From assembly GCF_030813715.1 (NCBI RefSeq), contig NZ_JAUSUZ010000001.1, positions 8,786,501-8,850,500 of the forward strand: a stretch of DNA of 64,000 nucleotides. Reading direction: 5' to 3'. Shown piece by piece: positions 1 to 64,000 of this stretch; position 1 is the stretch's first letter, and each line of letters begins with the position of its first letter. Both the position numbers and the translations under genes were made by a program. The stretch is from Catenuloplanes indicus (GTDB lineage: Bacteria; Actinomycetota; Actinomycetes; Mycobacteriales; Micromonosporaceae). The notes beneath the pieces are model-generated. The model had not been told where the DNA came from. It did no database searches and saw only the letters and a list, made by a program, of their open reading frames with translations.

Positions 1-790
1 GGTACTGCGGCATGGCGCCGGTGAGCACGTACTTCTGCCCGTCCCAGGTGCCGGTGTTGTAGCCCCAGCCGGCCTGTGTGCCGTAGGCCAGCGCCAGCAT
101 GTTGAGCAGGTTGCCGCCCGGGTCCGGGACCGCGAACCGGTCGGAGAACGGGTACGAGTCCGGGTACCGCGCCTTCATCGCCTTCAGCGTGGTGTACAGC
201 TGGTCCCAGGTCTTCGGCGGTTGCAGGCCCAGCTCCTGCAGCACGTCGGTGCGCACCGCGAGCGTGTAGTCCTGCCAGACGTTCTCGTGCAGGCCGGGCA
301 GCACGTAGAACTTGCCGTCCGCCAGCCGCAGGTTGTCGATCTGCGGCTCCAGCTTCCACTTCGCGATCTTGTCCTTGAAGTGCGGCATCAGGTCGAGGTA
401 GTCGCTGACCGGCAGGATCGCGCCGGACGCCACGAACGGCTGCTCCTGCGGCGGGTAGACCTTCGGGATGATGAACGGCGCGTCACCGGCGGAGACCACC
501 AGGCCGCGCTTCTGGTTGTAGTCGCTGGCCGGCACCACGGACGGCGTGATCGTGATGTTGGTGCGCTTGGTCAGCTCCTGCCAGAACAGCCAGTCGTTCT
601 TGATCGGATAGTTCGGGTGGTCGCTGTAGAGCATGTCGAACGTGATCGGCTCGGTGGCCTTGAACTGCGCGCCGATCGCGTAGTCCGCCATCGCGCCCAC
701 ACGGTTCTCGTCGAGGTTGCTCTCCTCCGGCGATGATCCACAGGCGGCGAGGAGAGCGAGTGCCGCCAGTGACGCTATTGCTCGTTTCAT
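1..790 (-). CDS. Extracellular solute-binding lipoprotein of a sugar ABC importer (LplA/YtcQ type), 3' end outside window
   Basis: About 263 N-terminal codons are visible; the gene runs off the left edge. It begins MKRAIASLAALALLAACGSS, a lipoprotein signal with lipobox LAAC and Cys17. After a short linker comes a type-1 periplasmic-binding fold ('ITFDMLYSDHPNYPIKNDWLFWQEL'-like start, then a WDQLYTTLKAMK segment) typical of LplA/YtcQ oligosaccharide-binding proteins. The ATG is preceded by GAAAGG. The gene is third in an operon after two permeases, so it should deliver oligosaccharides to them at the outer membrane face. The acetyl-xylan esterase across the divergent promoter suggests acetylated xylo-oligosaccharides, which is inference. 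Confidence 0.9.
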   Translation of the reverse strand, partial: MKRAIASLAALALLAACGSSPEESNLDENRVGAMADYAIGAQFKATEPITFDMLYSDHPNYPIKNDWLFWQELTKRTNITITPSVVPASDYNQKRGLVVSAGDAPFIIPKVYPPQEQPFVASGAILPVSDYLDLMPHFKDKIAKWKLEPQIDNLRLADGKFYVLPGLHENVWQDYTLAVRTDVLQELGLQPPKTWDQLYTTLKAMKARYPDSYPFSDRFAVPDPGGNLLNMLALAYGTQAGWGYNTGTWDGQKYVLTGAMPQY

Positions 791-801
791 GGAAAGACCT
801 T

Positions 802-1665
802 TCAGCCCTTGACGGCGCCGAGCATGACCCCGGAGACGAAGTAGCGCTGGACGAAGGGGTAGACCGTCAGGATCGGCACGACCGTCAGCACCATGGTCAC
901 GGCCTTGATGTTCGCCGCGACCTGCGCCACGTTCGTGTCGACGCTGCCGGTGGAGGTGGCGTCCGTCGCGCCCGCGATCAGGTTCCGCAGGTAGACGGTG
1001 ACCGGGAACAGATCGGCCCGGTCCAGGTAGAGGAACGCGGTGAACCACGAGTTCCAGTAGGCGACCGCGTAGAACAGCAGCATGGTGGCGACGATCGCCT
1101 TCGACAGCGGCAACACGATCCGCAGCAGGATGCCGTACGTGCCGAGCCCGTCGACCGCGGCCTGCTCCTCCAGCTCGACCGGCAGGCTCTCGAAGAACGC
1201 CTTCATCACCAGCAGGTTGAACACGTTGATCGCGTTCGGCAGCACCACGGCCCAGATGGTGTTGCGCAGGCCCAGCCCGGAGACCAGCACATAGTTGGGG
1301 ATCAGCCCGCCGGAGAAGAACATGGTGAACACCGCGATCCCGACCAGCACGCCGCGCCCGCGGAGGTGGTGCTTGGACAGCACGTACGCGTAGCAGGTGG
1401 TCAGCACGATCGAGATGATCGTGGCGACCACGGTGTAGACCACCGTGTTCCGGTAGTTGGTCCAGAAAAGATCATCGGACATGACCAGCCGGTACGTGGT
1501 GAGGTCGAACCCGCGAGGCAGCAGCGTCACCCGCCCGGCGATGATCTCCTCCTCGCTGGACAGCGACCGCGCCACGATGTTGAGGAACGGGTAGAGCGTC
1601 ACCACCACGACCGCGCTCAGCACGACCGCGTTGATGACGTTGAAGACTTTGCGGCCGGTCACCAC
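802..1665 (-). CDS. Carbohydrate ABC transporter permease, LplC/YtcP type
   Basis: A protein of 287 residues with about six membrane segments and the permease EAA loop (ELEEQAAVDGLGTYG followed by IVLPLSKA), which contacts the ATPase. It belongs to the MalG-like family of carbohydrate permeases. The start is GTG at 1665 (or the next codon, GTG at 1662); it overlaps the stop of the upstream permease, and AGGGACG lies just upstream. It should form the channel with the neighbouring permease. No ATPase gene is present in the operon, so a shared MsiK-like ATPase probably powers it (family knowledge, not seen here). Confidence 0.93.
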   Translation of the reverse strand: MVTGRKVFNVINAVVLSAVVVVTLYPFLNIVARSLSSEEEIIAGRVTLLPRGFDLTTYRLVMSDDLFWTNYRNTVVYTVVATIISIVLTTCYAYVLSKHHLRGRGVLVGIAVFTMFFSGGLIPNYVLVSGLGLRNTIWAVVLPNAINVFNLLVMKAFFESLPVELEEQAAVDGLGTYGILLRIVLPLSKAIVATMLLFYAVAYWNSWFTAFLYLDRADLFPVTVYLRNLIAGATDATSTGSVDTNVAQVAANIKAVTMVLTVVPILTVYPFVQRYFVSGVMLGAVKG

Positions 1666-2594
1666 AGACTCGTCCCTACCGTGCGGCGGGAGATCGTGTT
1701 CGCGGAGAACACCAGGATCAGCCCGATGAGCGCCTCGAACAGGCCGATCGCGGCGCCGTAGGAGAAGTTCCCGCTGACCACGCCGAGCCGGTAGAGGTAC
1801 GTGGGTATCACGTCCGCGGTCGGGTAGGTCAGCGGGTTGTACAGCAGCAGGATCTTCTCGAAGCCGACCGCCATGAACGTGCCGATGTTCAGGATCAGCA
1901 GCGTGATCATCGTCGGCCGGATGCCGGGCAGCGTCACGTGCCAGGTCTGCCGCAGCCGGCCGGCGCCGTCGATCTTCGCGGCGTCGTAGAGCTCCTCGTC
2001 CAGCGTGGTCAGCGCCGCCAGGTAGAGGATCGTGCCCCAGCCGACGGTCTGCCACACCTCCGAGGACACGTAGATCGTCCGGAACCACTCCGGGCGCTGC
2101 AGGAACGGGATCTCCGTCCCGGCGAGCGCGTTGACCGTGCCGTCCACCGAGAGCAGCTGGCCGACCATGCCCGCCACGATCACCACGGAGAGGAAGTGCG
2201 GCAGGTACGACACCGACTGCACGAACCCCTTGAGGCGCTTGATCCGTACCTCGTTGAGCAGCAGCGCCAGCACGATGGGCAGCGGGAAGCAGACGATCAG
2301 CGTGAGCGCGCCGATGATCAGCGTGTTCGTGAAGACCTGCCAGAACGTCGGGTCGGCCAGGAACATCCGCACGTAGCGCAGGCCCACCCAGTCGTCGCCG
2401 AACATGCTGCCGCCCGGCCGGAACCGGCGGAACGCGATCACGTTGCCGACCATCGGCGCGTACCGGAAGACCGCGAAGAACAGCAGCGGCAGTACGGCAA
2501 GCGAGTACAGCTGCCAGTCCTGGCTCAGCCGCCGTCTCGCCCGCTTCGGCGGTGCGGCCGGAGCCGTCGGCGGCGCCTTCGTCAGCGTGACCAT
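1659..2594 (-). CDS. Carbohydrate ABC transporter permease, LplB type
   Basis: 311 residues. A basic, Ala/Pro-rich cytoplasmic N-terminus of about 30 residues is followed by six predicted membrane helices and the EAA loop (ELYDAAKIDGAGRLRQ then LPGIRP). This is the MalF-like partner of the next permease. The ATG at 2594 was chosen because GGAGGGG lies 6-8 bases upstream; an upstream in-frame extension to 2669 would cross the -10 box. It is first in the importer operon, transcribed from the promoter at 2641-2669. A palindromic operator sits directly beside its ribosome-binding site, so LacI-type repression is likely. Confidence 0.93.
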   Translation of the reverse strand: MVTLTKAPPTAPAAPPKRARRRLSQDWQLYSLAVLPLLFFAVFRYAPMVGNVIAFRRFRPGGSMFGDDWVGLRYVRMFLADPTFWQVFTNTLIIGALTLIVCFPLPIVLALLLNEVRIKRLKGFVQSVSYLPHFLSVVIVAGMVGQLLSVDGTVNALAGTEIPFLQRPEWFRTIYVSSEVWQTVGWGTILYLAALTTLDEELYDAAKIDGAGRLRQTWHVTLPGIRPTMITLLILNIGTFMAVGFEKILLLYNPLTYPTADVIPTYLYRLGVVSGNFSYGAAIGLFEALIGLILVFSANTISRRTVGTSLW

Positions 2595-2602
2595 CCGCCC
2601 CT

Positions 2603-2615
2603 CCGAAACTTTCGG
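2603..2615. promoter_or_regulatory. Perfect palindrome CCGAAACTTTCGG, likely LacI-family operator
   Basis: A 13-base perfect palindrome with an odd centre, located about 20-30 bases downstream of the predicted start of the importer transcript and touching the permease ribosome-binding site. GAAA-N-TTTC cores are typical of LacI-family operators, including actinobacterial xylan and xyloside regulators (family knowledge). A one-mismatch relative, CCGAAACTTCCGG, lies at 2758-2770 just upstream of the divergent lacI-type gene, suggesting co-regulation and autoregulation. Confidence 0.65.
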
Positions 2616-2640
2616 CACCGCCACCGGTACATCTGCCCGG

Positions 2641-2669
2641 AATCTAGGTGTGACATCCACACATGTCAA
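2641..2669 (-). promoter_or_regulatory. Sigma-A-like promoter of the importer operon
   Basis: On the minus strand TTGACA (2669-2664) and TAGATT (2646-2641) are separated by exactly 17 bases, a near-consensus housekeeping promoter. Transcription would start near 2634, about 40 bases before the permease ATG. The inverted repeat TGACAT-N6-ATGTCA (2651-2668) covers the spacer and most of the -35, so a bound repressor would block polymerase. Confidence 0.75.
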
Positions 2670-2757
2670 GGTCTCGATATCATTGCGTTTCGGGTGTAGA
2701 CAGGCTTTACCCGTACCGTCGATGGCTCTTGGGGTTGATCATGGGTTTTGATCGTCG

Positions 2758-2770
2758 CCGAAACTTCCGG
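2758..2770. promoter_or_regulatory. Second operator-like palindrome CCGAAACTTCCGG before the LacI-type gene
   Basis: It differs from the site at 2603-2615 by one base and lies 12-24 bases upstream of the ATG at 2782, suitable for autorepression. No convincing Shine-Dalgarno sequence sits between this site and the ATG, so the regulator transcript may be leaderless or very short-leadered. Confidence 0.55.
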
Positions 2771-2781
2771 TGCGGGTTTCG

Positions 2782-3777
2782 ATGACCCAGCCGACCATCG
2801 CGTTCATCGCGGAAGAGGTCGGCGTCTCCGTCACCACCGTCTCCAAGGTGCTCAACGGCCACGCCGACGTGGCCGCGGCCACCCGGGAACGTGTCGAGGA
2901 CAGCCTGCGCCGGCACCAGTACCAGCGCCGCACCGCTCGCCGCGCCGCCGGCCACATCGACCTGGTCTTCCACGAGCTGGACTCGGTCTGGGCGATGGAG
3001 ATCCTGCGCGGCGTCAGCGCGGTCGCCGGCCCGGACGGCACCCCGGTCATGGTCTCACACCTCGACGGCCAGCACCGCCCGGACCGCGCCCGGATCGACC
3101 GGCTGCTGACCCGCCGGCCGCTCGGCATCATCATGGTGCTCTGCGCGGTCGCCGACGCCCAGCACCGGCAGCTCGCCCGCCGCGGCATCCCGCTGGTCAT
3201 CGTGGACAACGACAGCGCCACCTCGGCGCGGGTACCCACGGTCGGCGCGAACAACTGGAACGGCGGCCTGCTCGCCACCCGCCACCTGATCGAACTCGGC
3301 CACCGCCGGATCGCGGTCGTCACCGGCCCGCGCGACGTGCTCTGCAGCCAGGCCCGGCTGGCCGGCTACCGCTTCGCGCACGAGTCCAGCGACCTGCTGG
3401 TCGACCCCGCGCTGGTCCGGTACGGCGACTTCACCGCCGAGGCCGGCCTCACCCACGGCCTGCGCCTGCTCGACCGCGCCGACCGGCCGACCGCGGTCTT
3501 CGCCGGATCGGACATGCAGGCGATGGGCGTGCTCCGCGCCGCCGAACGCCTCGGCCTCTCCGTGCCGCGCGACCTGTCCGTGATCGGCTACGACGACCTG
3601 CCGATGGCCGCCTGGACCGGGCCCGCGCTCACCACCGTCAACCAGCCGCTGCGCGAGATGGCCGGCGCCGCCACCCGCATGCTGCTCGACCTGGCCCGCG
3701 GCATCCCGGTCCCGGCGGACCGAATCGACTTCGTCACCGGCCTGGTGGTGCGCGAGACCACGGGACCACCGGCGTGA
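2782..3777 (+). CDS. LacI-family transcriptional regulator
   Basis: 331 residues. The N-terminal helix-turn-helix (TIAFIAEEVGVSVTTVSKVL, about residues 4-23) is followed by a periplasmic-binding-like effector domain with the family signature near the C-terminus (LSVIGYDDLPMAAW). The ATG at 2782 puts the DNA-binding domain at the usual distance from the start; a GTG at 2770 is in frame but lies inside the operator-like site. It is divergent from the importer operon and overlaps the esterase gene by GTGA. It probably represses both directions until an oligosaccharide inducer binds. Confidence 0.93.
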   Translation: MTQPTIAFIAEEVGVSVTTVSKVLNGHADVAAATRERVEDSLRRHQYQRRTARRAAGHIDLVFHELDSVWAMEILRGVSAVAGPDGTPVMVSHLDGQHRPDRARIDRLLTRRPLGIIMVLCAVADAQHRQLARRGIPLVIVDNDSATSARVPTVGANNWNGGLLATRHLIELGHRRIAVVTGPRDVLCSQARLAGYRFAHESSDLLVDPALVRYGDFTAEAGLTHGLRLLDRADRPTAVFAGSDMQAMGVLRAAERLGLSVPRDLSVIGYDDLPMAAWTGPALTTVNQPLREMAGAATRMLLDLARGIPVPADRIDFVTGLVVRETTGPPA

Positions 3778-4832
3778 ACGTCGAGCACTACACCGCGGAC
3801 GTGCCGGTGCCACCGGACTTCGACCAGTTCTGGGCCACCTCGCTGCGTCGGCCCGGCCCGGTGCTGCTCTCCGTCGAACCGGTGCCCAACCGGCTGCGGC
3901 TGATCTCCACGTTCGACGTGTCGTTCGCCGGGTTCGGCGGGCACCCGATCCGCGCGTGGTACTCCCGGCCGTCGTTCGTCGAGGACGTGGTGCTGCCGGC
4001 CGTCGTGGAATTCCCCGGGTACGGGCGCGGGCGCGGTTTCCCGCACGAGCGGCTCACCTGGGTGTCGGCCGGGTACGCGCACCTGCTGATGGACGTGCGC
4101 GGCGCGGGCGGGCGCTACGGCAACGGGGGAGACACGCCGGACCCGGGCGCGGTGCCGGATGCGCCATGGCCGGTGACGTGGGGGATCGGCTCGCCGGACA
4201 CCTACTACTACCGGCGTGTGATCACGGACGCGGTGCGGGCCGTGCTGGCGGTACGGGCACTGCCGGGCGTCGATCCGGCGCGGGTGGCGGCGGTGGGCAA
4301 CAGCCAGGGCGGGGGACTGGCGCTGGCGGTCGCCGGTCTGGTGCCGGACCTGGCCGCGCTGCTGGTCACCGCGCCGTTCCTGTGCGACATCCACCACTGC
4401 CTGTCGACGGTCGACACGTCGCCGTACGCGGAAATATCGTCCTACCTCGCGGTGCGGCGGGATCTGACACCCGCCGCCTACGACACGCTGTCCTACATGG
4501 ACGGCGTGACGTTCGCCCGGCAGGCCGTCGCACCCGCCTGCTTCGGCACCGGACTGCGCGACAACGTCTGCCCGCCGGCCGGCACGTACGCGGCCTTCAA
4601 CGCCTACGGCGGCCCGCGCACCGACAAGGAGATCCACTCCTACCCGTTCAACGGCCACGAGGGCGGCGACACGTTCCACGTCGCCCACCAGCTGGAGTGG
4701 CTCACCGCGCGCATGCCACCGGAGCCCGCCGGGGCCGCGCCCGACCTGCCGGGACCCCGCCGGGGGTGGCCCCGGCCGGGTGCGCCGGGGCCACCTGGTG
4801 CGACGGTTCAGCCGCAGGTGAACAACACGTAG
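3774..4832 (+). CDS. Acetyl-xylan esterase / cephalosporin-C deacetylase family (AXE1)
   Basis: 352 residues. An alpha/beta-hydrolase with the AXE1 pattern: nucleophile Ser177 in GNSQGGG, Asp263 in GLRDNVCPP and His295 in NGHEGG; an RGxG-type oxyanion segment appears as DVRGAGGRYG. No signal peptide is seen, so it should deacetylate imported acetylated sugars in the cytosol. The GTG start overlaps the LacI stop (GTGA). The last 35 or so residues are Pro/Gly-rich, unlike the family. They read through a hairpin at 4765-4795 and overlap the convergent gene, so this tail is probably a recent extension. Confidence 0.9.
   Translation: MNVEHYTADVPVPPDFDQFWATSLRRPGPVLLSVEPVPNRLRLISTFDVSFAGFGGHPIRAWYSRPSFVEDVVLPAVVEFPGYGRGRGFPHERLTWVSAGYAHLLMDVRGAGGRYGNGGDTPDPGAVPDAPWPVTWGIGSPDTYYYRRVITDAVRAVLAVRALPGVDPARVAAVGNSQGGGLALAVAGLVPDLAALLVTAPFLCDIHHCLSTVDTSPYAEISSYLAVRRDLTPAAYDTLSYMDGVTFARQAVAPACFGTGLRDNVCPPAGTYAAFNAYGGPRTDKEIHSYPFNGHEGGDTFHVAHQLEWLTARMPPEPAGAAPDLPGPRRGWPRPGAPGPPGATVQPQVNNT
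4765..4795. terminator. GC-rich hairpin between convergent genes
   Basis: A perfect 11-bp stem, GGTGGCCCCGG at 4765-4775 and CCGGGGCCACC at 4785-4795, with a 9-base loop. It lies at the junction of two convergent genes and would act bidirectionally, without a U tract as is usual in actinobacteria. It is inside the apparent C-terminal tail of the esterase. Confidence 0.55.
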
Positions 4833-5386
4833 TTCGACTCGGTGCTGGCGGTGGCCCTGGCGGTGCCCAGCCGCGCCTCGTGTACGCCGACCACGGCGAA
4901 GTGCGCGGCCCGGCAGTTCGAGCTGGCGACGCTGGTCACCGCCTCACCGGGATTCCGGTAGGGCACGGCGACGCCCAGGCTGCCGTACGAGGCGATCTCC
5001 CAGCGGTTCAGGTCCGGCACGAAGAAGAACAGGGTGGCCTTCGCGCTGAGGTAGTCGACCGGCGCCGGACAGCTGGAGGTCGCCTCACCGACCGCGATGA
5101 AGAAGCCACCACCGGTCGACCGGAGCACCTGGCTGAACGCCGTGCAGATGACCGCAGCCGCGGCGTTCCGGGCCGGCCCGGAACCGGGGCGCAGGGCCAG
5201 GGTCTGCGGCGCCGTCTTCCGGGCGGCCCATTCCGGCGTGCCCGGCGCGGGCAGCTCGGCCGCGGCCGCCGCGATCATCCTGTCCATCTCGGCGTCGGAC
5301 AGCGGGGCAGGGGTGGCGCTCGCGGGCGCCGCGAGCGCCAGCACGCTCAATACGCTCAGCGCGGCGGCGAGTACGAGTTTCCTCAT
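4808..5386 (-). CDS. Secreted protein of unknown function
   Basis: 192 residues. A clear Sec signal peptide (MRKLVLAAALSVLSVLALAAPASA, cleavage near residue 24) is followed by a predicted helix (PLSDAEMDRMIAAAAAELP) and a mixed-composition domain. Four cysteines follow in the mature part (VICTAF, TSSCPAP, SSNCRAAH, and the terminal FTCG), which could form two disulfides outside the cell. AAGGAG lies at a good distance before the ATG. I do not recognise the family. The gene is convergent with the esterase and monocistronic. Confidence 0.8.
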   Translation of the reverse strand: MRKLVLAAALSVLSVLALAAPASATPAPLSDAEMDRMIAAAAAELPAPGTPEWAARKTAPQTLALRPGSGPARNAAAAVICTAFSQVLRSTGGGFFIAVGEATSSCPAPVDYLSAKATLFFFVPDLNRWEIASYGSLGVAVPYRNPGEAVTSVASSNCRAAHFAVVGVHEARLGTARATASTESNYVLFTCG

Positions 5387-5509
5387 GTGCGTGGCTCCTT
5401 CTGACCGGGCCGTCACCTCGTGTGCGGCTGGTGCCCCGGACCGTATGCGCGGCCGTTGGACGCCCGCTGAACCCGCGCGCCCGCCCGTCCAGTGGCCCGG
5501 CCGCCGCGG

Positions 5510-5863
5510 TCAGCAGGTGGAGTGGATCAGCGCACCGACCGGCGCGCGCCCGGCCAGATCGTTGTAGAGCGCCACGGCCGCGCGGGTCTCCAGCACGTGC
5601 ACCGCCACGCCCTGCCCGGTGAGGTGGTCCACCGTGGAGGCCGGCACCTGAAGCACCTCGTCCATGCCGGTCGACAGGACGACCGTGTTGGCGCCGTGCT
5701 CCAGCAGCTCGGCGACGTCCGCCGGCTGCACACCGGGCCGATGCCGGGTGCCGGTCTCCGACCAGTCCCACTCGCGCGCCCCGCCCGGCCACAGCTTGAC
5801 GTCCTTGAACTCGCCGACGCCCGCGACCCGCACGACACCCCACTCGACCGACACCGACGCCAT
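5510..5863 (-). CDS. Mth938-domain (DUF498) protein
   Basis: 117 residues. The sequence (VEWGVVRVAGVGEFKDVKLWPGG-like start, the NTVVLSTGMDEVLQVP core, then AVALYNDLAGR) matches the small Mth938/DUF498 fold shared with the mitochondrial assembly factor NDUFAF3; its activity is unknown. ATG at 5863 with a weak GGAAAGG upstream. It is divergent from the next gene across about 50 bases. Confidence is high for family, none for function. Confidence 0.8.
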   Translation of the reverse strand: MASVSVEWGVVRVAGVGEFKDVKLWPGGAREWDWSETGTRHRPGVQPADVAELLEHGANTVVLSTGMDEVLQVPASTVDHLTGQGVAVHVLETRAAVALYNDLAGRAPVGALIHSTC

Positions 5864-5902
5864 CCGTCGCCCATCCTTTCCCGCCGCCTGCGCCGGAGAC
5901 GG

Positions 5903-5908
5903 TACCGT
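5903..5908 (+). promoter_or_regulatory. Leaderless -10 element TACCGT
   Basis: TACCGT ends 6 bases before the GTG at 5915 and no Shine-Dalgarno lies between, the pattern expected for a leaderless transcript. The same spacing recurs at several other genes in this window. Confidence 0.5.
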
Positions 5909-5914
5909 GCGCCG

Positions 5915-6598
5915 GTGACCGCGTACGAGACCGCCGCGAGCCTGCCCGCCGTCGACGAGTTGCGGCGCCGGTGCCGTGCGCTGGCGGTCCTCGACCGGAT
6001 CGTCGGAAGTGACTGGCCCTACTACGGCTACACCGAGCGGTGGGGCGACGGCGCGGCCGGGTCGATGTCCAACGGCAGCGGTGACGAGTGGACGATCGTG
6101 TTCGGGCCGGCCGGTGCCTTCATCCGGGTCTTCGACCATGAGTCGAACATGAGCCCGTACGGCAACGAGGACCACGAACCGTGGCCCGGCCTGCTCGACG
6201 GGTTGCCCGAGGTGTTCCGCCCGCAGGTCGAGCAGCCGGCGTTCCGCGACGAGGAGGGCACCTTCGTGGCCACGGCCGTGCTCTGGCGGCAGACCGGGGA
6301 CTCGCGCTGGCACGCCGGTGACGGCATCGTCTTCCCGCGCTCGCGCGGGCCGCACGACGCCGGCCCGGACGGCACCGCGATGCTCGACATCCTCGGCGAT
6401 GACATCGTCGACCGGTACGTCGCGTTCGCCGGTGAGCACTACGAGGTCGAGGTCGGCCGGGCGGCAGCCGCGCACGTCGTGGCGCACCGTCCGGTGACCG
6501 ATGCGGTCGTCCGGGCGATCAACCCGGCCGCCGCCGTCGCGGACCTGCGGGACGACCTCGTTGCGATGAACTTCCCGGTGCCGGCGTCTGCTCCGTGA
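5915..6598 (+). CDS. Conserved hypothetical protein
   Basis: 227 residues, soluble and acidic, rich in aromatic residues (SDWPYYGYTERWGDG, HEPWPGLLDG). A helical N-terminus of about 35 residues (PAVDELRRRCRALAVLDRIV) precedes a beta-rich region resembling immunity- or Imm-like folds in general appearance only. I do not recognise a family. The start GTG is chosen because the preceding TACCGT suggests a leaderless transcript and the upstream open frame is unlike coding sequence. A terminator hairpin follows. Confidence 0.75.
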   Translation: MTAYETAASLPAVDELRRRCRALAVLDRIVGSDWPYYGYTERWGDGAAGSMSNGSGDEWTIVFGPAGAFIRVFDHESNMSPYGNEDHEPWPGLLDGLPEVFRPQVEQPAFRDEEGTFVATAVLWRQTGDSRWHAGDGIVFPRSRGPHDAGPDGTAMLDILGDDIVDRYVAFAGEHYEVEVGRAAAAHVVAHRPVTDAVVRAINPAAAVADLRDDLVAMNFPVPASAP

Positions 6599-6616
6599 AG
6601 GAGCCCGACAACGCCG

Positions 6617-6657
6617 GCCGGTCCCGGTGGCGGCTTTTCAGCCACCGTGGGACCGGC
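6617..6657. terminator. Hairpin terminator after the hypothetical gene
   Basis: GCCGGTCCC plus GGTGGC on the left pairs with GCCACC plus GGGACCGGC on the right, with a 2-base bulge and a GGCTTTTCA-like loop. It lies between convergent genes ending at 6598 and 6726. Confidence 0.65.
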
Positions 6658-6725
6658 GGAAAGGCCGCCCGCGGCTGAACGGTGCTCGCGGAACGCGACC
6701 ACGCCGGAAGCGGGGACACGGATCG

Positions 6726-7265
6726 TCAGGGATGCGGCGGCGTGATCAGGCGCCGGACCGCGGTCTCGATCGCCGCGCGATGCGTGGTGGGCTGGTCCAG
6801 GCCGGTGCGGCTGATCTCGAGGATCATCGTGAGCAGCGTGAGGGCCGGGAGCGTGGCGTCGACGAGGCCACGGCGCTGGGCGTCGGCGATCGCCTCGGTC
6901 TTGTCGGTGGTGGCCTTGCGCACGACGTCGGCGGTCATGCCGGCGGCGTCGCGTTCGAGCCGGTCCCAGGTGGCGATGCGGAGCAGTTCCGGGCGGCGGC
7001 GGTGCCAGTCCCACATCCGGGCGGCGAAGCCGGGCAGGTCGTCGCCGGTGATCGGGACGTCGTCCATGGTCTGCACCACGATGGTGTCGAAGACCGCGTC
7101 GAAGAGCTGGTCCTTGTTGCCGAAGTACTTGTAGATCATCGCCTTGTTCGCGCCGGACGCTGCCGCGATGCGGTCGACGCGCGCGCCGGCGATGCCGTAC
7201 GCGGCGAACTCGGCGATCGCGGCGTCGAGGATGCGGCGGCGGGTGCTGGCGGCGTCTCCGGGCAT
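6726..7265 (-). CDS. TetR-family transcriptional regulator
   Basis: 179 residues. N-terminal TetR helix-turn-helix (RRRILDAAIAEFAAYG, then RVDRIAAASGANKAMIYKYFGNKDQLF, about residues 9-52) and an all-helical ligand domain. It is divergent from a zinc alcohol dehydrogenase, and the 91-base gap contains two related palindromes centred on a GGTAACYA-N-GTTRGTTRCC-like pattern. It therefore probably represses itself and the dehydrogenase, releasing DNA when a substrate such as an aldehyde binds; the ligand is a guess. Confidence 0.93.
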   Translation of the reverse strand: MPGDAASTRRRILDAAIAEFAAYGIAGARVDRIAAASGANKAMIYKYFGNKDQLFDAVFDTIVVQTMDDVPITGDDLPGFAARMWDWHRRRPELLRIATWDRLERDAAGMTADVVRKATTDKTEAIADAQRRGLVDATLPALTLLTMILEISRTGLDQPTTHRAAIETAVRRLITPPHP

Positions 7266-7281
7266 GCCGCCGAGTGTAGTA

Positions 7282-7299
7282 GGTAACTAGTTAGTTGCC
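7282..7299. promoter_or_regulatory. TetR operator candidate 1
   Basis: GGTAACTAGTTAGTTGCC is an 18-base inverted repeat with 7 of 9 arm bases matching. It shares the GGTAAC and GTTRCC ends with the second site at 7322-7343. It lies just upstream of the TetR start. Confidence 0.65.
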
Positions 7300-7321
7300 A
7301 CCGGCCGCAATTCGGGGTTAC

Positions 7322-7343
7322 GGTAGCCAACCAGTTGGTTACC
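7322..7343. promoter_or_regulatory. TetR operator candidate 2, upstream of the dehydrogenase
   Basis: A 22-base inverted repeat with arms GGTAGCCAACC and GGTTGGTTACC and one mismatched pair. It ends directly against the AAGGAGG ribosome-binding site of the dehydrogenase. A -35/-10 pair, TTGCCA (7295-7300) and TACGGT (7319-7324) with 18 bases between, is overlapped by both palindromes. Confidence 0.7.
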
Positions 7344-7356
7344 AAGGAGGAGTGCC

Positions 7357-8382
7357 ATGCCCACCACCGCCAACGCGTTCGCGGCCCTGGAGCGCGACGG
7401 GAAGCTCACACCGTGGAGCTACCAACAGCGCGACGCCCGGCCGCACGACGTGCGCATCGACGTGCTGTACTGCGGGGTCTGCCACACCGACGTGCACCAG
7501 ATCGGGCCGTGGGGCCGGCACTTCCCGGTCGTCCCGGGGCACGAGACGGTCGGCCGGGTGGTCGAGATCGGCGCGGCGGTGACCACGCACGCCGTGGGCG
7601 ACCTGGTCGCGGTCGGCCCGGTCGTCGACTCGTGCCGCGAGTGCCCGCCGTGCCTGGCCGGCGACGAGACGCTGTGCCTGACCATCGCCACGTCCGCCTA
7701 CGGCGCCGAGGACCGGCACGGCGACGGCGTGACCCGCGGCGGGTTCGCCGACCGGATCATCGTGGACGAGCACTTCGTCTACCGGCTGCCGGATGGGCTG
7801 GACCCCGCGGCGGCCGCGCCGCTGCTCTGCGCGGGCAGCACGGTCTTCGCGCCGCTGCGGCACTGGGGTGCCGGCCCGGGCACGACCGTCGGCATCGTCG
7901 GCATCGGCGGGCTCGGGCACCTCGGCGTGAAGTTCGCCCGGGCGCTCGGCGCACACGTGGTCGCGTTCACCACCACGGCCGCGAAGGCCGCGGACGCGCG
8001 GCGGCTGGGCGCGCACGAGGTGGTGCTGGCCGGTGACGCCGCGCAGCCGGTGAACCGCCTCGACCTGATCATCGACACCGTGCCCGCGGTGCACCCGATG
8101 ACGCCGCTGGTGCAGGCGCTGCGGACGGACGGCACGCTGGTCACCGTGGGCCTGCCGGACACGCTCGACGTGGCGACGTTCGCGATGGCGGTCGGCCGCA
8201 AGTCGATCGCCGGGGCGGGCGCGGGCGGCACCCGGGTCACGCGCGAGATGCTGGAGTTCGCCGCCGCGCACGACATCACGGCGGACATCGAGCTGCTCGG
8301 CACCGGCGACCTCAACACCGCGCTGGCGCGCGTGGCGGCGAACGACGTGAAGTACCGCTTCGTGATCGACCTCAAGCGGTGA
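7357..8382 (+). CDS. Zinc-dependent alcohol dehydrogenase (CAD/YahK-like, NAD(P)-dependent)
   Basis: 341 residues of the medium-chain dehydrogenase family. Catalytic zinc ligands are Cys42 (GVCHTD), His62 and Glu63 (PGHE). The structural zinc site is complete with Cys93, 96, 99 and 107. The Rossmann motif GIGGLGHLGV lies near residue 180. It should interconvert primary alcohols and aldehydes, in the YahK/CAD-like subgroup. A strong AAGGAGG precedes the ATG. Control by the divergent TetR is supported by the palindromes between them. Confidence 0.93.
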   Translation: MPTTANAFAALERDGKLTPWSYQQRDARPHDVRIDVLYCGVCHTDVHQIGPWGRHFPVVPGHETVGRVVEIGAAVTTHAVGDLVAVGPVVDSCRECPPCLAGDETLCLTIATSAYGAEDRHGDGVTRGGFADRIIVDEHFVYRLPDGLDPAAAAPLLCAGSTVFAPLRHWGAGPGTTVGIVGIGGLGHLGVKFARALGAHVVAFTTTAAKAADARRLGAHEVVLAGDAAQPVNRLDLIIDTVPAVHPMTPLVQALRTDGTLVTVGLPDTLDVATFAMAVGRKSIAGAGAGGTRVTREMLEFAAAHDITADIELLGTGDLNTALARVAANDVKYRFVIDLKR

Positions 8383-8387
8383 GCCCC

Positions 8388-8418
8388 GGCCGCGCCCGGC
8401 GATCGGCCGGGCGCGGCC
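8388..8418. terminator. Bidirectional hairpin terminator
   Basis: A perfect 13-bp stem GGCCGCGCCCGGC / GCCGGGCGCGGCC with a 5-base loop, between the convergent stops at 8382 and 8429. Confidence 0.75.
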
Positions 8419-8428
8419 GCGGTGCCCC

Positions 8429-9769
8429 TCAGCGGTCCCGGATCGCCGCCACGTCACCGGCGAACAGCCCGCCCGGGTCCACGTCGCGGCGGACCCGCTC
8501 CACCCGGGCGCGGGCCGCCTCGTCGTAGGTGCGCTGCGGCTGTCCGAAGTGGTCGGCGAACGTCGGCGCGGTGAACCCGGTGGCGTACGGCGCGAGCGCG
8601 GCCCGGACCGCCGCCAGGTCCGCCTCGGTCCGCTCACCGGGCAGCCCGCACGCCCAGTACAGCAGCGGCGCCCCGACCCGCTGGAACGCGCCACCGTCCG
8701 GCGCCGGCTCCGCGAACGCGCCGCCCAGCTGCCGCAGTTCGACCGACAGCAGCTCGCTCCGCCCGGCCGCGTCCAGCAGCGCCGCCCACCCGGCCTCGGG
8801 AAGCGACCGCAGCAGCAGCGTGTCGGACCGGAACGGGATCGGCTCCGCCGGGTCCATGTGGGTCAGCGGCAGCGTCTCCGGCCCGGCCGGCGCCCACGTG
8901 CTGAACTCCGGCTCCGGCAGCGCCGCCAGCATCTCCGCCGTGACCTTCTCCGCGCGCTCCACGTCCGCCGGGGTCTCCGCGGCGACCGCGCCGTCCAGCA
9001 CCAGGATGCGCCGCCCGGCCAGCGCCGGCGGCACGGTCGGCAGCGGCGGCACGTTCAGCAGCCGCAGCGACGTGGTCACCTCCCGCGGCGCGGTCTCCGC
9101 CCAGCGCTGCCACGCCGGCCCGGCCGTCGCCGCGCCGGCCGCGTCCCACACGGCCATGCCGGTGACCACCCGATGCATCGGTACGAGCGCCACCTCCACC
9201 TCGACCACCACGCCGAACCCGCCGCCTCCGCCGCGCAGCGCCCAGAACAGGTCCGGATGCGCGGCGGCGCTCGCCACGACGACCTCTCCCGCGGCCGTGA
9301 CCAGCGTGATCGACCGGACCAGGTTCGCGGCGACGCCGAACCGGCGCCCGTAGAAGCTGATCCCGCCGTTGAGCAGGTAGCCGACCGCGCCGACCGTGGC
9401 CGACGAGCCGTGCGCCGCGGTCAGCCCGTGCGCGACCGCCGCCGGCAGCACGTCACTCCAGCGCTTCCCGGCCGGGATGCGGGCCGTGCGGGCCACCGGG
9501 TCCACCCGGACCGGCGCGTCGATCAGCGGGCGGAGCAGCAGCGCGCCGGCCACCGGCGCCGCACGGCCCATCCCGTGCCCGGTCGTGTGCACCCGCAGCG
9601 GCAGACCGGCCCGGCGCGCGGTGGCGACCGCCCGGACCACGTCGCCGACCGAGCGGGCGGTGAACGCACCGGCCGGATCGACCGGCGCGGCGAGCTGGAA
9701 GGCGGCGCACGCGGCCGCGTACTCGTCGGTGCCGGGCGGGCTGAACGGTGTCAGATCAGTCGGATGCAT
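8429..9769 (-). CDS. FAD-binding oxidoreductase, BBE-like (FAD_binding_4)
   Basis: 446 residues. An FAD_binding_4 domain (ARSVGDVVRAVATARRAGLPLRVHTTGHGMG, with the His that can carry 8-alpha-histidyl FAD) is followed by GYLLNGGISFYGRRFG and a C-terminal berberine-bridge segment (PTFADHFGQPQRTYDEAARARVERVRRDVDPGGLF). The second flavin-anchoring Cys of bicovalent enzymes is not seen. Start ATG at 9769. The divergent AfsR-type regulator starts 70 bases away, so the pair is likely functionally linked. The substrate is unknown. Confidence 0.9.
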   Translation of the reverse strand: MHPTDLTPFSPPGTDEYAAACAAFQLAAPVDPAGAFTARSVGDVVRAVATARRAGLPLRVHTTGHGMGRAAPVAGALLLRPLIDAPVRVDPVARTARIPAGKRWSDVLPAAVAHGLTAAHGSSATVGAVGYLLNGGISFYGRRFGVAANLVRSITLVTAAGEVVVASAAAHPDLFWALRGGGGGFGVVVEVEVALVPMHRVVTGMAVWDAAGAATAGPAWQRWAETAPREVTTSLRLLNVPPLPTVPPALAGRRILVLDGAVAAETPADVERAEKVTAEMLAALPEPEFSTWAPAGPETLPLTHMDPAEPIPFRSDTLLLRSLPEAGWAALLDAAGRSELLSVELRQLGGAFAEPAPDGGAFQRVGAPLLYWACGLPGERTEADLAAVRAALAPYATGFTAPTFADHFGQPQRTYDEAARARVERVRRDVDPGGLFAGDVAAIRDR

Positions 9770-9839
9770 GCCGGTACCGTCCCGCGGCGTCACTACAGCC
9801 GGCTTGCAAACGGCATACAGCACCGGATTACATGGGCGC

Positions 9840-12515
9840 GTGCGACGCTACGCGGTGCTCGGCCCCACCGAGGTCCTCGACGGCGACCGCCCGGTCCACC
9901 TCGGCGGTCCGCTGCCCCGGCGGCTGCTCACCGCGCTGATCGCGGCCGAGGGCGCCGCCGTCCCCGACGACCGGCTCAGCGAGGCGGTCTGGCCCGGCCG
10001 CCCTCCCGGCCGGGCCGCCACGCTGCAGGTCTACGTGTCCCGGCTGCGCCGCGCGCTCGGCGACGGCGTGCTCGTGCGCACCGGCGGCGGGTACGCGCTC
10101 GCCGTCCCTCCCGGCGCCACCGACGCCGGCCGGTTCCGGCAGCTGGCCGCGGACGGCCGGGCGCTCGCGGCGGCGGACCGCCCGGCCCAGGCCCGGGAGG
10201 TGTTCGAGGAGGCGCTGCTGCTGTGGCGCGGCGAACCGTACGCGGACCTGCCCGGCGCCGCCGCCCGGGAGCCGCTGATCGCGCTGCGCGAGGCGGTCCT
10301 GGAGGAGAGCGCCGAGGCCGGGCTGGCCGCCGGCCAGCACGCCCGGGCCGTCGCCGAGCTGGAGGCGCTGACCCGCGCCGAACCGTACCGGGAACGCCGC
10401 TGGGCGCTGTTCGCGCTCGCGCTCTACCGCTCCGGCCGGCAGGCCGACGCGCTCGACGCGATGCGCCGCATGCGCGAGCTGCTCGCCGACGAGCTCGGCG
10501 TCGACCCCGGCCCGGAGCTGCGACGGCTGGAACGCCGGATCCTCAGCCAGGACCCGGAGTTGACCGGGGCACCGGGCCGGCCCGCCCGGCCGCTGTCGTC
10601 GTTCGTGGGCCGGGACGCCGACCTGCGCCTGCTGGACAAGCTCGCCTCCGGTCATCGCCTGGTCACGGTCGCCGGCCCGGCCGGCGTCGGCAAGACCCGC
10701 CTGATCATCGAGTACGCCGCCGGCGTCACCGGCGAGGCCTGGCTGGCCCGGCTGGCCGACGTCACCGACCCGGCGCTGATCACGTCCGCGATCGCGGCTG
10801 CGACCGGCGTCACCGGAACGGTCAGCGACCCGCTGGACCGCGTCGCCCGCGCGCTCGCCGGCCGGGACGGGCTGCTGCTGCTGGACAACTGCGAGCACCT
10901 GCCCGGCGCGGTCGCCGAGGTCGCGCTGGCGCTGCTCGCCCGGGCACCCGGCCTGCGCGTGCTGGCCACCTCGCGGGCCCCGCTCGGCGTGGACGGCGAG
11001 CAGATCCTGCCGCTCGGCCCGCTGGCCGTCGACGACGCGGTCGCGCTGCTCGGCGACCGGATCCGCGCCGTCCGGCCGGCCTGGGCCGCGCGCGGGCCGG
11101 ACGAGCCGGACGTGCGCCGGCTCGCCACCGCGCTGGACGGCATCCCGCTCGCGCTGGAACTCGCGGCGGCCCGCGCGCGCACGCTCAGCCTCCGCGAGTT
11201 GATCGAGCACCTAGGCGACCGGTTCGCGCTGCTCGGCCACATCCCGCGCGGCCTGCCGAACCCGCACGCGACGCTGCAGGCCGCGATCGCCTGGAGCGTC
11301 GACCTACTCGCCCCGGTGGAACGCGAACGGCTGCTGCGGCTGTGGCCGTTCGAGGGCGGGCTGCCGCTCACCGCGGCCGCCGCGGTCTGGTCGGCCGCGC
11401 CGCTCGCCGCCGTGGAGACGCTCGACGCACTGGTCGGCCAGTCGGTCGTCACCGCCGACCCGAGCGGGCCACCGGCCCGGTACCTGCTGCTGGAGACGGT
11501 CCGCGCGTTCTGCCGCGCGGCCGACCCCGACCCGGCCGCCAGCCGGGAGAACCATGCCGCCTGGGTACGGGACCTGGTCGCCACGGCGTCGGCGGATCTG
11601 CTCGGCGCGCGGTCCGCCGAGGCGATGCGCGTGCTGCACCGCGAGCTGCCGAACATCCGCGCGGCGATCGCGCACGACCTGGACCGGGCGCCCGAGGCCG
11701 CACTGCGTACCGGCGCGGCCCTGATGTGGTTCTGGATCCGCGGCGGTCTGGTCGACGAGGGCCGGGACGTGCTGTCCGGTGCGCTCCGGGCCGCGGCCGG
11801 TGCACCGGCCGCGGACGTCCACCGGGCGCGCGCCGCACTCGCCGGACTGATCGCGGTCAGCGGCGAGATGGGCACGGCCCGCGCCATGCTGGTGGACACG
11901 GCCGCGCGGCTGGGGGCCGGCGGCGACGAACGCCTGCTCGGCGAGGTCCGCTACTACGAGTCGATGGCGCACCTGTGGGACGGCGATCCGGCGAGCGCGC
12001 TGGAGGCCGCGACCGAGGCGCACCGGCTGGCCGTGGAGACCGGCACCGAATGGCTCATCCCGTCCGCGGCGGCGGTCCGCGGCGCCGCGCTGATCGGGTC
12101 CGGCCGGGTGACGGACGGCCGGCGGCAGCTGCGGGCGGCCGCGGAGGGCGCGGTCCACGTCGGCCAGTTCTGGACCGCGGCGCTCAGCGACCTCATGCTC
12201 GCCCAGACGCTGGACGGCCGCCCGGCGGAGGCGCTGTCGCTGCTGCGCAGCGCGGTGCGCACGTTCCGCCGCGAGGACGACCTGAACAGCGTGCTGGCCG
12301 TGCTCGAGCACGCCGCGGTGGTGCTGGACGCGCTCGGCGACACCGGCCGGGCCGCACTGCTGCGGGCCGCGGTGCATCACCACCTGACCCGGTTCGGGGT
12401 CCGGGCCGGCCGCACCTACATCGGCACGGTCACACCGGCCGGACCCGGCCCGGCCGCACCACCGGCCGATCCACCGTCGCTGAGCGAGGCGATCGCGGCG
12501 CTGGAGTCAGAGTGA
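9840..12515 (+). CDS. AfsR/SARP-family regulator with NB-ARC and TPR-like domains
   Basis: 891 residues. Order: winged-helix OmpR-type DNA-binding domain (1-85), bacterial transcriptional activation domain (about 90-235), NTPase with Walker A VAGPAGVGKT near residue 277 and Walker B-like LLLLDNCEH, then a helical repeat region. This matches BTAD-AAA regulators of secondary metabolism, which activate when ATP and ligand signals converge. GTG start at 9840. It is divergent from an FAD oxidoreductase and no polyketide or peptide synthetase is near, so its target may be that single enzyme. Confidence 0.93.
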   Translation: MRRYAVLGPTEVLDGDRPVHLGGPLPRRLLTALIAAEGAAVPDDRLSEAVWPGRPPGRAATLQVYVSRLRRALGDGVLVRTGGGYALAVPPGATDAGRFRQLAADGRALAAADRPAQAREVFEEALLLWRGEPYADLPGAAAREPLIALREAVLEESAEAGLAAGQHARAVAELEALTRAEPYRERRWALFALALYRSGRQADALDAMRRMRELLADELGVDPGPELRRLERRILSQDPELTGAPGRPARPLSSFVGRDADLRLLDKLASGHRLVTVAGPAGVGKTRLIIEYAAGVTGEAWLARLADVTDPALITSAIAAATGVTGTVSDPLDRVARALAGRDGLLLLDNCEHLPGAVAEVALALLARAPGLRVLATSRAPLGVDGEQILPLGPLAVDDAVALLGDRIRAVRPAWAARGPDEPDVRRLATALDGIPLALELAAARARTLSLRELIEHLGDRFALLGHIPRGLPNPHATLQAAIAWSVDLLAPVERERLLRLWPFEGGLPLTAAAAVWSAAPLAAVETLDALVGQSVVTADPSGPPARYLLLETVRAFCRAADPDPAASRENHAAWVRDLVATASADLLGARSAEAMRVLHRELPNIRAAIAHDLDRAPEAALRTGAALMWFWIRGGLVDEGRDVLSGALRAAAGAPAADVHRARAALAGLIAVSGEMGTARAMLVDTAARLGAGGDERLLGEVRYYESMAHLWDGDPASALEAATEAHRLAVETGTEWLIPSAAAVRGAALIGSGRVTDGRRQLRAAAEGAVHVGQFWTAALSDLMLAQTLDGRPAEALSLLRSAVRTFRREDDLNSVLAVLEHAAVVLDALGDTGRAALLRAAVHHHLTRFGVRAGRTYIGTVTPAGPGPAAPPADPPSLSEAIAALESE

Positions 12516-12977
12516 CGCGAGCACGGCCGGATCGGTGCAGCCCCGCGCGTACCCCCGGATGCGTTTGTTGATGTCCCTGGTCAGCAGCCAGACGCCGATC
12601 CGGTCGGCGACCGGGCGGAGCCAGACCGGGCGGCAGCGGAAGCTGTACCGCCAGGTCGCCACCGTGTGACCGGGCGTGCCCGCCGGTGCGAACCGCCAGC
12701 CACCGGCGAACATCTCGAAGAACCACGGCCCGCGCACCATCTTCATGCCCACGTTCGTCGGCGGCGCGAACGACACGTACTCGCTGACCATGCTCAGCCC
12801 GTGCCGGGACCGGGTGAACGTGCGCACGCCCTTGCCCGGCCGGGCCGCGCCGTCCATCAGGTACTGCCGGCGCACGAACGGATCCCACCGGTACCGCACC
12901 GGCGCCACCGTCTGCGACACCGCAAAGGCCACCTCCGGCGGTACGGGTACGGTGATGCTCGACTCGACCACGGGCAC
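12507..12977 (-). CDS. SRPBCC (polyketide cyclase/START-like) protein
   Basis: 156 residues. The START/Bet v1-like pattern is present: a first beta strand VVESSITVPVPPEVAFAVSQTVAPVRYRWDPFV, the KMVRGPWFFEMFAGGWRF core, and a long C-terminal helix (DINKRIRGYARG). Such proteins bind hydrophobic ligands or lipids. GTG start at 12977 (an in-frame GTG at 12971 is also possible). Its end overlaps the AfsR-type gene by 9 bases, tail to tail. Confidence 0.82.
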   Translation of the reverse strand: MPVVESSITVPVPPEVAFAVSQTVAPVRYRWDPFVRRQYLMDGAARPGKGVRTFTRSRHGLSMVSEYVSFAPPTNVGMKMVRGPWFFEMFAGGWRFAPAGTPGHTVATWRYSFRCRPVWLRPVADRIGVWLLTRDINKRIRGYARGCTDPAVLASL

Positions 12978-13001
12978 CCGCCCATTATCCGGTACAGGCG
13001 C

Positions 13002-13007
13002 TAAGGT
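13002..13007 (+). promoter_or_regulatory. Leaderless -10 element TAAGGT
   Basis: TAAGGT ends 6 bases before the ATG at 13014 with no Shine-Dalgarno in between, as in other leaderless genes of this window. Confidence 0.5.
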
Positions 13008-13013
13008 CGCGGC

Positions 13014-13496
13014 ATGCCGGAGCTGATCCCGCCCACGACCGCGCTGCACGCCGAGTGGCTGGCCGCGCATCGCGAGTGGGGACCGGGCACGCACGAGGAC
13101 GGCTTCGGGCTGCTGCCGATGGACCGGCCGGAGACGCCCGCCGGGTTCGCCGCCTGGATCGCCCGGCTGGCGGCCACACCGGACTGCACGTACCGGTGGA
13201 TCGTCGACGGCACCGAGGTGGTGGGGGGCATCGCGCTGCGCCACGCGCTGTCCGGCGCCGCCGCGTCGATGGGCCACATCGGGTACGGGATCCGGCCGTC
13301 CGCGCGCCGGCGCGGGCTCGGCGGCTGGGCGCTGGAGCGGATGCTCGCGCACGCCCGGGAACTCGGCCTCGACCGGGTGCTGCTGGTCTGCCTGGTGGAC
13401 AACGTGGCCTCCGCCCGCCTGATCGAACGCCACGGCGGCGTCCTCGACGGCGCGCCCGATGTCGTCCGGCGGTACTGGATTAGGTTGGCGGCATGA
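13014..13496 (+). CDS. GNAT-family N-acetyltransferase
   Basis: 160 residues. The acetyl-CoA binding motif A is clear (GYGIRPSARRRGLGGWALERML, with the R-x-x-G-x-G loop at RRRGLG), followed by the beta5/alpha4 region LVCLVDNVASARLIERHGG. It resembles the RimJ/RimL-like branch, which acetylates amino groups. The ATG follows a leaderless -10, and the gene overlaps the next by ATGA, so the two are co-transcribed. Confidence 0.92.
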   Translation: MPELIPPTTALHAEWLAAHREWGPGTHEDGFGLLPMDRPETPAGFAAWIARLAATPDCTYRWIVDGTEVVGGIALRHALSGAAASMGHIGYGIRPSARRRGLGGWALERMLAHARELGLDRVLLVCLVDNVASARLIERHGGVLDGAPDVVRRYWIRLAA

Positions 13497-14275
13497 TCGT
13501 CAAGGGTGAGCGGTGGGAGACGGCCGAGGAGATCGGTGCGGCGCGGCGGCGGTTCGAGGCGGCGATCCCGGGCTACCGGCCGCCGATGGCGCACGCGATC
13601 ATGCTGCCCGGCGGGGACTTCGCGCGGGTCAACATCGGTGAGGGCCCGTTGCCCGCGGTCATCCTGGCGACGCTGCTCGGCCACCGCGGCGGCAACGCGT
13701 CCTACCCGCTGGACGCGGCCACGCTCGACCGCGCGCTGACCATGCTGGCCCCGGCCGAGGCGTGCACCACGCTGCAGCACCCGAACCTCGGCGTCTGGCG
13801 CTGGCTGCGCGGCTCGGACGGTCTGACCGCGGTCTTCGTCTCGTCGCTGGCGGAGCCGGGCGAGCCGGCCGCGTCGGCCGACCCGGCGGTCAGCGCGCTG
13901 GTCGCCCGCCTGCTGGCCGGGCGGGTCGAGAACCCGGACGGCACCACCACGCTCTGGCGCCCGGTCGGCCCGGCCGAACTCGACCTGATCGCTCAGTCAG
14001 GCTACGCCGCGTTCCCGCCCCGGCTGCCGGACCAGCCCATCTTCTACCCGGTCCTGAACGAGGCCTACGCCGCGCGGATCGCCACCGAGTGGAACGTGGA
14101 CGCCTCCGGCTCCGGCCACGTCACCCGGTTCCGGGTGACCACCGGCTTCGCCCGCCGCTACCCGAGCCGCCAGGCCGGCGGCCGGCAGATCGCCGAGCTG
14201 TGGATCCCGGCCGAGGACCTGCCCGAGCTGAACGCCCACATCGTGGGCCCGATCGAGGTGGTTTCGTCGTTCTGA
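13493..14275 (+). CDS. Hypothetical protein, possible two-domain architecture
   Basis: 260 residues. Residues 1-125 form one region (MIVKGERWETAEEIGAARRR, then PPMAHAIMLPGGDFARVNIG); residues about 135-260 carry the conserved block LWRPVGPAELDLIAQSGY, FPPRLPDQPIFYPVLNEAYA and ELWIPAEDLPELN. The second block resembles actinobacterial proteins often labelled 'ADP-ribosylation/crystallin J1', but I do not see ADP-ribosylglycohydrolase metal motifs, so that name is doubtful. It is translationally coupled (ATGA) to the GNAT enzyme, suggesting a shared process. Confidence 0.75.
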   Translation: MIVKGERWETAEEIGAARRRFEAAIPGYRPPMAHAIMLPGGDFARVNIGEGPLPAVILATLLGHRGGNASYPLDAATLDRALTMLAPAEACTTLQHPNLGVWRWLRGSDGLTAVFVSSLAEPGEPAASADPAVSALVARLLAGRVENPDGTTTLWRPVGPAELDLIAQSGYAAFPPRLPDQPIFYPVLNEAYAARIATEWNVDASGSGHVTRFRVTTGFARRYPSRQAGGRQIAELWIPAEDLPELNAHIVGPIEVVSSF

Positions 14276-14366
14276 CGCCGCTGATCACCGACGCGAGCGC
14301 GGTCGGCGAGCTGAGTGAGAGCTCACGGGCGTCCTGCCGCGTGCCAGTCGGGTCACCGACGTCGCG

Positions 14367-14870
14367 TCAGAGGCGGTCGGGACGGATGACGATGGTGCTC
14401 ACCGTGCCGTTGCCCCAGATGGTGGTGTTGAGGAGCACCCGCTGATCGAGGGAGATCATGGCGAACTCGGGCACGTAGCGATCGGTGAAGTGCGCGCCGA
14501 AGTAGCCGCGAAGCGCCTCCGATCCGCCGGCTGCCAGATCCCACGTCCGCGCGAGCCTGACCCGCGCCCAGCCGTACTCGCCGTCGACCGCACCGGGATC
14601 TCGGTAATCCACGCCGACCAGGAATTCGCCGCCCGCGTCGAACAGGCCGAACTCGGTGGCCATCCGCCACCAGTCCTCGTTGACCCGCGCCGGCATGTCG
14701 GGGGCGTCGACGTCGACCGGATCGGAGTCGAAACGTCCGTGCTCCGGCAGGCAGCTGGCGGCGCCGCGCAGGGGCGGTAGCGGCCCCCGCAACTTTTCCA
14801 TGATCCGCTCAAGGAACTCCAGGCCGGCGAGGGCCAGATCGGCCGCGACTGCGGCATCGGTCTTCGACAC
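14367..14870 (-). CDS. Hypothetical protein
   Basis: About 167 residues from the GTG at 14870; an alternative GTG at 14921 would add 17. The N-terminus is helical (AVAADLALAGLEFLERIMEKL) and the C-terminal half is mixed (RVNEDWWRMATEFGLFDAGGEFLVGVDYRDP, then LNTTIWGNGTVSTIVIRPDRL). No transmembrane segment, signal or known motif is evident. It is convergent with the preceding gene pair. Third-position GC supports coding on this strand, but the start is uncertain. Confidence 0.65.
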   Translation of the reverse strand: MSKTDAAVAADLALAGLEFLERIMEKLRGPLPPLRGAASCLPEHGRFDSDPVDVDAPDMPARVNEDWWRMATEFGLFDAGGEFLVGVDYRDPGAVDGEYGWARVRLARTWDLAAGGSEALRGYFGAHFTDRYVPEFAMISLDQRVLLNTTIWGNGTVSTIVIRPDRL

Positions 14871-15053
14871 CCGCGCACGATAGCCGCGGTCGGTGCCCGG
14901 CGGAAACGGTTTTGCCAGCACCGGCCGTCCCCGCCGTCGGCCCGTCGCCCGTCCCGCCGGAGATCATCGGGGGCGCACGGGCGGATCACAGCTGGCGCAA
15001 AGGGTCCGGGCGCTGAATGAACGGGTCATGAATCCGAACTTAAGGATCGACCC

Positions 15054-15656
15054 GTGCAGCAGCTGCTCGTCATCGCGGTGGACCTGGTCGCCATCGGTGT
15101 CCTGGTCTTCGCCGTCTACTTCCCCCGCCACCACCGCCGGGACCTGGTCGCCGCGTTCCTCGGCGTCAACATCGGCGTGCTGGCCGTCTCGCTCGTGCTC
15201 GCCTCGTCCACGGTCGGTGTCGGGCTCGGCCTCGGGCTGTTCGGCGTACTGTCGATCATCCGGCTGCGGTCGGACGAGATCGCCCAGCACGAGGTCGCGT
15301 ACTACTTCGCGGCGCTCGCGCTGGGCCTGCTCGCGGGGTTGAGCGGCACGGTCACGCCGCTGACCGCCGGGCTGATGGCGCTGGTCGTGGCCGCGCTGGT
15401 GGCCGGTGACCACCCGGCGCTGTTCCGCCGGCACCGCGCCCAGACGCTGCGGCTGGACAGCGCGCACACCGACGAGGCCGCGCTCACCGCGCACCTGGAG
15501 ATCCTGCTCGGCGCGCGGGTGCTGAACGTGTCGATCAAGAACGTCGACCTGGTCAACGACACCACGCTCGCGGAGGTCCGCTACCTGGTGTCGCCGCGCC
15601 GCGCCCGGGTCGCCGACCGCGGACCGGCCCTGGAACGGATCGAGGCCGGGCGGTGA
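15054..15656 (+). CDS. DUF4956 membrane protein
   Basis: 200 residues. Four hydrophobic segments fill residues 3-125 (LLVIAVDLVAIGVLVF, LVAAFLGVNIGVLAVSLVLA, and two more), with the family hallmark FGVLSIIRLRSDEIAQHEVAYYFAALALGL between them. A cytosolic C-terminal domain of about 70 residues follows. DUF4956 proteins have no proven function but are regularly found next to VTC-type polyphosphate polymerases. GTG start with AAGGA upstream. First gene of a five-gene operon, overlapping the next by GTGA. Confidence 0.88.
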   Translation: MQQLLVIAVDLVAIGVLVFAVYFPRHHRRDLVAAFLGVNIGVLAVSLVLASSTVGVGLGLGLFGVLSIIRLRSDEIAQHEVAYYFAALALGLLAGLSGTVTPLTAGLMALVVAALVAGDHPALFRRHRAQTLRLDSAHTDEAALTAHLEILLGARVLNVSIKNVDLVNDTTLAEVRYLVSPRRARVADRGPALERIEAGR

Positions 15657-16426
15657 GGCCGATCACGCTGGACGAGCTGGTCGCGCGCGCCGCGCTGCTG
15701 CACCGGGTCGACCGCAAGTACGTGCTCGCCGGCGCGGACCTGAGCGCGTTCCTCGACCGGCTCGGCGACGACACCCGGGTGCTGGAGATCGACGGCCGCC
15801 GCACGTTCCGCTACCGCTCCGACTACCTGGACACGCCCGCGCTGACCGCCTATCTCGGTGCGGCACACCGCCGGCGCCGCAGATTCAAGATCAGATTCCG
15901 CCGGTACGAGGAGAGCGGCGCCCGGTTCATCGAGGTGAAGACGCGCGGGCGCCGGGGCGGCACGGTCAAGGAACGCATGCCGCACGACGACGCCGCGCTC
16001 ACCCCGGACGGCCTCGCCTACGTCGTCCGGACGCTCGGCGCGGCCGGTATCGCCGCCGCCGGACTGTCCCTGACACCGGCACTGACCAGCCGGTACCGCC
16101 GCACCACGCTCTTCCTGCCGGGCTGCGGCGCACGGGTGACCGTCGACGAGGACCTGTGCTGGGAGCTGCCGGACGGCACCGCACGCCGGGTCCCGGACCG
16201 GTTCGTGGTCGAGACCAAGTCCACCGGTGGTGCCTCCGAGGCCGACCGGGTGCTCTGGTCGCTCGGCCGCCGGCCGTGCCCGATCTCCAAGTACGCCACC
16301 GGCCTGGCCGCGCTCCGGCCCGGCCTGCCCGCCAACCGCTGGCGGCCGGTCCTGCGCCGGCTCGCCCCCGTACCCACCGCAGACCACCACCACCTGACCG
16401 TCCCGCTGAAAGGCAGCCGAGCATGA
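15653..16426 (+). CDS. VTC-domain polyphosphate polymerase-like protein
   Basis: 257 residues, a CYTH-fold tunnel enzyme of the VTC family. Basic and acidic tunnel residues are in the expected order: RVDRKYVL, FRYRSDYLDT, RRFKIRFRRYEES, IEVKTRGRRGGTVKERM, SRYRRTTLF, VTVDEDL, VVETKST and PISKYATG. Yeast Vtc4 makes polyphosphate from ATP at a membrane; bacterial relatives are presumed to polymerise a phosphate-containing product on the inner face. No membrane segment of its own, so the upstream DUF4956 protein may supply the channel. Overlaps both neighbours by 4 bases. Confidence 0.88.
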   Translation: MRPITLDELVARAALLHRVDRKYVLAGADLSAFLDRLGDDTRVLEIDGRRTFRYRSDYLDTPALTAYLGAAHRRRRRFKIRFRRYEESGARFIEVKTRGRRGGTVKERMPHDDAALTPDGLAYVVRTLGAAGIAAAGLSLTPALTSRYRRTTLFLPGCGARVTVDEDLCWELPDGTARRVPDRFVVETKSTGGASEADRVLWSLGRRPCPISKYATGLAALRPGLPANRWRPVLRRLAPVPTADHHHLTVPLKGSRA

Positions 16427-18198
16427 AGCCCATCCGTAAGAAGATCGTCGCCGCCGTGACGTCGCTGGTCCTGGCCGGCGCGATGCTGACCGGCTGCTCG
16501 GCCACCACCGCCTCGCCGGCCGCGTCCGAGGAGACGGCCGTGGCCGCCGCGTACGTCGACGGCGCGCAGACCGCCGAGGCCGTGCTCGCGGCGAACACCG
16601 CGGTGCACACCGCGGACGCCGGGTACGACGCGTCCACCGCGGCCGGGATCACGCTCACCGGCTCGTCCGCGACCGTGGACGGCGACGGCGTCACCGTCGA
16701 CGGCGGCACGGTCACGATCACGGCGTCCGGGACGTACCGGATCAGCGGCACGCTCACCGACGGCCAGATCGTGGTGGCCGCGGACGGCGCCACGGTCACG
16801 CTCGTGCTGGACGGCGCCACGATCTCCAGCAGCAGCACGGCCGCGATCGCGGTCACCGCCGCCGAGCGCGTCGTGGTGGTCCTGGCCGACGGCACCACCA
16901 GCACGCTCTCCGACACCTCGGCGTACGCCGCCGACGCCGACGTCAACGCCGCCCTGTTCAGCGCCGCGGACCTGACCATCGCCGGTGCCGGTGCACTGGT
17001 CGTGCACGGCAACGGCAACGACGGCATCGCCGGCAAGGACGGCCTGCTGATCACCGCCGGCACGATCACGGTCGAGGCGGCGGACGACGGCATCCGCGGC
17101 AAGGACTACCTGGCGGTGACCGGCGGCGCGATCACGGTCACCGCCGGCGGCGACGGGCTCAAAGCGGACAACGACACCGCCGCCGACGCCGGCTACGTCC
17201 TGGTCAGCGGCGGCACGGTCACGGCCACCGCGGGCGGCGACGGCGTCGACGCGGTCACCGACGTGGTGCTCACCGGCGGCACGGTCACGGTCACGGCCGG
17301 CGGCGGGCACGGCGCCCAGGCGAGCGAGGACACCTCGACGAAGGGCGTCAAGTCCGGCGTGGTCACGGTCCTGGAGGGCGGCACGGTCGCGGCCGACGCC
17401 GCCGACGACGCGGTGCACAGCGACGGCTCCGTGCACCTGTCCGGCGCCACGGTGACGCTCGCGGCCGGCGACGACGCCGTACACGCGGAGAACGCCCTGG
17501 TCGTGGACGGCGGCGCGGTCGAGGTCAGCACGTCCGGCGAGGGCCTGGAGGCCGCGGACATCACGGTCGCGGCCGGCAGCGTGCACGTGGTCGCCGACGA
17601 CGACGGCCTGAACGCGTCCGGCGGCACGTCCACCGGCGGCGGCCGCGGCGGCGAGATGGCCGCGGGCGACTTCTCGGTCACGGTCACCGGCGGCACGCTG
17701 GTCATCGACGCGAACGGCGACGGCCTCGACTCCAACGGCACGGCCACGATCAGCGGCGGGACCGTCGTGGTCAACGGCCCGGCCGGCCAGGGCAACGGCG
17801 CGCTGGACGTCAACGGCACGCTCACCGTCACCGGCGGCGTGCTGGTCGCGGCCGGCAGCTCCGGCACGGCGGTGGCGCCGTCCGCCGACTCCGCGCAGGG
17901 CTGGGTCTCGGTCACGTTCGACTCCACGGTCGCGGCCGGGACGACGCTGCAGCTGACCGACGCGGACGGCACCGTGGTCGCCACCTTCACCACCTCGAAG
18001 GACCTGCAGAACCTGGTCTTCTCCTCCGAGCGGATCACCAGCGGCGAGGAGTACACGGTCTACCGCGGCGGGTCCGCCTCCGGTGGCAGCACCGGCGGCC
18101 TGGCCGGGGCCGGTGAGCTCGGCTCCGCGACCCAGGTCGCCACGGCCACCGCGGGCGAGGCGCCGGCCGGTGGCCACGGCCCGGGGCCGCGCGGATGA
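16423..18198 (+). CDS. Carbohydrate-binding beta-helix lipoprotein (Cthe_2159/DUF4353-like)
   Basis: 591 residues. A lipoprotein signal ends in the lipobox MLTGC (Cys25). From about residue 75 to 500 the chain is a low-complexity parallel beta-helix, with turns such as GGTVTVTAGGDGVDAVTDV and ADDAVHSDGSVHLSGATVTL repeated about every 20-25 residues and acidic D-G loops that could bind calcium. Clostridial Cthe_2159, the type member, binds cellulose and acidic sugars. Overlaps neighbours by ATGA at both ends. Likely anchored outside the cell, holding or shaping the operon's polymer. Confidence 0.85.
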   Translation: MKPIRKKIVAAVTSLVLAGAMLTGCSATTASPAASEETAVAAAYVDGAQTAEAVLAANTAVHTADAGYDASTAAGITLTGSSATVDGDGVTVDGGTVTITASGTYRISGTLTDGQIVVAADGATVTLVLDGATISSSSTAAIAVTAAERVVVVLADGTTSTLSDTSAYAADADVNAALFSAADLTIAGAGALVVHGNGNDGIAGKDGLLITAGTITVEAADDGIRGKDYLAVTGGAITVTAGGDGLKADNDTAADAGYVLVSGGTVTATAGGDGVDAVTDVVLTGGTVTVTAGGGHGAQASEDTSTKGVKSGVVTVLEGGTVAADAADDAVHSDGSVHLSGATVTLAAGDDAVHAENALVVDGGAVEVSTSGEGLEAADITVAAGSVHVVADDDGLNASGGTSTGGGRGGEMAAGDFSVTVTGGTLVIDANGDGLDSNGTATISGGTVVVNGPAGQGNGALDVNGTLTVTGGVLVAAGSSGTAVAPSADSAQGWVSVTFDSTVAAGTTLQLTDADGTVVATFTTSKDLQNLVFSSERITSGEEYTVYRGGSASGGSTGGLAGAGELGSATQVATATAGEAPAGGHGPGPRG

Positions 18199-19100
18199 GC
18201 CGGCGACTCTCCCGCCGTGCGGTGCTGGCCGGCGGCCTCGGCGCGTTCGTCGCGGCCGCCGGTGGCACCAGCGCCTGGGCGCTCGACCGCTACGTCTTCG
18301 ACCACGTGCAGGTGGCGAACGCCTCCGCGCTGACCGACCTGGCCGACGTCGCCGGAACCGGCACCGCGACCGCGAGCGGCTACACCAGCGACACCGCGAC
18401 GGTCACGATCGAATCGGTGGACACCGGCACGGTGCGGTACTTCGTCGCGGACGTCACGGTCAGCGACGCCACCATCGTCCGGGCCGCGTTCGCGAACGAC
18501 CAGTTCGGCGAGAACATCATCGCGAACCCGTCCGAGATCGCCGCCGGCGCCGGCGCGGTGCTGGCGATCAACGGTGACTACTACGGGTTCCGGGACACCG
18601 GGATCGTGATCCGCAACGGCGTCGCGTTCCGGGACCGGGGCGCCCGGCAGGGACTCGCGATCCACACCGACGGCAGCGCCCGGCTGTACGACGAGACCGC
18701 CACGAACGCGGACGCGCTGCTGGCCGACGGGGTCTGGCACACGCTGTCGTTCGGGCCCGGCCTGGTGGAGAACGGCGCGGTGCTGGACGGCATCGACGCC
18801 GTGGAGATCGACACCAACGTCGGCAACCACTCCGTGCAGGGCAACCAGCCGCGCACCGGCATCGGGCTGGTCGACGCGAACCACTGGCTGTTCGTGGTCG
18901 TCGACGGCCGCAGCGACTCCAGCGCCGGGCTCACCATGAGCGGCTTCGCCCAGGTCTTCGCGGACCGGGGCGCGACCGTGGCGTACAACCTGGACGGCGG
19001 TGGCTCCTCCACGATGATCTTCAACGGTGACCTGGTCAACGACCCGCTCGGCCGTGGCCAGGAACGCGGCACCAGCGACATCCTCTACGTGGCCGGCTGA
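18195..19100 (+). CDS. Phosphodiester glycosidase family protein (NAGPA/DUF2233), exported
   Basis: 301 residues. The N-terminus has a twin-arginine-like signal (MSRRLSRRAVLAGGLGAFVAAAGG). The NAGPA domain follows with hallmark motifs AINGDYYGF, the QPRTGIGL segment and NLDGGGSSTM near the C-terminus. The human relative removes GlcNAc from GlcNAc-1-phospho-6-mannose; bacterial members cleave sugar phosphodiesters. In this operon it could trim or release a phosphodiester-linked glycan. Translation is coupled to the lipoprotein gene. Confidence 0.88.
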   Translation: MSRRLSRRAVLAGGLGAFVAAAGGTSAWALDRYVFDHVQVANASALTDLADVAGTGTATASGYTSDTATVTIESVDTGTVRYFVADVTVSDATIVRAAFANDQFGENIIANPSEIAAGAGAVLAINGDYYGFRDTGIVIRNGVAFRDRGARQGLAIHTDGSARLYDETATNADALLADGVWHTLSFGPGLVENGAVLDGIDAVEIDTNVGNHSVQGNQPRTGIGLVDANHWLFVVVDGRSDSSAGLTMSGFAQVFADRGATVAYNLDGGGSSTMIFNGDLVNDPLGRGQERGTSDILYVAG

Positions 19101-20179
19101 TGGACGCGGTCATCCTGATCCCGGCGTACCAGCCGGACGGGCGGCTCACCGACCTCCTCGTCCGGCTGGCCGGCCACGACGTCGTGGTGGTCGACGACGG
19201 CAGTGGCCCCCGGTACGCCGACGTCTTCGCCCGGGCCCGCGCGCTCGGCGCCGAGGTGGTCACGCACGACCGCAACCGTGGCAAGGGCGCGGCGCTCAAG
19301 ACCGGGTTCGCGCACGTGCGGGCGTACCGTGCGGGTCGTGACGTGGTCTGCGCGGACAGCGACGGCCAGCACCGCCCCGGCGACATCGAGGCCGTCGCCG
19401 CCCGGCTGGCGGCCGGCGATGCCGATCTGGTGCTCGGCGCCCGCCGGTTCACCGGCCCGGTCCCGGCCCGCAGCCGGTTCGGCAACGGATGCACCCGTAC
19501 GGTGTTCCGGCTCGCCACCGGCCGCGACCTCGCGGACACCCAGACCGGCCTGCGCGGCTACCCGGCCCGGCACCTGCCGCGGCTGGGCACGGTCCCGGGC
19601 GCGCGATTCGAGTACGAGCAGCGCCTGCTGCTGCGCGCGGTCCGCGACCGGTGGACGATCGCGGAGGTCCCGATCGCCACCGTCTACCTGGCCGGCAACG
19701 CGTCCTCGCACTTCCGGCCGCTGCGCGACTCCGCCCGGGTGTACGGGCCGCTGCTCGCCTACGGCACGTCGTCGCTGCTGGCGTTCGCGGTCGACACCGC
19801 GCTGTTCCTGGCCCTGGCCGCGGTCACCGGCGGGGTCGCCGGACCGGCCGTGCTCGCCCGCCTGGTCAGCGCCACGCTCAACTTCACGGTCAACCGGCGG
19901 TACGTCTTCGGCCGCGCCGCGCCACTGACCCGGGCCGCCCGGGACTACGCGCTGCTCGCCGCCGTGATCCTGGCCGCGAACGTGGTGCTGCTGACCGTGT
20001 TCACCGCGGCGACCGGATCCGCGCCGGCCGCCAAGCTCCTCGCCGAGGGCGTGCTGCTGGCCGCGAGCTTCCTGGTGCAGCGGCACGTGGTCTTCGCCGA
20101 TCGCCGCCCGCCGGCCCCGGTCCCGGCGCCCGGCGTCACACCAGCCCGCCCGATGGCCGGAGCGGGCCAACCGCACTGA
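19100..20179 (+). CDS. Fused family-2 glycosyltransferase and GtrA-like membrane protein
   Basis: 359 residues. Residues 1-210 are a GT-A glycosyltransferase of the dolichol-phosphate-mannose synthase type (VVVVDDGSG, CADSDGQHRPGDIE with the metal-binding D-x-D, TGLRGYPARHLPRL). Residues 215-335 are a GtrA domain with four membrane helices (LLAYGTSSLLAFAVDTALFLAL, then LNFTVNRRYVFGR). Such fusions put a sugar on undecaprenyl phosphate and help move it across the membrane. It starts on the last base of the preceding stop codon and closes the operon. Confidence 0.92.
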   Translation: MDAVILIPAYQPDGRLTDLLVRLAGHDVVVVDDGSGPRYADVFARARALGAEVVTHDRNRGKGAALKTGFAHVRAYRAGRDVVCADSDGQHRPGDIEAVAARLAAGDADLVLGARRFTGPVPARSRFGNGCTRTVFRLATGRDLADTQTGLRGYPARHLPRLGTVPGARFEYEQRLLLRAVRDRWTIAEVPIATVYLAGNASSHFRPLRDSARVYGPLLAYGTSSLLAFAVDTALFLALAAVTGGVAGPAVLARLVSATLNFTVNRRYVFGRAAPLTRAARDYALLAAVILAANVVLLTVFTAATGSAPAAKLLAEGVLLAASFLVQRHVVFADRRPPAPVPAPGVTPARPMAGAGQPH

Positions 20180-20206
20180 ACCACTGCCCGGCGGGGAGCG
20201 TGGCCG

Positions 20207-20463
20207 GTGCCGCACCCGGCTCGTCCCACCGTGACGGTGCGTGACGTTGTGGCGGCCGCTCGGCGACCTGCTCGCCCACGAGCGGCGCGCCGGCCGGGTC
20301 GTGCTGTCCGGCGGCATCGCATGACGCGGCCGCGGCCGGCGCGCTCGCCGCCTGCCGCGACGCCGGCGTGCCGGTCCCGGCGCGGCTGTCCGTCACCGGC
20401 TTCGACGACGTCGCGCTCGCCGCACCGGCGACGACGTCTTCCTCGCTCGTCACAATTTCTGCG
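20207..20463 (+). pseudogene. Relic of a LacI-family regulator gene
   Basis: Two recognisable pieces remain. From 20207 the frame reads PTVTVRDVVAAA, the start of a LacI helix-turn-helix. From about 20318 another frame reads HDAAAAGALAACRDAGVPVP then ARLSVTGFDDVALAAP, the family's conserved C-terminal signature. Between them is a stretch with stops where about 200 codons are missing, and the 3' end stops at LVTI where the convergent hydrolase gene begins. The relic sits 2.3 kb from a promoter carrying LacI-type operators. Confidence 0.72.
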
Positions 20464-21559
20464 CGAACACGCGGATGTCGTCCGCGAGAAGATCCGGTTG
20501 CTCCCGGGCCGCGAAGTGGCCTCCCCGGGGCATCCGGTTGTAGTGGACGACGTGATAGTTGCGGGCGGGCCAGCTGCGCGGCGGTTGGACCAGGTCGGCC
20601 GGGAACACCGCGACTCCGGTCGGCACCGTCACCCGGACCGGTCCGGGTGGGTAGACCCGGTGCTCCCAGTAGGGACGGAAGGACGCGGCGATCGCACCGG
20701 TGAACCAGTAGAGGCTCACCTGAGTGAGGATGAGGTCGTCGTCGAGGCCGGCCGCGCCATCGGCGTGATCGGTCCAGGCGTGGTACTTCTCCAGCAGCCA
20801 GCCGAGCAGCCCGACCGGCGAGTCGTTGAGCGCGTAGGCGGCGCTGAGCGGGCGGGTGCGCTGCAGGTGTTCGTAGCCGCCTTCCTCGGCCCACCAGCGT
20901 TCGCCCTGGCCGAGGTAGGCCCGTTCGCCGTCGGTGAGGTCGGCGGCGTCCTCGGGGTCGGCGACGGCGAGCAGGTGGATGCCGGCGACCGACTCCGGGT
21001 GTGCCTGAGCCAGGCGGGTGCTGATGCCGGCGCCGAGGTCGCCGCCGTGTGCCAGGTAGCGCGGGAATCCGAGCTGCGTCATCAGCCGGTGCCACAGTTC
21101 GTGCGTCGGAACGCCGGGCATCCGGCTCTGTTCGGGCGTGAACGGGAATCCGGGCAGCGCCGGCACGATCGCGGTGAACGACGGCGCGCCGGCGCGGCCG
21201 TACCGGGAGGGGGAGGAGAGGCGGCGGGCGAGTTCGACCTCCTCGAGGACCGTGCTCGGCCAGCCGTGTGTGAGCACGATCGGCACGGCATCCGCGGTCT
21301 CGCCGTCGAACCGCAGGTAGTGCACGGCGGTCCCGTCCAGGTCCGCGTGATGCGACGGGAGCGCGTTGATCGCCGCCTGCTGCGCGTACCAGTCGAAACC
21401 GTCGGCCCAGTACGCGGACAGCCGGCGCAACCGGCCCGGCTCGGTACCGGCCTCCCAGCCGTCCACCGGCCAGGGGCGCGGCCACCGGGCCGCCCGGATC
21501 CGGTGTCGTAGGTCCTCCAGCTCCGACACCGGAACCTCGATCAGCGGGACCTGCGACAT
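20450..21559 (-). CDS. Epoxide hydrolase (EHN-domain alpha/beta-hydrolase)
   Basis: 369 residues. An N-terminal EHN domain (IEVPVSELEDLRHRIRAARWP, DWYAQQAAINALPSHHADLDG) precedes the hydrolase fold with oxyanion motif HGWPST, nucleophile Asp in AHGGDLGAG and the C-terminal catalytic His in PRGGHFAA. This matches microsomal/juvenile-hormone-type epoxide hydrolases, which convert epoxides to diols. GGAGGGG precedes the ATG at 21559. It is monocistronic and its 3' end runs into the lacI relic. Confidence 0.9.
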   Translation of the reverse strand: MSQVPLIEVPVSELEDLRHRIRAARWPRPWPVDGWEAGTEPGRLRRLSAYWADGFDWYAQQAAINALPSHHADLDGTAVHYLRFDGETADAVPIVLTHGWPSTVLEEVELARRLSSPSRYGRAGAPSFTAIVPALPGFPFTPEQSRMPGVPTHELWHRLMTQLGFPRYLAHGGDLGAGISTRLAQAHPESVAGIHLLAVADPEDAADLTDGERAYLGQGERWWAEEGGYEHLQRTRPLSAAYALNDSPVGLLGWLLEKYHAWTDHADGAAGLDDDLILTQVSLYWFTGAIAASFRPYWEHRVYPPGPVRVTVPTGVAVFPADLVQPPRSWPARNYHVVHYNRMPRGGHFAAREQPDLLADDIRVFAQKL

Positions 21560-21804
21560 GGACGTTCCCCTCCACAACGAGACAAGATCCTCAACCTCGC
21601 CCGAAAATTCTGACGGCACGCTACCCCGGCGGCAACGCCCGCAAACGACGGCGGACGGCGCCCCCGGACGCCCCCGGATCCGCCGCCTGACCCGGGACCG
21701 CGGCGACATCGCGGCCGGTTGGTGTGCCGCACCGCCCGCATCCCCGCGCCGGGCTGATGTGGCGTGACGAGCCGCTTCGCCACACGGTCGCGTTGCCGCC
21801 CGAG

Positions 21805-22150
21805 GCCGGCGCGCCGGCTCGCGTCGCCGCGCCGGCTCGCGTCGCCGCGCCGGCTCGCGTCGCCGCGCCGGCTCGCGTCGCCGTGCCGGCTCGCGTCGCC
21901 GTGCCGGCTCGCGTTGCCGTGCCGTGCTGCGTCACGGTGCCGTGCTGGGTTGCGTTGCCGCGCCGGGTCGCGTTGCCGCGCCCGCTCGCGTTGTCGTGCT
22001 TGGTCGCGTTGTCGTGCCGGGCTGATTGCCGTGCTGCCGTGCCGCGCCGGGCTGGTTGCCGCGCCGGGCTGGTTGCCGCGCCGGCTCGCGTTGTCGTGCT
22101 GGGTCGCGGTGCCGCGCCGGATCGCATTGCCGCGTCGGCCGGTCGCGTCC
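21805..22150. repeat. Minisatellite with an 18-bp unit
   Basis: About 19 tandem units. The left part is nearly perfect (unit GCCGGCTCGCGTCGCCGC, at least five copies from about 21812). The right part degenerates to units like GGTTGCCGCGCCGGGCTG. Because the period is a multiple of three, open frames run through it on both strands and encode Ala-Pro-Ala-Arg-Val or Gly-Asp-Ala-Ser-Arg repeats, but none has a start signal or domain. Its core GGTTGCCGCG also occurs, inverted, in the array at 34975-35323. Confidence 0.85.
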
Positions 22151-22490
22151 GTGGTGTGCTGCCACGCCAGCCGCCCGACGATCCCGGAGTGCCGCGGGTG
22201 GGCGGTGTGACCGGTGGCGTCCGGCGGATCTCTCGCGGAGTGGTGCGGCCGTGTTCGATGCCGTTTTGCGGCCGTGGTGGCGGTGGCGCGGGCGGTGGCC
22301 GGCATGACAGGCTCGGGCGGGAGACGCAATCGGTGATCTGGGCGTGACGGAGCTTGGCGCACCAGTACGTGCGAGCACACTGCGGAACACGTTTCCAGCC
22401 GACGCGGACCGGAGGGCACCCCGGCCCGCGTCCGGCGGGCGAAGGAGGCACCCCGATGCTAGCGGCGTCCGTCGGAGAAGTGCGTCGCGG

Positions 22491-22504
22491 GCAAGCGCTT
22501 TCTC
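22491..22504. promoter_or_regulatory. Weaker LacI-type operator GCAAGCGCTTTCTC
   Basis: Shares the AAGCGCTTT core with the perfect site at 22653-22666, 160 bases downstream. Two spaced sites of this kind allow DNA looping by LacI-family tetramers. The arms are only partly symmetrical. Confidence 0.45.
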
Positions 22505-22620
22505 GCTGTTCGGGGCGCCTGGCGTACCCGTTGAATGGTTTAAAGGAACGCATCGATCGCCAGCGGCCCTAGCGCGGCAGCGCCGCGCTGAAACGATCCA
22601 TTGTCATCGGCCCGAAACAC

Positions 22621-22650
22621 TTGACGCGCGTCACAGCATCGATGCAGACT
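22621..22650 (+). promoter_or_regulatory. Promoter of the sugar catabolism operon
   Basis: TTGACG (22621-22626) and CAGACT (22645-22650) are separated by 18 bases, a reasonable housekeeping-sigma promoter. The operator at 22653-22666 begins 2 bases after the -10 and would cover the transcription start. Confidence 0.6.
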
Positions 22651-22652
22651 GC

Positions 22653-22666
22653 GGAAAGCGCTTTCC
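22653..22666. promoter_or_regulatory. Perfect palindrome GGAAAGCGCTTTCC, LacI-type operator
   Basis: A 14-base perfect palindrome with the central CG-containing core typical of LacI/GalR-family operators. Position over the start of transcription implies repression of the operon at 22769-29994. No intact LacI-family gene adjoins this operon; the nearest is the relic at 20207-20463. Confidence 0.72.
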
Positions 22667-22768
22667 CCCCTTCGATGCTTTCGACCCGAAACATCCCCCT
22701 TGCCGGAGGCACCCCGGTTCGCGGAGGATCGCGCGCCACGAGTGACTGCTCATGTGAAGGAGGGTCGT

Positions 22769-23698
22769 GTGAGTGCTCTCGGCGAGCTCCAACGGCTCGG
22801 CACCTCCAAGGGCGGCCCGCCTCCGCGAAAGCGGGACAACAAGGCCGCCTTCCTGTTCCTGCTGCCGTGGTTCGCGGGTCTCCTGCTGATCACGGCCGGG
22901 CCGATCGTGGCCTCGCTGGGGCTCAGCTTCACCGACTACAACCTGATCCAGCCGCCGGAGTTCAACGGCGTCGAGAACATCAGCCGCATGTTCGGCGACG
23001 AGCGTCTGCACCGGTCGCTCGGCGTCACGTTCATCTACGTGTTCGTCTCGGTGCCGCTCCAGCTGCTGGCCGCGCTCGGGCTGGCGATCCTGCTCGATCG
23101 CGGGCTGCGCGGCCTGCCGTTCTACCGTTCCGCGTTCTACCTGCCGTCGCTGCTCGGCTCCAGCGTCGCGATCGCGGTGCTGTGGAAGCAGATCTTCGGT
23201 GCGGAGGGACTGCTCAACCAGGTGCTCGGCGTCTTCGGCATCACCGGCCGGGGGTGGATCTCCGACCCGGACACCGCGCTGTCGACGCTGATCGTCCTGA
23301 ACGTCTGGACGTTCGGCGCGCCGATGGTGATCTTCCTGGCCGGGCTGCGGCAGATCCCGGTGATGTATTACGAGGCCGCGTCCGTGGACGGCGCGAGCAG
23401 GTGGACGCAGTTCAAGAAGATCACCGTGCCGCTGCTGTCGCCGATCATCTTCTTCAACCTGGTGCTGCAGATCATCCACGCGTTCCAGTCGTTCACCCAG
23501 GCGTTCGTCGTCTCGGGCGGCACCGGCGGACCGTCGGACTCGACGCTGTTCTACACGCTCTTCCTCTACGAGCGCGGCTTCGCCAGATTCGACATGGGGT
23601 ACGCCTCGGCGCTCGCCTGGCTGCTCCTGATCATCATCGCCGGGTTCACCGCGATCAACTTCTGGGCCGCCAAGCGATGGGTGTTCTACGATGACTGA
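22769..23698 (+). CDS. Carbohydrate ABC transporter permease (MalF-like)
   Basis: 309 residues with six predicted membrane helices. The cytoplasmic N-terminus is polar (RLGTSKGGPPPRKRDNKAAF). The EAA loop reads YYEAASVDGASRWTQFKKITVPLLSP. The GTG at 22769 is preceded by GAAGGAGGG. It overlaps the next permease by 8 bases. It forms the import channel with that protein and the lipoprotein encoded third; the ATPase must come from elsewhere. Confidence 0.94.
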   Translation: MSALGELQRLGTSKGGPPPRKRDNKAAFLFLLPWFAGLLLITAGPIVASLGLSFTDYNLIQPPEFNGVENISRMFGDERLHRSLGVTFIYVFVSVPLQLLAALGLAILLDRGLRGLPFYRSAFYLPSLLGSSVAIAVLWKQIFGAEGLLNQVLGVFGITGRGWISDPDTALSTLIVLNVWTFGAPMVIFLAGLRQIPVMYYEAASVDGASRWTQFKKITVPLLSPIIFFNLVLQIIHAFQSFTQAFVVSGGTGGPSDSTLFYTLFLYERGFARFDMGYASALAWLLLIIIAGFTAINFWAAKRWVFYDD

Positions 23699-24590
23699 CC
23701 TCAAGGAGCGCCCGGTCCCGGTCGCCACGCACGACGACCCGCCGCCGCCGAGGTTCGTGCTGCCGGGCTGGGTCAAGTCCACGCTCAAGCACGCCGCGCT
23801 GATCGCGTTCGCGATCGTGATGCTCTATCCGGTCATCTGGATGGTGGTCAGCTCGCTGCGGCCGAACAACGAGATCTTCCGCTCGCCGGGCCTGGTGCTG
23901 GACAGCTTCGAGGTCTCCAACTACAGCGACGGGTGGAACGCGCTCGCCTCGCCGTTCGGCCACTACATGCTGAACTCGGCGCTCGTGGTGCTCGGCTGCA
24001 TCATCGGCAACCTGGTCTCCTGCTCGATGGCGGCGTACGCGTTCGCCCGGCTGGAGTTCACCGGGAAGACGTGGTGGTTCGCCATCATGCTGATGACGAT
24101 CATGCTGCCGATCCACGTGCTGATCGTCCCGCAGTACATCATCTTCTCGAACCTCGGCTGGGTGAACACGTTCCTGCCGCTGATCGTGCCGAAGCTGCTG
24201 GCCACGGACGCGTTCTTCGTGTTCCTGATGGTCCAGTTCATCCGCGGCCTGCCGCGCGAGCTGGACGAGGCCGCCCGCATCGACGGCGCCGGCCACCCGC
24301 GCATCTTCCTCCGGGTGATCCTGCCGCTGATGCTGCCGGCGCTGGCCACCACCACGATCTTCACGTTCATCTGGACCTGGAACGACTTCTTCTCGCAGCT
24401 GATCTACCTGACCGACCCGGAGATGTACACGGTGCCGGTCGCGCTGCGCTCGTTCGTGGACGCCACGGTCGCCACGTCGTGGGGCTCCATGTTCGCGATG
24501 AGCGTGGTCTCCCTCCTGCCGGTGTTCCTCGCCTTCCTGATCGGCCAGCGATACCTGATCAAGGGCATCGCCACCACCGGTATCAAGTGA
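23691..24590 (+). CDS. Carbohydrate ABC transporter permease (MalG-like)
   Basis: 299 residues with six membrane helices and EAA loop LDEAARIDGAGHPRIFLRVILPLMLP. The ending GQRYLIKGIATTGIK is typical of MalG-type subunits. The ATG at 23691 lies inside the end of the preceding permease gene, so translation is coupled. Partner of the MalF-like subunit in the same sugar importer. Confidence 0.94.
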   Translation: MTDLKERPVPVATHDDPPPPRFVLPGWVKSTLKHAALIAFAIVMLYPVIWMVVSSLRPNNEIFRSPGLVLDSFEVSNYSDGWNALASPFGHYMLNSALVVLGCIIGNLVSCSMAAYAFARLEFTGKTWWFAIMLMTIMLPIHVLIVPQYIIFSNLGWVNTFLPLIVPKLLATDAFFVFLMVQFIRGLPRELDEAARIDGAGHPRIFLRVILPLMLPALATTTIFTFIWTWNDFFSQLIYLTDPEMYTVPVALRSFVDATVATSWGSMFAMSVVSLLPVFLAFLIGQRYLIKGIATTGIK

Positions 24591-24626
24591 TCCCTCGGAA
24601 CGACACACATCGAAAGGGCACATTCG

Positions 24627-25937
24627 ATGACAAACGGCATGTCCCGGCGTACGATTCTGTCCCTCGCGGGCGCGGTCGGCGCGTCGACCGCGCTCGCGGC
24701 CTGCGGTGGCGGTGGCGGTGACGCGGGCGGGGAACTCTCCACCGAACCGGTCACGCTGCGCTTCACCTGGTGGGGCTCGGACGCGCGGCACAAGCGCACC
24801 CAGCAGGCGATCGACCTGTTCACGGCCAAGTACCCGAACATCACCGTCAAGGGCGAGTTCAAGGACTGGAACGGCTACTGGGACAGCCTGGCCACCACGG
24901 TCGCTGCGAACGACGCGCCGGACATCATCCAGATGGACGAGCTCTACCTCGCGTCGTACGCCGAGCGCGGCGCGCTGCTCGACCTGGGCACCGCGTCGAA
25001 CCACCTGAGGACCGCGGACATCGAGCCGGCCGCGCTGGACACCGGCAAGGTCGACGGTAAGCAGTACGCGATCCCGACCGGCCTCACCGCGTACTCGTTC
25101 ATCGTCAACGACGACCTGCTCAAGCAGTACGACGTGATGCTGCCGGACACCGCGACCTGGTCCTGGGAGGACCTGCGCACGGTCGGCGACCAGGTCTCCA
25201 AGGCCAGTGGCGGCAAGGTCGACGGCGTCCAGCTCTGGGGCTTCGACACCGGTTCGGTCAACGTCTGGCTCCGCCAGCAGGGCGCGTCGTTGTACGACGA
25301 GTCCGGCAGGGTCTCCGCGCCACCGGCCGTGCTCGCCCAGTACTGGCAGTACCTGCTGGACCTGTCGAAGGCCGGCATAGGCCCGGCCGCGTCGGTCACC
25401 ATCGAGCGGGCCGGTGCCGCGCTGGACCAGTCCGGCATGGCCACGAACGCGACCGCGATCGGCACGTCGTGGAACACCCAGCTGACGTCGTTCGCGGCGG
25501 CCAGCGGCCAGAACCTGCGGCTGGTGCAGATCCCGGGCGAGTCCCAGGTGGGTACGCCGGGCGCCTACTACAAGCCGTCCATGTACTGGGCGATCTCCGC
25601 CCGGTCGAAACAGCCGGCCGAGGCCGCCGCGTTCGTCGACTTCCTGCTCAACACGCAGGAGGCCGCGGACGTGCTGCTCACCGACCGGGGCGTGCCGGGC
25701 AACACGACGATCCGGGCCGCGCTCGCGCCGAAGCTCACCGCCACCGACAAGGCCGCCGCGGACTACCTGGACACGGTCAAGGTCGGCCCGGCACCGCGCG
25801 TCACGCCGAACGGCGCCAGCGGCATCGAGGCGATCCTGAAGCGGCACACCGAGGAGGTCCTGTTCGAGCGCAAGACGCCGCAGGCCGCCGCGGAGTCGTT
25901 CATCAAGGAACTGCAGACCGAGATCGACGCCGCCTGA
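24627..25937 (+). CDS. Extracellular sugar-binding lipoprotein
   Basis: 436 residues. The N-terminus MTNGMSRRTILSLAGAVGA has a twin-arginine motif and leads to a lipobox ending ALAAC (Cys about 28), then a Gly-rich linker. The mature part is a cluster-B (type 1) binding fold: LRFTWWGSDARHKRTQQAID, PDIIQMDELYLASYAERG, and a DFLLNTQEAADVLL segment near the C-terminus. It captures the sugar for the two permeases upstream. A stable hairpin directly follows and may raise its relative expression. Confidence 0.93.
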   Translation: MTNGMSRRTILSLAGAVGASTALAACGGGGGDAGGELSTEPVTLRFTWWGSDARHKRTQQAIDLFTAKYPNITVKGEFKDWNGYWDSLATTVAANDAPDIIQMDELYLASYAERGALLDLGTASNHLRTADIEPAALDTGKVDGKQYAIPTGLTAYSFIVNDDLLKQYDVMLPDTATWSWEDLRTVGDQVSKASGGKVDGVQLWGFDTGSVNVWLRQQGASLYDESGRVSAPPAVLAQYWQYLLDLSKAGIGPAASVTIERAGAALDQSGMATNATAIGTSWNTQLTSFAAASGQNLRLVQIPGESQVGTPGAYYKPSMYWAISARSKQPAEAAAFVDFLLNTQEAADVLLTDRGVPGNTTIRAALAPKLTATDKAAADYLDTVKVGPAPRVTPNGASGIEAILKRHTEEVLFERKTPQAAAESFIKELQTEIDAA

Positions 25938-25950
25938 CCACCAGCGCAGC

Positions 25951-25976
25951 GGGCCGGTGCCGGACGGCACCGGCCC
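25951..25976 (+). terminator. Intra-operon hairpin after the binding-protein gene
   Basis: A perfect 12-bp stem GGGCCGGTGCCG / CGGCACCGGCCC with a 2-base loop, between the binding protein and the first dehydrogenase. Such structures usually protect upstream mRNA and reduce read-through, so the importer would be made in excess over the enzymes. Confidence 0.6.
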
Positions 25977-25995
25977 GGGTACCGAGGAGCGTGGC

Positions 25996-27099
25996 ATGAC
26001 CAAGACCCCCTACCGCGCGGCGATCATCGGCACCGGTGGCATCGCCGCCGCCCACGCGCAGGCGCTGCGCGCCCACCCGGGCCGGGTGGAACTCGCCGCG
26101 GTCGTCGACGTCGACGCGGACCGGGCCCGCACGTTCGCGACCGCGTGGGACGTGCCCGCGGCCGCGCCGGCCCTGACCGCACTGCTCGACTCCGGCGGCA
26201 TCGACCTGGTCCACCTGTGCACGCCGCCGTCCACGCACGCGCCGCTCGCGATCGAGGCGCTGCGCGCCGGCGCGCACGTGCTGGTGGAGAAGCCACCGAC
26301 ACTCTCGCTGTCCGAACTGGACGACGTCGCGACCGTGTCGAAGGAGACCGGCCGGCACGTCGCCACCGTGTTCCAGCACCGGTTCGGCACCGGCGCGGTC
26401 CGGCTGCGCGCGCTCGTGGCGGACGGCTACCTGGGCGAATCGCTGCTGGCCACCTGCGACACGCTCTGGTACCGCGACGACGCGTACTTCGCGGCGCCCT
26501 GGCGCGGGAAGTGGGAGACCGAGGGCGGCGGCCCGACCATGGGCCACGGCATCCACCAGTTCGACCTGCTGCTGTCCGTGCTCGGGCCGTGGGAGCGGGT
26601 CACCGCGGTGGCCGGCCGGCGGGCCCGGCACCAGGTGCATACCGAGGACGTGTCGATGGCGCTGGTCACGTTCGCGGACGGCACGCTCGCGTCCGTGGTC
26701 AACTCGGTGGTCTCGCCGCGCCAGACGTCCGCGCTGCGTTTCGACTTCGCGCGTGCCACGGTCGAGCTGACCCACCTGTACGGCTACACCGACGACCACT
26801 GGACCGTCACGCCCGCGCCCGGCGCCGGTGACGTCAAGCGGCGCTGGTACGCGGACTGGGACGACGTCGAGTCCGGCCACGCCGGGCAGCTGGCGGCCGT
26901 GCTGGACGCGCTGGACGCCGGCACCGAGCCACCGGTCACGCTCGCGGACACCCGCCGGACCATGGAGTTCGTCGCGGCGCTGTACAGGTCCGCGTTCACC
27001 GGCGCACCGGTGCGGGCCGGCGAGATCGGCCCGGACGACCCGTTCGCGGCCCGGATGAACGGCACCGACACACCCTGGGAAGGAACCCGTACGGCATGA
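25996..27099 (+). CDS. Gfo/Idh/MocA-family oxidoreductase
   Basis: 367 residues. N-terminal Rossmann fold (AIIGTGGIAAAHAQAL), the family motif VEKPPTLS near residue 100 with the catalytic-site Lys, and a C-terminal sheet domain with GHGIHQFDLLL. These enzymes oxidise or reduce sugars and inositols with NAD(P). GAGGAG precedes the ATG at 25996. It overlaps the DUF6807 gene by ATGA. A second, divergent family member closes the operon, suggesting a two-step redox conversion such as epimerisation or 3-keto formation. Confidence 0.93.
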   Translation: MTKTPYRAAIIGTGGIAAAHAQALRAHPGRVELAAVVDVDADRARTFATAWDVPAAAPALTALLDSGGIDLVHLCTPPSTHAPLAIEALRAGAHVLVEKPPTLSLSELDDVATVSKETGRHVATVFQHRFGTGAVRLRALVADGYLGESLLATCDTLWYRDDAYFAAPWRGKWETEGGGPTMGHGIHQFDLLLSVLGPWERVTAVAGRRARHQVHTEDVSMALVTFADGTLASVVNSVVSPRQTSALRFDFARATVELTHLYGYTDDHWTVTPAPGAGDVKRRWYADWDDVESGHAGQLAAVLDALDAGTEPPVTLADTRRTMEFVAALYRSAFTGAPVRAGEIGPDDPFAARMNGTDTPWEGTRTA

Positions 27100-28004
27100 G
27101 TCTCCAGGTCGATCACACGCTCGGCAGGGAGGTCACGGTCACGGCCGGGGACGTCCCGATCGTCACCTACGTCTACGTGCCGGACACGGTGCAGCTGGAG
27201 TCGCCGAAGCCGTACCTGCACCCGATCCGCACGCTCGCCGGTGATCTGGTCTCGCTGTTCCGGCCGCACGACCACGTCTGGCACAAGGGCATCGCCTGGT
27301 CGCTGCCGCACCTGGGCGAGCACAACTTCTGGGGCGGCCCGACCTACGTGCACGGCCGGTTCTACGTGCAGCAGGAGAACAACGGCACGGCCGCGCACCG
27401 GGAGATGACGCGGCTGACCGTGGACGGCGACACGGCCGCGCTCACCCACACGCTGGACTGGACGTCCCAGCAGGGCGTGCCGGTGGTCGACGAGACCCGT
27501 TCGCTGACCGTCTCGCTGCTGGACGCCGTGAGCTGGGCGCTGACGTTCGAGACCGCGATGACCAACGTCTCCGGCACGACGCTCCACATCGGATCGCCGA
27601 CCACCAAGGGCCGGGAGAACGCCGGGTACGGCGGGCTGTTCTGGCGCGGGCCGCGCAGCTTCACCAACGGCACCGCGCAGTCACCGGACGGCGTCGGCGC
27701 GGACGACCTGCGCGGCACCCGCGCGGCATGGTTCGCCTACCGCGGCAAGCACGACGAGACCGGCCGCGCGTCCACCGTCGTGATGGTCGACGACACCCGC
27801 AACCCGCAGCACCCGCCGCAGTGGTTCACCCGCAGCGAGGACTTCGCCTGCCTCTGCCCGGCGCCGTTCTTCAGCGAGGAACTGCCGTTCGAGGCGGGCG
27901 GCACACTGACGTTCCGCTACGCGGTGGTCATCGCCTCCGGCGACCACGGCGACGAGGGTACGCACGAGCTGGCCGCGCAGGGCCGGAACGTGCTGGCGTC
28001 ATGA
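27096..28004 (+). CDS. DUF6807 protein (often mislabelled PmoA)
   Basis: 302 residues, beta-rich, no signal peptide. The conserved features are KPYLHPIRTLAGD, FRPHDHVWHKGIAWSLPHLGEHNFWGG (several His and a Trp cluster) and SPTTKGRENAGYGGLFWRGPRSF. The fold resembles aldose-epimerase-like beta-sandwiches (inference). The 'methane oxygenase PmoA' label seen on relatives has no basis, since no membrane helices exist. Overlaps both neighbours by 4 bases. It probably acts on the same sugar as the flanking dehydrogenases. Confidence 0.85.
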   Translation: MSLQVDHTLGREVTVTAGDVPIVTYVYVPDTVQLESPKPYLHPIRTLAGDLVSLFRPHDHVWHKGIAWSLPHLGEHNFWGGPTYVHGRFYVQQENNGTAAHREMTRLTVDGDTAALTHTLDWTSQQGVPVVDETRSLTVSLLDAVSWALTFETAMTNVSGTTLHIGSPTTKGRENAGYGGLFWRGPRSFTNGTAQSPDGVGADDLRGTRAAWFAYRGKHDETGRASTVVMVDDTRNPQHPPQWFTRSEDFACLCPAPFFSEELPFEAGGTLTFRYAVVIASGDHGDEGTHELAAQGRNVLAS

Positions 28005-28720
28005 CGTTCCCCGGCGGCACCTCGGTCAGTCACCTCACCGTCTACACCGGACGGTGCCTGGACGGGCTGGCCGGCGGCACACCGCACCTGCACACCGCGT
28101 CCACCGAGGCGTACGTGGTCACCGGCGGCACCGGCGCGCTGCAGACGCTGGACGCGTCCGGCTTCCGGGAGACGCCGCTGGCCGCGGGCTCGCTGCTCTG
28201 GTTCACGCCCGGCGTCATCCACCGCGCGGTCAACCACGGCGACCTGCGGGTGGTGGTCGTCATGTCGAACGCCGGCCTGCCCGAGGCCGGCGACGCGGTG
28301 ATGACGTTCCCGCCGGAGGTACTGCGGACCGCCGAGTCCTACCAGGCTGCGGCCGTGCTGCCGCGCGAGGACGAGGAGGCGGTCGCTCGCCGCCGGGACC
28401 TCGCGGTCGCGGAGTTCCTCCGGCTGCGCGCGGCGGTGGAGAGTGACGACTTCGCGCCGCTGCACGCGTTCTACGAAGCGGCCGCGCGCCTGGTGCGGGC
28501 GAACGTGCCGCGGTGGCGGGAGATCTGGCGGGAGACGGTCGCCGCGCAGGCCGCCCGGACCGCCGGCATGTTGAAGAACCTTGATGCGGGCGACGCCGTG
28601 CACCTCCGTGCGGGAGCCGTGTCCGGCGCGCCGCGGAGCGAGACCGAGGGCTGGGGCATGTGCGGCCGGCTCGGCACCCACGACGTCCGTCATCCCCAGC
28701 GACCCGGAGGTTCGCAGTGA
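28001..28720 (+). CDS. Cupin-domain protein
   Basis: 239 residues. A cupin barrel fills residues 10-105 with metal motif 1 (PHLHTASTEAYVVTGG, His-x-His plus Glu) and motif 2 (PGVIHRAVNHGD). The C-terminal 130 residues are helical and then end in a Gly/Arg-rich tail. It is likely a metal-dependent sugar isomerase, epimerase or sensor; the sequence does not tell which. Starts with ATGA overlap and ends with GTGA overlap to the next gene. Confidence 0.85.
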   Translation: MTFPGGTSVSHLTVYTGRCLDGLAGGTPHLHTASTEAYVVTGGTGALQTLDASGFRETPLAAGSLLWFTPGVIHRAVNHGDLRVVVVMSNAGLPEAGDAVMTFPPEVLRTAESYQAAAVLPREDEEAVARRRDLAVAEFLRLRAAVESDDFAPLHAFYEAAARLVRANVPRWREIWRETVAAQAARTAGMLKNLDAGDAVHLRAGAVSGAPRSETEGWGMCGRLGTHDVRHPQRPGGSQ

Positions 28721-29994
28721 CCCGCCGCTACGCCATCATCGGTCTCGGCCACCGCGCCCAGATGTACGTGGACGCACTGCTCGGGGACTGGAGCGACACC
28801 GGCACGATCGCCGCGTTCCTGGACACCAACCGGACCCGGATGGACTACCACAACTCTCGGCTGCCCTCGCCCGTACCCACGTTCGGTCCTGAGGGTCTGC
28901 AAGAGCTTCTGGCCCTGTCCGACGCGGTGATCGTGACCAGTGTGGACGCCACCCACGCCGGCTACGTGGTCGCCGCGCTCGACGCCGGGCTGGACGTGGT
29001 GTGCGAGAAACCGCTGACCGTGGACGAGGAGGGGTGCGCACGCATCGCCGCGGCGGCCGAACGCGCCCGTGGCACGCTCGTCGTCACGTTCAACTACCGC
29101 TACTCGCCGCGGAACTCCGCGGTCCGCGAGCTGATCGCGTCCGGGCGGATCGGTGACATCACCGCGGTGCACTTCGAGTGGGCGCTGGACACCGCGCACG
29201 GCGCCGACTACTTCCGGCGCTGGCACCGCGACCGCGCCAGCTCCGGCGGCCTGCTGGTGCACAAGTCCACGCACCACTTCGACCTGATCAACTGGTGGCT
29301 GGCCAGCCATCCGGAGCTGGTCTTCGCGCAGACCGCGCTGCGCTTCTACGGCGATCAGGGCGCGCGGGCCGGTGCGCAGCGGCCGGCCCGGGCCAAGGGC
29401 GCACCCGGGCTCGGCACCGACCCGTTCCTGCTGGACGCGGCCGCCGACCCGCGGCTCAAGGCGCTCTACCTGGACGCGGAGCACGAGGACGGGTACCTGC
29501 GCGACCAGGACGTCTTCGCGCCCGGCGTGACCATCGACGACACCATGTCCGTGCTGATCCGGTACGCCAGCCGCGCGCTGGTCACCTACTCGCTGACCGC
29601 ATACAGCCCGTTCGAGGGTTACCGGGTCGCGTTCACCGGCACCCGCGGCCGGATCGAGCTGGAGGTCGGCGAGCGCGCCTGGACGCCGGTCAACGCGGCC
29701 ATCGACCCGAGCGCCGGGCTGCACGCGGCCGACTCCTCCTGGGAGCGGCTGACCGTGCAGGAGCATTGGGGCACGCCGGAGGAGGTGCCGATCATCCGCG
29801 GCGAGGGTGGCCACGGCGGCGGCGACGGACTGCTGCTCGACGACGTGTTCCGCGGCCCGTCCGGCGACCCGCTCGCCCGGCAGGCCGGATACCGCGACGG
29901 CATCCGCAGCGTGCTCACCGGCGTCGCCGCGAACCGGTCCGCCGCGACCGGCGCGCCGGTGACCCTCGCGGACGAGGGGACTCGCCTAACCTGA
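28717..29994 (+). CDS. Gfo/Idh/MocA-family oxidoreductase, second copy
   Basis: 425 residues. Rossmann motif YAIIGLGHRAQMYVDALL, EKPLTVDEEG near residue 105, and the catalytic-domain segment SSGGLLVHKSTHHFDLINWW. It is longer than the first copy and has an insertion around residues 225-265 (QRPARAKGAPGLGTDPFLLD). GGAGG lies 6 bases before the GTG start, which overlaps the cupin stop. Last gene of the operon. Confidence 0.92.
   Translation: MTRRYAIIGLGHRAQMYVDALLGDWSDTGTIAAFLDTNRTRMDYHNSRLPSPVPTFGPEGLQELLALSDAVIVTSVDATHAGYVVAALDAGLDVVCEKPLTVDEEGCARIAAAAERARGTLVVTFNYRYSPRNSAVRELIASGRIGDITAVHFEWALDTAHGADYFRRWHRDRASSGGLLVHKSTHHFDLINWWLASHPELVFAQTALRFYGDQGARAGAQRPARAKGAPGLGTDPFLLDAAADPRLKALYLDAEHEDGYLRDQDVFAPGVTIDDTMSVLIRYASRALVTYSLTAYSPFEGYRVAFTGTRGRIELEVGERAWTPVNAAIDPSAGLHAADSSWERLTVQEHWGTPEEVPIIRGEGGHGGGDGLLLDDVFRGPSGDPLARQAGYRDGIRSVLTGVAANRSAATGAPVTLADEGTRLT
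29987..29992 (+). promoter_or_regulatory. Leaderless -10 element TAACCT
   Basis: TAACCT lies 6 bases before the GTG at 29999, overlapping the end of the preceding dehydrogenase gene. No Shine-Dalgarno is present, so the antiporter may be expressed from its own leaderless transcript. Confidence 0.4.
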
Positions 29995-29998
29995 GCCG

Positions 29999-31504
29999 GT
30001 GAACGGCGTTCAACTTCTGCTCATCGCCGGGGCCGGGATCGCGGTCGCCGCGGTTGCCCGCCGCAAGGGCCTCGAGCCCGGCATGTTCGTCGTGGTGCTG
30101 GCCGCGGCTGCCTCGTTCCTCCCGGGCATGCCGCGGCTGGAGCTGGAGAGCGAGGTCATCCTCGCGATCGTGGTGCCGCCGCTGCTCTACTCCGCGGCGC
30201 GCGGCGCCTCGTTCGCGGGCTTCCGCCGGAACCTGCGCCCGATCATCTCGCTCGGCGTGCTGCTCGTGGTGCTCACCGCGGGCGCGCTCGGCCTGATCGC
30301 CGGGTGGCTGCTGCCGTCGATCGGCGCGGCCGCGTTCGTGCTCGGCGCGGTGCTGGCGCCGCCGGACACGATCACCACGGTCTCGCACGGCGAGGAGATC
30401 GGGCTGCCGGAGCGCGCGACGTCCGTGCTCACCGGCGAGAGCCTGGTCAACGACGCGACCGCGCTGACGCTGTTCAGCATCGCGATCGCGGCGGTGGACG
30501 GCGCGCACACCACGGTCGGTGCGGGTGTGGCGGAGTTCTTCCGGTCCGCGTTCCTCGGCGTCGGCATCGGCGCGCTGCTGGCCACCGCGACGCTGCTGAT
30601 CCGCCGCTGGCTGCGCGACGCCACGCTGGAGACCGCGCTGGTGCTGCTGCTGCCGTTCACCGCGTTCCTCGCGGCCGAGGCGGCGCACGTGTCCGGCATC
30701 CTCGCGGTCGTGATGGCCTCGTTCCTGGTCAGCGTCAACCTCAGGCTCGACCCGAACCACGAGTACCCGGGCGCGTACCGGACCAGGGTGCGGGAGAACG
30801 AGGTCTGGCCGGTGCTGGACTTCCTGCTGGAGACGTTCGTCTTCGCGTACATCGGGCTGCAGTTGCGGTTCGTCCTGGAGGATCTCGTGTCGGCCGGCGA
30901 GCCGGGTCTCGGCCGGACGCTGCTCGCGGCCGGTGTGCTGCTGGCGGCCGCGATCGTGATCCGGATCGCCGGCGTCTACGCGCTGTTCGGGCGCTGGATG
31001 CTGCGGGCCCGGATGACCGCGCGGCGCCGCGAGCGCGATCCCGTGTTCCGGGCCGCCCGGGAACGGTGGATCGCCCGCGGGGGTCTGCCGCCGGACCCGC
31101 CCACCCAGCGGGAGACGCTGCTGGCCGGGTGGACCGGCATGCGCGGCATCCTGACGCTCGCGGCCGCGGCGGCGATCCCGGAGACCACGTCGTCCGGCGT
31201 GCCGTTCCCGGGCCGCGACGAGATCCAGGCGATCGCGCTGTTCGTCACGCTCGGCACGCTGATCATCCAGGGGACCACGATCGGCGCGCTGGCCCGGCTG
31301 CTGCGGTTCGACCTGGCGGGAGAGCGGGCCGCGCGGGAGCAGATGCGCGCCGCCGGCCGCGCGCTGCTCGCCGGCCGGGACTTCCAGGAGCAACGGGCGG
31401 CGGTACGCACGGCGGTGCGCGACCGGACGCTGTCCGAGGAGGTCGCGCGCGAGCTGATCGACGACATCGACCTGCGGCAGGCAGCCAGTTCAGACCCTAT
31501 GTAG
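29999..31504 (+). CDS. CPA1-family Na+/H+ antiporter (NhaP-like)
   Basis: 501 residues with about twelve membrane helices. The ion-binding core is evident: LAPPDTITTVSHGEEIGLPERATSVLTGESLVNDATALTLF is the NhaP-type region with the conserved Asn-Asp pair. GWTGMRGILTLAAAAAIP follows in the second half. A cytosolic helical tail of about 65 residues (AGERAAREQMRAAGRALL) ends the protein. It should exchange Na+ or K+ for H+ for pH and salt balance. Confidence 0.93.
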   Translation: MNGVQLLLIAGAGIAVAAVARRKGLEPGMFVVVLAAAASFLPGMPRLELESEVILAIVVPPLLYSAARGASFAGFRRNLRPIISLGVLLVVLTAGALGLIAGWLLPSIGAAAFVLGAVLAPPDTITTVSHGEEIGLPERATSVLTGESLVNDATALTLFSIAIAAVDGAHTTVGAGVAEFFRSAFLGVGIGALLATATLLIRRWLRDATLETALVLLLPFTAFLAAEAAHVSGILAVVMASFLVSVNLRLDPNHEYPGAYRTRVRENEVWPVLDFLLETFVFAYIGLQLRFVLEDLVSAGEPGLGRTLLAAGVLLAAAIVIRIAGVYALFGRWMLRARMTARRRERDPVFRAARERWIARGGLPPDPPTQRETLLAGWTGMRGILTLAAAAAIPETTSSGVPFPGRDEIQAIALFVTLGTLIIQGTTIGALARLLRFDLAGERAAREQMRAAGRALLAGRDFQEQRAAVRTAVRDRTLSEEVARELIDDIDLRQAASSDPM

Positions 31505-31507
31505 AAA
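31493..31507 (+). promoter_or_regulatory. PadR-associated box, copy 1 (GACCCTATGTAGAAA)
   Basis: The 13-base string GACCCTATGTAGA occurs here and again at 31896-31908, each just upstream of a PadR-like gene. It is either a shared operator or a shared promoter core. Part of it (TAGAAA) falls 17 bases before the leaderless -10 at 31525-31530. Confidence 0.55.
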
Positions 31508-31537
31508 ATCTGTCGAGGGTGGGCTAGGGTGGCCGCC

Positions 31538-31867
31538 ATGCCACAACCGCTACGCGTCACCGCGGCCGTCTCCAAGGTGCTGGCCGCGTTTCTCGAAGAT
31601 CCCGATGCCGATCGGTACGGCCTGGACCTGATGCGGTCGAGCGGGCACCCGAGCGGCACGCTCTACCCGATCCTGCTGCGCCTGCAGAACGCGGGCTGGG
31701 TGGAGACGCGCTGGGAGGACGTCGACCCGGTCGCGGCCGGCCGTCCGGCCCGGCGCTACTACCGGCTCACGCCGGACGGCGTGGCCTGGGCCCGCACCGA
31801 GCTGGCGGCCCTGCAGGCGCAGCTCAGCCGCGGTCTCGGTGGTGCGACGAAGCCCCGCCCGGCCTGA
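31538..31867 (+). CDS. PadR-family transcriptional regulator
   Basis: 109 residues. A winged-helix PadR domain: RVTAAVSKVLAAFLEDPDADRYGLDLMRSSG, the wing region HPSGTLYPILLRLQNAGWVETRWED, then RRYYRLTPDGVAWARTEL. It has the short PadR-s architecture with little C-terminal dimer helix. TAGGGT (31525-31530) sits 7 bases before the ATG, so the transcript is probably leaderless. A paralogue follows 65 bases downstream. Confidence 0.92.
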   Translation: MPQPLRVTAAVSKVLAAFLEDPDADRYGLDLMRSSGHPSGTLYPILLRLQNAGWVETRWEDVDPVAAGRPARRYYRLTPDGVAWARTELAALQAQLSRGLGGATKPRPA

Positions 31868-31895
31868 TCTCGACCTGATCGTCCCATCCGTGTAC

Positions 31896-31910
31896 GACCC
31901 TATGTAGATA
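31896..31910 (+). promoter_or_regulatory. PadR-associated box, copy 2 (GACCCTATGTAGATA)
   Basis: Second copy of the 13-base box seen at 31493. TAGATA inside it lies 7 bases before the GTG at 31918, so here the box may double as the -10 of a leaderless promoter. Confidence 0.55.
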
Positions 31911-31917
31911 ACCGGTA

Positions 31918-32190
31918 GTGGGGGTATGCATCGTGAACCCGATACGGGTCACCCCGGTGGTGGCGGACGTGCTCGCCGTGTTCCTCCGGGATCCGGCGGC
32001 CGAGCGGTACGGTCTCGACCTGATCCGCGGCAGCGGGCACGCCGGCGGCACCGTCTATCCGATCCTGTTCCGGCTCCGCGCCGGCGGCTGGGCCGAGGCC
32101 CGCTGGGAGGACGCCGGCGACCGCCCGGCCCGCCGCCGCTACCGGCTGACCGGGGACGGCATTCGCACCGCCGTGGGGGGAGTGGCATGA
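31918..32190 (+). CDS. PadR-family regulator, paralogue of the preceding gene
   Basis: 90 residues from GTG 31918; the GTG at 31933 gives an N-terminus (VNPIRVTPVVADVL) that aligns better with its neighbour (MPQPLRVTAAVSKVL) and is an equally good start. Winged-helix core RYGLDLIRGSGHAGGTVYPILFRLRAGGWAEARWED, then RRYRLTGDGI. It overlaps the membrane-protein gene by ATGA, the usual PadR/target arrangement. Confidence 0.9.
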   Translation: MGVCIVNPIRVTPVVADVLAVFLRDPAAERYGLDLIRGSGHAGGTVYPILFRLRAGGWAEARWEDAGDRPARRRYRLTGDGIRTAVGGVA

Positions 32191-34340
32191 GCGCCGACGG
32201 TGTCGCGCGGTGGTGCCTGTCCGCGGCGGCCCGCCGCTGGCCGGCCGAGATCCGCGACGAGATGGAACGCGAGTGGCTGGCCGAGCTGTCCGCGATGGCG
32301 GCGGAACGGGCCCCGGCGCACCGGCGGCTCGGGTTCGCGCTGAGCCTGCTGACGTCACCGCCGGCCCGGGACACCACCGGCGTGCCGCGCGGCTGGGCGG
32401 AGACGCTCTCCGCGTTCGGCCCCGGCGCGGCCGTGATGCTGCTCGGCCTCGCCACGTACGCGGCCGGCCGGGGCGTCGACGAGATCCTGACGACCGGGTT
32501 CGCGGCCGCCGGGCTCCAGTACCTGATCTTCCTCCCGTCCTGGACCGCGCTGCTGCCCGCGCCCGTCATGATCGCGTGGGGCGTGGTGGCCGGCCGGTGG
32601 CTGGGCCGGCGCCGGCCGATGTCGCACGACGGCCGGTTCGGCGCCGCCACCTCCGCCGCGCTGGCCCCGCTCGGGCTCGTACCGGCGCTGCTGCTCGGCG
32701 CCTGGATGATGTTCGAGCCCTACATCGTGTACGGCGTGCTGCTCGGCGCCGCGATCTGGGTGCCCGGCACCGCGCTGACCGGCATCGCGGTCGCCCGCGC
32801 GGCCCGGCGCGGCCCCGCGATCATGATCGCCTGCCTGGGCACGCCGGTGACGGCCGTGCTCGCCGCGGTCGCGGCCACCGTGCCGATGGTGCTGACCAGT
32901 CAGGCCGGCACCACGGTCGGACTGCGCGCGGCCTGGGCGTCGCTGACCTTCGGCATGCCGCCGGACGCGTTCCTGGCGATCCCGGCGGGCGCGCTGACCG
33001 GCATCGCGTTCTACTCGTTCGGCGCGTGGGCCGTCACGCTGCTGGGCCACACCGCGGTCGCCCTGGCCTACGGCCGCGCCGCCGCCCATCCCCGCGCCGA
33101 GACGGTCGCGCTGCCGATCGTCGCGGACGAGCCGGCCGCGCGTCTCCGTCACGGCACGGAGGCGCCGGCGGCCGGTGCGGGGGACATGCGCATCGGCCCT
33201 GGGGACGCGGACGTCGCGGACGCGGACCCCGGCGCCGGCGAGGGATCGGGTGCGGTGCCCGCCGGGCCGGCGGCGGGGACGCCGGGCCGGCCGTACCACC
33301 ACGACCCGGCCCGTGGGCCGCTGCCCGGGTTCGCGGCGGCCGTGGGGTCGGCCGCGGCCGCGGTGGGCGTGCTGGCCTGGGCCTACGCGCAGGCCGTGCT
33401 GACGCCGGAGATGGACCGGGTCGCCGAGACCGCGCCCACGCCCGGCGGGCCGACCGAGCTGTTCATGTGGGTGGCGGAGCTGCGCTGGGCCGCGATCCTG
33501 CTGGCCACGCTCGGCATGCTGGTGGCCGTGGCGGAGCGCCGCTACGCCGTGCGCGCGGCCCTGGCGTTCGGCGCGCTGCTGCTGGCCGCGAACGCCGGAC
33601 TGCAGATCGCCGCGTTGCACCAGCTGCAACTCGCGCTGCTGGCCGGTGGCGTCGCGGTGCTCGGCGCCCGGGCGGTCGCCGGGTCCGCGCCGGCCCGGGA
33701 CCCCCGGGTGGTCCGCCGCGGGATCGCGGTCGCCGCGGTCACGGCCGCGGCCTGCGGGCCGATCGTGCTGTTCCAGAGCACGCCGTCGGAGAACCACCCG
33801 TTCCTGCCGGTCCTGCTGTCCGTGACGACCGGCGGCGTGGCCGTGGTGTCCGCGCTGCTGGCCGTGGCCGGCGCGCTCGCGATCAGCCCGCGCCGGACGC
33901 CGCCCGCGCTCGCGGCCGTGCTGCTCCTGCTGCCCGCGGTCGCGCTGGCCGTCGCCGCGGTCCATCTGGGCAACGGCGCCACGGAGCCGTTCGCAGCGGC
34001 CGGGACGCTGGTGGCCGGGCCGCTCGCCGTGCTGGTGGTGGCGCTGGCCCGGCGGCACCACCCGCGGCGCCGCGCGCTCACCGCCGCGCTGTGGGCCACG
34101 GCCGCGCTGGTCGCGGCGCCGGTCCTGCCGATGCTGGCGGTCATGTCGGTGTTCGTGCTGCACGTGGTGTCCGACGTGCTGTTCATGCTGGAGAACAGCG
34201 GCTGGGCCGCGGACGGCCTGTCGCTGCTGCCCAGCCTGCTGGTGCTGGTGCTGCCCGCGGCGGCGCTGTTCACCCGGCACCTGGACGGCCGCCCGGCACC
34301 GGCCGCGGCACTGCTGCTGGCCCGGCCGAGCGAGGCCTGA
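32187..34340 (+). CDS. Large PadR-associated membrane protein of unknown function
   Basis: 717 residues. A soluble N-terminus (CLSAAARRWPAEIRDEMEREWLAELSAMAAERAPAHRRLGFALSLL) resembles the prefix domain found on PadR-linked permeases. Six to seven hydrophobic segments follow (residues 75-300), then a polar Gly/Ala/Asp-rich linker (about 310-370) and a second set of eight or so hydrophobic segments to the end. No catalytic or transporter motif is recognised. Coupled to the PadR gene, so its level is likely controlled by that regulator. Confidence 0.8.
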   Translation: MSADGVARWCLSAAARRWPAEIRDEMEREWLAELSAMAAERAPAHRRLGFALSLLTSPPARDTTGVPRGWAETLSAFGPGAAVMLLGLATYAAGRGVDEILTTGFAAAGLQYLIFLPSWTALLPAPVMIAWGVVAGRWLGRRRPMSHDGRFGAATSAALAPLGLVPALLLGAWMMFEPYIVYGVLLGAAIWVPGTALTGIAVARAARRGPAIMIACLGTPVTAVLAAVAATVPMVLTSQAGTTVGLRAAWASLTFGMPPDAFLAIPAGALTGIAFYSFGAWAVTLLGHTAVALAYGRAAAHPRAETVALPIVADEPAARLRHGTEAPAAGAGDMRIGPGDADVADADPGAGEGSGAVPAGPAAGTPGRPYHHDPARGPLPGFAAAVGSAAAAVGVLAWAYAQAVLTPEMDRVAETAPTPGGPTELFMWVAELRWAAILLATLGMLVAVAERRYAVRAALAFGALLLAANAGLQIAALHQLQLALLAGGVAVLGARAVAGSAPARDPRVVRRGIAVAAVTAAACGPIVLFQSTPSENHPFLPVLLSVTTGGVAVVSALLAVAGALAISPRRTPPALAAVLLLLPAVALAVAAVHLGNGATEPFAAAGTLVAGPLAVLVVALARRHHPRRRALTAALWATAALVAAPVLPMLAVMSVFVLHVVSDVLFMLENSGWAADGLSLLPSLLVLVLPAAALFTRHLDGRPAPAAALLLARPSEA

Positions 34341-34347
34341 GCCGCAC

Positions 34348-34391
34348 CGCGCCGGCCGGCCCCGGGTGCACACCCGGGCCCGGCCGGCGCG
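34348..34391. terminator. Strong bidirectional hairpin terminator
   Basis: Two 21-base arms (34348-34368 and 34371-34391) pair with a single mismatch around a 2-base loop, between the convergent stops at 34340 and 34398. Confidence 0.8.
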
Positions 34392-34397
34392 GACGGG

Positions 34398-34811
34398 TCA
34401 GGAACGGCCGACGACCGAGCCGTTGGCGACGGCGACGAACGCGGTCGGGCGGATCGTGCAGATCACCCGGACGTCCGCGTCCGGGATCGGGTAGACCATG
34501 TCGTAGCGGCGCTGCAGCGAGGCGTAGAACGAGGCCTCGGCGTCGTCGTCCTCGATCTTCTCGACCGTGCCGCGCACCTCGAGGAAGCGGTACTCGTCCT
34601 GCGGGTCCGCGATCGACAGTGCGACCCGCGGCTCCTTCCCCAGGTTGCGGAACTTCTGCCGGGTCTTCGTGTGCGTCATCCGGATCACCTCACCGTCCCA
34701 CGCGAACCACATGACGCTCGACTGCGGCGACCCGTCCGGGCGGATCGTGGCCAGGTGCGCGAACACCGGGCGCTCGAGCAGATCTGCGTGACTTTCGGGA
34801 ACAGTAGCCAT
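34398..34811 (-). CDS. PPOX-class flavin/F420-dependent protein (Rv1155-like)
   Basis: 137 residues, a split-barrel fold: LLERPVFAHLATIRPDGSPQSSVMWFAWDGE, MTHTKTRQKFRNLGKEPRVALSIADP, YRFLEVRGTVEKIEDD and RRYDMVYP. This matches the PPOX class whose actinobacterial members use F420H2 rather than FMN. The ATG at 34811 places the first conserved strand at the normal distance. Substrate unknown. Its upstream region is the second minisatellite. Confidence 0.88.
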   Translation of the reverse strand: MATVPESHADLLERPVFAHLATIRPDGSPQSSVMWFAWDGEVIRMTHTKTRQKFRNLGKEPRVALSIADPQDEYRFLEVRGTVEKIEDDDAEASFYASLQRRYDMVYPIPDADVRVICTIRPTAFVAVANGSVVGRS

Positions 34812-34974
34812 GTCGACGATCCTGCCACGAATTACTTGCACGCGCACCATATCGGCGCGCGCGTGTCTGTGGGCATCGGGCAGCCGTGCTGGGCCGTGCA
34901 GGGCGTCCACCCGCAGCCGGCCGGTGCCCGCGGAAGCAACTCCGTTGCTCTTTCCCGCGGTTATGCCGGACACA

Positions 34975-35323
34975 CCCGGCCCCGCCGCGGCAACCCGGCC
35001 CTGCCGCGGCAGTCCGGCCCTGCCGCGGCAACCCGGCCCTGCCGCGGCAGTCCGGCCCTGCCGCTGTGACCTGGCCTGCCGCGGCATCGGCCGTGCTGCG
35101 GTGATCTGGCTGTTGCGGCACCCGGCCGTGCTGCGGTGACCCGGCCTGTTGCGGCACCCGGCCTGCGGTGACCCGGCCTGCTGCGGCACCCGGCCCCGCC
35201 GCGGTAACCGGCCCCGCCGCGGTAACCGGCCTGCTGCGGCACTTGGCCGTGCTGCGGCACTTGGCCGTGCTGCGGTTGTCGGGTCCCGCGGCGGCAACCT
35301 GGTCCCGCGGCGGCAACCGGGCA
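34975..35323. repeat. Minisatellite with an 18- to 19-bp unit
   Basis: About 18-19 tandem units. The left end has a 19-base unit (CTGCCGCGGCAACCCGGCC and a variant with AGTCC). The middle and right use 18-base variants such as CCCCGCCGCGGTAACCGG and degenerate forms. Read on the minus strand the core is GGGTTGCCGCGG, closely matching the core of the array at 21805-22150. Both arrays are about 350 bases long. Confidence 0.85.
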
Positions 35324-35397
35324 CTCCGTGCCCGAAATATCGCGATATCCCACCCTGCATTGGTGTGCGCTGCCGCCCACGAATGACGCCGCTCGAC

Positions 35398-35480
35398 CCT
35401 GTGTGATCAATCAGTGGAGCGATATAGATATCAACTTCGCTAAATGACCTCCTTCTCGCTCCACTGATTGATCACACAGG
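35398..35480. repeat. Perfect 25-bp inverted repeat around a 33-base AT-rich centre
   Basis: The left arm 35398-35422 (beginning CCTGTGTGATCAATC) and right arm 35456-35480 (ending GATTGATCACACAGG) are exact reverse complements over 25 bases. The centre contains GATATAGATATC, itself palindromic, and AAGGAGGT on the minus strand. The element is 83 bases, not next to a gene end and has no T tract. Candidates are a miniature transposable element, a recombination or attachment site, or a structured RNA. Confidence 0.75.
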
Positions 35481-35826
35481 CCTCGGCCCCCGTGGGCGGA
35501 TGCGATCACCAGGGGAAGCGGCCGAAGGCTTCATCCGGAGATTTCGGGCGGGTAGCGCGCACGACCGTGGCGTAGGCCGGCTGGGCGCCGGTGGTGTGCG
35601 GGCTGCGCGGCAAGCGGCCGGCGTCTCGGCGGGAACGGGCACAGGGCCGGGAATATGCGGCAAGTGGCCACGCCGCGAGCAGGAACAGCGAATCCTGGAT
35701 TCGTACGACCGGGGATGGCTGTTTCACGGGAGGAATCGTCACGGAACTGACACATATTGGCGGGGGCGCCGTCAAACGCCCCCGGCAGCCTGATCGAAGT
35801 GGAGTCGTGGCGACCGGGAGGCCGGG

Positions 35827-36126
35827 ATGCAGGTGGGGCAGGCCGCCCTGATCGAGCTGACGATCACGCACGAGCTGGTGCGGCATCGCCTGCCCGCGGT
35901 CGAGTTGCTGCTGGACCAGGCTCTGGCGCGGCGCCCGTCCCGGCTCGTCCTGGACCTCGCCGCATGCCCGGCGATCGACGCCGCCGGGATCGATCTACTG
36001 CTCAGCACGCATCGGCGCCTGTGGGGCAGCGAAGGACGGCTGGCGTTGCGCCGGCCCACGGCGCGGGTACTCCGTCTGTTGGAGATCGCGCACGCGACGA
36101 AGGTGCTGCAGATCGACGCCGGCTGA
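35827..36126 (+). CDS. STAS-domain protein (anti-sigma factor antagonist-like)
   Basis: 99 residues, a single STAS fold: RLPAVELLLDQALARRPSRLVLDLAACPAIDAAGIDLLLSTHRRLWGSEGRLALRRPTARVLRLLEIAHATKVLQI. The usual phospho-acceptor Ser/Thr of SpoIIAA-type proteins, in the D-S-S/T-G-L position, is replaced by A-A-G (DAAGID), so phospho-regulation may be lost. Sixteen bases separate it from a second STAS gene. No anti-sigma kinase gene is nearby. Confidence 0.82.
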   Translation: MQVGQAALIELTITHELVRHRLPAVELLLDQALARRPSRLVLDLAACPAIDAAGIDLLLSTHRRLWGSEGRLALRRPTARVLRLLEIAHATKVLQIDAG

Positions 36127-36142
36127 CGATGGGTGGTATGTC

Positions 36143-36757
36143 ATGACCGCGGTGCCCGGGCAGGTCGCCAACATGATCGACCTGATCTGCGATCGGTGCG
36201 GGGACGTGGTCAGCTGCCGCGCCGACCATCTGCGCGACCTCGAGGTGGTGTGGCCGCTGCTGACCGATCAGGGCTGGGCCGGGTCGCCGTTCGCGACCGG
36301 GCAGCACACCTGCCCCGAGTGTGCGGTCGGGCAGCTGCGCGAGCCGTCCGCGGTCGCGGCCGCGACCTGGCCGGTCCGCAAGCACATCGCGCGCGACGTC
36401 GTGGTGCGGCCGGACCCGCACGCCGCGATCGTCGAGGTCACCGGCGACATCGACCGGCTGCTGGTGTCCACCATGCAGGCGGCGCTCGGCCGGGCGACCG
36501 CGCTGCACCGCAACATCGCGCTGGACCTGTCCGCGGTGGAGCTGGTCGACCCGATCGGGCTGAGCGTGCTGGTGCGCGGGCACATGCGGGCCCGCAAGCG
36601 CGGCGGCCACCTGTGCCTGTCCGCGCCGAGCCGGTTCGTGCTGACCGTGCTGCACACCATGCGCCTGGACGACGCGCTGCCGGTCTTCGAGGACCTGCCG
36701 TCCGCGCTGACCTGGCTGGCCGCCCACCCGCCGGCGCCGCGCCAGCGCTCGTCGTGA
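36143..36757 (+). CDS. STAS protein with N-terminal zinc-ribbon-like module
   Basis: 204 residues. Residues 11-70 carry two Cys pairs (LICDRCGD and HTCPECAVG) plus a lone Cys and His residues, enough for a zinc ribbon. Residues 95-200 are a STAS domain (AIVEVTGDIDRLLVSTMQAAL, LDLSAVELVDPIGLSVLVRG, TMRLDDALPVFEDLPSAL). The acceptor position reads D-P-I-G-L, again without Ser/Thr. The fusion is unusual. ATG at 36143; an internal ATG at 36173 would still keep the Cys pairs. Confidence 0.8.
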   Translation: MTAVPGQVANMIDLICDRCGDVVSCRADHLRDLEVVWPLLTDQGWAGSPFATGQHTCPECAVGQLREPSAVAAATWPVRKHIARDVVVRPDPHAAIVEVTGDIDRLLVSTMQAALGRATALHRNIALDLSAVELVDPIGLSVLVRGHMRARKRGGHLCLSAPSRFVLTVLHTMRLDDALPVFEDLPSALTWLAAHPPAPRQRSS

Positions 36758-36965
36758 CCGTGTCCGCGGTCGTCATGAAACCGTCACACGTCCGGGAAGC
36801 CGTTGCCATGAACCACCCGAAAGATGATCATCCCGCCGGTGCCGGGGCTCGACTCCTCCCCCCAGACGGGAGTTCCGTCACCGGCGGGCCGGCCGCACCC
36901 GGGTGCGGGTCCCGCGCGCGGGTGTCCCCGGGCGACTCCGCCGCGGTACGGGCATGATGGGTGAC

Positions 36966-37646
36966 ATGTCGGGCGTACTGGTGATCGAGGACGACGACCG
37001 GATCCGGTTGTCGCTGGTGATGGCGCTGGAGGACGAGGGCTACACGGCCCGGGGCGCCGCGACCGCGGAGGAGGGGCTCGCCGCGCAGCGCGCCCAGGCC
37101 GCGGACACCGTCCTCGTCGACCTGATGCTCCCGGGCATCGACGGCTTCGAGTGCATCCGGCAGCTGCGCCGCGTCGACGACGTACCGATCGTGGTGGTCA
37201 GCGCGCGCGACGACACGCACGACATCGTGGCCGCGCTGGAGGCGGGCGCGGACGACTACGTGGTCAAGCCGGTCGCGATCAAGGAGCTGTCCGCGCGGCT
37301 GCGGGCGCTGCGCCGCCGGGCCCGGCCGGTCACGGTCGACCCCGTACCGGTGCTGTCCTTCGGTGATCTTCAGATCCTGCCGGAGGCGGGCGAGGTGCGG
37401 GTCGGCGGCCAGGCCGTGGCCGTGACGCGCACCGAGTTCCAGCTGCTCTGCGAGCTGGCCGAGCACGCCGGCCGGGTGCTGTCCCGGCAGCAGCTGCTGC
37501 AACGCGTGTGGGGTTACGACGGCGGGGACGAGCGGCTGGTCGACGTGCACATCGGCCGGCTGCGCGCCAAGATCGAGAAGGACTCGGGGGCGCCGCGCCA
37601 CCTGGTCACGGTGCGCGGGCTCGGATACAAGCTCCTGGTGTCATGA
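36966..37646 (+). CDS. OmpR-type response regulator (CseB-like)
   Basis: 226 residues. Receiver domain with acidic pair Asp9-Asp10, phospho-acceptor Asp52 (VLVDLMLPG) and VVKP Lys, then a winged-helix effector domain (VTRTEFQLLCELAEHAGRVLSRQQLLQRVWGYDG, LRAKIEKD). It most resembles CseB of the actinobacterial cell-envelope stress system. ATG at 36966; upstream in-frame ATGs at 36957 and 36954 are alternatives. It overlaps the kinase gene by ATGA. Confidence 0.93.
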   Translation: MSGVLVIEDDDRIRLSLVMALEDEGYTARGAATAEEGLAAQRAQAADTVLVDLMLPGIDGFECIRQLRRVDDVPIVVVSARDDTHDIVAALEAGADDYVVKPVAIKELSARLRALRRRARPVTVDPVPVLSFGDLQILPEAGEVRVGGQAVAVTRTEFQLLCELAEHAGRVLSRQQLLQRVWGYDGGDERLVDVHIGRLRAKIEKDSGAPRHLVTVRGLGYKLLVS

Positions 37647-39010
37647 ACGTCGTGGGGCGGGCCGGGTTGCGGGCGCGGGTCACCACCGGGTTCGCGGCCG
37701 GCGCGCTCGTGCTGTCGCTGGCCATGGCGGTCGTGTCGTACCAGCTGGTGCGCCGCTCGCTGATCACGGAACGGGAGAACACGGCGGTCCGGGCCGCGTA
37801 CTACGACGCCGCGATCGTGGAGGCCGGCGTCAACAACAACCTCACGCCCGACATCGGTACGGTGCTGCGCTCCCTGGACACGGGCGACAGCCGCCGCGCG
37901 GTCCTCCAGCTCGGTTCCGGCCAGTGGCATGCGCGCAGCGCCGACGTCGGCCTCACCGACGCGATCCCGCCGGAGCTGCAGGAACACGCGTCCACCGGCC
38001 GGGTCGGCGTGCAGATGGTCAACGCCGGTGACGGCCCCGCGCTGGTGGTGGCCGTACCGCTCGGCGACGGCGCCGTGTTCTACGAGGTCGACTCGATGGA
38101 CGAGCTCGACCACACGCTCCGCGTGCTCGCGCTGGTGCTGACGCTGGTCGCGCTGGGCACCGCCGGCGCGGGCGCGCTGGTCGGCTGGAACGCCACCCGG
38201 TACGTGCTGCGCCCGCTCACCCGGGTCGCGGCCGCGGCCCAGGAGATCACCGCGGGCCGGCACATGGCCCGCCTCGACCCGGCCACCGAGCCGGACCTGG
38301 CCCGGCTCACCACCTCGTTCAACCACATGGTGGACCAGCTCTCCGCCCGGATGGAACGCGACCGCCGGTTCGCCGCGGACGTCAGCCACGAGCTGCGCTC
38401 CCCGCTGCAGACGCTCGCGGCCGCGGCCAGCGTGCTGGACCGGCGCCGGGACACGCTCGACGACCGCACCGCGCTCGCGGCCGGCCTGGTCGTCGACGAG
38501 GTCGACCGGTTCCAGCGCCTGGTCAACGACCTGCTCGAACTGGCCCGCACCGACCAGCCCGCGGACCGGCAGGAGGTCGACGTGGCGGAACTGGCCCGGC
38601 AGGCCTGCCGCGACCACGGCCTCGACCCGGGCATCGTCACCGTGGTCGGCGGCCCGGTCGCCTGGTCCGTTGACCGGCGCCGGATCCGGCAGCTGTTCGA
38701 CAACCTGCTCGACAACGCGGCCGGCTACGGCGGCGGCGCCACCGAGATCCGGTTGACCGCGGACGCGGAGCGCTGCCGGATCGAGGTCGACGACGAAGGC
38801 CCCGGCGTCAGCCCGGAGGACAAGCCGCTGATCTGGAACCGGTTCGTCCGCGGCCGGTCGCAGAGCTCGTCGCGCGCGGACGGCGGCGGCACCGGCCTCG
38901 GACTCGCGCTCGTCGCCCAGCACGCGGCCGCCCACGACGGCACCGCCGAGGTGCTGGACCGTCCGGGCGGTGGCGCGCGGTTCCGCATCGACCTGCCGGA
39001 GTGCCTGTGA
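37643..39010 (+). CDS. Sensor histidine kinase paired with the preceding regulator
   Basis: 455 residues. Two membrane helices (about 14-35 and 155-180) flank an extracytoplasmic domain of about 120 residues. HAMP is followed by the dimerisation domain with His249 in FAADVSHELRSPLQ, then the ATPase with N box (LFDNLLDNAAGYG), DEGPGVSP and GGGTGLGLAL. It should phosphorylate Asp52 of the neighbour. A lipoprotein gene overlaps its stop, recalling Cse systems where a lipoprotein tunes the sensor. Confidence 0.93.
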   Translation: MNVVGRAGLRARVTTGFAAGALVLSLAMAVVSYQLVRRSLITERENTAVRAAYYDAAIVEAGVNNNLTPDIGTVLRSLDTGDSRRAVLQLGSGQWHARSADVGLTDAIPPELQEHASTGRVGVQMVNAGDGPALVVAVPLGDGAVFYEVDSMDELDHTLRVLALVLTLVALGTAGAGALVGWNATRYVLRPLTRVAAAAQEITAGRHMARLDPATEPDLARLTTSFNHMVDQLSARMERDRRFAADVSHELRSPLQTLAAAASVLDRRRDTLDDRTALAAGLVVDEVDRFQRLVNDLLELARTDQPADRQEVDVAELARQACRDHGLDPGIVTVVGGPVAWSVDRRRIRQLFDNLLDNAAGYGGGATEIRLTADAERCRIEVDDEGPGVSPEDKPLIWNRFVRGRSQSSSRADGGGTGLGLALVAQHAAAHDGTAEVLDRPGGGARFRIDLPECL

Positions 39011-39549
39011 GACGCGTACTGCCGCTGGTGCCGCTGCTGCTGCTGGCCGGCTGCGGCATCCCGCTGGACGACGCGCCGCGCGAGCCGGACAACCCGCGGC
39101 CGTACCGGTCCGGCACCGCGCCCGCGCCCGGCGTCGGCTCCGCCGTGGAACGGCTCTGCCTGGTCAAGGACGACCGGATCGTGCGCGTCCAGCGGCGGCT
39201 GCCGACCACCCGGACCGCGCCCGAGCAGCTCGCCGACCTGTTCGGCGGCCCGAACGCGGCCGAACAGGCGGACGGCTACACCAGCGCGCTCACCGGCGGG
39301 CTGCCCGCGCCCCGGCTCACGATGGACGGCGCCGCCGCGGTCGTGGAGATCGGCGACTGGACCGCGCACGGCGCCCGCAGCGACCAGGTGCTCGCGTTCG
39401 GCCAGATCGTCTGCACGCTCACCACCCGCCCGGAGGTCGGCACGGTCGAGTTCACCAGCGGCGGCGAGCCGATCAGCGTGCCGCGCGCGGACCTGTCGCT
39501 CTCCGACCGGCCGCTGACGATCGTCGACTACGACGAACTGATCACCTGA
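39007..39549 (+). CDS. GerMN-like lipoprotein linked to the two-component system
   Basis: 180 residues. Lipoprotein signal RRVLPLVPLLLLAGC (lipobox LAGC), a Pro-rich linker, then a GerMN-like domain (CLVKDDRIVRVQRRLPTT, EQADGYTSALTGG, AFGQIVCTLTTRPEVGTVEFTSGGEPISVP). GTG start overlaps the kinase stop (GTGA). It sits outside the membrane where the kinase senses, so it may modulate signalling; this is inference from position. Its 3' end overlaps the convergent gene by 22 bases. Confidence 0.85.
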   Translation: MRRVLPLVPLLLLAGCGIPLDDAPREPDNPRPYRSGTAPAPGVGSAVERLCLVKDDRIVRVQRRLPTTRTAPEQLADLFGGPNAAEQADGYTSALTGGLPAPRLTMDGAAAVVEIGDWTAHGARSDQVLAFGQIVCTLTTRPEVGTVEFTSGGEPISVPRADLSLSDRPLTIVDYDELIT

Positions 39550-39950
39550 CCGCGCGCGGAGATCTGCTGGACGGCCCAGGCGTTGCCGTCCGGGTCGCTG
39601 AAGAACACGAAGCCGACGTTGTCCAGCGGGTCCGGGACCGGGTGCGGGTTCTCCCCGATCACCTGGACGTCGCCGCAGTCCACGCCACGTTCGCGCAGCT
39701 CGGCGTGCGCGGCGCGGATGTCCGGCACGACCAGCTGCAGGCCCTTCAGTGAGCCGGGCGGCATCTCCGGCACCGCGCCCCGGCCGATCACGACGGAGCA
39801 GCCCGAGCCGCGCGGGGTCAGCTGGATGATCCGCCCGGTGCCGAAGTCGGTGTCGTGGTCGACGTGGAAGCCGAGCTTGTCGGCGTAGAACTCCTTCGCC
39901 CGGTCCAGATCGGAGACGGGGACGACGACCACTTCCAGGGTCCAGTTCAC
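39528..39950 (-). CDS. VOC-family glyoxalase/dioxygenase-like protein
   Basis: 140 residues, two beta-alpha-beta-beta-beta modules: VVVVPVSDLDRAKEFYADKLGFHVDHDTDFG and IQLTPRGSGCSVVIG, then LQLVVPDIRAAHAELRERGVDCG and VGFVFFSDPDGNAWAVQQ. The His of the first strand is replaced by Val, so the metal site may be altered. GAGGAGG precedes the GTG at 39950. Substrate unknown. Confidence 0.88.
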   Translation of the reverse strand: MNWTLEVVVVPVSDLDRAKEFYADKLGFHVDHDTDFGTGRIIQLTPRGSGCSVVIGRGAVPEMPPGSLKGLQLVVPDIRAAHAELRERGVDCGDVQVIGENPHPVPDPLDNVGFVFFSDPDGNAWAVQQISARGQVISSS

Positions 39951-40096
39951 GAAGATGCCTCCTCGGGTGCGTGCGGAACTGGAGCACACGCGACCGGGGC
40001 GCCGGCTGTCAACGGGACGCGCCGACACCGTAATTATCTCATGCCGTCGATGCGTACCCGCGGGTGGTGCCAGATCCGGGCAGCTCAGGGATGGTC

Positions 40097-40102
40097 TAGC
40101 GT
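40097..40102 (+). promoter_or_regulatory. Leaderless -10 element TAGCGT
   Basis: TAGCGT is followed by 8 bases and the ATG at 40111, without a Shine-Dalgarno. Confidence 0.45.
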
Positions 40103-40110
40103 CTGCGGTC

Positions 40111-40926
40111 ATGATTCGGCTGTGGAGTGAGGAGCGCGGTGCCGGCGTGCCGACACTGCTCGTCATGGGTACCGCCACGCAGTCCGTCGGGTGGCCGGAA
40201 CCGCTGGTGGACCGGCTGGTCGAGGGCGGGCGCCGGGTGATCCGGTTCGACCACCGGGACACCGGGCGGTCCGAGTGCCGGGACTTCGCGACGCACCCGT
40301 ACAGCATCGACGACCTCGCGCGGGACGCGCTCGCGGTGCTGGACGCGCACCGCGTACCGGCCGCGCACCTGGTCGGCGCGTCACTCGGCGGCGCGATCGG
40401 CCAGTGGCTGGCCGTGCACCGCCCGGACCGGGCGCTGTCCCTGACCGCGATCATGACGTCGCCGATGGGCAACGACCCCGGGCCGGCCTGGGCGCGCGCG
40501 TTCGCCGGACAGCCGCCGCCGGACGGTGCGCTGCCGCCGCCGAGCCCGGCGTTCCTGCGGCTGGTCACGCAACCGGCGTCGCCGCTCGACACGCTGCGGA
40601 TCCTGCACGGCGACGGCCTCCCGTTCGACGAGGCGGCCGCGCGCGACTACCTGCGCCGCGCCGCCGAGCGGGCCGCGCACCCGGAGGCGGCCGCCAACCA
40701 CGACCTGGCCGGCCGGCGCTGGACGGACGCCCGCCGCGCCCCGCTCAGCACGATCACCGCGCCCACGCACGTCATCCACGGCAGCGCGGACCCGCTGTTC
40801 CCGCCCGCGCACGGCGAGGCACTGGCCGCACTGATCCCCGGCGCGCGGCTGACCGTGGTCGACGGCATGGGCCACGGCTTCTACGCACCGGGCCTGCCGG
40901 AACACGTCGCGGAGCTGATCCTCTGA
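40111..40926 (+). CDS. Alpha/beta-fold hydrolase
   Basis: 271 residues. Oxyanion region LLVMGTATQSVGWP, strand RVIRFDHRDTGRSE, nucleophile Ser in LVGASLGGAIGQW, acid Asp in HGSADPLFPP and His in DGMGHGFYAPGLPEHV. It resembles the RdmC/aclacinomycin methylesterase-like branch (DHRDTGRS). It is coupled to the following HAD phosphatase (TGATG overlap). Confidence 0.92.
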   Translation: MIRLWSEERGAGVPTLLVMGTATQSVGWPEPLVDRLVEGGRRVIRFDHRDTGRSECRDFATHPYSIDDLARDALAVLDAHRVPAAHLVGASLGGAIGQWLAVHRPDRALSLTAIMTSPMGNDPGPAWARAFAGQPPPDGALPPPSPAFLRLVTQPASPLDTLRILHGDGLPFDEAAARDYLRRAAERAAHPEAAANHDLAGRRWTDARRAPLSTITAPTHVIHGSADPLFPPAHGEALAALIPGARLTVVDGMGHGFYAPGLPEHVAELIL

Positions 40927-41603
40927 TGGTCCGGGGCGTGCTGCTCGACTTCTACGGGACCGTGGTCGAGGACGACGACGAGGTCATGACGGCGATCGCG
41001 GCCCGGGTCGCGGCCGGTGCCACCCGGCCGGTCACCCCGGAGGCGGTGCTGCACGCCTGGTCGCGTGCCTATCAGGCGGCGGCGGACCGGGTGCCGTTCC
41101 GGCCGCTGCGCGACTGCGCACGCGACGGCCTGGCCGCGGCGATGGCCGAGGCAGGATGCACCGGGGACCCGGCGCAGCTGTGCGCGCCCCAGTTCGCGTA
41201 CTGGCGGACGGCACCGCTGCGGCCGGGCGCGCGCGAGTTCCTGGCGACCCTCGGCGTGCCGGTCTGCCTGGTGTCGGACGCGGACCGGTCCGACCTGGAC
41301 GCCGCGATCCGGCTGCACGGCCTCGAGGTCGCGGCCGTGGTGTGCAGCGAGGAGACAGGCGCGTACAAGCCGGACCCGGCGATGTTCGCGGCCGGGCTGG
41401 CCGCGCTCGGGCTGACCGCCACCGAGGTGGTGCACGTCGGCGACTCGCTCGCCGCGGACGTGGCGGGCGCGGCCGCGGCCGGCATCCCGGTCGCCTGGAT
41501 CAACCGGCACGGCCGCCCCGCACCGCCCGGCGTCCCGCTGCTGGCCGAGGTCACCGGCCTCGCCGGCCTGATCGGCCACCCCGCGTTCCGCCTTCGCTCG
41601 TAG
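40926..41603 (+). CDS. HAD-family hydrolase
   Basis: 225 residues. Motif I is LLDFYGTVVE; the usual D-x-D-x-T here reads D-F-Y-G-T, as in 2-haloacid dehalogenase-like members. Motif II LVSDADR, motif III Lys in GAYKPDPAMF and motif IV HVGDSLAADVAGA are present. Likely a dehalogenase-like or phosphatase enzyme on a small metabolite. Coupled to the upstream hydrolase. Confidence 0.9.
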   Translation: MVRGVLLDFYGTVVEDDDEVMTAIAARVAAGATRPVTPEAVLHAWSRAYQAAADRVPFRPLRDCARDGLAAAMAEAGCTGDPAQLCAPQFAYWRTAPLRPGAREFLATLGVPVCLVSDADRSDLDAAIRLHGLEVAAVVCSEETGAYKPDPAMFAAGLAALGLTATEVVHVGDSLAADVAGAAAAGIPVAWINRHGRPAPPGVPLLAEVTGLAGLIGHPAFRLRS

Positions 41604-41784
41604 TGACCGCGGCGGCCTGCCGGGCCGGTTCCGTACCCGCGCCGGTGGTGGGTCGGCGTGGTGCCGGTGGGATGAGCCGGGCACCGGATATGTCGCTTCG
41701 CCACTACGACTTTCGCCAGATGCGCATGTCCGGAAACCCCGGCACGGTGGGGAGCGACCGGACTTATCAGGAGGAAGACAACAG

Positions 41785-42915
41785 ATGCTGTCACGACGTA
41801 ACCTGCTCGCGGGTGCGGCCGGCATCGGCGCCGTCGCACTGGCCGGCGCCGCCGGTGCCAACGCGTTCGCCGGCGAGACCACGACCGCCGCCTCGCCGGC
41901 CGCGCGCCGCCTGCCGACGACGCTCGCCCACCGGCGGCCTGGAGTGGCGAGCCGGGCGCGCACCGACGTGGCCGACTTCAGCCTCACCCACCTGTCGGTC
42001 GTCTCCTCGGCCGCCGCGGGGGTCCGGCTGCGTACCGCCGCGGGCTGGGGCGACTGGGTCGACCTCGCCGCGAGTTCCTGCGCGGGCGCCCGCGACGACC
42101 GGACCGCGCCCGCCGGGCGGCGGTCACTGGTGCTGGCCCGGGGCGTCACCGGCTACGAGGTGCAGACCAGCGACGGCAGCACCGCCGTGGTCACCGAACT
42201 GAACACCGTCGACGGACCCGCCGGACCGGTCGCCGGCGCGCGCACCCGGCAGCTGCGTACCCGCGGCGGCGCCTGCGACCTGCCCGCCTACCTGTCCCGG
42301 GCCGCATGGGGCGCGGACGAGACGCTGCGTTTCGCCGCGGACGGCACCACCGAGCTGTGGCCGGTGCAGTTCTTCCCGGTCCAGACGCTGACCGTCCACC
42401 ACACCGGGCTCTATGCGCACAACGACGACCCGGATCCGGCCGCGACCGTCCGCGCCGTCTACTACGACGACTGCGTCGTCGACGACTACGGCGACATCGG
42501 GTACCAGCTGCTCATCGACGAGGCCGGTGCGGTCTACGAAGGGCGCGTCTCCGGCGACGACGGCCTGCCCGTCTACGACCGCGAACTGAACATGGCCAAC
42601 GGCGCGCACGTCGGCTCGTTCAACGCCGGGAACATCGGCGTGGTCCTGCTCGGCCGCTTCACCTCCGTGCAGCCGACGCCGGCCGCCCGCGAGTCGCTGG
42701 TCAAGGTACTCGCGCTGCTGTCCAAGGTCTCCGGCCTCGATCCCGCCGGCACCACCGCGTACCTCAACCCGGGCAACGGGCTCGGCGGCGAGGTCCGCAC
42801 CATCCAGGGACACCGCGACTGGGCGGCGATCGGCGCCGGCGCCACCGAATGCCCCGGCGACGCCTTCCATCCCACCCTCGAGTCGATCCGCCGGGACGTG
42901 GCGGCGTCGCTCTGA
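41785..42915 (+). CDS. Exported N-acetylmuramoyl-L-alanine amidase (PGRP/Amidase_2)
   Basis: 376 residues. A twin-arginine signal (MLSRRNLLAGAAGIGAVALAG) is followed by a beta domain of about 110 residues and a PGRP amidase domain from about residue 170. Zinc ligands are the His205/His206 pair in TVHHTG, His343 in GHRDW and Cys356 in TECPGDAF, so the metal site looks complete. It should cut the muramoyl-alanine bond of peptidoglycan outside the cell. AGGAGGAAG precedes the ATG. Confidence 0.92.
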   Translation: MLSRRNLLAGAAGIGAVALAGAAGANAFAGETTTAASPAARRLPTTLAHRRPGVASRARTDVADFSLTHLSVVSSAAAGVRLRTAAGWGDWVDLAASSCAGARDDRTAPAGRRSLVLARGVTGYEVQTSDGSTAVVTELNTVDGPAGPVAGARTRQLRTRGGACDLPAYLSRAAWGADETLRFAADGTTELWPVQFFPVQTLTVHHTGLYAHNDDPDPAATVRAVYYDDCVVDDYGDIGYQLLIDEAGAVYEGRVSGDDGLPVYDRELNMANGAHVGSFNAGNIGVVLLGRFTSVQPTPAARESLVKVLALLSKVSGLDPAGTTAYLNPGNGLGGEVRTIQGHRDWAAIGAGATECPGDAFHPTLESIRRDVAASL

Positions 42916-42927
42916 CCGACGTGGACG

Positions 42928-42951
42928 GGTGACCGGGGAGGCCCGGTCACC
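42928..42951. terminator. Hairpin between amidase and LysR genes
   Basis: A perfect 10-bp stem GGTGACCGGG / CCCGGTCACC with a 4-base loop, overlapping the stop codon of the convergent LysR gene. Confidence 0.65.
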
Positions 42952-43861
42952 GGGGCTCCCCGTGTTCGTCGCCCCGGATCGTCGCCGCCGCCCGGCGCAG
43001 CTCCGACAGCACGGCCCGGACCGCGCGCCGGGCCGCCCGCTCGGGCCGGTGGAGGACGTCGATGTGCCGCCGCGTGCGCACCCCGCCGAGCGGGCGGAGG
43101 ACCATCCCGGGACGCGCCCGCGTGGTCCAGCGGGGCATCAGCGCCAGGCCGCCCCGGGCCACCACCACCTCGGCGGCCACCGCGAGATCGTTGATGCGGT
43201 GGACGACGGTGAGCGGCCGGCCCGCCGCGGTGGCGATCGCGTCGACGGTGGCCGACAACGGAAAGCCCTCGTGCACGGCGATCCACGGCTCGTCCACCAC
43301 GTCGTACGGGCTGAGGCGCCGTTTCCCGGCCAGCGGATGGTCGCTGGACAGCGCCACGTCCAGCGGCTCACGCAGCAGCGGGCTCGCGACGACGGTGTCC
43401 GGCCACGGTGACGCGTGGCCGAGACGGTGCGCGAGCACCAGATCGTAGTCGCGGGTGAGCCGCGGGAACTCCTCCTGGGCGACATCCTCGTCGGCGAACG
43501 CGAGCCGCGGGTGTCCCGGCCCGGATCGGCGCAGCAGCAGGGGGAAGAACGCGGCGGCCGCACTGTGGAACGCGGCCACCGACACGTCCGCGTCCGGCCG
43601 CTCGACGAACTCCTCCACCACGCTGCGCGCCCTGGCCAGCGCGGTCTCCACCTCGATTGCCGCACCGGCCAGCGCACGCCCGGCGCCGGTGAGCACCAGC
43701 CGCCGCCCGTCGCGCTCGGTGAGCGGCACCGGGATCGGCCGCTGCAACAGCCGGAGCTGCTGGGAGACCGCCGACGGAGTCATCGCCAGCGCCTCGGCCG
43801 CGGCGGTGACGCTGCCCAGCTCGCCGACCTCCCGCAGGATCTGCAACTGCCGCTCGTTCAC
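42947..43861 (-). CDS. LysR-family transcriptional regulator
   Basis: 304 residues. N-terminal helix-turn-helix (QLQILREVGELGSVTAAAEALAMTPSAVSQQLRLLQ, residues 5-40), linker helix, then the co-inducer domain (VSVAAFHSAAAAFFPLLLRR, LPLRE-like repeats). Divergent from an EamA exporter with a perfect T-N11-A palindrome between them, so it probably controls that transporter. Confidence 0.94.
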   Translation of the reverse strand: MNERQLQILREVGELGSVTAAAEALAMTPSAVSQQLRLLQRPIPVPLTERDGRRLVLTGAGRALAGAAIEVETALARARSVVEEFVERPDADVSVAAFHSAAAAFFPLLLRRSGPGHPRLAFADEDVAQEEFPRLTRDYDLVLAHRLGHASPWPDTVVASPLLREPLDVALSSDHPLAGKRRLSPYDVVDEPWIAVHEGFPLSATVDAIATAAGRPLTVVHRINDLAVAAEVVVARGGLALMPRWTTRARPGMVLRPLGGVRTRRHIDVLHRPERAARRAVRAVLSELRRAAATIRGDEHGEPR

Positions 43862-43879
43862 GCGCTGAGTGTAGTGATC

Positions 43880-43896
43880 CTTCAGCGTCGCTGAAG
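43880..43896. promoter_or_regulatory. LysR operator, perfect palindrome CTTCAGCGTCGCTGAAG
   Basis: A 17-base perfect palindrome with the LysR signature T-N11-A (T43882, A43894), 19 bases upstream of the LysR start and 46 bases upstream of the EamA start. Confidence 0.75.
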
Positions 43897-43941
43897 AAGG
43901 TCGCTCTTGGCTTCACGATCAGGTCACCGCAGGCTGTCCGC

Positions 43942-44862
43942 ATGTTCCACGGCCGCCGCACCGACGCAGTGCTGCTCCTCGTCGCGATCGTCTGGGGGTC
44001 CAGCTACCTGGCCGCCAAGACCGCCACCCACGACCTGCCCGTCCTCACGGTGCTGCTCGCCCGGTACGCGATCTCCGCCATCGCCTGCCTCGCCCTCGTC
44101 GAGGCACACCGCCGCAGCGGGCGGCTCACCCCGGACGAGATCCGGATCGGCGCGCTGCTCGGCGTCACCCAGGCGGCCGTGCTGGGGCTGGAGACGTACG
44201 GCGTCGCGCACACCAGCGCCGCCAACGCCGGACTGATCATCAGCCTCACCATCGTGCTCACCCCGCTGCTCGACCGCACGGCCGGCGCCGGCCGGCTGCC
44301 CACCCGCTTCTTCGCCGCCACCGGCCTGTGTCTGCTCGCCGTCACGCTGCTCATGCTCGGCAGCGGCTTCCACCGCCCCCGGCTCGGTGACCTGCTGATC
44401 CTCGCCGCGGCGGTGGTACGCGCCGGGCACGTGGTCCTGGTCGGCCGGCTGACGAAGGACCGGGCCGTACGACCGGCGCAGCTCACGGCCGTGCAGATGG
44501 TCGTCGGCACCGTGCTGTTCGCAGGGCCTGCCGCGAGCGGCCTGCCGGCCCTCGCCCGGGCCGGCACGCCCGTCTGGGGTGCGCTGCTCTACCTCGCGCT
44601 GTTCTGCAGCGTGTTCGCCTTCCTCGCCCAGACCTGGGCGGTGCAGCACAGCTCGCCGAGCCGCGCCAGCCTGCTGCTGGGCACCGAACCGGTCTGGGCG
44701 GTCGTGATCGGCATCGGGCTCGGCGGCGAGACGGTCACCGCCTTCGCCGGTCTCGGGGCGGTGCTCATGGTCGTCGGCACGTACTGGGGACAGCACATCG
44801 AACGCGCCCACCGCACCCTGCCACCGGTACGGCGAACGGCCCTCGGCAGTTCACGGACGTAG
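43942..44862 (+). CDS. EamA-family (DMT) transporter
   Basis: 306 residues with ten predicted membrane helices in two EamA repeats (LLLVAIVWGSSYLAAKTATHDLPVLTVLLARY in the first, ILAAAVVRAGHVVLVGRL in the second, closing with LLLGTEPVWAVVIGIGLGGE). Members export amino acids, metabolites or drugs. Probably activated by the divergent LysR when a co-inducer accumulates. Confidence 0.93.
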   Translation: MFHGRRTDAVLLLVAIVWGSSYLAAKTATHDLPVLTVLLARYAISAIACLALVEAHRRSGRLTPDEIRIGALLGVTQAAVLGLETYGVAHTSAANAGLIISLTIVLTPLLDRTAGAGRLPTRFFAATGLCLLAVTLLMLGSGFHRPRLGDLLILAAAVVRAGHVVLVGRLTKDRAVRPAQLTAVQMVVGTVLFAGPAASGLPALARAGTPVWGALLYLALFCSVFAFLAQTWAVQHSSPSRASLLLGTEPVWAVVIGIGLGGETVTAFAGLGAVLMVVGTYWGQHIERAHRTLPPVRRTALGSSRT

Positions 44863-44896
44863 CGGCTCGCGCCGGCCCTCACGGTCGATGCATGCT

Positions 44897-45370
44897 TTAG
44901 CCGTTGCTGGGCGTGTAGGTGCCGGTGGGCAGCTCGGCGCCGGTCGCGTCGGTGGCGCGCAGGCCGGCGAGCTGGTCCCGGCCGGCGGTCGCGGGATCGC
45001 ACCAGAACACCACGGTCCGGTCGGCGCCGACCTGGACCTCGGCAGCCACTGGCGGCGGGAGACGTCGTCGGCGACGTCGGCCGGAGCGGGCCGGTCCGGC
45101 ACCTCGGCGTGCGGCTGCTCGCGGATCGGCCGCCGCCAGCCGTCGGTGATGTGGTTGATCAGAACCCGCCGGGTGTACGCGTACGCGTCCTGGCGGCGGA
45201 CCCGGGACCACGACGCGTACGTGCGGGCCAGCGCGGTCTGCGCCGCGTCCTCGGCGCGGTGGTGATCGCCGAGGATCAGGTACGCCGCGTGGACCAGTCG
45301 TCTCCACGCCACCTGGGCAACTCCACGAATCGTCGTCGCCGCGGGCCGGCTCCGGGGTCCTCACGCGCAT
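44897..45370 (-). pseudogene. Collapsed sigma factor and partner gene (SigE-family ECF relic)
   Basis: From the ATG at 45370 the reading frame must shift twice near 45330-45310 to give DDxFVEF(A)QVAWRRLVHAAYL. That leads into region 2 of a SigE-family sigma factor (HRAEDAAQTALARTYASWSR, AYTRRVLINHITDGWRRP). Around 45045 the frame changes again to VQVGADRTVVFWCDPATAGRDQLAGLRATDA and ends PTGTYTPSNG, the tail of a different protein like those encoded beside such sigma factors. Region 4 is absent. An internal deletion and frameshifts fused the two genes. Confidence 0.75.
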
Positions 45371-45579
45371 GATACGGATGAGCGGCCGGAAAAGTTGCCC
45401 GTCCCCACGGGCAACGTCGATCGTGGGCCGCCCGTATCACCGGCAGCGGCCGCGCCGTCCACGACCGGCCGGCGGGCCGGTCCGGGCGGACCCGGAACGC
45501 AACCGGACGCCGGGCCGCAAACCGTACCGTGGCCGATGCCTTTGCTTGGTATTCCGCTTCCTGCGGATAAAGCGGCATT

Positions 45580-45585
45580 TAGCCT
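45580..45585 (+). promoter_or_regulatory. Leaderless -10 element TAGCCT before the chemosensory operon
   Basis: TAGCCT lies 6 bases upstream of the GTG at 45592 with no Shine-Dalgarno. This would be the promoter of the whole CheW-to-kinase operon. Confidence 0.5.
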
Positions 45586-45591
45586 GAATCG

Positions 45592-45996
45592 GTGTACGGG
45601 CTGTCGCTGATCTTTCGCGCGGGTACGGTGCTGTGCGCGCTGCCGCTCGGCGACATCGTGGAACTCATGCGGCCGTTGCCGATCACGCCACTCGCCGGCA
45701 GCGCGCACTACGTGCGTGGCGTCAGCGTGGTGCGCGGCGTGGCCGTGCCGGTGCTGGACCTCGGCCGGCTGCTCGGCGACTTCGACACCGCGCCGGAACG
45801 GTTCGTCACCACCAAGACCGGCGGCGTGCTGGCCATCGGCGCGGTGCTCGGCGTGCGCGACGTGCATCCGGAGGCCGGCCGGGACGCGCCGTCGGTGGGC
45901 GGCGTGGTCACGGCGGTCGGCGTGCTGGACGCGGAGCCGCTGATGTTCCTCGACCCGGAGGGCGTGACCCGGATGGTGGCGGCGTATGCGGCCTGA
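45592..45996 (+). CDS. cheW: CheW-like coupling protein, first copy
   Basis: 134 residues, a single CheW fold: LIFRAGTVLCALPLGDIVELMRPLPITPLAG, HYVRGVSVVRGVAVPVLDLGRLLG, then TKTGGVLAIGAVLGVRDVHPE. CheW tethers the histidine kinase to receptor arrays. It corresponds to WspB by position, directly before CheR. GTG start, overlapping the CheR gene by 11 bases. Confidence 0.88.
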   Translation: MYGLSLIFRAGTVLCALPLGDIVELMRPLPITPLAGSAHYVRGVSVVRGVAVPVLDLGRLLGDFDTAPERFVTTKTGGVLAIGAVLGVRDVHPEAGRDAPSVGGVVTAVGVLDAEPLMFLDPEGVTRMVAAYAA

Positions 45997-47380
45997 CCTG
46001 CGCCGGTTGCGGGCGCTGCTGGCCGAGCGGCTGGGCATGACGTTCGACGAGAAGCGCGACGACCTGCTCACCGAGGTGCTGCGCACGCGCGCGGAACGGC
46101 ACCGGATGAGCGAGCGCGACTACCTGGACCGGCTGACCGCAGACCCGGAACGGGCCGAGCTGCGCGCGCTCGCCGAGGCCGTCACGATCAACGAGACGTA
46201 CTTCTTCCGCAACATCGAGCAGTTCCACGCGCTGGCCGAGGTGGTGATCCCGGAGCGGCTGAAGGCGCGCGCGTCGGTCCGGGCACTGCGGCTGCTCAGC
46301 GTCGGCTGCTCGTCCGGCGAGGAGCCGTACACGCTCGCGGCCGTGACCGCGGAACGGGTGCCGCCGGACTGGCACGTCTCCATCGTCGGCCTGGACATCA
46401 ACCGTGCGGTGCTGCGCCGCGCGGCCACCGGGCGGTACGGCACCTGGTCGCTGCGCGAGACCCCGGCCAGCATCCGGCAGCGCTGGTTCCACGAGCGCGA
46501 CGGCGGCGTCGAGGTCGACGCGCGGCTGCGTGCCCGTGTGCAGTTCGTCGAGCACAACGTGGTCCACGACGACCCGGTGCTGTGGGCACACCAGAGCTAC
46601 GACGTGATCTTCTGCCGGAACATGCTGATGTACCTCACCGACGAGGTCCGGCGCGGCACGATCGCGCGCATCACCCGCGCGCTGGCGCCCGGCGGGTACC
46701 TCTTCCTCGGCCACACCGACTCGCTCGGCAGCCGCCCGGACGGGCTGGAGGTCCGGCACACGCACGGCACGTTCTACTACTGCCGGACCGTCCCGGCCGG
46801 TGTGCCGCAACCGGTGGTCACCGCGCCGGGACCTCTCACCCGGCCACCGGCGGCGCCACCATCCAAGAACCACCCCATGCGGGGGTACGAGCGGGCGCTC
46901 CTGCTGCTGCGCGACGAACGGTTCCAGGATGCGCTGGCGGCCGTCGAGTCGATGACCGAGCCGGAGTCCCGGCTGCCCCGGGTGCGGGTGTTGCGCGGCG
47001 CGCTGCTCGCCCACGCCGGTGACACCGGCCGGGCCGCGGAGCTGTGCGAACGGCTGGTCGCCGAGGACGGGCTGAACGCGGACGCGCACTACGTGATCGG
47101 CGTCTGCCACGAGGGTGACGCGTCCCCGGCCACCGCGGGCCGGCACCATCAGCTCGCCGCGTACCTCGACCCCGGCTTCGCGATGCCACGCATGCGGCTC
47201 GGCCTGCTGGCCAAGCAGGCCGGCGACCGGCAGACCGCGGCGCGTGAGCTGGACCGGGCCGTGACGCTGCTGCGCGGCGAGACCGACGAACGGATCCTGC
47301 TGTTCGGCGGCGGATTCGGCCGGCAGTCGCTGATCGCGCTCTGCCGCAGCGAACTCCAGGCGGTCGGAGCGGTGTCATGA
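45986..47380 (+). CDS. cheR: CheR-type receptor methyltransferase with C-terminal TPR region
   Basis: 464 residues. CheR N-terminal helical domain (LRALLAERLGMTFDEKRDDLLTEVL, TINETYFFRNIEQFHAL), SAM-binding site LLSVGCSSGEEPYTLA, and VIFCRNMLMYLTDE. After a Pro-rich linker (about 275-300) comes a TPR-like helical region to the end. This CheR-TPR layout is that of WspC. It should methylate glutamates of the downstream receptor to set sensitivity. Confidence 0.92.
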   Translation: MRPDLRRLRALLAERLGMTFDEKRDDLLTEVLRTRAERHRMSERDYLDRLTADPERAELRALAEAVTINETYFFRNIEQFHALAEVVIPERLKARASVRALRLLSVGCSSGEEPYTLAAVTAERVPPDWHVSIVGLDINRAVLRRAATGRYGTWSLRETPASIRQRWFHERDGGVEVDARLRARVQFVEHNVVHDDPVLWAHQSYDVIFCRNMLMYLTDEVRRGTIARITRALAPGGYLFLGHTDSLGSRPDGLEVRHTHGTFYYCRTVPAGVPQPVVTAPGPLTRPPAAPPSKNHPMRGYERALLLLRDERFQDALAAVESMTEPESRLPRVRVLRGALLAHAGDTGRAAELCERLVAEDGLNADAHYVIGVCHEGDASPATAGRHHQLAAYLDPGFAMPRMRLGLLAKQAGDRQTAARELDRAVTLLRGETDERILLFGGGFGRQSLIALCRSELQAVGAVS

Positions 47381-48057
47381 CCGAGGCCTGGACGCCACCG
47401 GCGGAGACCTGGGGCGCCCCGCCGGCCGGTGCGGCCTGGACCGGCACGCTCGCGGACGAGATGGCCGACCTAGCCGCCCGCAACCGCGCGATCGAGGACG
47501 TCCGCGACGGCCCGGCCGGTGTCACGTCCACCGTGGACAGTGTGGCCGCGCGGGAGATGCGGGACCGGCTCGGTGAGCTACGCGCCTCGTTCGACCGGTC
47601 GTTCGCGGACCCGCCCCGGGAACAGGTCGTCCAGTTCCACGACCTGCTGGCGATCACGGTCGCCGGGCGCCGCTACGCGCTGCGCCTGTCCCAGTCCGCC
47701 GGCCTGTTCCCGAACCGTCGGGTCACGCCGCTGCCCGGCCCGATCGGCGCGCTGCTCGGCGTGGCCGGCTTCCGCGGCTCGATCGTGCCGGTCTACAGCC
47801 TGGCGGCGGTGCTCGGCCAGCCGCCGCAGCCGGAGTCGCGCTGGCTGGTGCTGGCCGCCGGTGAGCCCGCGGTCGCGCTCGCGTTCGAGGCGCTCGACGG
47901 TCACCTGCGCATCCCGGCCGGCGAGGTCATCGAGGAGCAGGTCGGGCACGGCCCCCGGGGGTGCCTGCGCGGCATCGTGCAACGGCCGGAGGGCACCCGG
48001 CCGATCGTCGACGTCGCCGCGGTCCGCGCCGCCATCCAGGCCCTGACGCACGGTTGA
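47377..48057 (+). CDS. cheW: CheW-like coupling protein, second copy with N-terminal extension
   Basis: 226 residues. A helical N-terminal extension of about 85 residues ([16 protein letters not shown], then [20 protein letters not shown]) precedes the CheW domain ([55 protein letters not shown]). Corresponds to WspD by position after CheR. Overlaps CheR by ATGA. Confidence 0.9.
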
Positions 48058-48067
48058 GGAGATCGCT

Positions 48068-49540
48068 ATGAGACGAGAGTGGACGTTCGGCCAGAAGCTC
48101 GGCGCCGGTTTCGCGGTCACGATCGCGCTGACGCTACTCACCGGGCTGGTGGGGATCGGCGCGCTGAAGACGGTCGTGGACCAGAAGGACCGGGTCATCA
48201 CGCTCGGCGTCACCGGCCTGGTACAGGCGCAGGCGCTGCGCGCGTCCGCGGAGGCGAAGGCCAGCGCGTCCCGGGGCTACCTGCTCACCGGCGACGAGCG
48301 GTTCCTCACCACGATGAACGAGGCCCGCGCCGAGTTCACCGCCGGTGTCGGCGAGCTGCGCGCGAACACCACCACCACGGAGGAGCGGACGCTACTCGAC
48401 CAGGTGAGCGGCGCCGAGCAGGATCACCAGGTCGCGCTGGACGCGGTCATCGCGGCGCGGAAGGCCGGCACGTCGATGACCGATGTGACCGCGCGGTGGG
48501 ACCAGACCGTCACCCCCAAACGGGAGGCGCTGGACCAGGACATCGCCGCGCTCACCGGCATGGTGCGCCGCGACCTGACCGCCGGGCAGCAGGACGCGTC
48601 CGAGCAGGCCGCCACCGCGATCGTCGTGGTCATCGTGATCGCGCTGGCCGCCATGGTCTCCGGGGTGGTCACCGCGGTGGTGCTGAACCGGGCGCTGAAA
48701 CGGCAGGTGGCCGGCGCGGTCGGGCACATCCAGAGCTCGTCCGCGGAGCTGGAGGCCGCGGCCGCGCAGCAGGCGTCCGGCAGCCGGGACCAGGCCACCG
48801 CGATGAACGAGATCACCACCACGATCGAGGAACTGCTGATCACGTCCCGGCAGATCTCCGAGGGCGCGCAGCGGGTCGCGAAGATCGCCGAGGACACCGC
48901 GAACGCGGCCGCGTCCGGCGACTCCACCATCGAGCAGGCTCGCTCGTCGATCACCGCGATCCGCCAGCAGGTGGACCTGATCGTGCAGCACATGCTGGAA
49001 CTGGGCCAGCGCTCGCAGCAGATCGGCGGCGTCGTCGACCTGGTGTCCGAGCTGGCCGAGCAGACCAACATCCTGGCGATCAACGCGACCATCGAGGCGT
49101 CCGGCGCGGGCGAGTGGGGACGGCGATTCGCGGTGGTGGCGGACGAGATCCGCAAGCTGGCGGACCGGACCGCGGCGTCGGCGAAGGAGATCCGCGCGCT
49201 GATCGACGACGTGCGCGGCGCCGTGAACACCACGGTGATGGCGACCGAGACCGGCGCGAAGGCGGTGGACGCCGGCACCCGGCAGTTCGGCGAGGTGACC
49301 GCGTCGTTCCAGCAGATCGTGTCGCTGGTCGGCAACACCACGGAGTCGGCGCGCGAGATCGAGCTGTCCACCAAGCAGCAGACGACCGCGGTGGAGCAGG
49401 TCAACGCGGCGGTCGCGGACACCGCGCGGGTCACCCGGGAGACGGAGACCAGCGCGTCCCAGACCCGGCAGACCGCGGCGCACCTGAGCACGCTGTCCGG
49501 GTCGCTGCTGAAGATGGTGACCGCGGGAGCCGCGAAGTGA
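48068..49540 (+). CDS. Methyl-accepting chemotaxis protein with CHASE3-like sensor
   Basis: 490 residues. Helix 1 at about 12-33, an extracytoplasmic CHASE3-type four-helix domain ([31 protein letters not shown]) to about residue 175, helix 2 at about 180-206. A canonical HAMP is not obvious. The cytosolic coiled coil has its tip at [33 protein letters not shown]; the A-S-G-A-G variant of the usual A-A-R-A-G is often seen in chemosensory systems not devoted to motility (family impression). AGGAG precedes the ATG. Confidence 0.93.
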
Positions 49541-49547
49541 GCGGGCG

Positions 49548-51812
49548 GTGAGTGCCAAGGACCCGTTGCGGTACTTCCGGGTCGAGGCCCGGGAGCTGGT
49601 CGACGCGCTCAGCCAGGGAGTGCTCGACCTGACGCAGGCCGGTGGCGCGGAACCGGTGGCGCGGCTGCTGCGGGCCGCGCACACGCTCAAGGGCGCGGCG
49701 CGGGTGGTGAAACAGCCGGAGATCGCGGACGAGGCGCACGCGCTGGAAGAAATCCTGATGCCGTACCGGGACGGTACGACGCCGGTGCCGCCGGGGGAGA
49801 TCTCGCAGCTGCTGGCGCTGTCGGACTCGATGACCACGCGCGTCGACGGACTGATCGGCCAGCCGGCACAGCCCGCGGCACCGTTTCCGCCGCCGGCTCC
49901 GGCGGCGACGGTGCCACCGGCCACGCCCGGGCCGGTGCCGCCCGCCCCGCCGTCGGCGGGCACCGTGGCGGAGCCGTGGATCACGACACCCGATCCGGTA
50001 CCGCCGCCGGCACCGGCGGAGCGGCACGCCACCGTACCCCCGGAAGGGGTTTCGGCTCCGGCGCAGCCGGTACGCAGCGAGACGTCCGACGTGGACGAAC
50101 TGCTGGAGGCCGTGGACGAGGCACACGCGCGGTTCGGGCCGATCCGGCGTCAGCTCGCGGTCGTGCAACGCGCGCACCGGGCCGCCGCCGCGCTTGCCGA
50201 CCAGCTGCGGGTGGGCCGGACCGGCGCGGTCACGCACATCGACCCGGTGACCGGGCTCGGCCACGGCGGCGGCGAACCTCGCTACACCGACCAGGCCGGC
50301 GCGATGGCGTCCCGGCTGACCGCGGAGCTGGGCGCGCTCGGCCGGCAGCTGACCGAGACCGTGGAACAGGTCGAGCGCGAGCTGGACGACGTGCGCGGCC
50401 GGGCCGAACGGCTGCGCCTGGTGCCGGTCGCGGCGGTACTCACCACGCTGCACCGGGCCGTGCACGACGCCGCGACCGTGCACGGCAGGCGCGTGGCGTT
50501 CGAGGGGCACGGCGGCGAGCTGCGGCTGGACCCGCACGTGCTGAGCCAGACCTCCGGCGCGCTGCAGCACGTGGTCCGCAACGCGGTCGCGCACGGCATC
50601 GAGCCGGCGGAGGAGCGGATCGCGGCCGGCAAGCCCGCGGACGGGCACGTGACCGTGACCGTCACGCACCGCGGCAAGTTCGCGGCGTTCGAGTGCCGGG
50701 ACGACGGGCGCGGCTTCGACCTGGCCGCGGTCCGCCGCACCGCGGAGGCGCAAGGACTGCTTGCCGTGGGCGAACCGGCCGACGCCCGCGCGCTGATGGC
50801 GATGCTGATGCGCGGCGGGATCAGCACGGCCGCGTCCGTCACCGGCGTGTCCGGCCGCGGCATCGGCCTGGACGCGGTCCGGGACGTGGCCGAGCAGCTC
50901 GGCGGCGACGTCAGCATCGACACCACGCCCGGCGCGGGCACCCGGCTGGAACTGGTGGTGCCGCTGTCGCTGGTGTCGCTGCACGGCCTGATCGTGGAGG
51001 CCGGCGGCGCGCTGGCGTCGGTGCCGCTGGACGCGGTGGAGACCTGCCTGCGCCTGACCGGCGAGGAGGCGGCCGCCGCGGCCTCGGCCGAGGTGATCAC
51101 GCACGACGGCCGGGTCATCCCGTTCCTGCCGCTGACCCGCGCGCTCGGCGGCCCGGCGCCGGCCGCGAAGACCGCGGCGGTCGCGGTCGTCGTCAAGGCG
51201 GGTGCGGACATCGTGGCGGTCTGCGTCGACCGGCTGCTCGGCACGTCCGTGCTGATCGTGCGCCCGCTGCCGGAACTGGCACCGGCCGGTCCGGTGATCA
51301 GCGGGCTGTCGATGGACGCGGAGGGCAATCCGCGCCTGGTGCTGGACCCGCACGGCCTGGTCGCCGCCGGCGGGCGGAGCACGGCCGCACGCACCGGCGA
51401 GGCCGCCCCGATGGCCACCACCGAGGACGATGCGGCGGGGCGGCGCCCGATCCTGGTGGTCGACGACTCGCTCACCACGCGGATGCTGGAACAGTCCATC
51501 CTGGAGTCCGCCGGGTACCAGGTGGACCTGGCCGCGTCCGGTGAGGAGGGCCTGGAGCGGGCGAAGTACCGCTCCTACGCGCTGTTCCTGGTCGACGTGG
51601 ACATGCCCGGCATCGACGGGTTCACGTTCGTCGAGCAGACCCGCGCGGACCCGGTACTGCGCGAGACCCCGGCGATCCTGGTCACCTCGCGGTCGTCGCC
51701 GGAGGACCGGCGGCGCGGCTTCGACGTGGGCGCCAGTGCGTACGTGGTGAAGAGCGAGTTCGACCAGGAGGAGCTGCTCGACTACATCAAGGGCCTGGTG
51801 GGCGCCGCATGA
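49548..51812 (+). CDS. cheA: CheA-type hybrid histidine kinase with C-terminal receiver (WspE-like)
   Basis: 754 residues. HPt domain with phospho-His45 (AAHTLKGAARVVKQP), a Pro-rich linker (105-170), dimerisation helices, ATPase (VVRNAVAHGIEPAEER, ECRDDGRGFDLAA, GRGIGLDAVR), CheW-like regulatory domain (LIVEAGGALASVPLDAVETCL), then a receiver with Asp683 (FLVDVDMPG). Fusion of CheA with its own receiver is typical of WspE/FrzE-type systems. GTG start at 49548. It phosphorylates its own receiver, CheB and probably the downstream receivers. Confidence 0.94.
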   Translation: MSAKDPLRYFRVEARELVDALSQGVLDLTQAGGAEPVARLLRAAHTLKGAARVVKQPEIADEAHALEEILMPYRDGTTPVPPGEISQLLALSDSMTTRVDGLIGQPAQPAAPFPPPAPAATVPPATPGPVPPAPPSAGTVAEPWITTPDPVPPPAPAERHATVPPEGVSAPAQPVRSETSDVDELLEAVDEAHARFGPIRRQLAVVQRAHRAAAALADQLRVGRTGAVTHIDPVTGLGHGGGEPRYTDQAGAMASRLTAELGALGRQLTETVEQVERELDDVRGRAERLRLVPVAAVLTTLHRAVHDAATVHGRRVAFEGHGGELRLDPHVLSQTSGALQHVVRNAVAHGIEPAEERIAAGKPADGHVTVTVTHRGKFAAFECRDDGRGFDLAAVRRTAEAQGLLAVGEPADARALMAMLMRGGISTAASVTGVSGRGIGLDAVRDVAEQLGGDVSIDTTPGAGTRLELVVPLSLVSLHGLIVEAGGALASVPLDAVETCLRLTGEEAAAAASAEVITHDGRVIPFLPLTRALGGPAPAAKTAAVAVVVKAGADIVAVCVDRLLGTSVLIVRPLPELAPAGPVISGLSMDAEGNPRLVLDPHGLVAAGGRSTAARTGEAAPMATTEDDAAGRRPILVVDDSLTTRMLEQSILESAGYQVDLAASGEEGLERAKYRSYALFLVDVDMPGIDGFTFVEQTRADPVLRETPAILVTSRSSPEDRRRGFDVGASAYVVKSEFDQEELLDYIKGLVGAA

Positions 51813-52834
51813 TCCGGGTGCTGGTGGTGGAGGACTCGCTGACCGTGCGCGCGGCGCTGCGCGCGGCGCTGACGCTGGACCCGGGCGTGGAGATCGTCGG
51901 CGAGGCGGTGACCGGCGCGGAGGCGGTGGACATGTGCCGCCGCCTGCGCCCCGACGTCATCACCATGGACGTGATGCTGCCGGTGATGAGCGGGCTGCAG
52001 GCGACCGAGCAGATCATGCAGACCTGCCCCACGCCGATCCTGGTGGTGTCGTCCGCGGCCCGGCGGGAGGCGCTCGGCACCTACGACGTGCTCGCGGCGG
52101 GTGCGGTGGACGTGCTGGAGAAGCCGCGCGGCGACGCCTCCGACGACACGTGGGGTGCGCGGCTGCGGACCGCGGTGAAGGTGGTGTCCCGGATCAAGGT
52201 GGTGACCCGGCGGCGGACCGCGCCGATGCCCGAGCCGGCACCGGCGCCGATGCCCGGCCGTCCGAAGGGGACACAGCTGGTGGTGATCGGCGCGTCCACC
52301 GGCGGGCCGGGCGCGATCACGCACATCCTCAGCCGGCTGCCGGCCGGGTTCCCGCTGCCGGTCCTCTACGTGCAGCACCTCTCCGCGAACGAGGTCTTCG
52401 CGACCGCGTTCACCGACTGGCTCGCCGGTCAGGTGCACCGGCCGGTCGCGTACGCCACCGGCGGTGTCCCGGTCTCGGCCGGAGCCGGCCGGGTGATCGT
52501 CGCGCCGCCGGACCGGCACCTGTTCGTCCGCGGCGGCATGCTGCACCTCAGCAACGGGCCGGAACGCCACTCCTGCCGGCCGAGCGTGGACACGCTGTTC
52601 GAGAGCGTCGCGGACGCGTACGGTCCGTCCGCGGTCGGCGTGCTGCTGACCGGCATGGGCCGGGACGGCGCGGCCGGGCTGCTCGCCATGCGCCGGGCCG
52701 GGGCCCGCACGTACGCGCAGGACGAGGCGACCAGCGTGGTCTACGGCATGCCGCGGGAGGCCGTGCTGCTCGGCGCGGCCGGCGAGACGCTGCCGCTGAC
52801 CGCGATCGCCGAGCGGCTGGCGGCGCTGGGATGA
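51809..52834 (+). CDS. cheB: CheB-type protein-glutamate methylesterase
   Basis: 341 residues. Receiver domain with phospho-Asp54 (VITMDVMLPV), linker with PEPAPAPMPG, then the methylesterase domain with active-site Ser in VIGASTGGPGA, His in YVQHLSANE and Asp in LLTGMGRDGAAGL. It removes receptor methyl groups when phosphorylated by the CheA. Overlaps both neighbours by ATGA. Confidence 0.95.
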   Translation: MIRVLVVEDSLTVRAALRAALTLDPGVEIVGEAVTGAEAVDMCRRLRPDVITMDVMLPVMSGLQATEQIMQTCPTPILVVSSAARREALGTYDVLAAGAVDVLEKPRGDASDDTWGARLRTAVKVVSRIKVVTRRRTAPMPEPAPAPMPGRPKGTQLVVIGASTGGPGAITHILSRLPAGFPLPVLYVQHLSANEVFATAFTDWLAGQVHRPVAYATGGVPVSAGAGRVIVAPPDRHLFVRGGMLHLSNGPERHSCRPSVDTLFESVADAYGPSAVGVLLTGMGRDGAAGLLAMRRAGARTYAQDEATSVVYGMPREAVLLGAAGETLPLTAIAERLAALG

Positions 52835-54810
52835 CCGGAGCCGACACCGTGCTGATCGTCGACGACAGCCTCACCGTGCGGATGGACCTGGACGAGGTGT
52901 TCGCGGAGGCCGGCTTCCGTACCGTGCTGGCCGCGACCGGTGCCGAGGCCCGCGCGGCCTTCCAGCGGGAACGCTTCGACGTGATCATCCTGGACGTGCT
53001 GCTGCCGGACGCGGACGGCGTCGACCTGCTGCGCGACGCCGGTGAGGTCCCGTTGCAGGCCGGCGCGGTCCGAATCCTGCTGTCCAGCGAGGCCGAGGTC
53101 AAGGACCGGGTCCGCGGGCTGGCCACCGGCGCGGACGAGTACGTCGGCAAGCCCTACGACGGCCACTTCGTGGTCGCGCGCAGCCGGGAACTGCTGCGCG
53201 CCCGCGGATCCCCCGCCTCGCACGCGCGCACCGTGCTGGTCATCGACGACAGCCCCACGTTCCGCGCGGTCGTCACCGAGGCGCTGGAGGAGGCCGGCTA
53301 CGCGGTGCTGACCGCCGGGACCGGGGAGGAGGGCCTGCGGGTCGCGGCGGACCGGCGGCCCAGCGCGGTCATCGTCGACGGCATGCTCCCCGGCATCGAC
53401 GGCGCCACCGTGATCCGCCGCATCCGGCTGGACGCGGCACTGCGCAACCTGCCCTGCCTGCTGCTCACCGCGTCCGACGACTACGCCACCGAACTGCAGA
53501 TCCTGGACGCGGGCGCGGACGCGTTCGTCCGCAAGCAGGACGACTTCGCGGTACTGCTGGCCAAGCTCGCGGCCGTGCTCCGGCAGACCGCGGCCACGCT
53601 GCCGATCGACGCGCCGCGCGGCATGCACGGCCCGAAGAAGGTCCTCATGATCGGCGCGGACCCGGGCTACCTCGCGCAGGCCCAGGCCGCGCTGCGCGAG
53701 GACGGCTACGAGGTGGTGGTCGCCCGGCACGCGGACGACGCGATGGCCATGCTGGCCGCCCAGCCGGCCGACTGCGTGGTGCTCGGTGCGGTCCCGGCGT
53801 TCGGCGCGCAGGCGTCCTCGCAGGCGGTCGCGGAGGCCCGGCAGACCTGTGAACGGATCAAGGACGTGCCGGGCCTGCGCGACATCCCGCTGATCATGGT
53901 GGGGGTGGAGGACGGCGCCGTGATGCTCAGCTCGCTGTCCTCGGGCGCGGACGACTACGTCCGTACCGTCGACGGCCCGGGCACGCTGCGCGCGCACGTC
54001 CGCGCGCATCTGCGCCGCAAGCACCTGCAGGACGAGTCCCGCCGGATCCGGGAGGAACTGCTCACCCGGGAGATCATGGCGGCCGAGGAGCGCGCGGCCC
54101 GGGACGCGGCGGAGGCCCGCGCCCGGATGGTCGACGAACTGGAGTGGCGCAACCGGGAACTGGAGGCGTTCAGCGGCAGCGTGTCGCACGACCTCCGGGC
54201 GCCGCTGCAGACCATCCTCGGGTTCACCGAACAGATCCTCGACGACCCGGACACCACCGACCGGGCACGGCGGGACCTGACCCGCATCCACGGCGCGGCC
54301 TGGCGAATGGCCGCGCTGATCGAGTCGCTGCTGCTGCTGGCCCGCGCCAGCCGCGGCGACATCCGGCGGGACACGGTGGACGTCACCGCGGTCGCCACCG
54401 AGGTCGTCGACGACTTCCGGCAGCGTTTCCCGGACCGCGCGGTGACCGCGGTCATCGCGCCCGGCATGACCGCGTCCGGCGACGTGGAACTGGTGCGCGT
54501 GGTGCTGGTCAACCTGTTCGGCAACGCCTGGAAGTTCACCGGCCGCACACCGGGCGCGCGGATCGAGATCGGCTACGCGGACGGCGTGTTCCACGTCCGC
54601 GACAACGGCGCCGGCTTCCCGGCCGACAAGGCCGACCAGCTGTTCCGCCCGTTCGGCCGGCTGCACGCCAACGACGACTTCCCCGGCACCGGGATCGGGC
54701 TGACCACGGTCTGGCGCATCATCGACCGGCACGGCGGCCGGATCTGGGCCTCCGGGAACCCCGGCGAGGGCGCGTCCTTCAACTTCACGCTGCCACCGGC
54801 GGAGCCGTAG
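52831..54810 (+). CDS. Hybrid histidine kinase with three N-terminal receivers
   Basis: 659 residues. Receiver 1 (Asp55, VIILDVLLPD), receiver 2 (Asp183, VIVDGMLPG), and receiver 3, in which the acceptor is Gly319 (CVVLGAVPAFG) and the acidic pair is altered, so it cannot be phosphorylated. A coiled coil (residues 395-440) precedes a HisKA domain with His453 (FSGSVSHDLRAPLQTI) and a HATPase (LFGNAWKFTG, VRDNGAGFP, GTGIGLTTVWRII). It is the likely output of the chemosensory operon, passing the signal to an unknown partner. Confidence 0.92.
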   Translation: MTGADTVLIVDDSLTVRMDLDEVFAEAGFRTVLAATGAEARAAFQRERFDVIILDVLLPDADGVDLLRDAGEVPLQAGAVRILLSSEAEVKDRVRGLATGADEYVGKPYDGHFVVARSRELLRARGSPASHARTVLVIDDSPTFRAVVTEALEEAGYAVLTAGTGEEGLRVAADRRPSAVIVDGMLPGIDGATVIRRIRLDAALRNLPCLLLTASDDYATELQILDAGADAFVRKQDDFAVLLAKLAAVLRQTAATLPIDAPRGMHGPKKVLMIGADPGYLAQAQAALREDGYEVVVARHADDAMAMLAAQPADCVVLGAVPAFGAQASSQAVAEARQTCERIKDVPGLRDIPLIMVGVEDGAVMLSSLSSGADDYVRTVDGPGTLRAHVRAHLRRKHLQDESRRIREELLTREIMAAEERAARDAAEARARMVDELEWRNRELEAFSGSVSHDLRAPLQTILGFTEQILDDPDTTDRARRDLTRIHGAAWRMAALIESLLLLARASRGDIRRDTVDVTAVATEVVDDFRQRFPDRAVTAVIAPGMTASGDVELVRVVLVNLFGNAWKFTGRTPGARIEIGYADGVFHVRDNGAGFPADKADQLFRPFGRLHANDDFPGTGIGLTTVWRIIDRHGGRIWASGNPGEGASFNFTLPPAEP

Positions 54811-54843
54811 CGCCACGCCGGTGAATCCGGTTGCGCCCGGCGC

Positions 54844-54849
54844 GATACT
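54844..54849 (+). promoter_or_regulatory. Leaderless -10 element GATACT
   Basis: GATACT is followed by 7 bases and the GTG at 54857 of the nucleotidyltransferase relic. Confidence 0.35.
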
Positions 54850-54856
54850 TCGGGAC

Positions 54857-55370
54857 GTGACGCACGCCTACGAGGAACTGCTGTCCCGCGCCGGCGCGGA
54901 CGAGACGTGGCCGGGCTGGTCCTGTCCGGCTCCCGGGCGCGGGACGCCGCGACCGACCACTCGGACACCGACGTCTACGTGATCGTCCGCGAGCACGGCG
55001 GCGCCTGGCGCCCGAGCCGGACGCCTGGGTGCGCGAGTACCTCGACGGGTTCCTCAACTTCGCCTACCGGGCCGCGAAGAGCCGGCGGGACGGCCGGGAC
55101 GAGGCGGCCGGCCTCGACGAGCGGGAGTCAGCGCCGTGGTTCCTCTGGACGCTGTTCGCGCTGTACGGGCGGGTGCGGCCGTACAACAAGTTTCCGCGGT
55201 GGGAGCTGGACACGGATCCGCTCCCGGCGCCGTGGACGGCCGGACACCTGATCGGGACGCTGCGCGACCGGCCGTCCGCGCTGCTGCCCCCGCTGGAGCG
55301 GGTCGCCAGGCAGAAAGGGTTCGGTGGCGTGCTCGACGAGTGGGATCTCGAGCTGCTGCATCGCTGGTGA
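54857..55370 (+). pseudogene. Nucleotidyltransferase-like gene with two frameshifts
   Basis: Three frames in order: THAYEELLSRAGADE from 54857; VAGLVLSGSRARDAATDHSD then TDVYVIVREHGG from 54907, carrying the nucleotidyltransferase G-S-x-A-x-D with S-D-T-D-V metal motif; and PDAWVREYLDGFLNFAYRAA from about 55018, ending LDEWDLELLHRW at 55370. One base is missing near 54903 and another near 55010. All three parts together would make a normal 170-residue protein. Either a recent pseudogene or sequence errors. Confidence 0.72.
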
Positions 55371-55390
55371 CGGTAACCGCGCGGCGCCGC

Positions 55391-55671
55391 TCACCGCCCG
55401 GTCGCGACACCCGGCCGTGCTCGGAGCCCGCGCACTCGGCCACCAGCAGCGCGAACGCGGCAGCGGTCACCGCCGCGCCGGTTGGGAACGCGGCCCGCAC
55501 ACCGGCACCGGGCAGCAGCGCGCCGCCGAGGAACGCGCCGGACGCGATGCCCACGTTGAGGGCGCCCGAGTCGGCCGCGAACCCGATGTCGGTCCGGCCC
55601 GGGGGAGAACCGCAGGATCCGCACCTGCGTGGCCTGAAGACCGGCGGCGCCGAGCAGCGCCAGCGCGCGGG
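55391..55671 (-). pseudogene. C-terminal relic of an MFS transporter gene
   Basis: Minus-strand frames read RALALLGAAGLQATQVRILR then FSPG, and after a one-base shift near 55605 TDIGFAADSGALNVGIASGA then FLGGALLPGAGVRAAFPTGA, closing with AAAFALLVAE. This is the last two helices of a drug/sugar MFS exporter. Everything upstream is gone, ending beside the AraC-type gene, which is the usual divergent partner of such exporters. Confidence 0.68.
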
Positions 55672-55682
55672 TACACAGGGTC

Positions 55683-55688
55683 TATCTT
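55683..55688 (+). promoter_or_regulatory. Leaderless -10 element TATCTT
   Basis: TATCTT is followed by 7 bases and the GTG at 55696. Confidence 0.45.
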
Positions 55689-55695
55689 GCAAGGC

Positions 55696-56667
55696 GTGGA
55701 CGAGGTGACCGGTGCCGAGGCGTACCTGGAGGCGCTGGCGGCGCGTGAGCTGCCGCCGTTGCGCGGCGGGCGGCACGAGAAACGCGACTTCCGCGCCGGT
55801 GTGCGCGGCCGCGACCTGGGACCGTTGCGGCTCACCGAGCTGGTCACACCGGCCGGGGAGTGCTTCCGGGACGCGCGGGCCGTGCGCGAGTCCGACGTCA
55901 CGATGTGGCAGATCGACGTGATGGCGCGGGGTTCGGTACGGGTCGAGCACGGCGGTGGCGACACGGTGCTCGGGCCGGCCGACCTGATGCTGATCGACCC
56001 GGTGCGCCCGGTCCGGTTCGCCAGCACCGAGAGCCGCCACGTGACCATGATGGTGCCGCGCACCGCGCTGCGGCTCGGCGCCCGCGTGGCCGACCGGCTG
56101 GCCGGCGTGCGCATCCCCGGCGACAGCGGCCCGGGCGCGCTGGTGTCCGCGCTGGCCCGGGACATGACGCGCACGCTCGGCGGCCCGCTGCGCGCCGACC
56201 AGGAGACCCGCTCCGCGGCCGCGGTGATCGAGCTGCTCTCGGTGGCGCTGTCCGCGCGGCTCGGCGACCCGCACCCGGCGCCGGACGAGGCACTGCGCGA
56301 CCGGATCACCGGCTACATCGAGGCGCGGCTGCCCGACCCGCGGCTGACCCCGGCGACCGTGGCCGCAGCCCACCACATGTCGGTACGGCGCCTGCACCGG
56401 CTGTTCGAGGACGAGCCGCTGACGGTGGCCGCGCTGATCCGCACCCGCCGGCTGGAGCGCTGTCACGCGGACCTGGCCGTCTCCGGCCGTACCGTCACGG
56501 CCGTTGCCTCTCGATGGGGTTTCCCGGACCCGGCGCACTTCAGCCGGCTGTTCAAGGCGACCTACGGCTACACCGCCGCGACGCTGATCTCCAGTAACCC
56601 GGCACGCATGGTCAAGGCGGCCGGTGCCGGCCGCGGAGAGGATGGTGGCGCACGCACAGAAAGGTGA
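55696..56667 (+). CDS. AraC-family transcriptional regulator
   Basis: 323 residues. An AraC-binding-like N-terminal sensory domain (MWQIDVMARGSVRVEHGGGD, MLIDPVRPVRFAST) and a C-terminal double helix-turn-helix (RLTPATVAAAHHMSVRRLHRLFEDE, VTAVASRWGFPDPAHFSRLFKATYGYTAA). It is of the AraC-ligand/TetR-like 'AraC_binding_2' type. GTG start after a leaderless -10. Six bases separate it from the next gene; upstream is the MFS relic it may once have controlled. Confidence 0.92.
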   Translation: MDEVTGAEAYLEALAARELPPLRGGRHEKRDFRAGVRGRDLGPLRLTELVTPAGECFRDARAVRESDVTMWQIDVMARGSVRVEHGGGDTVLGPADLMLIDPVRPVRFASTESRHVTMMVPRTALRLGARVADRLAGVRIPGDSGPGALVSALARDMTRTLGGPLRADQETRSAAAVIELLSVALSARLGDPHPAPDEALRDRITGYIEARLPDPRLTPATVAAAHHMSVRRLHRLFEDEPLTVAALIRTRRLERCHADLAVSGRTVTAVASRWGFPDPAHFSRLFKATYGYTAATLISSNPARMVKAAGAGRGEDGGARTER

Positions 56668-56673
56668 TTTTTC

Positions 56674-57114
56674 ATGGAGCAGCAGTCCGTCGAGGCGCTG
56701 AGCGCCATCCCGGCGCGGATGTGCGAGGCCTGGGCCCGCGGCGACGCCACCGGCTTCTACGCCGACTTCGCCGAGGACGCCGAACTCGTCGAGTTCGAGG
56801 GGTCGATCCTGCGCGGCCGTGCCGCCCTGATCGCCGCCAACCAGCCGGTCTTCGACACCGTGATGAAGGGCTCGCGGCTGGTCCGCAGCGAGGTGCCGTT
56901 CGCCCGGATCCTGGCGCCCGGTTACGGCGTGGTCCACCACCGCGCCGGCATCCTGCTGCCCGGCGAGGAGGAACCACTGTCCAGTCGGTACGTGATGCAG
57001 CTGCTCGCGGTCGTCTGGCAGAACGACCGCTGGGAGGTCGCCACCTTGCAGAACGCCCGGATCGTCTCCTTCGAGGCCACGGTCGCGCTGGACAACCTGG
57101 CCACCGCGGCCTGA
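56674..57114 (+). CDS. NTF2-like protein (SgcJ/EcaC family)
   Basis: 146 residues, a cone-shaped NTF2 fold: AIPARMCEAWARGDATGFYADFAEDAELVEFEGSILRGRAALIAANQPVFDTVMKGSRL, then YVMQLLAVVWQNDRWEVATLQNARI. This matches the SgcJ/EcaC family, members of which occur with enediyne genes and as stand-alone proteins; activity unknown. Close spacing suggests co-transcription with the AraC gene. Confidence 0.87.
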   Translation: MEQQSVEALSAIPARMCEAWARGDATGFYADFAEDAELVEFEGSILRGRAALIAANQPVFDTVMKGSRLVRSEVPFARILAPGYGVVHHRAGILLPGEEEPLSSRYVMQLLAVVWQNDRWEVATLQNARIVSFEATVALDNLATAA

Positions 57115-57128
57115 CCGGTTTCCGGCAG

Positions 57129-57158
57129 CGCCGCCGGTCCGGTTCCGGGCCGGCGGCG
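57129..57158. terminator. Hairpin between convergent genes
   Basis: A perfect 9-bp stem CGCCGCCGG / CCGGCGGCG with a 12-base loop, between stops at 57114 and 57164. Confidence 0.6.
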
Positions 57159-57163
57159 TCCGG

Positions 57164-58249
57164 TCATCCGGTGACGCTGCGCTTCCGGCCGGTCTCGGCG
57201 CGGTGGAACAGGGCCCAGCAGGCCGCGAGCGCGGCCGCGAAGAGGGGCAGCCAGAGCAGGCGGGCCGCGGGCCAGGCCGGGGTGTCCGGGAGCGTGTGCA
57301 GGCCGGGGAGCGGGCCGGCGGTGCGCAGGGTCAGGCCGGTGACCGCGAGCATCGCGGTCTGGTGCCAGAGGAACACCGTCATCGCGGACAGGTTCGCCAC
57401 CGCCACCGCGGCCCACGCGTGCGGCGCCCGCAGCAGCCGCCGCAGCGGGCCGTGCAGCAGCAGCGCGGCGCCGCACTGGGCCAGGCCGAACGTGACCGCG
57501 GCCAGCGTCGGCGGGTTCAGATTGGAGAACTCGCCCGGCACGCCGACCATCGCGGCCGGATAGCCGGCCCACCGCACCAGCGCGACCGTGGCGACCGCGC
57601 CGCCGATCAGCAGCGCCCACCCGTACCGTCGATGGAAGTAACGCGCGCCGAGCGTGAACGGCACCAGCCAGCCCGCCGCAACATTGAGCCAGCCGAGCGC
57701 CGCAGGACCGTCCAGGCCGAGCCGGACCACGTCGACGGCCGCCACGGTCAGCAGCGGCCACGCCGGGTGCAGGCGCATGGCGAGCGGCGTCAGCGCGGTC
57801 AGGCCCGCGAACACCAGCAGGAACCACAACGGCGACAGGACCAGCGTGAGTACGGTGTGCACGGTTTTCGGCCCGGCGCCGGCCAGCAGCAGACCCGCGG
57901 TGATCGCGGTCCAGACCGCCAGCAGCACCACCACCGGCCGGAACAGCCGCCGGAGCCGCCGCGCCAGCCACGCCCGGTAGGGACGGCGGTAGCCGAGCGC
58001 CGCGGCCCGGCCGCCGACCAGGAAGAACACCGCCAGCGTCTGGAGCGGCCAGGACACCCACGTCATACCACCGAGGTAGGTCAGCGGGCTCGCCACCGCC
58101 ACGCCGTCCGCGGTCGCCACCATCGCGGTCACCAGCCAGTGCCCCAGCACCACCCCGAGGATCGCCACCGCCCGCAGCCCGTCCACCGCCCGGTCCCGCC
58201 CGGCCGCCGTCCCGGCCTCGATCCTGCGCACCAGCCCCGTATCCACCAT
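57164..58249 (-). CDS. Acyltransferase-family membrane protein (Acyl_transf_3)
   Basis: 361 residues with about ten membrane helices. The first helix region carries the family pattern VDGLRAVAILGVVLGHWL with the catalytic-site His; later segments include LAVFFLVGGRAAALGYRRPY (F-F-x-V-x-G) and LSPLWFLLVFAGLTALTPL. Such enzymes O-acylate sugars or lipids at the membrane. Start ATG at 58249. Monocistronic. Confidence 0.88.
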   Translation of the reverse strand: MVDTGLVRRIEAGTAAGRDRAVDGLRAVAILGVVLGHWLVTAMVATADGVAVASPLTYLGGMTWVSWPLQTLAVFFLVGGRAAALGYRRPYRAWLARRLRRLFRPVVVLLAVWTAITAGLLLAGAGPKTVHTVLTLVLSPLWFLLVFAGLTALTPLAMRLHPAWPLLTVAAVDVVRLGLDGPAALGWLNVAAGWLVPFTLGARYFHRRYGWALLIGGAVATVALVRWAGYPAAMVGVPGEFSNLNPPTLAAVTFGLAQCGAALLLHGPLRRLLRAPHAWAAVAVANLSAMTVFLWHQTAMLAVTGLTLRTAGPLPGLHTLPDTPAWPAARLLWLPLFAAALAACWALFHRAETGRKRSVTG

Positions 58250-58440
58250 GCCGGCACGCTAGGCGGCCACGGTCCGCCCCGGCGTCACCCCGGGGTGCTC
58301 CATGCGACGTAGCCCCACGGTACGCACCCGCCCTATCGGTGGCTCTCCTGCCACCGTGGTACGACACCTCGGCAGAGGTCCTGTACTTCCCGGCCGCCAG
58401 CTGATTCGCTATCCAGTGATCTCAATCGAACCGGGTGGTG

Positions 58441-59286
58441 ATGGGTGTGCGGCTCCTGCGGGTCGGGCCGGTCGGGGCGGAGCGCCCGGCCGTGCTGGAC
58501 GGTGACGGGGTCCTGCGTGATCTCTCCGGCGTGATCCCGGACGTCGATCCGGCGTTCCTGGCCGGTGGCGGGCTCGCGGCGATCCCGGCCGGGCTGCCGG
58601 TGCTGGACCCGGACGGGCTGCGGATCGGGCCGCCGGTCGCGCGGATCGGCAAGATCGTGTGCATCGGGCTGAACTACCACGATCACGCGGCGGAGATTGG
58701 GGCGGCCGCGCCGGGTGAGCCGGTGGTGTTCATGAAGGCGGCGGACACCGTGGCCGGGCCGTACGACGACGTGCTGATCCCGCGCGGCAGCGCCAAGACC
58801 GACTGGGAGGTCGAGCTGGCCGTGGTGATCAGCCGTTCCGCCGCCTACCTGGAGTCGGCGGAACGGGCAGCGGACCACATCGCCGGGTACGCGGTGGCGC
58901 ACGACGTGTCGGAACGCGCGTTCCAGCTGGAGCGCGGCGGGCAGTGGGACAAGGGCAAGAACTGTGCCACGTTCAACCCGCTCGGGCCGTGGCTGGTCAC
59001 CGCGGACGACGTGCCCGACCCGCAGAACCTGGGCCTGCGGCTGCGCGTCAACGGCGAGGCGCGGCAGACCGGCAGCACCAAAGACATGATCTTCGGGGTG
59101 TACGAGATCGTCCGTTACCTGTCGCAGTTCATGACGCTGCACCCGGGCGACGTGATCAACACGGGCACGCCGGCCGGCGTCGCGCTCGGGCAGCCGGAGC
59201 CGAAACCGTACCTGCGGCCCGGCGACGTCGTCGAGCTGGAGATCGACGGGCTCGGGCGGCAGCGGCAGACGTTCCGGGCGGCCTGA
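58441..59286 (+). CDS. Fumarylacetoacetate-hydrolase-family enzyme
   Basis: 281 residues. N-terminal small domain, then the FAH core: KIVCIGLNYHDHAAEIG, PVVFMKAADTVAGPYDDV, DWEVELAVVISR (metal-binding Glu pair), AHDVSERAFQLERGGQWDKGKNCATFNPLGPWLV, GDVINTGTPAGVALG. This subgroup includes 2,4-diketo-3-deoxy-L-fuconate hydrolases. ATG at 58441 (GTGs at 58435/58438 are alternatives). One base separates it from the SDR gene, which in L-fucose-type pathways makes the diketo substrate; the assignment is inference. Confidence 0.9.
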   Translation: MGVRLLRVGPVGAERPAVLDGDGVLRDLSGVIPDVDPAFLAGGGLAAIPAGLPVLDPDGLRIGPPVARIGKIVCIGLNYHDHAAEIGAAAPGEPVVFMKAADTVAGPYDDVLIPRGSAKTDWEVELAVVISRSAAYLESAERAADHIAGYAVAHDVSERAFQLERGGQWDKGKNCATFNPLGPWLVTADDVPDPQNLGLRLRVNGEARQTGSTKDMIFGVYEIVRYLSQFMTLHPGDVINTGTPAGVALGQPEPKPYLRPGDVVELEIDGLGRQRQTFRAA

Positions 59287-59287
59287 G

Positions 59288-60040
59288 ATGGACGAGTTCT
59301 CCGGGCTGGCCGCGCTGGTCACCGGCGGCGCGTCCGGCATCGGGCTGGCCACCGCGCGCTGGCTGTCCGCGCGTGGCGCGCACGTCGCGGTGCTCGACCG
59401 GGACACCGAGGGACTGCCGGACCCGCTGGCCGGCTTCGTCGCGGACGTGACGGACGACGCGGCCGTGCGCGCGGCGGTGGAGGCCGCGGCGGACCGGCTC
59501 GGCGGGCTGGACATCCTGGTCAACAACGCGGGCGTGGGCGCGGTCGGCACGGTCGAGGACAACGACGACGTGGAGTGGGCGCGCGTCCTCGACGTGAACG
59601 TGACCGGCCTGGTCCGGGTGAGCCGTGCCGCGCTGCCGCACCTGCGCGAGTCGGCGTACGCCGCGATCGTGAACACCTGCTCGATCGCCGGGCACGCGGG
59701 TTTGCCGCAACGCGCTCTCTACAGCGCCACCAAGGGCGCGGTGCAGGCATTGACGCTGGCCATGGCCGCGGACCACGTCGGCGAGGGCATCCGGGTCAAC
59801 TGCGTCAACCCGGGCACGGTGGACACGCCGTGGGTACGCCGCCTGCTGGCCGCCACCGACGACCCGGACGCGACGCTCGCCGCACTGGAGGCCCGCCAGC
59901 CACACGGCCGCCTGGTCTCCGCCGACGAGGTCGCCTCCGCCATCGCCTACCTGGCCGGCCCGAACTCCGGCTCCACCACCGGCACGGTCCTGGCGGTGGA
60001 CGGCGGCATGCACGGCCTCCGGCTGCCGCCGCGCGATTAA
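59288..60040 (+). CDS. SDR-family NAD(P)-dependent oxidoreductase
   Basis: 250 residues, classical SDR: cofactor motif VTGGASGIGLATARW, FVADVTDD, NNAGVG, catalytic Ser in NTCSIAG, Tyr-x-x-x-Lys in YSATKGA, and closing GTVLAVDGGMHGLRLPPRD. An Asp (VLDRD) after strand 2 favours NAD. Close relatives include 2-keto-3-deoxy-L-fuconate dehydrogenases. It pairs with the FAH enzyme just upstream. Confidence 0.92.
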   Translation: MDEFSGLAALVTGGASGIGLATARWLSARGAHVAVLDRDTEGLPDPLAGFVADVTDDAAVRAAVEAAADRLGGLDILVNNAGVGAVGTVEDNDDVEWARVLDVNVTGLVRVSRAALPHLRESAYAAIVNTCSIAGHAGLPQRALYSATKGAVQALTLAMAADHVGEGIRVNCVNPGTVDTPWVRRLLAATDDPDATLAALEARQPHGRLVSADEVASAIAYLAGPNSGSTTGTVLAVDGGMHGLRLPPRD

Positions 60041-60100
60041 CCGAGGGTTTTTTCGGTTTTCGCCCGCCGGGCGTACCCCCGGGATGGTCTTCTGGAAATC

Positions 60101-61174
60101 ATGATCCGGAAATGGGCGGCGGGCCTGGTGGTGCTCGCTCTGGGACTGACCGGGTGCGGCGGGGACGCGGCCGAGGTCGCGGCGCCGGACCGGGGGCTGG
60201 TCGGCATCGCGATGCCGACCAAGCAGTCGCCGCGCTGGATCGGCGACGGCGAGAACATGGTGGCGCAGTTCGGGCTGCTCGGCTACGACACGTCGCTGCA
60301 GTACGCGGACGACGACACGGCGCTGCAGGTGTCGCAGATCCAGCAGATGATCGACGACGGGGCGAAGGCGCTGGTGATCGGCGCGATCGACGGGACCAAG
60401 CTCACCGGCGTGCTGGCGGCGGCCGCGGCCGCGAAGGTGCCGGTGATCTCCTACGACCGGCTGATCCGCGGCACCGAGAACATCGACTACTACGCCACGT
60501 TCGACAACTTCAAGGTCGGCGTGCAGCAGGCCGGTTACATCGTGCAGGCGCTGCGGCTGGCGCGCGGCGGCGGGCCGTACACGCTCGAGCTGTTCGCCGG
60601 GTCGGCGGACGACAACAACGCCACCTTCTTCTTCAACGGCGCGATGAGCGTGCTCCAGCCGTACATCAACGACGGGATCCTGGACGTCGCCAGCGGCGAG
60701 ACGAGCTTCGCGACCGTGGCCACCCAGCGCTGGGACGGCAAGGTCGCGAAGGAGCGGATGGCCCGGCTGCTCGCCGGCACCTACGCGGACGAGCGGGTCG
60801 ACGCGGTGCTCTCCCCGTACGACGGGATCACCCGCGGCATCATCGAGGCGCTGACCGAGGGCGGGTACGCCCCGACCGCGCTGCCCGTGCTGACCGGCCA
60901 GGACGCGGAGCTGGACTCGGTCAAGCTGATCGCGGCCGGACAGCAGGGACAGACCGTGTACAAGGACACCCGCGAACTCGCGAAGGTCGCGGTGCAGATG
61001 GTCAACGCGCTGGTCACCGGCGGCGAGCCGATGGTCAACGACACCAAGCAGTACAACAACGGCGTCAAGGACGTGCCCACGTTCCTGCTCCAGCCGGTGA
61101 CCGTGACCAAGGACAACTACCAGCGGGTCCTGGTCGACGGCGGCTACTACACCGCCGCCGAGATCGGAGTCTGA
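60101..61174 (+). CDS. ChvE/XylF-like sugar-binding lipoprotein
   Basis: 357 residues. Lipoprotein signal MIRKWAAGLVVLALGLTGC (Cys19). A cluster-B sugar-binding fold of the ChvE type: LVGIAMPTKQSPRWIGDGENM, VIGAIDGTKLTGVL, VPVISYDRLIRGTENIDYYATFDN, LFAGSADDNNATFFFNGAMSVL, DAVLSPYDGITRGIIEAL and LTGQDAELDSVK. No permease or ATPase follows; instead an MCP gene starts one base later. It probably presents a bound sugar to that receptor. Confidence 0.92.
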   Translation: MIRKWAAGLVVLALGLTGCGGDAAEVAAPDRGLVGIAMPTKQSPRWIGDGENMVAQFGLLGYDTSLQYADDDTALQVSQIQQMIDDGAKALVIGAIDGTKLTGVLAAAAAAKVPVISYDRLIRGTENIDYYATFDNFKVGVQQAGYIVQALRLARGGGPYTLELFAGSADDNNATFFFNGAMSVLQPYINDGILDVASGETSFATVATQRWDGKVAKERMARLLAGTYADERVDAVLSPYDGITRGIIEALTEGGYAPTALPVLTGQDAELDSVKLIAAGQQGQTVYKDTRELAKVAVQMVNALVTGGEPMVNDTKQYNNGVKDVPTFLLQPVTVTKDNYQRVLVDGGYYTAAEIGV

Positions 61175-61175
61175 G

Positions 61176-62744
61176 TTGAGCCGGTTCCTGGACCTGTCCG
61201 TGCGGACCAAGCTGGCGCTGCTCGTCGCCGCGTCGCTGGTCGCGCTGGCCACCTGCATGACCGTGACGATCATCAGCGACCATCAGGCGGACGAGGCCAG
61301 CGACCGGCTGGCGAACGTCAACGCGGCCAGCGCGCTGGTGCTCCGCCTCGACCAGCTGGCCAGCGAGATGAAGGTCAACGGCCTGCAGTCGGTCATTCGC
61401 GCCACCCCGGCCGAGCAGACCGGCCTGCTGTCCTCGACCGTCGCCGAGACCGAGGACCTGCTGGCCGAGCTCGACGCGATCACGTTGCCGTCCGGCCTGG
61501 AGTCCGCGGTCGAGCGGATCAAGACGGTCTACACCGACTACACCCAGGTGATCACCCGGTTCGTGGCCAGCGCGGTCGCGGAACAGTCCCAGGCCCGCCT
61601 CGCCTGGGAGCAGAACGACGTCGACAACTACCTGACCAGCGCCGTGCTGGACAACGAGCGGGCGCTGTTCGCCGACACCATCGAGCGGGAGGACGCGGCC
61701 CGAGCCGCCGCCAGCAACCGCGCGCTGATCATCATGTGGGTCACCGTGGTCGTCGCGGCCGTGGTGCTGGCCGCGTTCGCGTACCTGGTCGTGCAGTCCG
61801 TGGTCCCACCGCTGTCCCGGGTCCGGGCCGCGCTCGCCGCGATGGCGGCCGGCGACCTGACCGTGGCCGCGAACGTGCGCTCCCGCGACGAGGTCGGCCA
61901 GATGGCGGCCGCGCTCGAGGAGGCGCAGAAGGACATCCGTACCGTGGTCGCCGCCGTCACCGAGGCAGCGCACTCGGTCGCGTCGTCCGCCGACCGGATC
62001 TCCACCACCTCCAGCACCATGTCGCAGTCCGCCGCGGATGCCTCCGACCAGGCGCACGGCGTCGCCGAGGCCGCCGCGCGCGTGTCCAGCAACGTCGACG
62101 CGGTCGCGAACGGCACCCAGGAGATGGGCACCGCGATCCGCGAGATCGCGCACAACGCCACCGAGGCCGCCCGCTTCGCCGGCCAGGCCGTGCAGGTCGC
62201 GGAGACCACCACGGCCCAGGTCGGCAAGCTCGGCGAGTCCTCCGAGCAGATCGCCAACGTGATCAAGGTGATCACCGCGATCGCCAGCCAGACGAACCTG
62301 CTCGCGCTGAACGCCACCATCGAAGCCGCCCGCGCCGGGGAGTCCGGTAAGGGCTTCGCGGTGGTCGCCGGCGAGGTCAAGGAACTGGCCCAGGAGACCG
62401 CCCGCGCCACCGAGGACATCGCCCGCCAGGTCGAGGCCATCCAGAACGACACGTCCGGCGCGGTCGCCGCGATCGAGGAGATCAGTCACGTGATCGCGCA
62501 GATCAGCTCGTTCCAGACCACGATCGCCGGCGCGGTAGAGGAACAGACCGCCACCACCACCGAGATGAACCGCAGCATCGCCGCCGCCGCCGAGGGCGCG
62601 GCCGGCATCGCCGCCAACATCTCCGGCCTGGCCACCGCGACCGAGGTCACCACGTCCGGCGTCGGCGAGTCCCAGAGCGCGGTCACCGATCTCGGCACCA
62701 TGGCCCACCGCCTGGAGAACCTGGTCTCCCACTTCCGCTACTGA
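61176..62744 (+). CDS. Methyl-accepting chemotaxis protein, second copy
   Basis: 522 residues with an unusual TTG start (61176) after GGAGTCTGAG. Helix 1 at about 13-33, extracytoplasmic helical bundle (34-187), helix 2 (about 188-208), HAMP (VPPLSRVRAALAAMAAGDLTVAANVRSRDEVGQMAAALEE), signalling coiled coil with tip TNLLALNATIEAARAGESGKGFAVVAGEVKELAQETA. The tip is the standard A-A-R-A-G type, unlike the other MCP at 48068. Position suggests it reads the sugar-bound lipoprotein encoded just upstream. Confidence 0.93.
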   Translation: MSRFLDLSVRTKLALLVAASLVALATCMTVTIISDHQADEASDRLANVNAASALVLRLDQLASEMKVNGLQSVIRATPAEQTGLLSSTVAETEDLLAELDAITLPSGLESAVERIKTVYTDYTQVITRFVASAVAEQSQARLAWEQNDVDNYLTSAVLDNERALFADTIEREDAARAAASNRALIIMWVTVVVAAVVLAAFAYLVVQSVVPPLSRVRAALAAMAAGDLTVAANVRSRDEVGQMAAALEEAQKDIRTVVAAVTEAAHSVASSADRISTTSSTMSQSAADASDQAHGVAEAAARVSSNVDAVANGTQEMGTAIREIAHNATEAARFAGQAVQVAETTTAQVGKLGESSEQIANVIKVITAIASQTNLLALNATIEAARAGESGKGFAVVAGEVKELAQETARATEDIARQVEAIQNDTSGAVAAIEEISHVIAQISSFQTTIAGAVEEQTATTTEMNRSIAAAAEGAAGIAANISGLATATEVTTSGVGESQSAVTDLGTMAHRLENLVSHFRY

Positions 62745-62849
62745 GAAAACCCCGCCTCCCGCTTCCGGCGCTCCGCCCCGCACGTCAGGTCGGTGGTTCG
62801 GGTGCGGAAGCAGGCCGTCGATGCTGGTGGCGATGGGCTGCCGGGTGCC

Positions 62850-63421
62850 TCAGCGGGTTTCCGGAGCCTGGACCAGCGGCGTCTCCGACGTAGAGGGCGG
62901 CGATCCGGGCGCCGTGATCACCGCGGCCACCGCGTCACCGTCCGTGGCGTACCGTGCCGTGAGCCGGGAACCCACGATCGACTCGTGCAGCAGTTCCTCG
63001 ACCGGCGCGAGCAGGCCGGACGCGGCCAGCGTCGTCACGCGTGCCGCGGTGCCGGATCCGCACGGCGACCGGTCGACTTCGCCGTCCGCGAAGATCGTCA
63101 CGTTTCGCCGCTGCCGTGGCCCGGCGACCTCCTCGTGGAGGATCACGCCGTAGATTCCGCTCAAGCCGTGCGTCCGACGGGTGCCGGGCGGCCGGGTGAT
63201 CCGCCAGCGAGGCCTTGATCTCCCGTCCGATTCCGATCAGCGCGGTCCACGTCCGGATCGCCGATCGCCGACATGCGCCGCTCCGCCACGGTCGCGCCGT
63301 CGATCCGGACCGGTGGAACCGGCACGATCCGGAACGGCTCACCGCCCGTGTGGTGATCCTCCGTCAGCACCCGCTCACTGATCATGAGTTCATCGGACCA
63401 CGGCCGGAAGATCGATTTCAC
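62850..63421 (-). pseudogene. Relic of a proline racemase / hydroxyproline epimerase-family gene
   Basis: The minus strand begins KSIFRPWSDELMISERVLTE then DHHTGGEPFRIV, the family N-terminus with its H-T-G-G-E-P motif. It then jumps to LIGIGREIKASLADH in another frame, and to SGIYGVILHEEVAGPRQRRN then VTIFADGEVDRSPCGSGTAA in a third, which is the C-terminal catalytic motif with Cys. About 180 central codons, including the first active-site Cys region, are missing. Non-functional for racemisation. Confidence 0.8.
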
Positions 63422-63629
63422 AGCCGTCCCGCGGTACGTGTCGTCACGCTGTGTACGAGCGTGGCCACGTGCAGCATGCGATAGGCGTCATACCTGAGAG
63501 TAGCTCTGATGCAAGATCACGATCGGGTGACGAGTTCGTGAAGAGCGGGACGGTATCAGGGTGGTTCAACCCCCGCTGACCTGCGCTTTTACCCATTCGG
63601 TCCGGTGTGGACGAATTGCGGCGCGCACT

Positions 63630-63635
63630 TACGCT
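63630..63635 (+). promoter_or_regulatory. Leaderless -10 element TACGCT
   Basis: TACGCT lies 7 bases upstream of the ATG at 63643, without a Shine-Dalgarno. Confidence 0.4.
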
Positions 63636-63642
63636 GCGCAGC

Positions 63643-64000
63643 ATGTTCAACGGGGACACCCTTGTCAGCTGGCGGCGCCGGGCAACGGCCGGTGCGCTCA
63701 GCTTCGCGGCGGCCGGACTGCTGGCCGCCGGCTGCACGCCGGTCGGCGAGCCCGCGACGGCCGCCTCGGGTGCGTCCGGTGCGCCGGTCGCGGCGCCGGT
63801 GTTCGACGGCGATCCGCTGCCGTTCGGCCCGGACGGCTTCGGCCGGATAACCGTCGGCATGAAGGAGGAGGAGGCGCTGCTCACCGGCGACCTCCAGGCC
63901 ACGCCGATCTCCACCGTGCTGGGGCGGAACGTGTACTCGTTCGTCGGCGGCCCGGAGCCGGACCCGAGCCGGATGGCCGCGGACGAGGAGCTGGAGGCCA
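63643..64000 (+). CDS. Lipoprotein of unknown function, 3' end outside window
   Basis: 119 codons visible. A basic N-region (MFNGDTLVSWRRRATAGA) and hydrophobic core lead to the lipobox LLAAGC at about residue 31. An Ala/Pro/Gly-rich linker follows, then FGPDGFGRITVGMKEEEALLTGDLQATPI, a repeat-like G-x-x-x-I/L-G-M pattern found in small secreted actinobacterial domains. Function cannot be told from this part. Confidence 0.8.
   Translation, partial: MFNGDTLVSWRRRATAGALSFAAAGLLAAGCTPVGEPATAASGASGAPVAAPVFDGDPLPFGPDGFGRITVGMKEEEALLTGDLQATPISTVLGRNVYSFVGGPEPDPSRMAADEELEA

Follow-up and report, generated by a model that had tools for sequence, protein, structure and literature searches.

The five-gene operon D-V-C-N-G of Catenuloplanes indicus falls into three layers and is not a single complete pathway: a core of a DUF4956 membrane protein and a VTC-type protein (D-V), a surface protein that is either C or CotH and, after C, an optional pair of a phosphodiester glycosidase and a glycosyltransferase fusion (N-G). 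The D-V core is recurrent but little studied, and N-G looks like an optional add-on, its role being a guess.

Operon organization and genome samples

The window (the whole 64-kb stretch of DNA that was analysed) carries five + strand open reading frames in the order D-V-C-N-G, preceded by a candidate regulatory array:

14963..15006, + strand: degenerate array of four 11-bp units, candidate OmpR/PhoP-type operator (matrix scores, family-wide 11-bp periodicity)
15054-15656, + strand: D, DUF4956 membrane protein, 200 aa (PF16316, 203 bits)
15653-16426, + strand: V, triphosphate-tunnel protein of VTC type and predicted polyphosphate polymerase, 257 aa (PF09359, 71.4 bits; cut-off 23)
16423-18198, + strand: C, Cthe_2159-family lipoprotein, 591 aa (PF14262, 283.3 bits; cut-off 25.8)
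18195-19100, + strand: N, NAGPA-family phosphodiester glycosidase with Tat-like signal, 301 aa (PF09992, 113.9 bits; cut-off 25)
19100-20179, + strand: G, GT2 glycosyltransferase-GtrA fusion, 359 aa (PF00535, 56.3 bits; PF04138, 43.7 bits; cut-off for the latter 26.1)

The gene families and the overlapping operon that a sequence-only reading had claimed are both borne out, the families by Pfam matches above curated cut-offs for all five proteins and the operon by successive overlaps of 1-4 bases read from the DNA: GTGA (D/V), ATGA (V/C) and ATGA (C/N), each of 4 bases, and TGATG (N/G), of 1 base. Catenuloplanes japonicus (L032) has the identical five-gene order with no inserts (BLASTP identities of 82% for D, 78% for V, 76% for C, 84% for N and 72% for G), and its flanking genes belong to clusters other than those around the window operon, so the arrangement is not due to chance. 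Among five flanking ORFs of the window scanned with Pfam, three are of acetyltransferase, BTAD regulator and epoxide hydrolase types, and two have no family.

Gene neighbourhoods were compared across 81 loci with flanks, namely the window plus the best 80 of 347 when ranked on similarity of D, with genes called by a codon-usage caller. Gene presence was scored in 121 genomes of one order (order sample), 14 control genomes and a 296-genome phylum sample; genome and locus counts take no account of kinship between genomes, so p-values derived from them are too strong. In the phylum sample, where six candidates were scored in each genome, G turned up at E <= 1e-55 only in the window's own genome; this sample is therefore uninformative for G, and N/G co-occurrence was tested on the order sample.

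The conserved D-V core

V is a Vtc4-type tunnel protein by sequence and fold. It has a single Pfam domain, its predicted structure has a pLDDT of 93.4, and Foldseek ranks 1-12 are all VTC chains, the best being Vtc4 3g3r (E 7.2e-13). The tunnel residues on which the sequence-only reading had staked its Vtc4-like assignment are present at all nine positions that could be mapped, each without variation across 45 of 45 sequences, R253 being unmapped: Vtc4 K200, R264, R266, E279 and K281 align with V K22, R81, R83, E94 and K96, and K294, R361, R373 and D377 with K106, R150, R161 and D165, and V has no arginine aligned with R253. E187, in an invariant E-x-K motif outside the alignment, is probably the equivalent of Vtc4 E426, judged by the motif. 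We take Vtc4 R264, R266 and E426 to be catalytic. A complex has been solved with a Vtc4 mutant altered at exactly these three residues (PMC9911596). Neither an SPX nor a membrane domain was found by Pfam in the 257-aa V, whose partner is DUF4956. V probably makes polyphosphate; it is present in 24 of 121 genomes of the order sample and 29 of 296 of the phylum sample.

D occurs in exactly the same 24 of 121 genomes as V, and both occur in the same 3 of 14 control genomes, which confirms the DUF4956-VTC pairing that had been described as recurrent. By gene content D is the constant membrane partner of V, and it is highly probable that the two form one complex. D has five long helices, predicted to be transmembrane, and a beta-alpha-beta-beta domain (AlphaFold2 model, mean pLDDT 88.2, pTM 0.74). 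Among 45 sequences, H26, R70 and R72 are invariant and R25 and R28 are conserved in at least 90%; from the helix positions, we infer that these basic residues and H26 sit at cytosolic helix ends. D could quite possibly transport the polyphosphate chain. No fold in the PDB matches D at E <= 0.001. A distant, one-to-one hhalign comparison with MgtC sequences drawn from a 60-genome phylum sample aligned D from TM3 to the C-terminal domain (probability 72.6, P 3.2e-5), compared with 1.2 for reversed MgtC, 0.6 for GtrA and at most 0.6 for 20 column shuffles. A search for MgtC in genomes G000, G032 and G071 found nothing, and we know of no role for MgtC as a polymer channel.

C and its alternative CotH

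Sequence features mark C as an acidic lipoprotein that is exported and belongs to the Cthe_2159 family: it matches solved structure 4peu (E 1e-37), carries the lipobox LTGC and contains 65 D+E against 17 K+R. Of 57 long members of the C family, 47 show a lipobox pattern. We take Cthe_2159 to be a calcium and polyanion binder. Beside D-V, C is present in 58 of the 81 loci (best 80 of 347 plus the window) and CotH kinase in 18, with both in none and neither in 5. CotH was called with a wider local profile, and two of the 18 loci, L072 and L084, were checked by Pfam, L084 being a divergent CotH that was added by that profile and that Pfam assigns to CotH. Locus L088, considered as a case of C plus CotH, was rejected because its CotH match proved to be a PETase with CBM_2. 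The window's own genome has no match to CotH (PF08757).

The N-G pair

N begins with a Tat-like SRRAVLAGG, read from the sequence, and its solved relatives include 3ohg, 6pki and 6pky. Most positions of its motifs NGDYYGFR, PRTG, DGRS and NLDGGGS are invariant among 24 aligned N proteins. The NAGPA family is broad, found in 52 of 121 genomes of the order sample, and its members act on various sugar-phosphodiesters. G is predicted to be a polyprenyl-phosphate sugar synthase plus flippase: its D86-x-D88 motif is invariant in 22 of 22 sequences, and its best NCBIfam relative is PpgS, at 73.5 bits far under the 370-bit cut-off of that model.

By gene neighbourhood, N and G are a tight pair that accompanies C. 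All 17 loci with N near D have both G and C. Full-length G (E < 1e-80) is present in 6 of the 11 order-sample genomes with C, compared with 0 of the 110 others, and N adjoins five of these six, the sixth (G042) being on split contigs. In 6 further D-V-C genomes, among 12 regions read elsewhere, N lies beside G away from D-V-C; one of these, in G209, may be the D-V-C locus itself, because the D-V-C contig ends soon after C. The GT2 half alone (53-58% identity, residues 3-230) occurs in six genomes without C, of which G028, G047, G056, G084 and G091 also lack D-V and G098 has a divergent D-V, so the GT2 chemistry is not tied to C. It is a real possibility, nearly an even one, that N acts on the product of G.

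Conservation of all five genes together, which the sequence-only reading had expected, held in part: D-V is strict in the order sample and D-V-C is common, but N-G stands alongside D-V in only 14 of the 81 loci (13 named plus the window; best 80 of 347 plus the window), always with C. The full set occurs in several genera (Catenuloplanes, Micromonospora, Actinoplanes, Clavibacter, Herbiconiux and one further genus), but in genome G032 N-G-C is on a different contig from D-V, which there lies beside CotH. The accompanying claim of a complete path was not supported. Among 44 searched D-V-C genomes lacking adjacent N-G, a G match at E <= 1e-40 is absent from 31, so D-V-C usually occurs without N-G. 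Within up to six genes on each side of 24 N-G loci, no protein with at least 8 predicted TM helices is found repeatedly beside N-G except among close relatives; the two such groups that were scanned are GGDEF (L045) and HGSNAT_cat (L112). No enzyme joining sugar and phosphate chain was recognised among the recurrent neighbours.

A candidate operator upstream of D

D is preceded by a conserved 11-bp direct repeat, which suggests an OmpR/PhoP-type regulator. Such repeats precede D in 50 of the 81 loci (best 80 of 347 plus the window), compared with 15.9 in shuffles and with 31% of 548 other intergenic upstreams. An exact CAYAG pair is present in 33 of 81 D upstreams and in 23 of the 548 others, of which 13 share the promoter of D and 2 belong to the neighbouring regulator gene. 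The array in the window has the in-register units ATCATCG, CGCACGG, ATCACAG and CGCAAAG and ends 47 bases before the start of D; positions 14985 (6.2), 14974 (3.5) and 14963 (1.7), also in register, have the three best matrix scores in 14891-15040. This copy is weak, since it has no exact CAYAG pair. Enriched GTTCACC/GGTGAAC words were considered as a PHO box, but the 11-bp CAYAG repeat is stronger.

Proposed mechanism and alternatives

We tentatively read the operon as a phosphate-polymer system that spans from cytoplasm to surface and has an optional glycan accessory, in which the product, its transport and the substrate of N are conjectural. At the inner face, V would build polyphosphate from the gamma-phosphate of ATP, and D, with H26, R70, R72, R25 and R28 at its cytosolic helix ends, would receive V and pass or gate the chain. 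C, filling the place taken by CotH kinase in other D-V loci, would hold the polymer at the outer face as a calcium/polyanion binder. G would make and then flip a polyprenyl-phosphate sugar, and N would act outside on the sugar-1-phosphodiester from G, so that the lipid carrier is freed or the sugar passed on. The operon would be controlled by an OmpR/PhoP-type regulator bound to the 11-bp repeats.

A rather unlikely alternative, though the best placed, is that D-V does not serve free polyphosphate but phosphorylates, or serves the modification of, an exopolysaccharide made elsewhere, adding phosphate or short polyphosphate, with C or CotH serving outside the cell as binding partner or kinase, as at pel clusters. 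Genes for DUF4956, polyphosphate polymerase and CotH adjoin pelDEADAFG in streptococci, clostridia and bifidobacteria (PMC7112168), and C. perfringens NELoc-2 combines VTC genes and CotH with a glycosyltransferase and a polysaccharide deacetylase (PMC2879425, PMC11677781). A sulfotransferase and a GT2 precede D-V in loci L119 and L120, and in Streptomyces D-V-C has a pectate lyase nearby. However, V keeps the residues of a polyphosphate polymerase.

For N, an ordinary secreted phosphodiester glycosidase that harvests teichoic-type phosphate or sugar, paired with G through joint regulation only, would fit the breadth of the NAGPA family (52 of 121 genomes) and the variety of sugar-phosphodiesters on which its members act, but it is unlikely given that N adjoins G at all 17 loci near D and at 6 of the 12 regions read elsewhere, and lies beside 5 of 6 full-length G genes in the order sample, the sixth (G042) being on split contigs. 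That all five genes make one product, with polyphosphate exported by V-D, the lipid sugar of G built in, the hybrid anchored by C and trimmed by N, would suit the overlaps throughout and the 17 of 17 loci where N and G accompany C, but is very improbable given the greater frequency of D-V-C lacking a G match (31 of 44 searched genomes), the separate N-G-C contig and CotH-associated D-V of G032, and the lack of any recognised sugar-phosphate joining enzyme among recurrent neighbours.

Returning to the phosphate-polymer reading, polyphosphate in bacteria is mainly ascribed to PPK enzymes (PMC10657179, PMC6537752); a polymerase of VTC type, together with its constant membrane partner, would add a second route, possibly to the cell exterior. 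DUF4956 has no assigned function in Pfam, and its strict tie to V makes its role directly testable. For one group of NAGPA enzymes, the N-G pairing suggests a substrate. A more speculative and improbable extension is that N uses the flipped sugar of G, acting either as a hydrolase that releases the carrier at the outer leaflet or as a transglycosidase that stands in for GT-C and modifies C or the exported phosphate polymer, and that DUF4956 shares ancestry with MgtC; if true, this would couple a new form of surface glycosylation to surface polyphosphate.

Comparison with known systems

The sequence-only reading had called the system undescribed, which holds in part: DUF4956, polyphosphate polymerase and CotH are already reported beside pel clusters (PMC7112168), but no C-N-G form of the D-V locus was found in a mostly open-access literature, with subscription papers and preprints largely outside its scope. 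The same mostly open-access literature yielded no activity, product or localisation for any family member. The Actinoplanes missouriensis gsf cluster (PMC13390465), considered because of GtrA, is another system, as DUF4956, VTC, polyphosphate and phosphodiester glycosidase are absent from the main text of that paper.

The yeast VTC complex (Vtc4/Vtc3/Vtc1; PMC9911596; 3g3q, 8i6v) shares with the operon the tunnel fold and mapped residues of V, a soluble domain with a constant membrane partner (here D) and, by inferred placement, conserved basic residues near the membrane entrance. It differs in that Vtc4 has SPX and its own TM helices, whereas V has neither; the partner here is DUF4956, with five helices and a ferredoxin-like domain, rather than Vtc1, and extra surface proteins are present. 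The pel accessory genes CotH-polyphosphate polymerase-DUF4956 (-DUF4832) (PMC7112168) have in common with the window the D-V pair and an exported third protein, but in the window C replaces CotH and the N-G pair is added. The Cthe_2159 family (PF14262; PDB 4peu and 4phb, titled 'Uncharacterized protein') includes the match of the window C (E 1e-37), which is longer, is a lipoprotein and adjoins D-V.

Three-component glycosylation systems (GT2, GtrA and GT-C, for example CsbB-GtcA-YfhO; PMC11898649, PMC7389260) share the GT2 and GtrA functions, which are fused in G, but by TM count no GT-C candidate recurs beside N-G and the constant neighbour is instead a NAGPA-type enzyme. Like UshA, the undecaprenyl-phosphate-sugar hydrolase of B. 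subtilis, N would free the carrier from a monophosphate-linked sugar; UshA is cytoplasmic and alpha/beta hydrolase-like (PMC11898649), whereas N is exported and of the NAGPA family.

Operon composition and the predicted functions of D and V

All domains of the five genes (6/6) pass their Pfam cut-offs, and successive genes overlap by 4, 4, 4 and 1 bases at the D/V, V/C, C/N and N/G junctions.

Features of the operon
14963-15006, degenerate four-unit array upstream of D
15054-15656, +, D, DUF4956 (Pfam domain above cut-off)
15653-16426, +, V, VTC (Pfam domain above cut-off)
16423-18198, +, C, Cthe_2159 lipoprotein (Pfam domain above cut-off)
18195-19100, +, N, NAGPA family with a Tat-like start (Pfam domain above cut-off)
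19100-20179, +, G, GT2-GtrA fusion (both Pfam domains above cut-off)

Comparison with NCBIfam gave no curated name for any of the five; the best relative of G was PpgS, polyprenyl-phospho-GalNAc synthase (73.5 bits versus a cut-off of 370). The V profile retrieves Vtc4 (E 2.5e-10), Vtc2 and Vtc3, and nine Vtc4 positions align with V residues that are invariant in 45/45 sequences. For numbering, the lysine of TTKY was taken to be K200 of Vtc4. This choice reproduces both R264 and R266 of Vtc4 as named in the accessible text of PMC9911596. When the V structure model (pLDDT 93.4) was used in a fold search, VTC chains filled ranks 1-12, with other tunnel enzymes lower.

The D model (pLDDT 88.2) combines a beta-alpha-beta-beta domain with five long helices. 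Fold search found no PDB match for D at E <= 0.001, and the weak matches include several proteins with ACT-type regulatory domains. A profile of 45 D sequences (alignment A1) aligns to MgtC from TM3 to the C-terminus (probability 72.6, P 3.2e-5; no control above 1.2). A distant kinship of DUF4956 with MgtC/SapB is possible, a lead and not a family membership. The conserved basic residues of D would lie at cytosolic helix ends, where the helix layout and the positive-inside rule would put them.

A D-V core with alternative partners

D and V occur in an identical 24 of the 121 genomes of the order sample. C is found in 11/121, every one among those 24, and the CotH kinase in 14/121, 11 of them within the D-V set. 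Across 81 loci (the best 80 of 347 by D similarity in a genome scan, plus the window), C is present in 58 (43 D-V-C, 14 also with N-G and 1 with V missed by the gene caller) and CotH, by a widened profile, in 18; five loci have neither and none has both. In a phylum sample of 296 genomes, V occurs in 29, C in 16 and both in 12. Because of these distributions, D-V is the core of the system, and C and CotH look like its alternative outside partners. The two can co-occur within one genome (G015, G032 and G042). A candidate double locus, L088, was rejected, its CotH-profile match being a PETase with a CBM_2 domain.

The window's own genome carries a second D-V-C locus (contig C1, about 6715000-6718600; L111:7113-10539, minus strand) that is 61% (D), 55% (V) and 48% (C) identical to the window; neither N nor G was found within the 19 kb read. 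Elsewhere, a sulfotransferase and a GT2 lie upstream of D-V in two genomes without Cthe_2159 (L119:10135-12049 and L120:7469-9407). A secreted pectate lyase lies downstream of C in Streptomyces (L031:11343-12755, PF00544), and its cluster, k17, was assigned by similarity in six more Streptomyces loci (L033, L035, L037 and L039-L041).

N-G accompanies C but is optional

Of 111 sequences, 17 carry N; exactly these carry G, and every one of them also has C (17/17). The uninterrupted D-V-C-N-G row is found in Catenuloplanes (L032), Micromonospora (L048), Actinoplanes (L081) and Clavibacter (L059, where V and C are each read as two pieces). In six Actinoplanes loci (L044-L046, L050, L051 and L058; one scanned), an HTH_31/DUF5753 regulator is inserted between C and N (L044:11403-12296 and relatives). 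The N-G-C cluster of L131 is adjoined by a gene (L131:11713-12600) that shares 33-37% identity with this regulator. Four reverse-strand genes separate C and N in L097, and N-G is divergent from D-V-C in L052, L099 and L112-L114 (the D of L112, missed by the gene finder, is present as L005). Genome G032 has its own N-G-C cluster on contig C4, with D-V on C2 adjoining CotH.

Full-length G (E < 1e-80) occurs in 6/121 genomes, all within the 11 with C; in fragmented G042, contig breaks prevent N-G adjacency from being read. G was also sought in 49 genomes without N-G at the D locus (44 with C, 4 with CotH, 1 with neither), a set that leaves out L072. Matches at E <= 1e-40 were found in 13, all of the C kind (13/13), leaving 31/44 D-V-C genomes without one. 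N adjoins G in six of the 12 regions read from those 13 genomes (G222 left out; L171-L173, L175, L177 and L178) and is not beside it in the other six (L174, L176 and L179-L182). The L177 pair may belong to the D-V-C locus of its genome, G209, because that D-V-C contig (L085) ends shortly after C. Evidence against exclusivity comes from six genomes in a single genus that lack C (L134-L139) yet carry, on its own, a GT2 with 53-58% identity to the corresponding half of G; five also lack D-V, the sixth (G098) has it, and a DUF218 gene adjoins the GT2 in L137 (one scanned). The sequence-only reading treated all five genes as one complete surface-polymer path. N-G does travel with C, but it is optional, and a single five-gene pathway is therefore too strong a claim.

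A repeat upstream of D

Within 160 bp before D, 7-mers repeat at 11 bp in 50/81 loci, where shuffled sequences predict 15.9, and at 22 bp in 37/81, where they predict 14.1. Real-sequence controls score above shuffles for the 11-bp repeats: the rates are 62% for D upstreams, 31% for other intergenic upstreams (n = 548) and 23% for intra-operon upstreams (n = 294). Exact CAYAG-N6-CAYAG, on either strand, precedes D in 33/81 loci versus 23/548 intergenic and 0/294 intra-operon controls. Of those 23 pairs, 13 lie in a promoter region shared with D, and another two (L053 and L056) precede the response-regulator gene of their own cluster, a placement that autoregulation would give. The 11-bp unit resembles the PhoP direct repeat of Mycobacterium tuberculosis, given as TCACAGC with a 4-bp spacer in the accessible text of PMC4832192. 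OmpR-type regulators lie within 6 kb of D in 11/80 loci and 8 further regions, with regulators beyond 4 kb in only 2 of the 80; none was found within 6 kb of the window's D, and in place of the exact pair the window has only the degenerate four-unit array at 14963-15006.

In Actinoplanes (one locus scanned), a two-component system, a ferric-reductase-like protein (PF01794) and an FMN_bind protein (PF04205) are divergent from D; loci with these genes are L044-L046, L050, L051, L085 and L097. A relative of the ferric-reductase-like protein lies downstream of G in Clavibacter (L059:13796-15115).

Proposed mechanism and relation to known systems

Families, coupling, tunnel residues, export signals and linkage are shown by the analysis. 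In the proposed scheme, V would synthesise polyphosphate, D would pass or gate the chain and C would bind a polyanion or calcium, while G would make and flip a polyprenyl-phosphate sugar on which N would act. The last step is suggested because the predicted G product is a sugar-1-phosphodiester, the bond class cut by NAGPA enzymes, because G always has N as its neighbour near D, and because no GT-C candidate recurs near N-G in 24 loci. Proteins with at least 8 TM segments there are shared by close relatives only; of the two such groups that were scanned, one is a diguanylate cyclase and the other an HGSNAT-type acetyltransferase. Neighbours recurring across distant groups are the ferric-reductase-like protein, an HTH regulator and some soluble families. 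UshA of Bacillus subtilis provides evidence, in the accessible text of PMC11898649, for enzymes that free the carrier from such lipid-linked sugars; it differs in working inside the cell, and its enzyme activity is putative.

No description of the C-N-G form was found in the accessible parts of the literature searched. CotH, a polyphosphate polymerase and DUF4956 adjoining pel genes are already published (PMC7112168, accessible text), as are VTC genes together with CotH in Clostridium perfringens NELoc-2 (PMC2879425 and PMC11677781, accessible text), whose 'tubulin/FtsZ' membrane genes are probably DUF4956, given their size and position. The window operon is a novel variant of this recurrent, uncharacterised D-V system.
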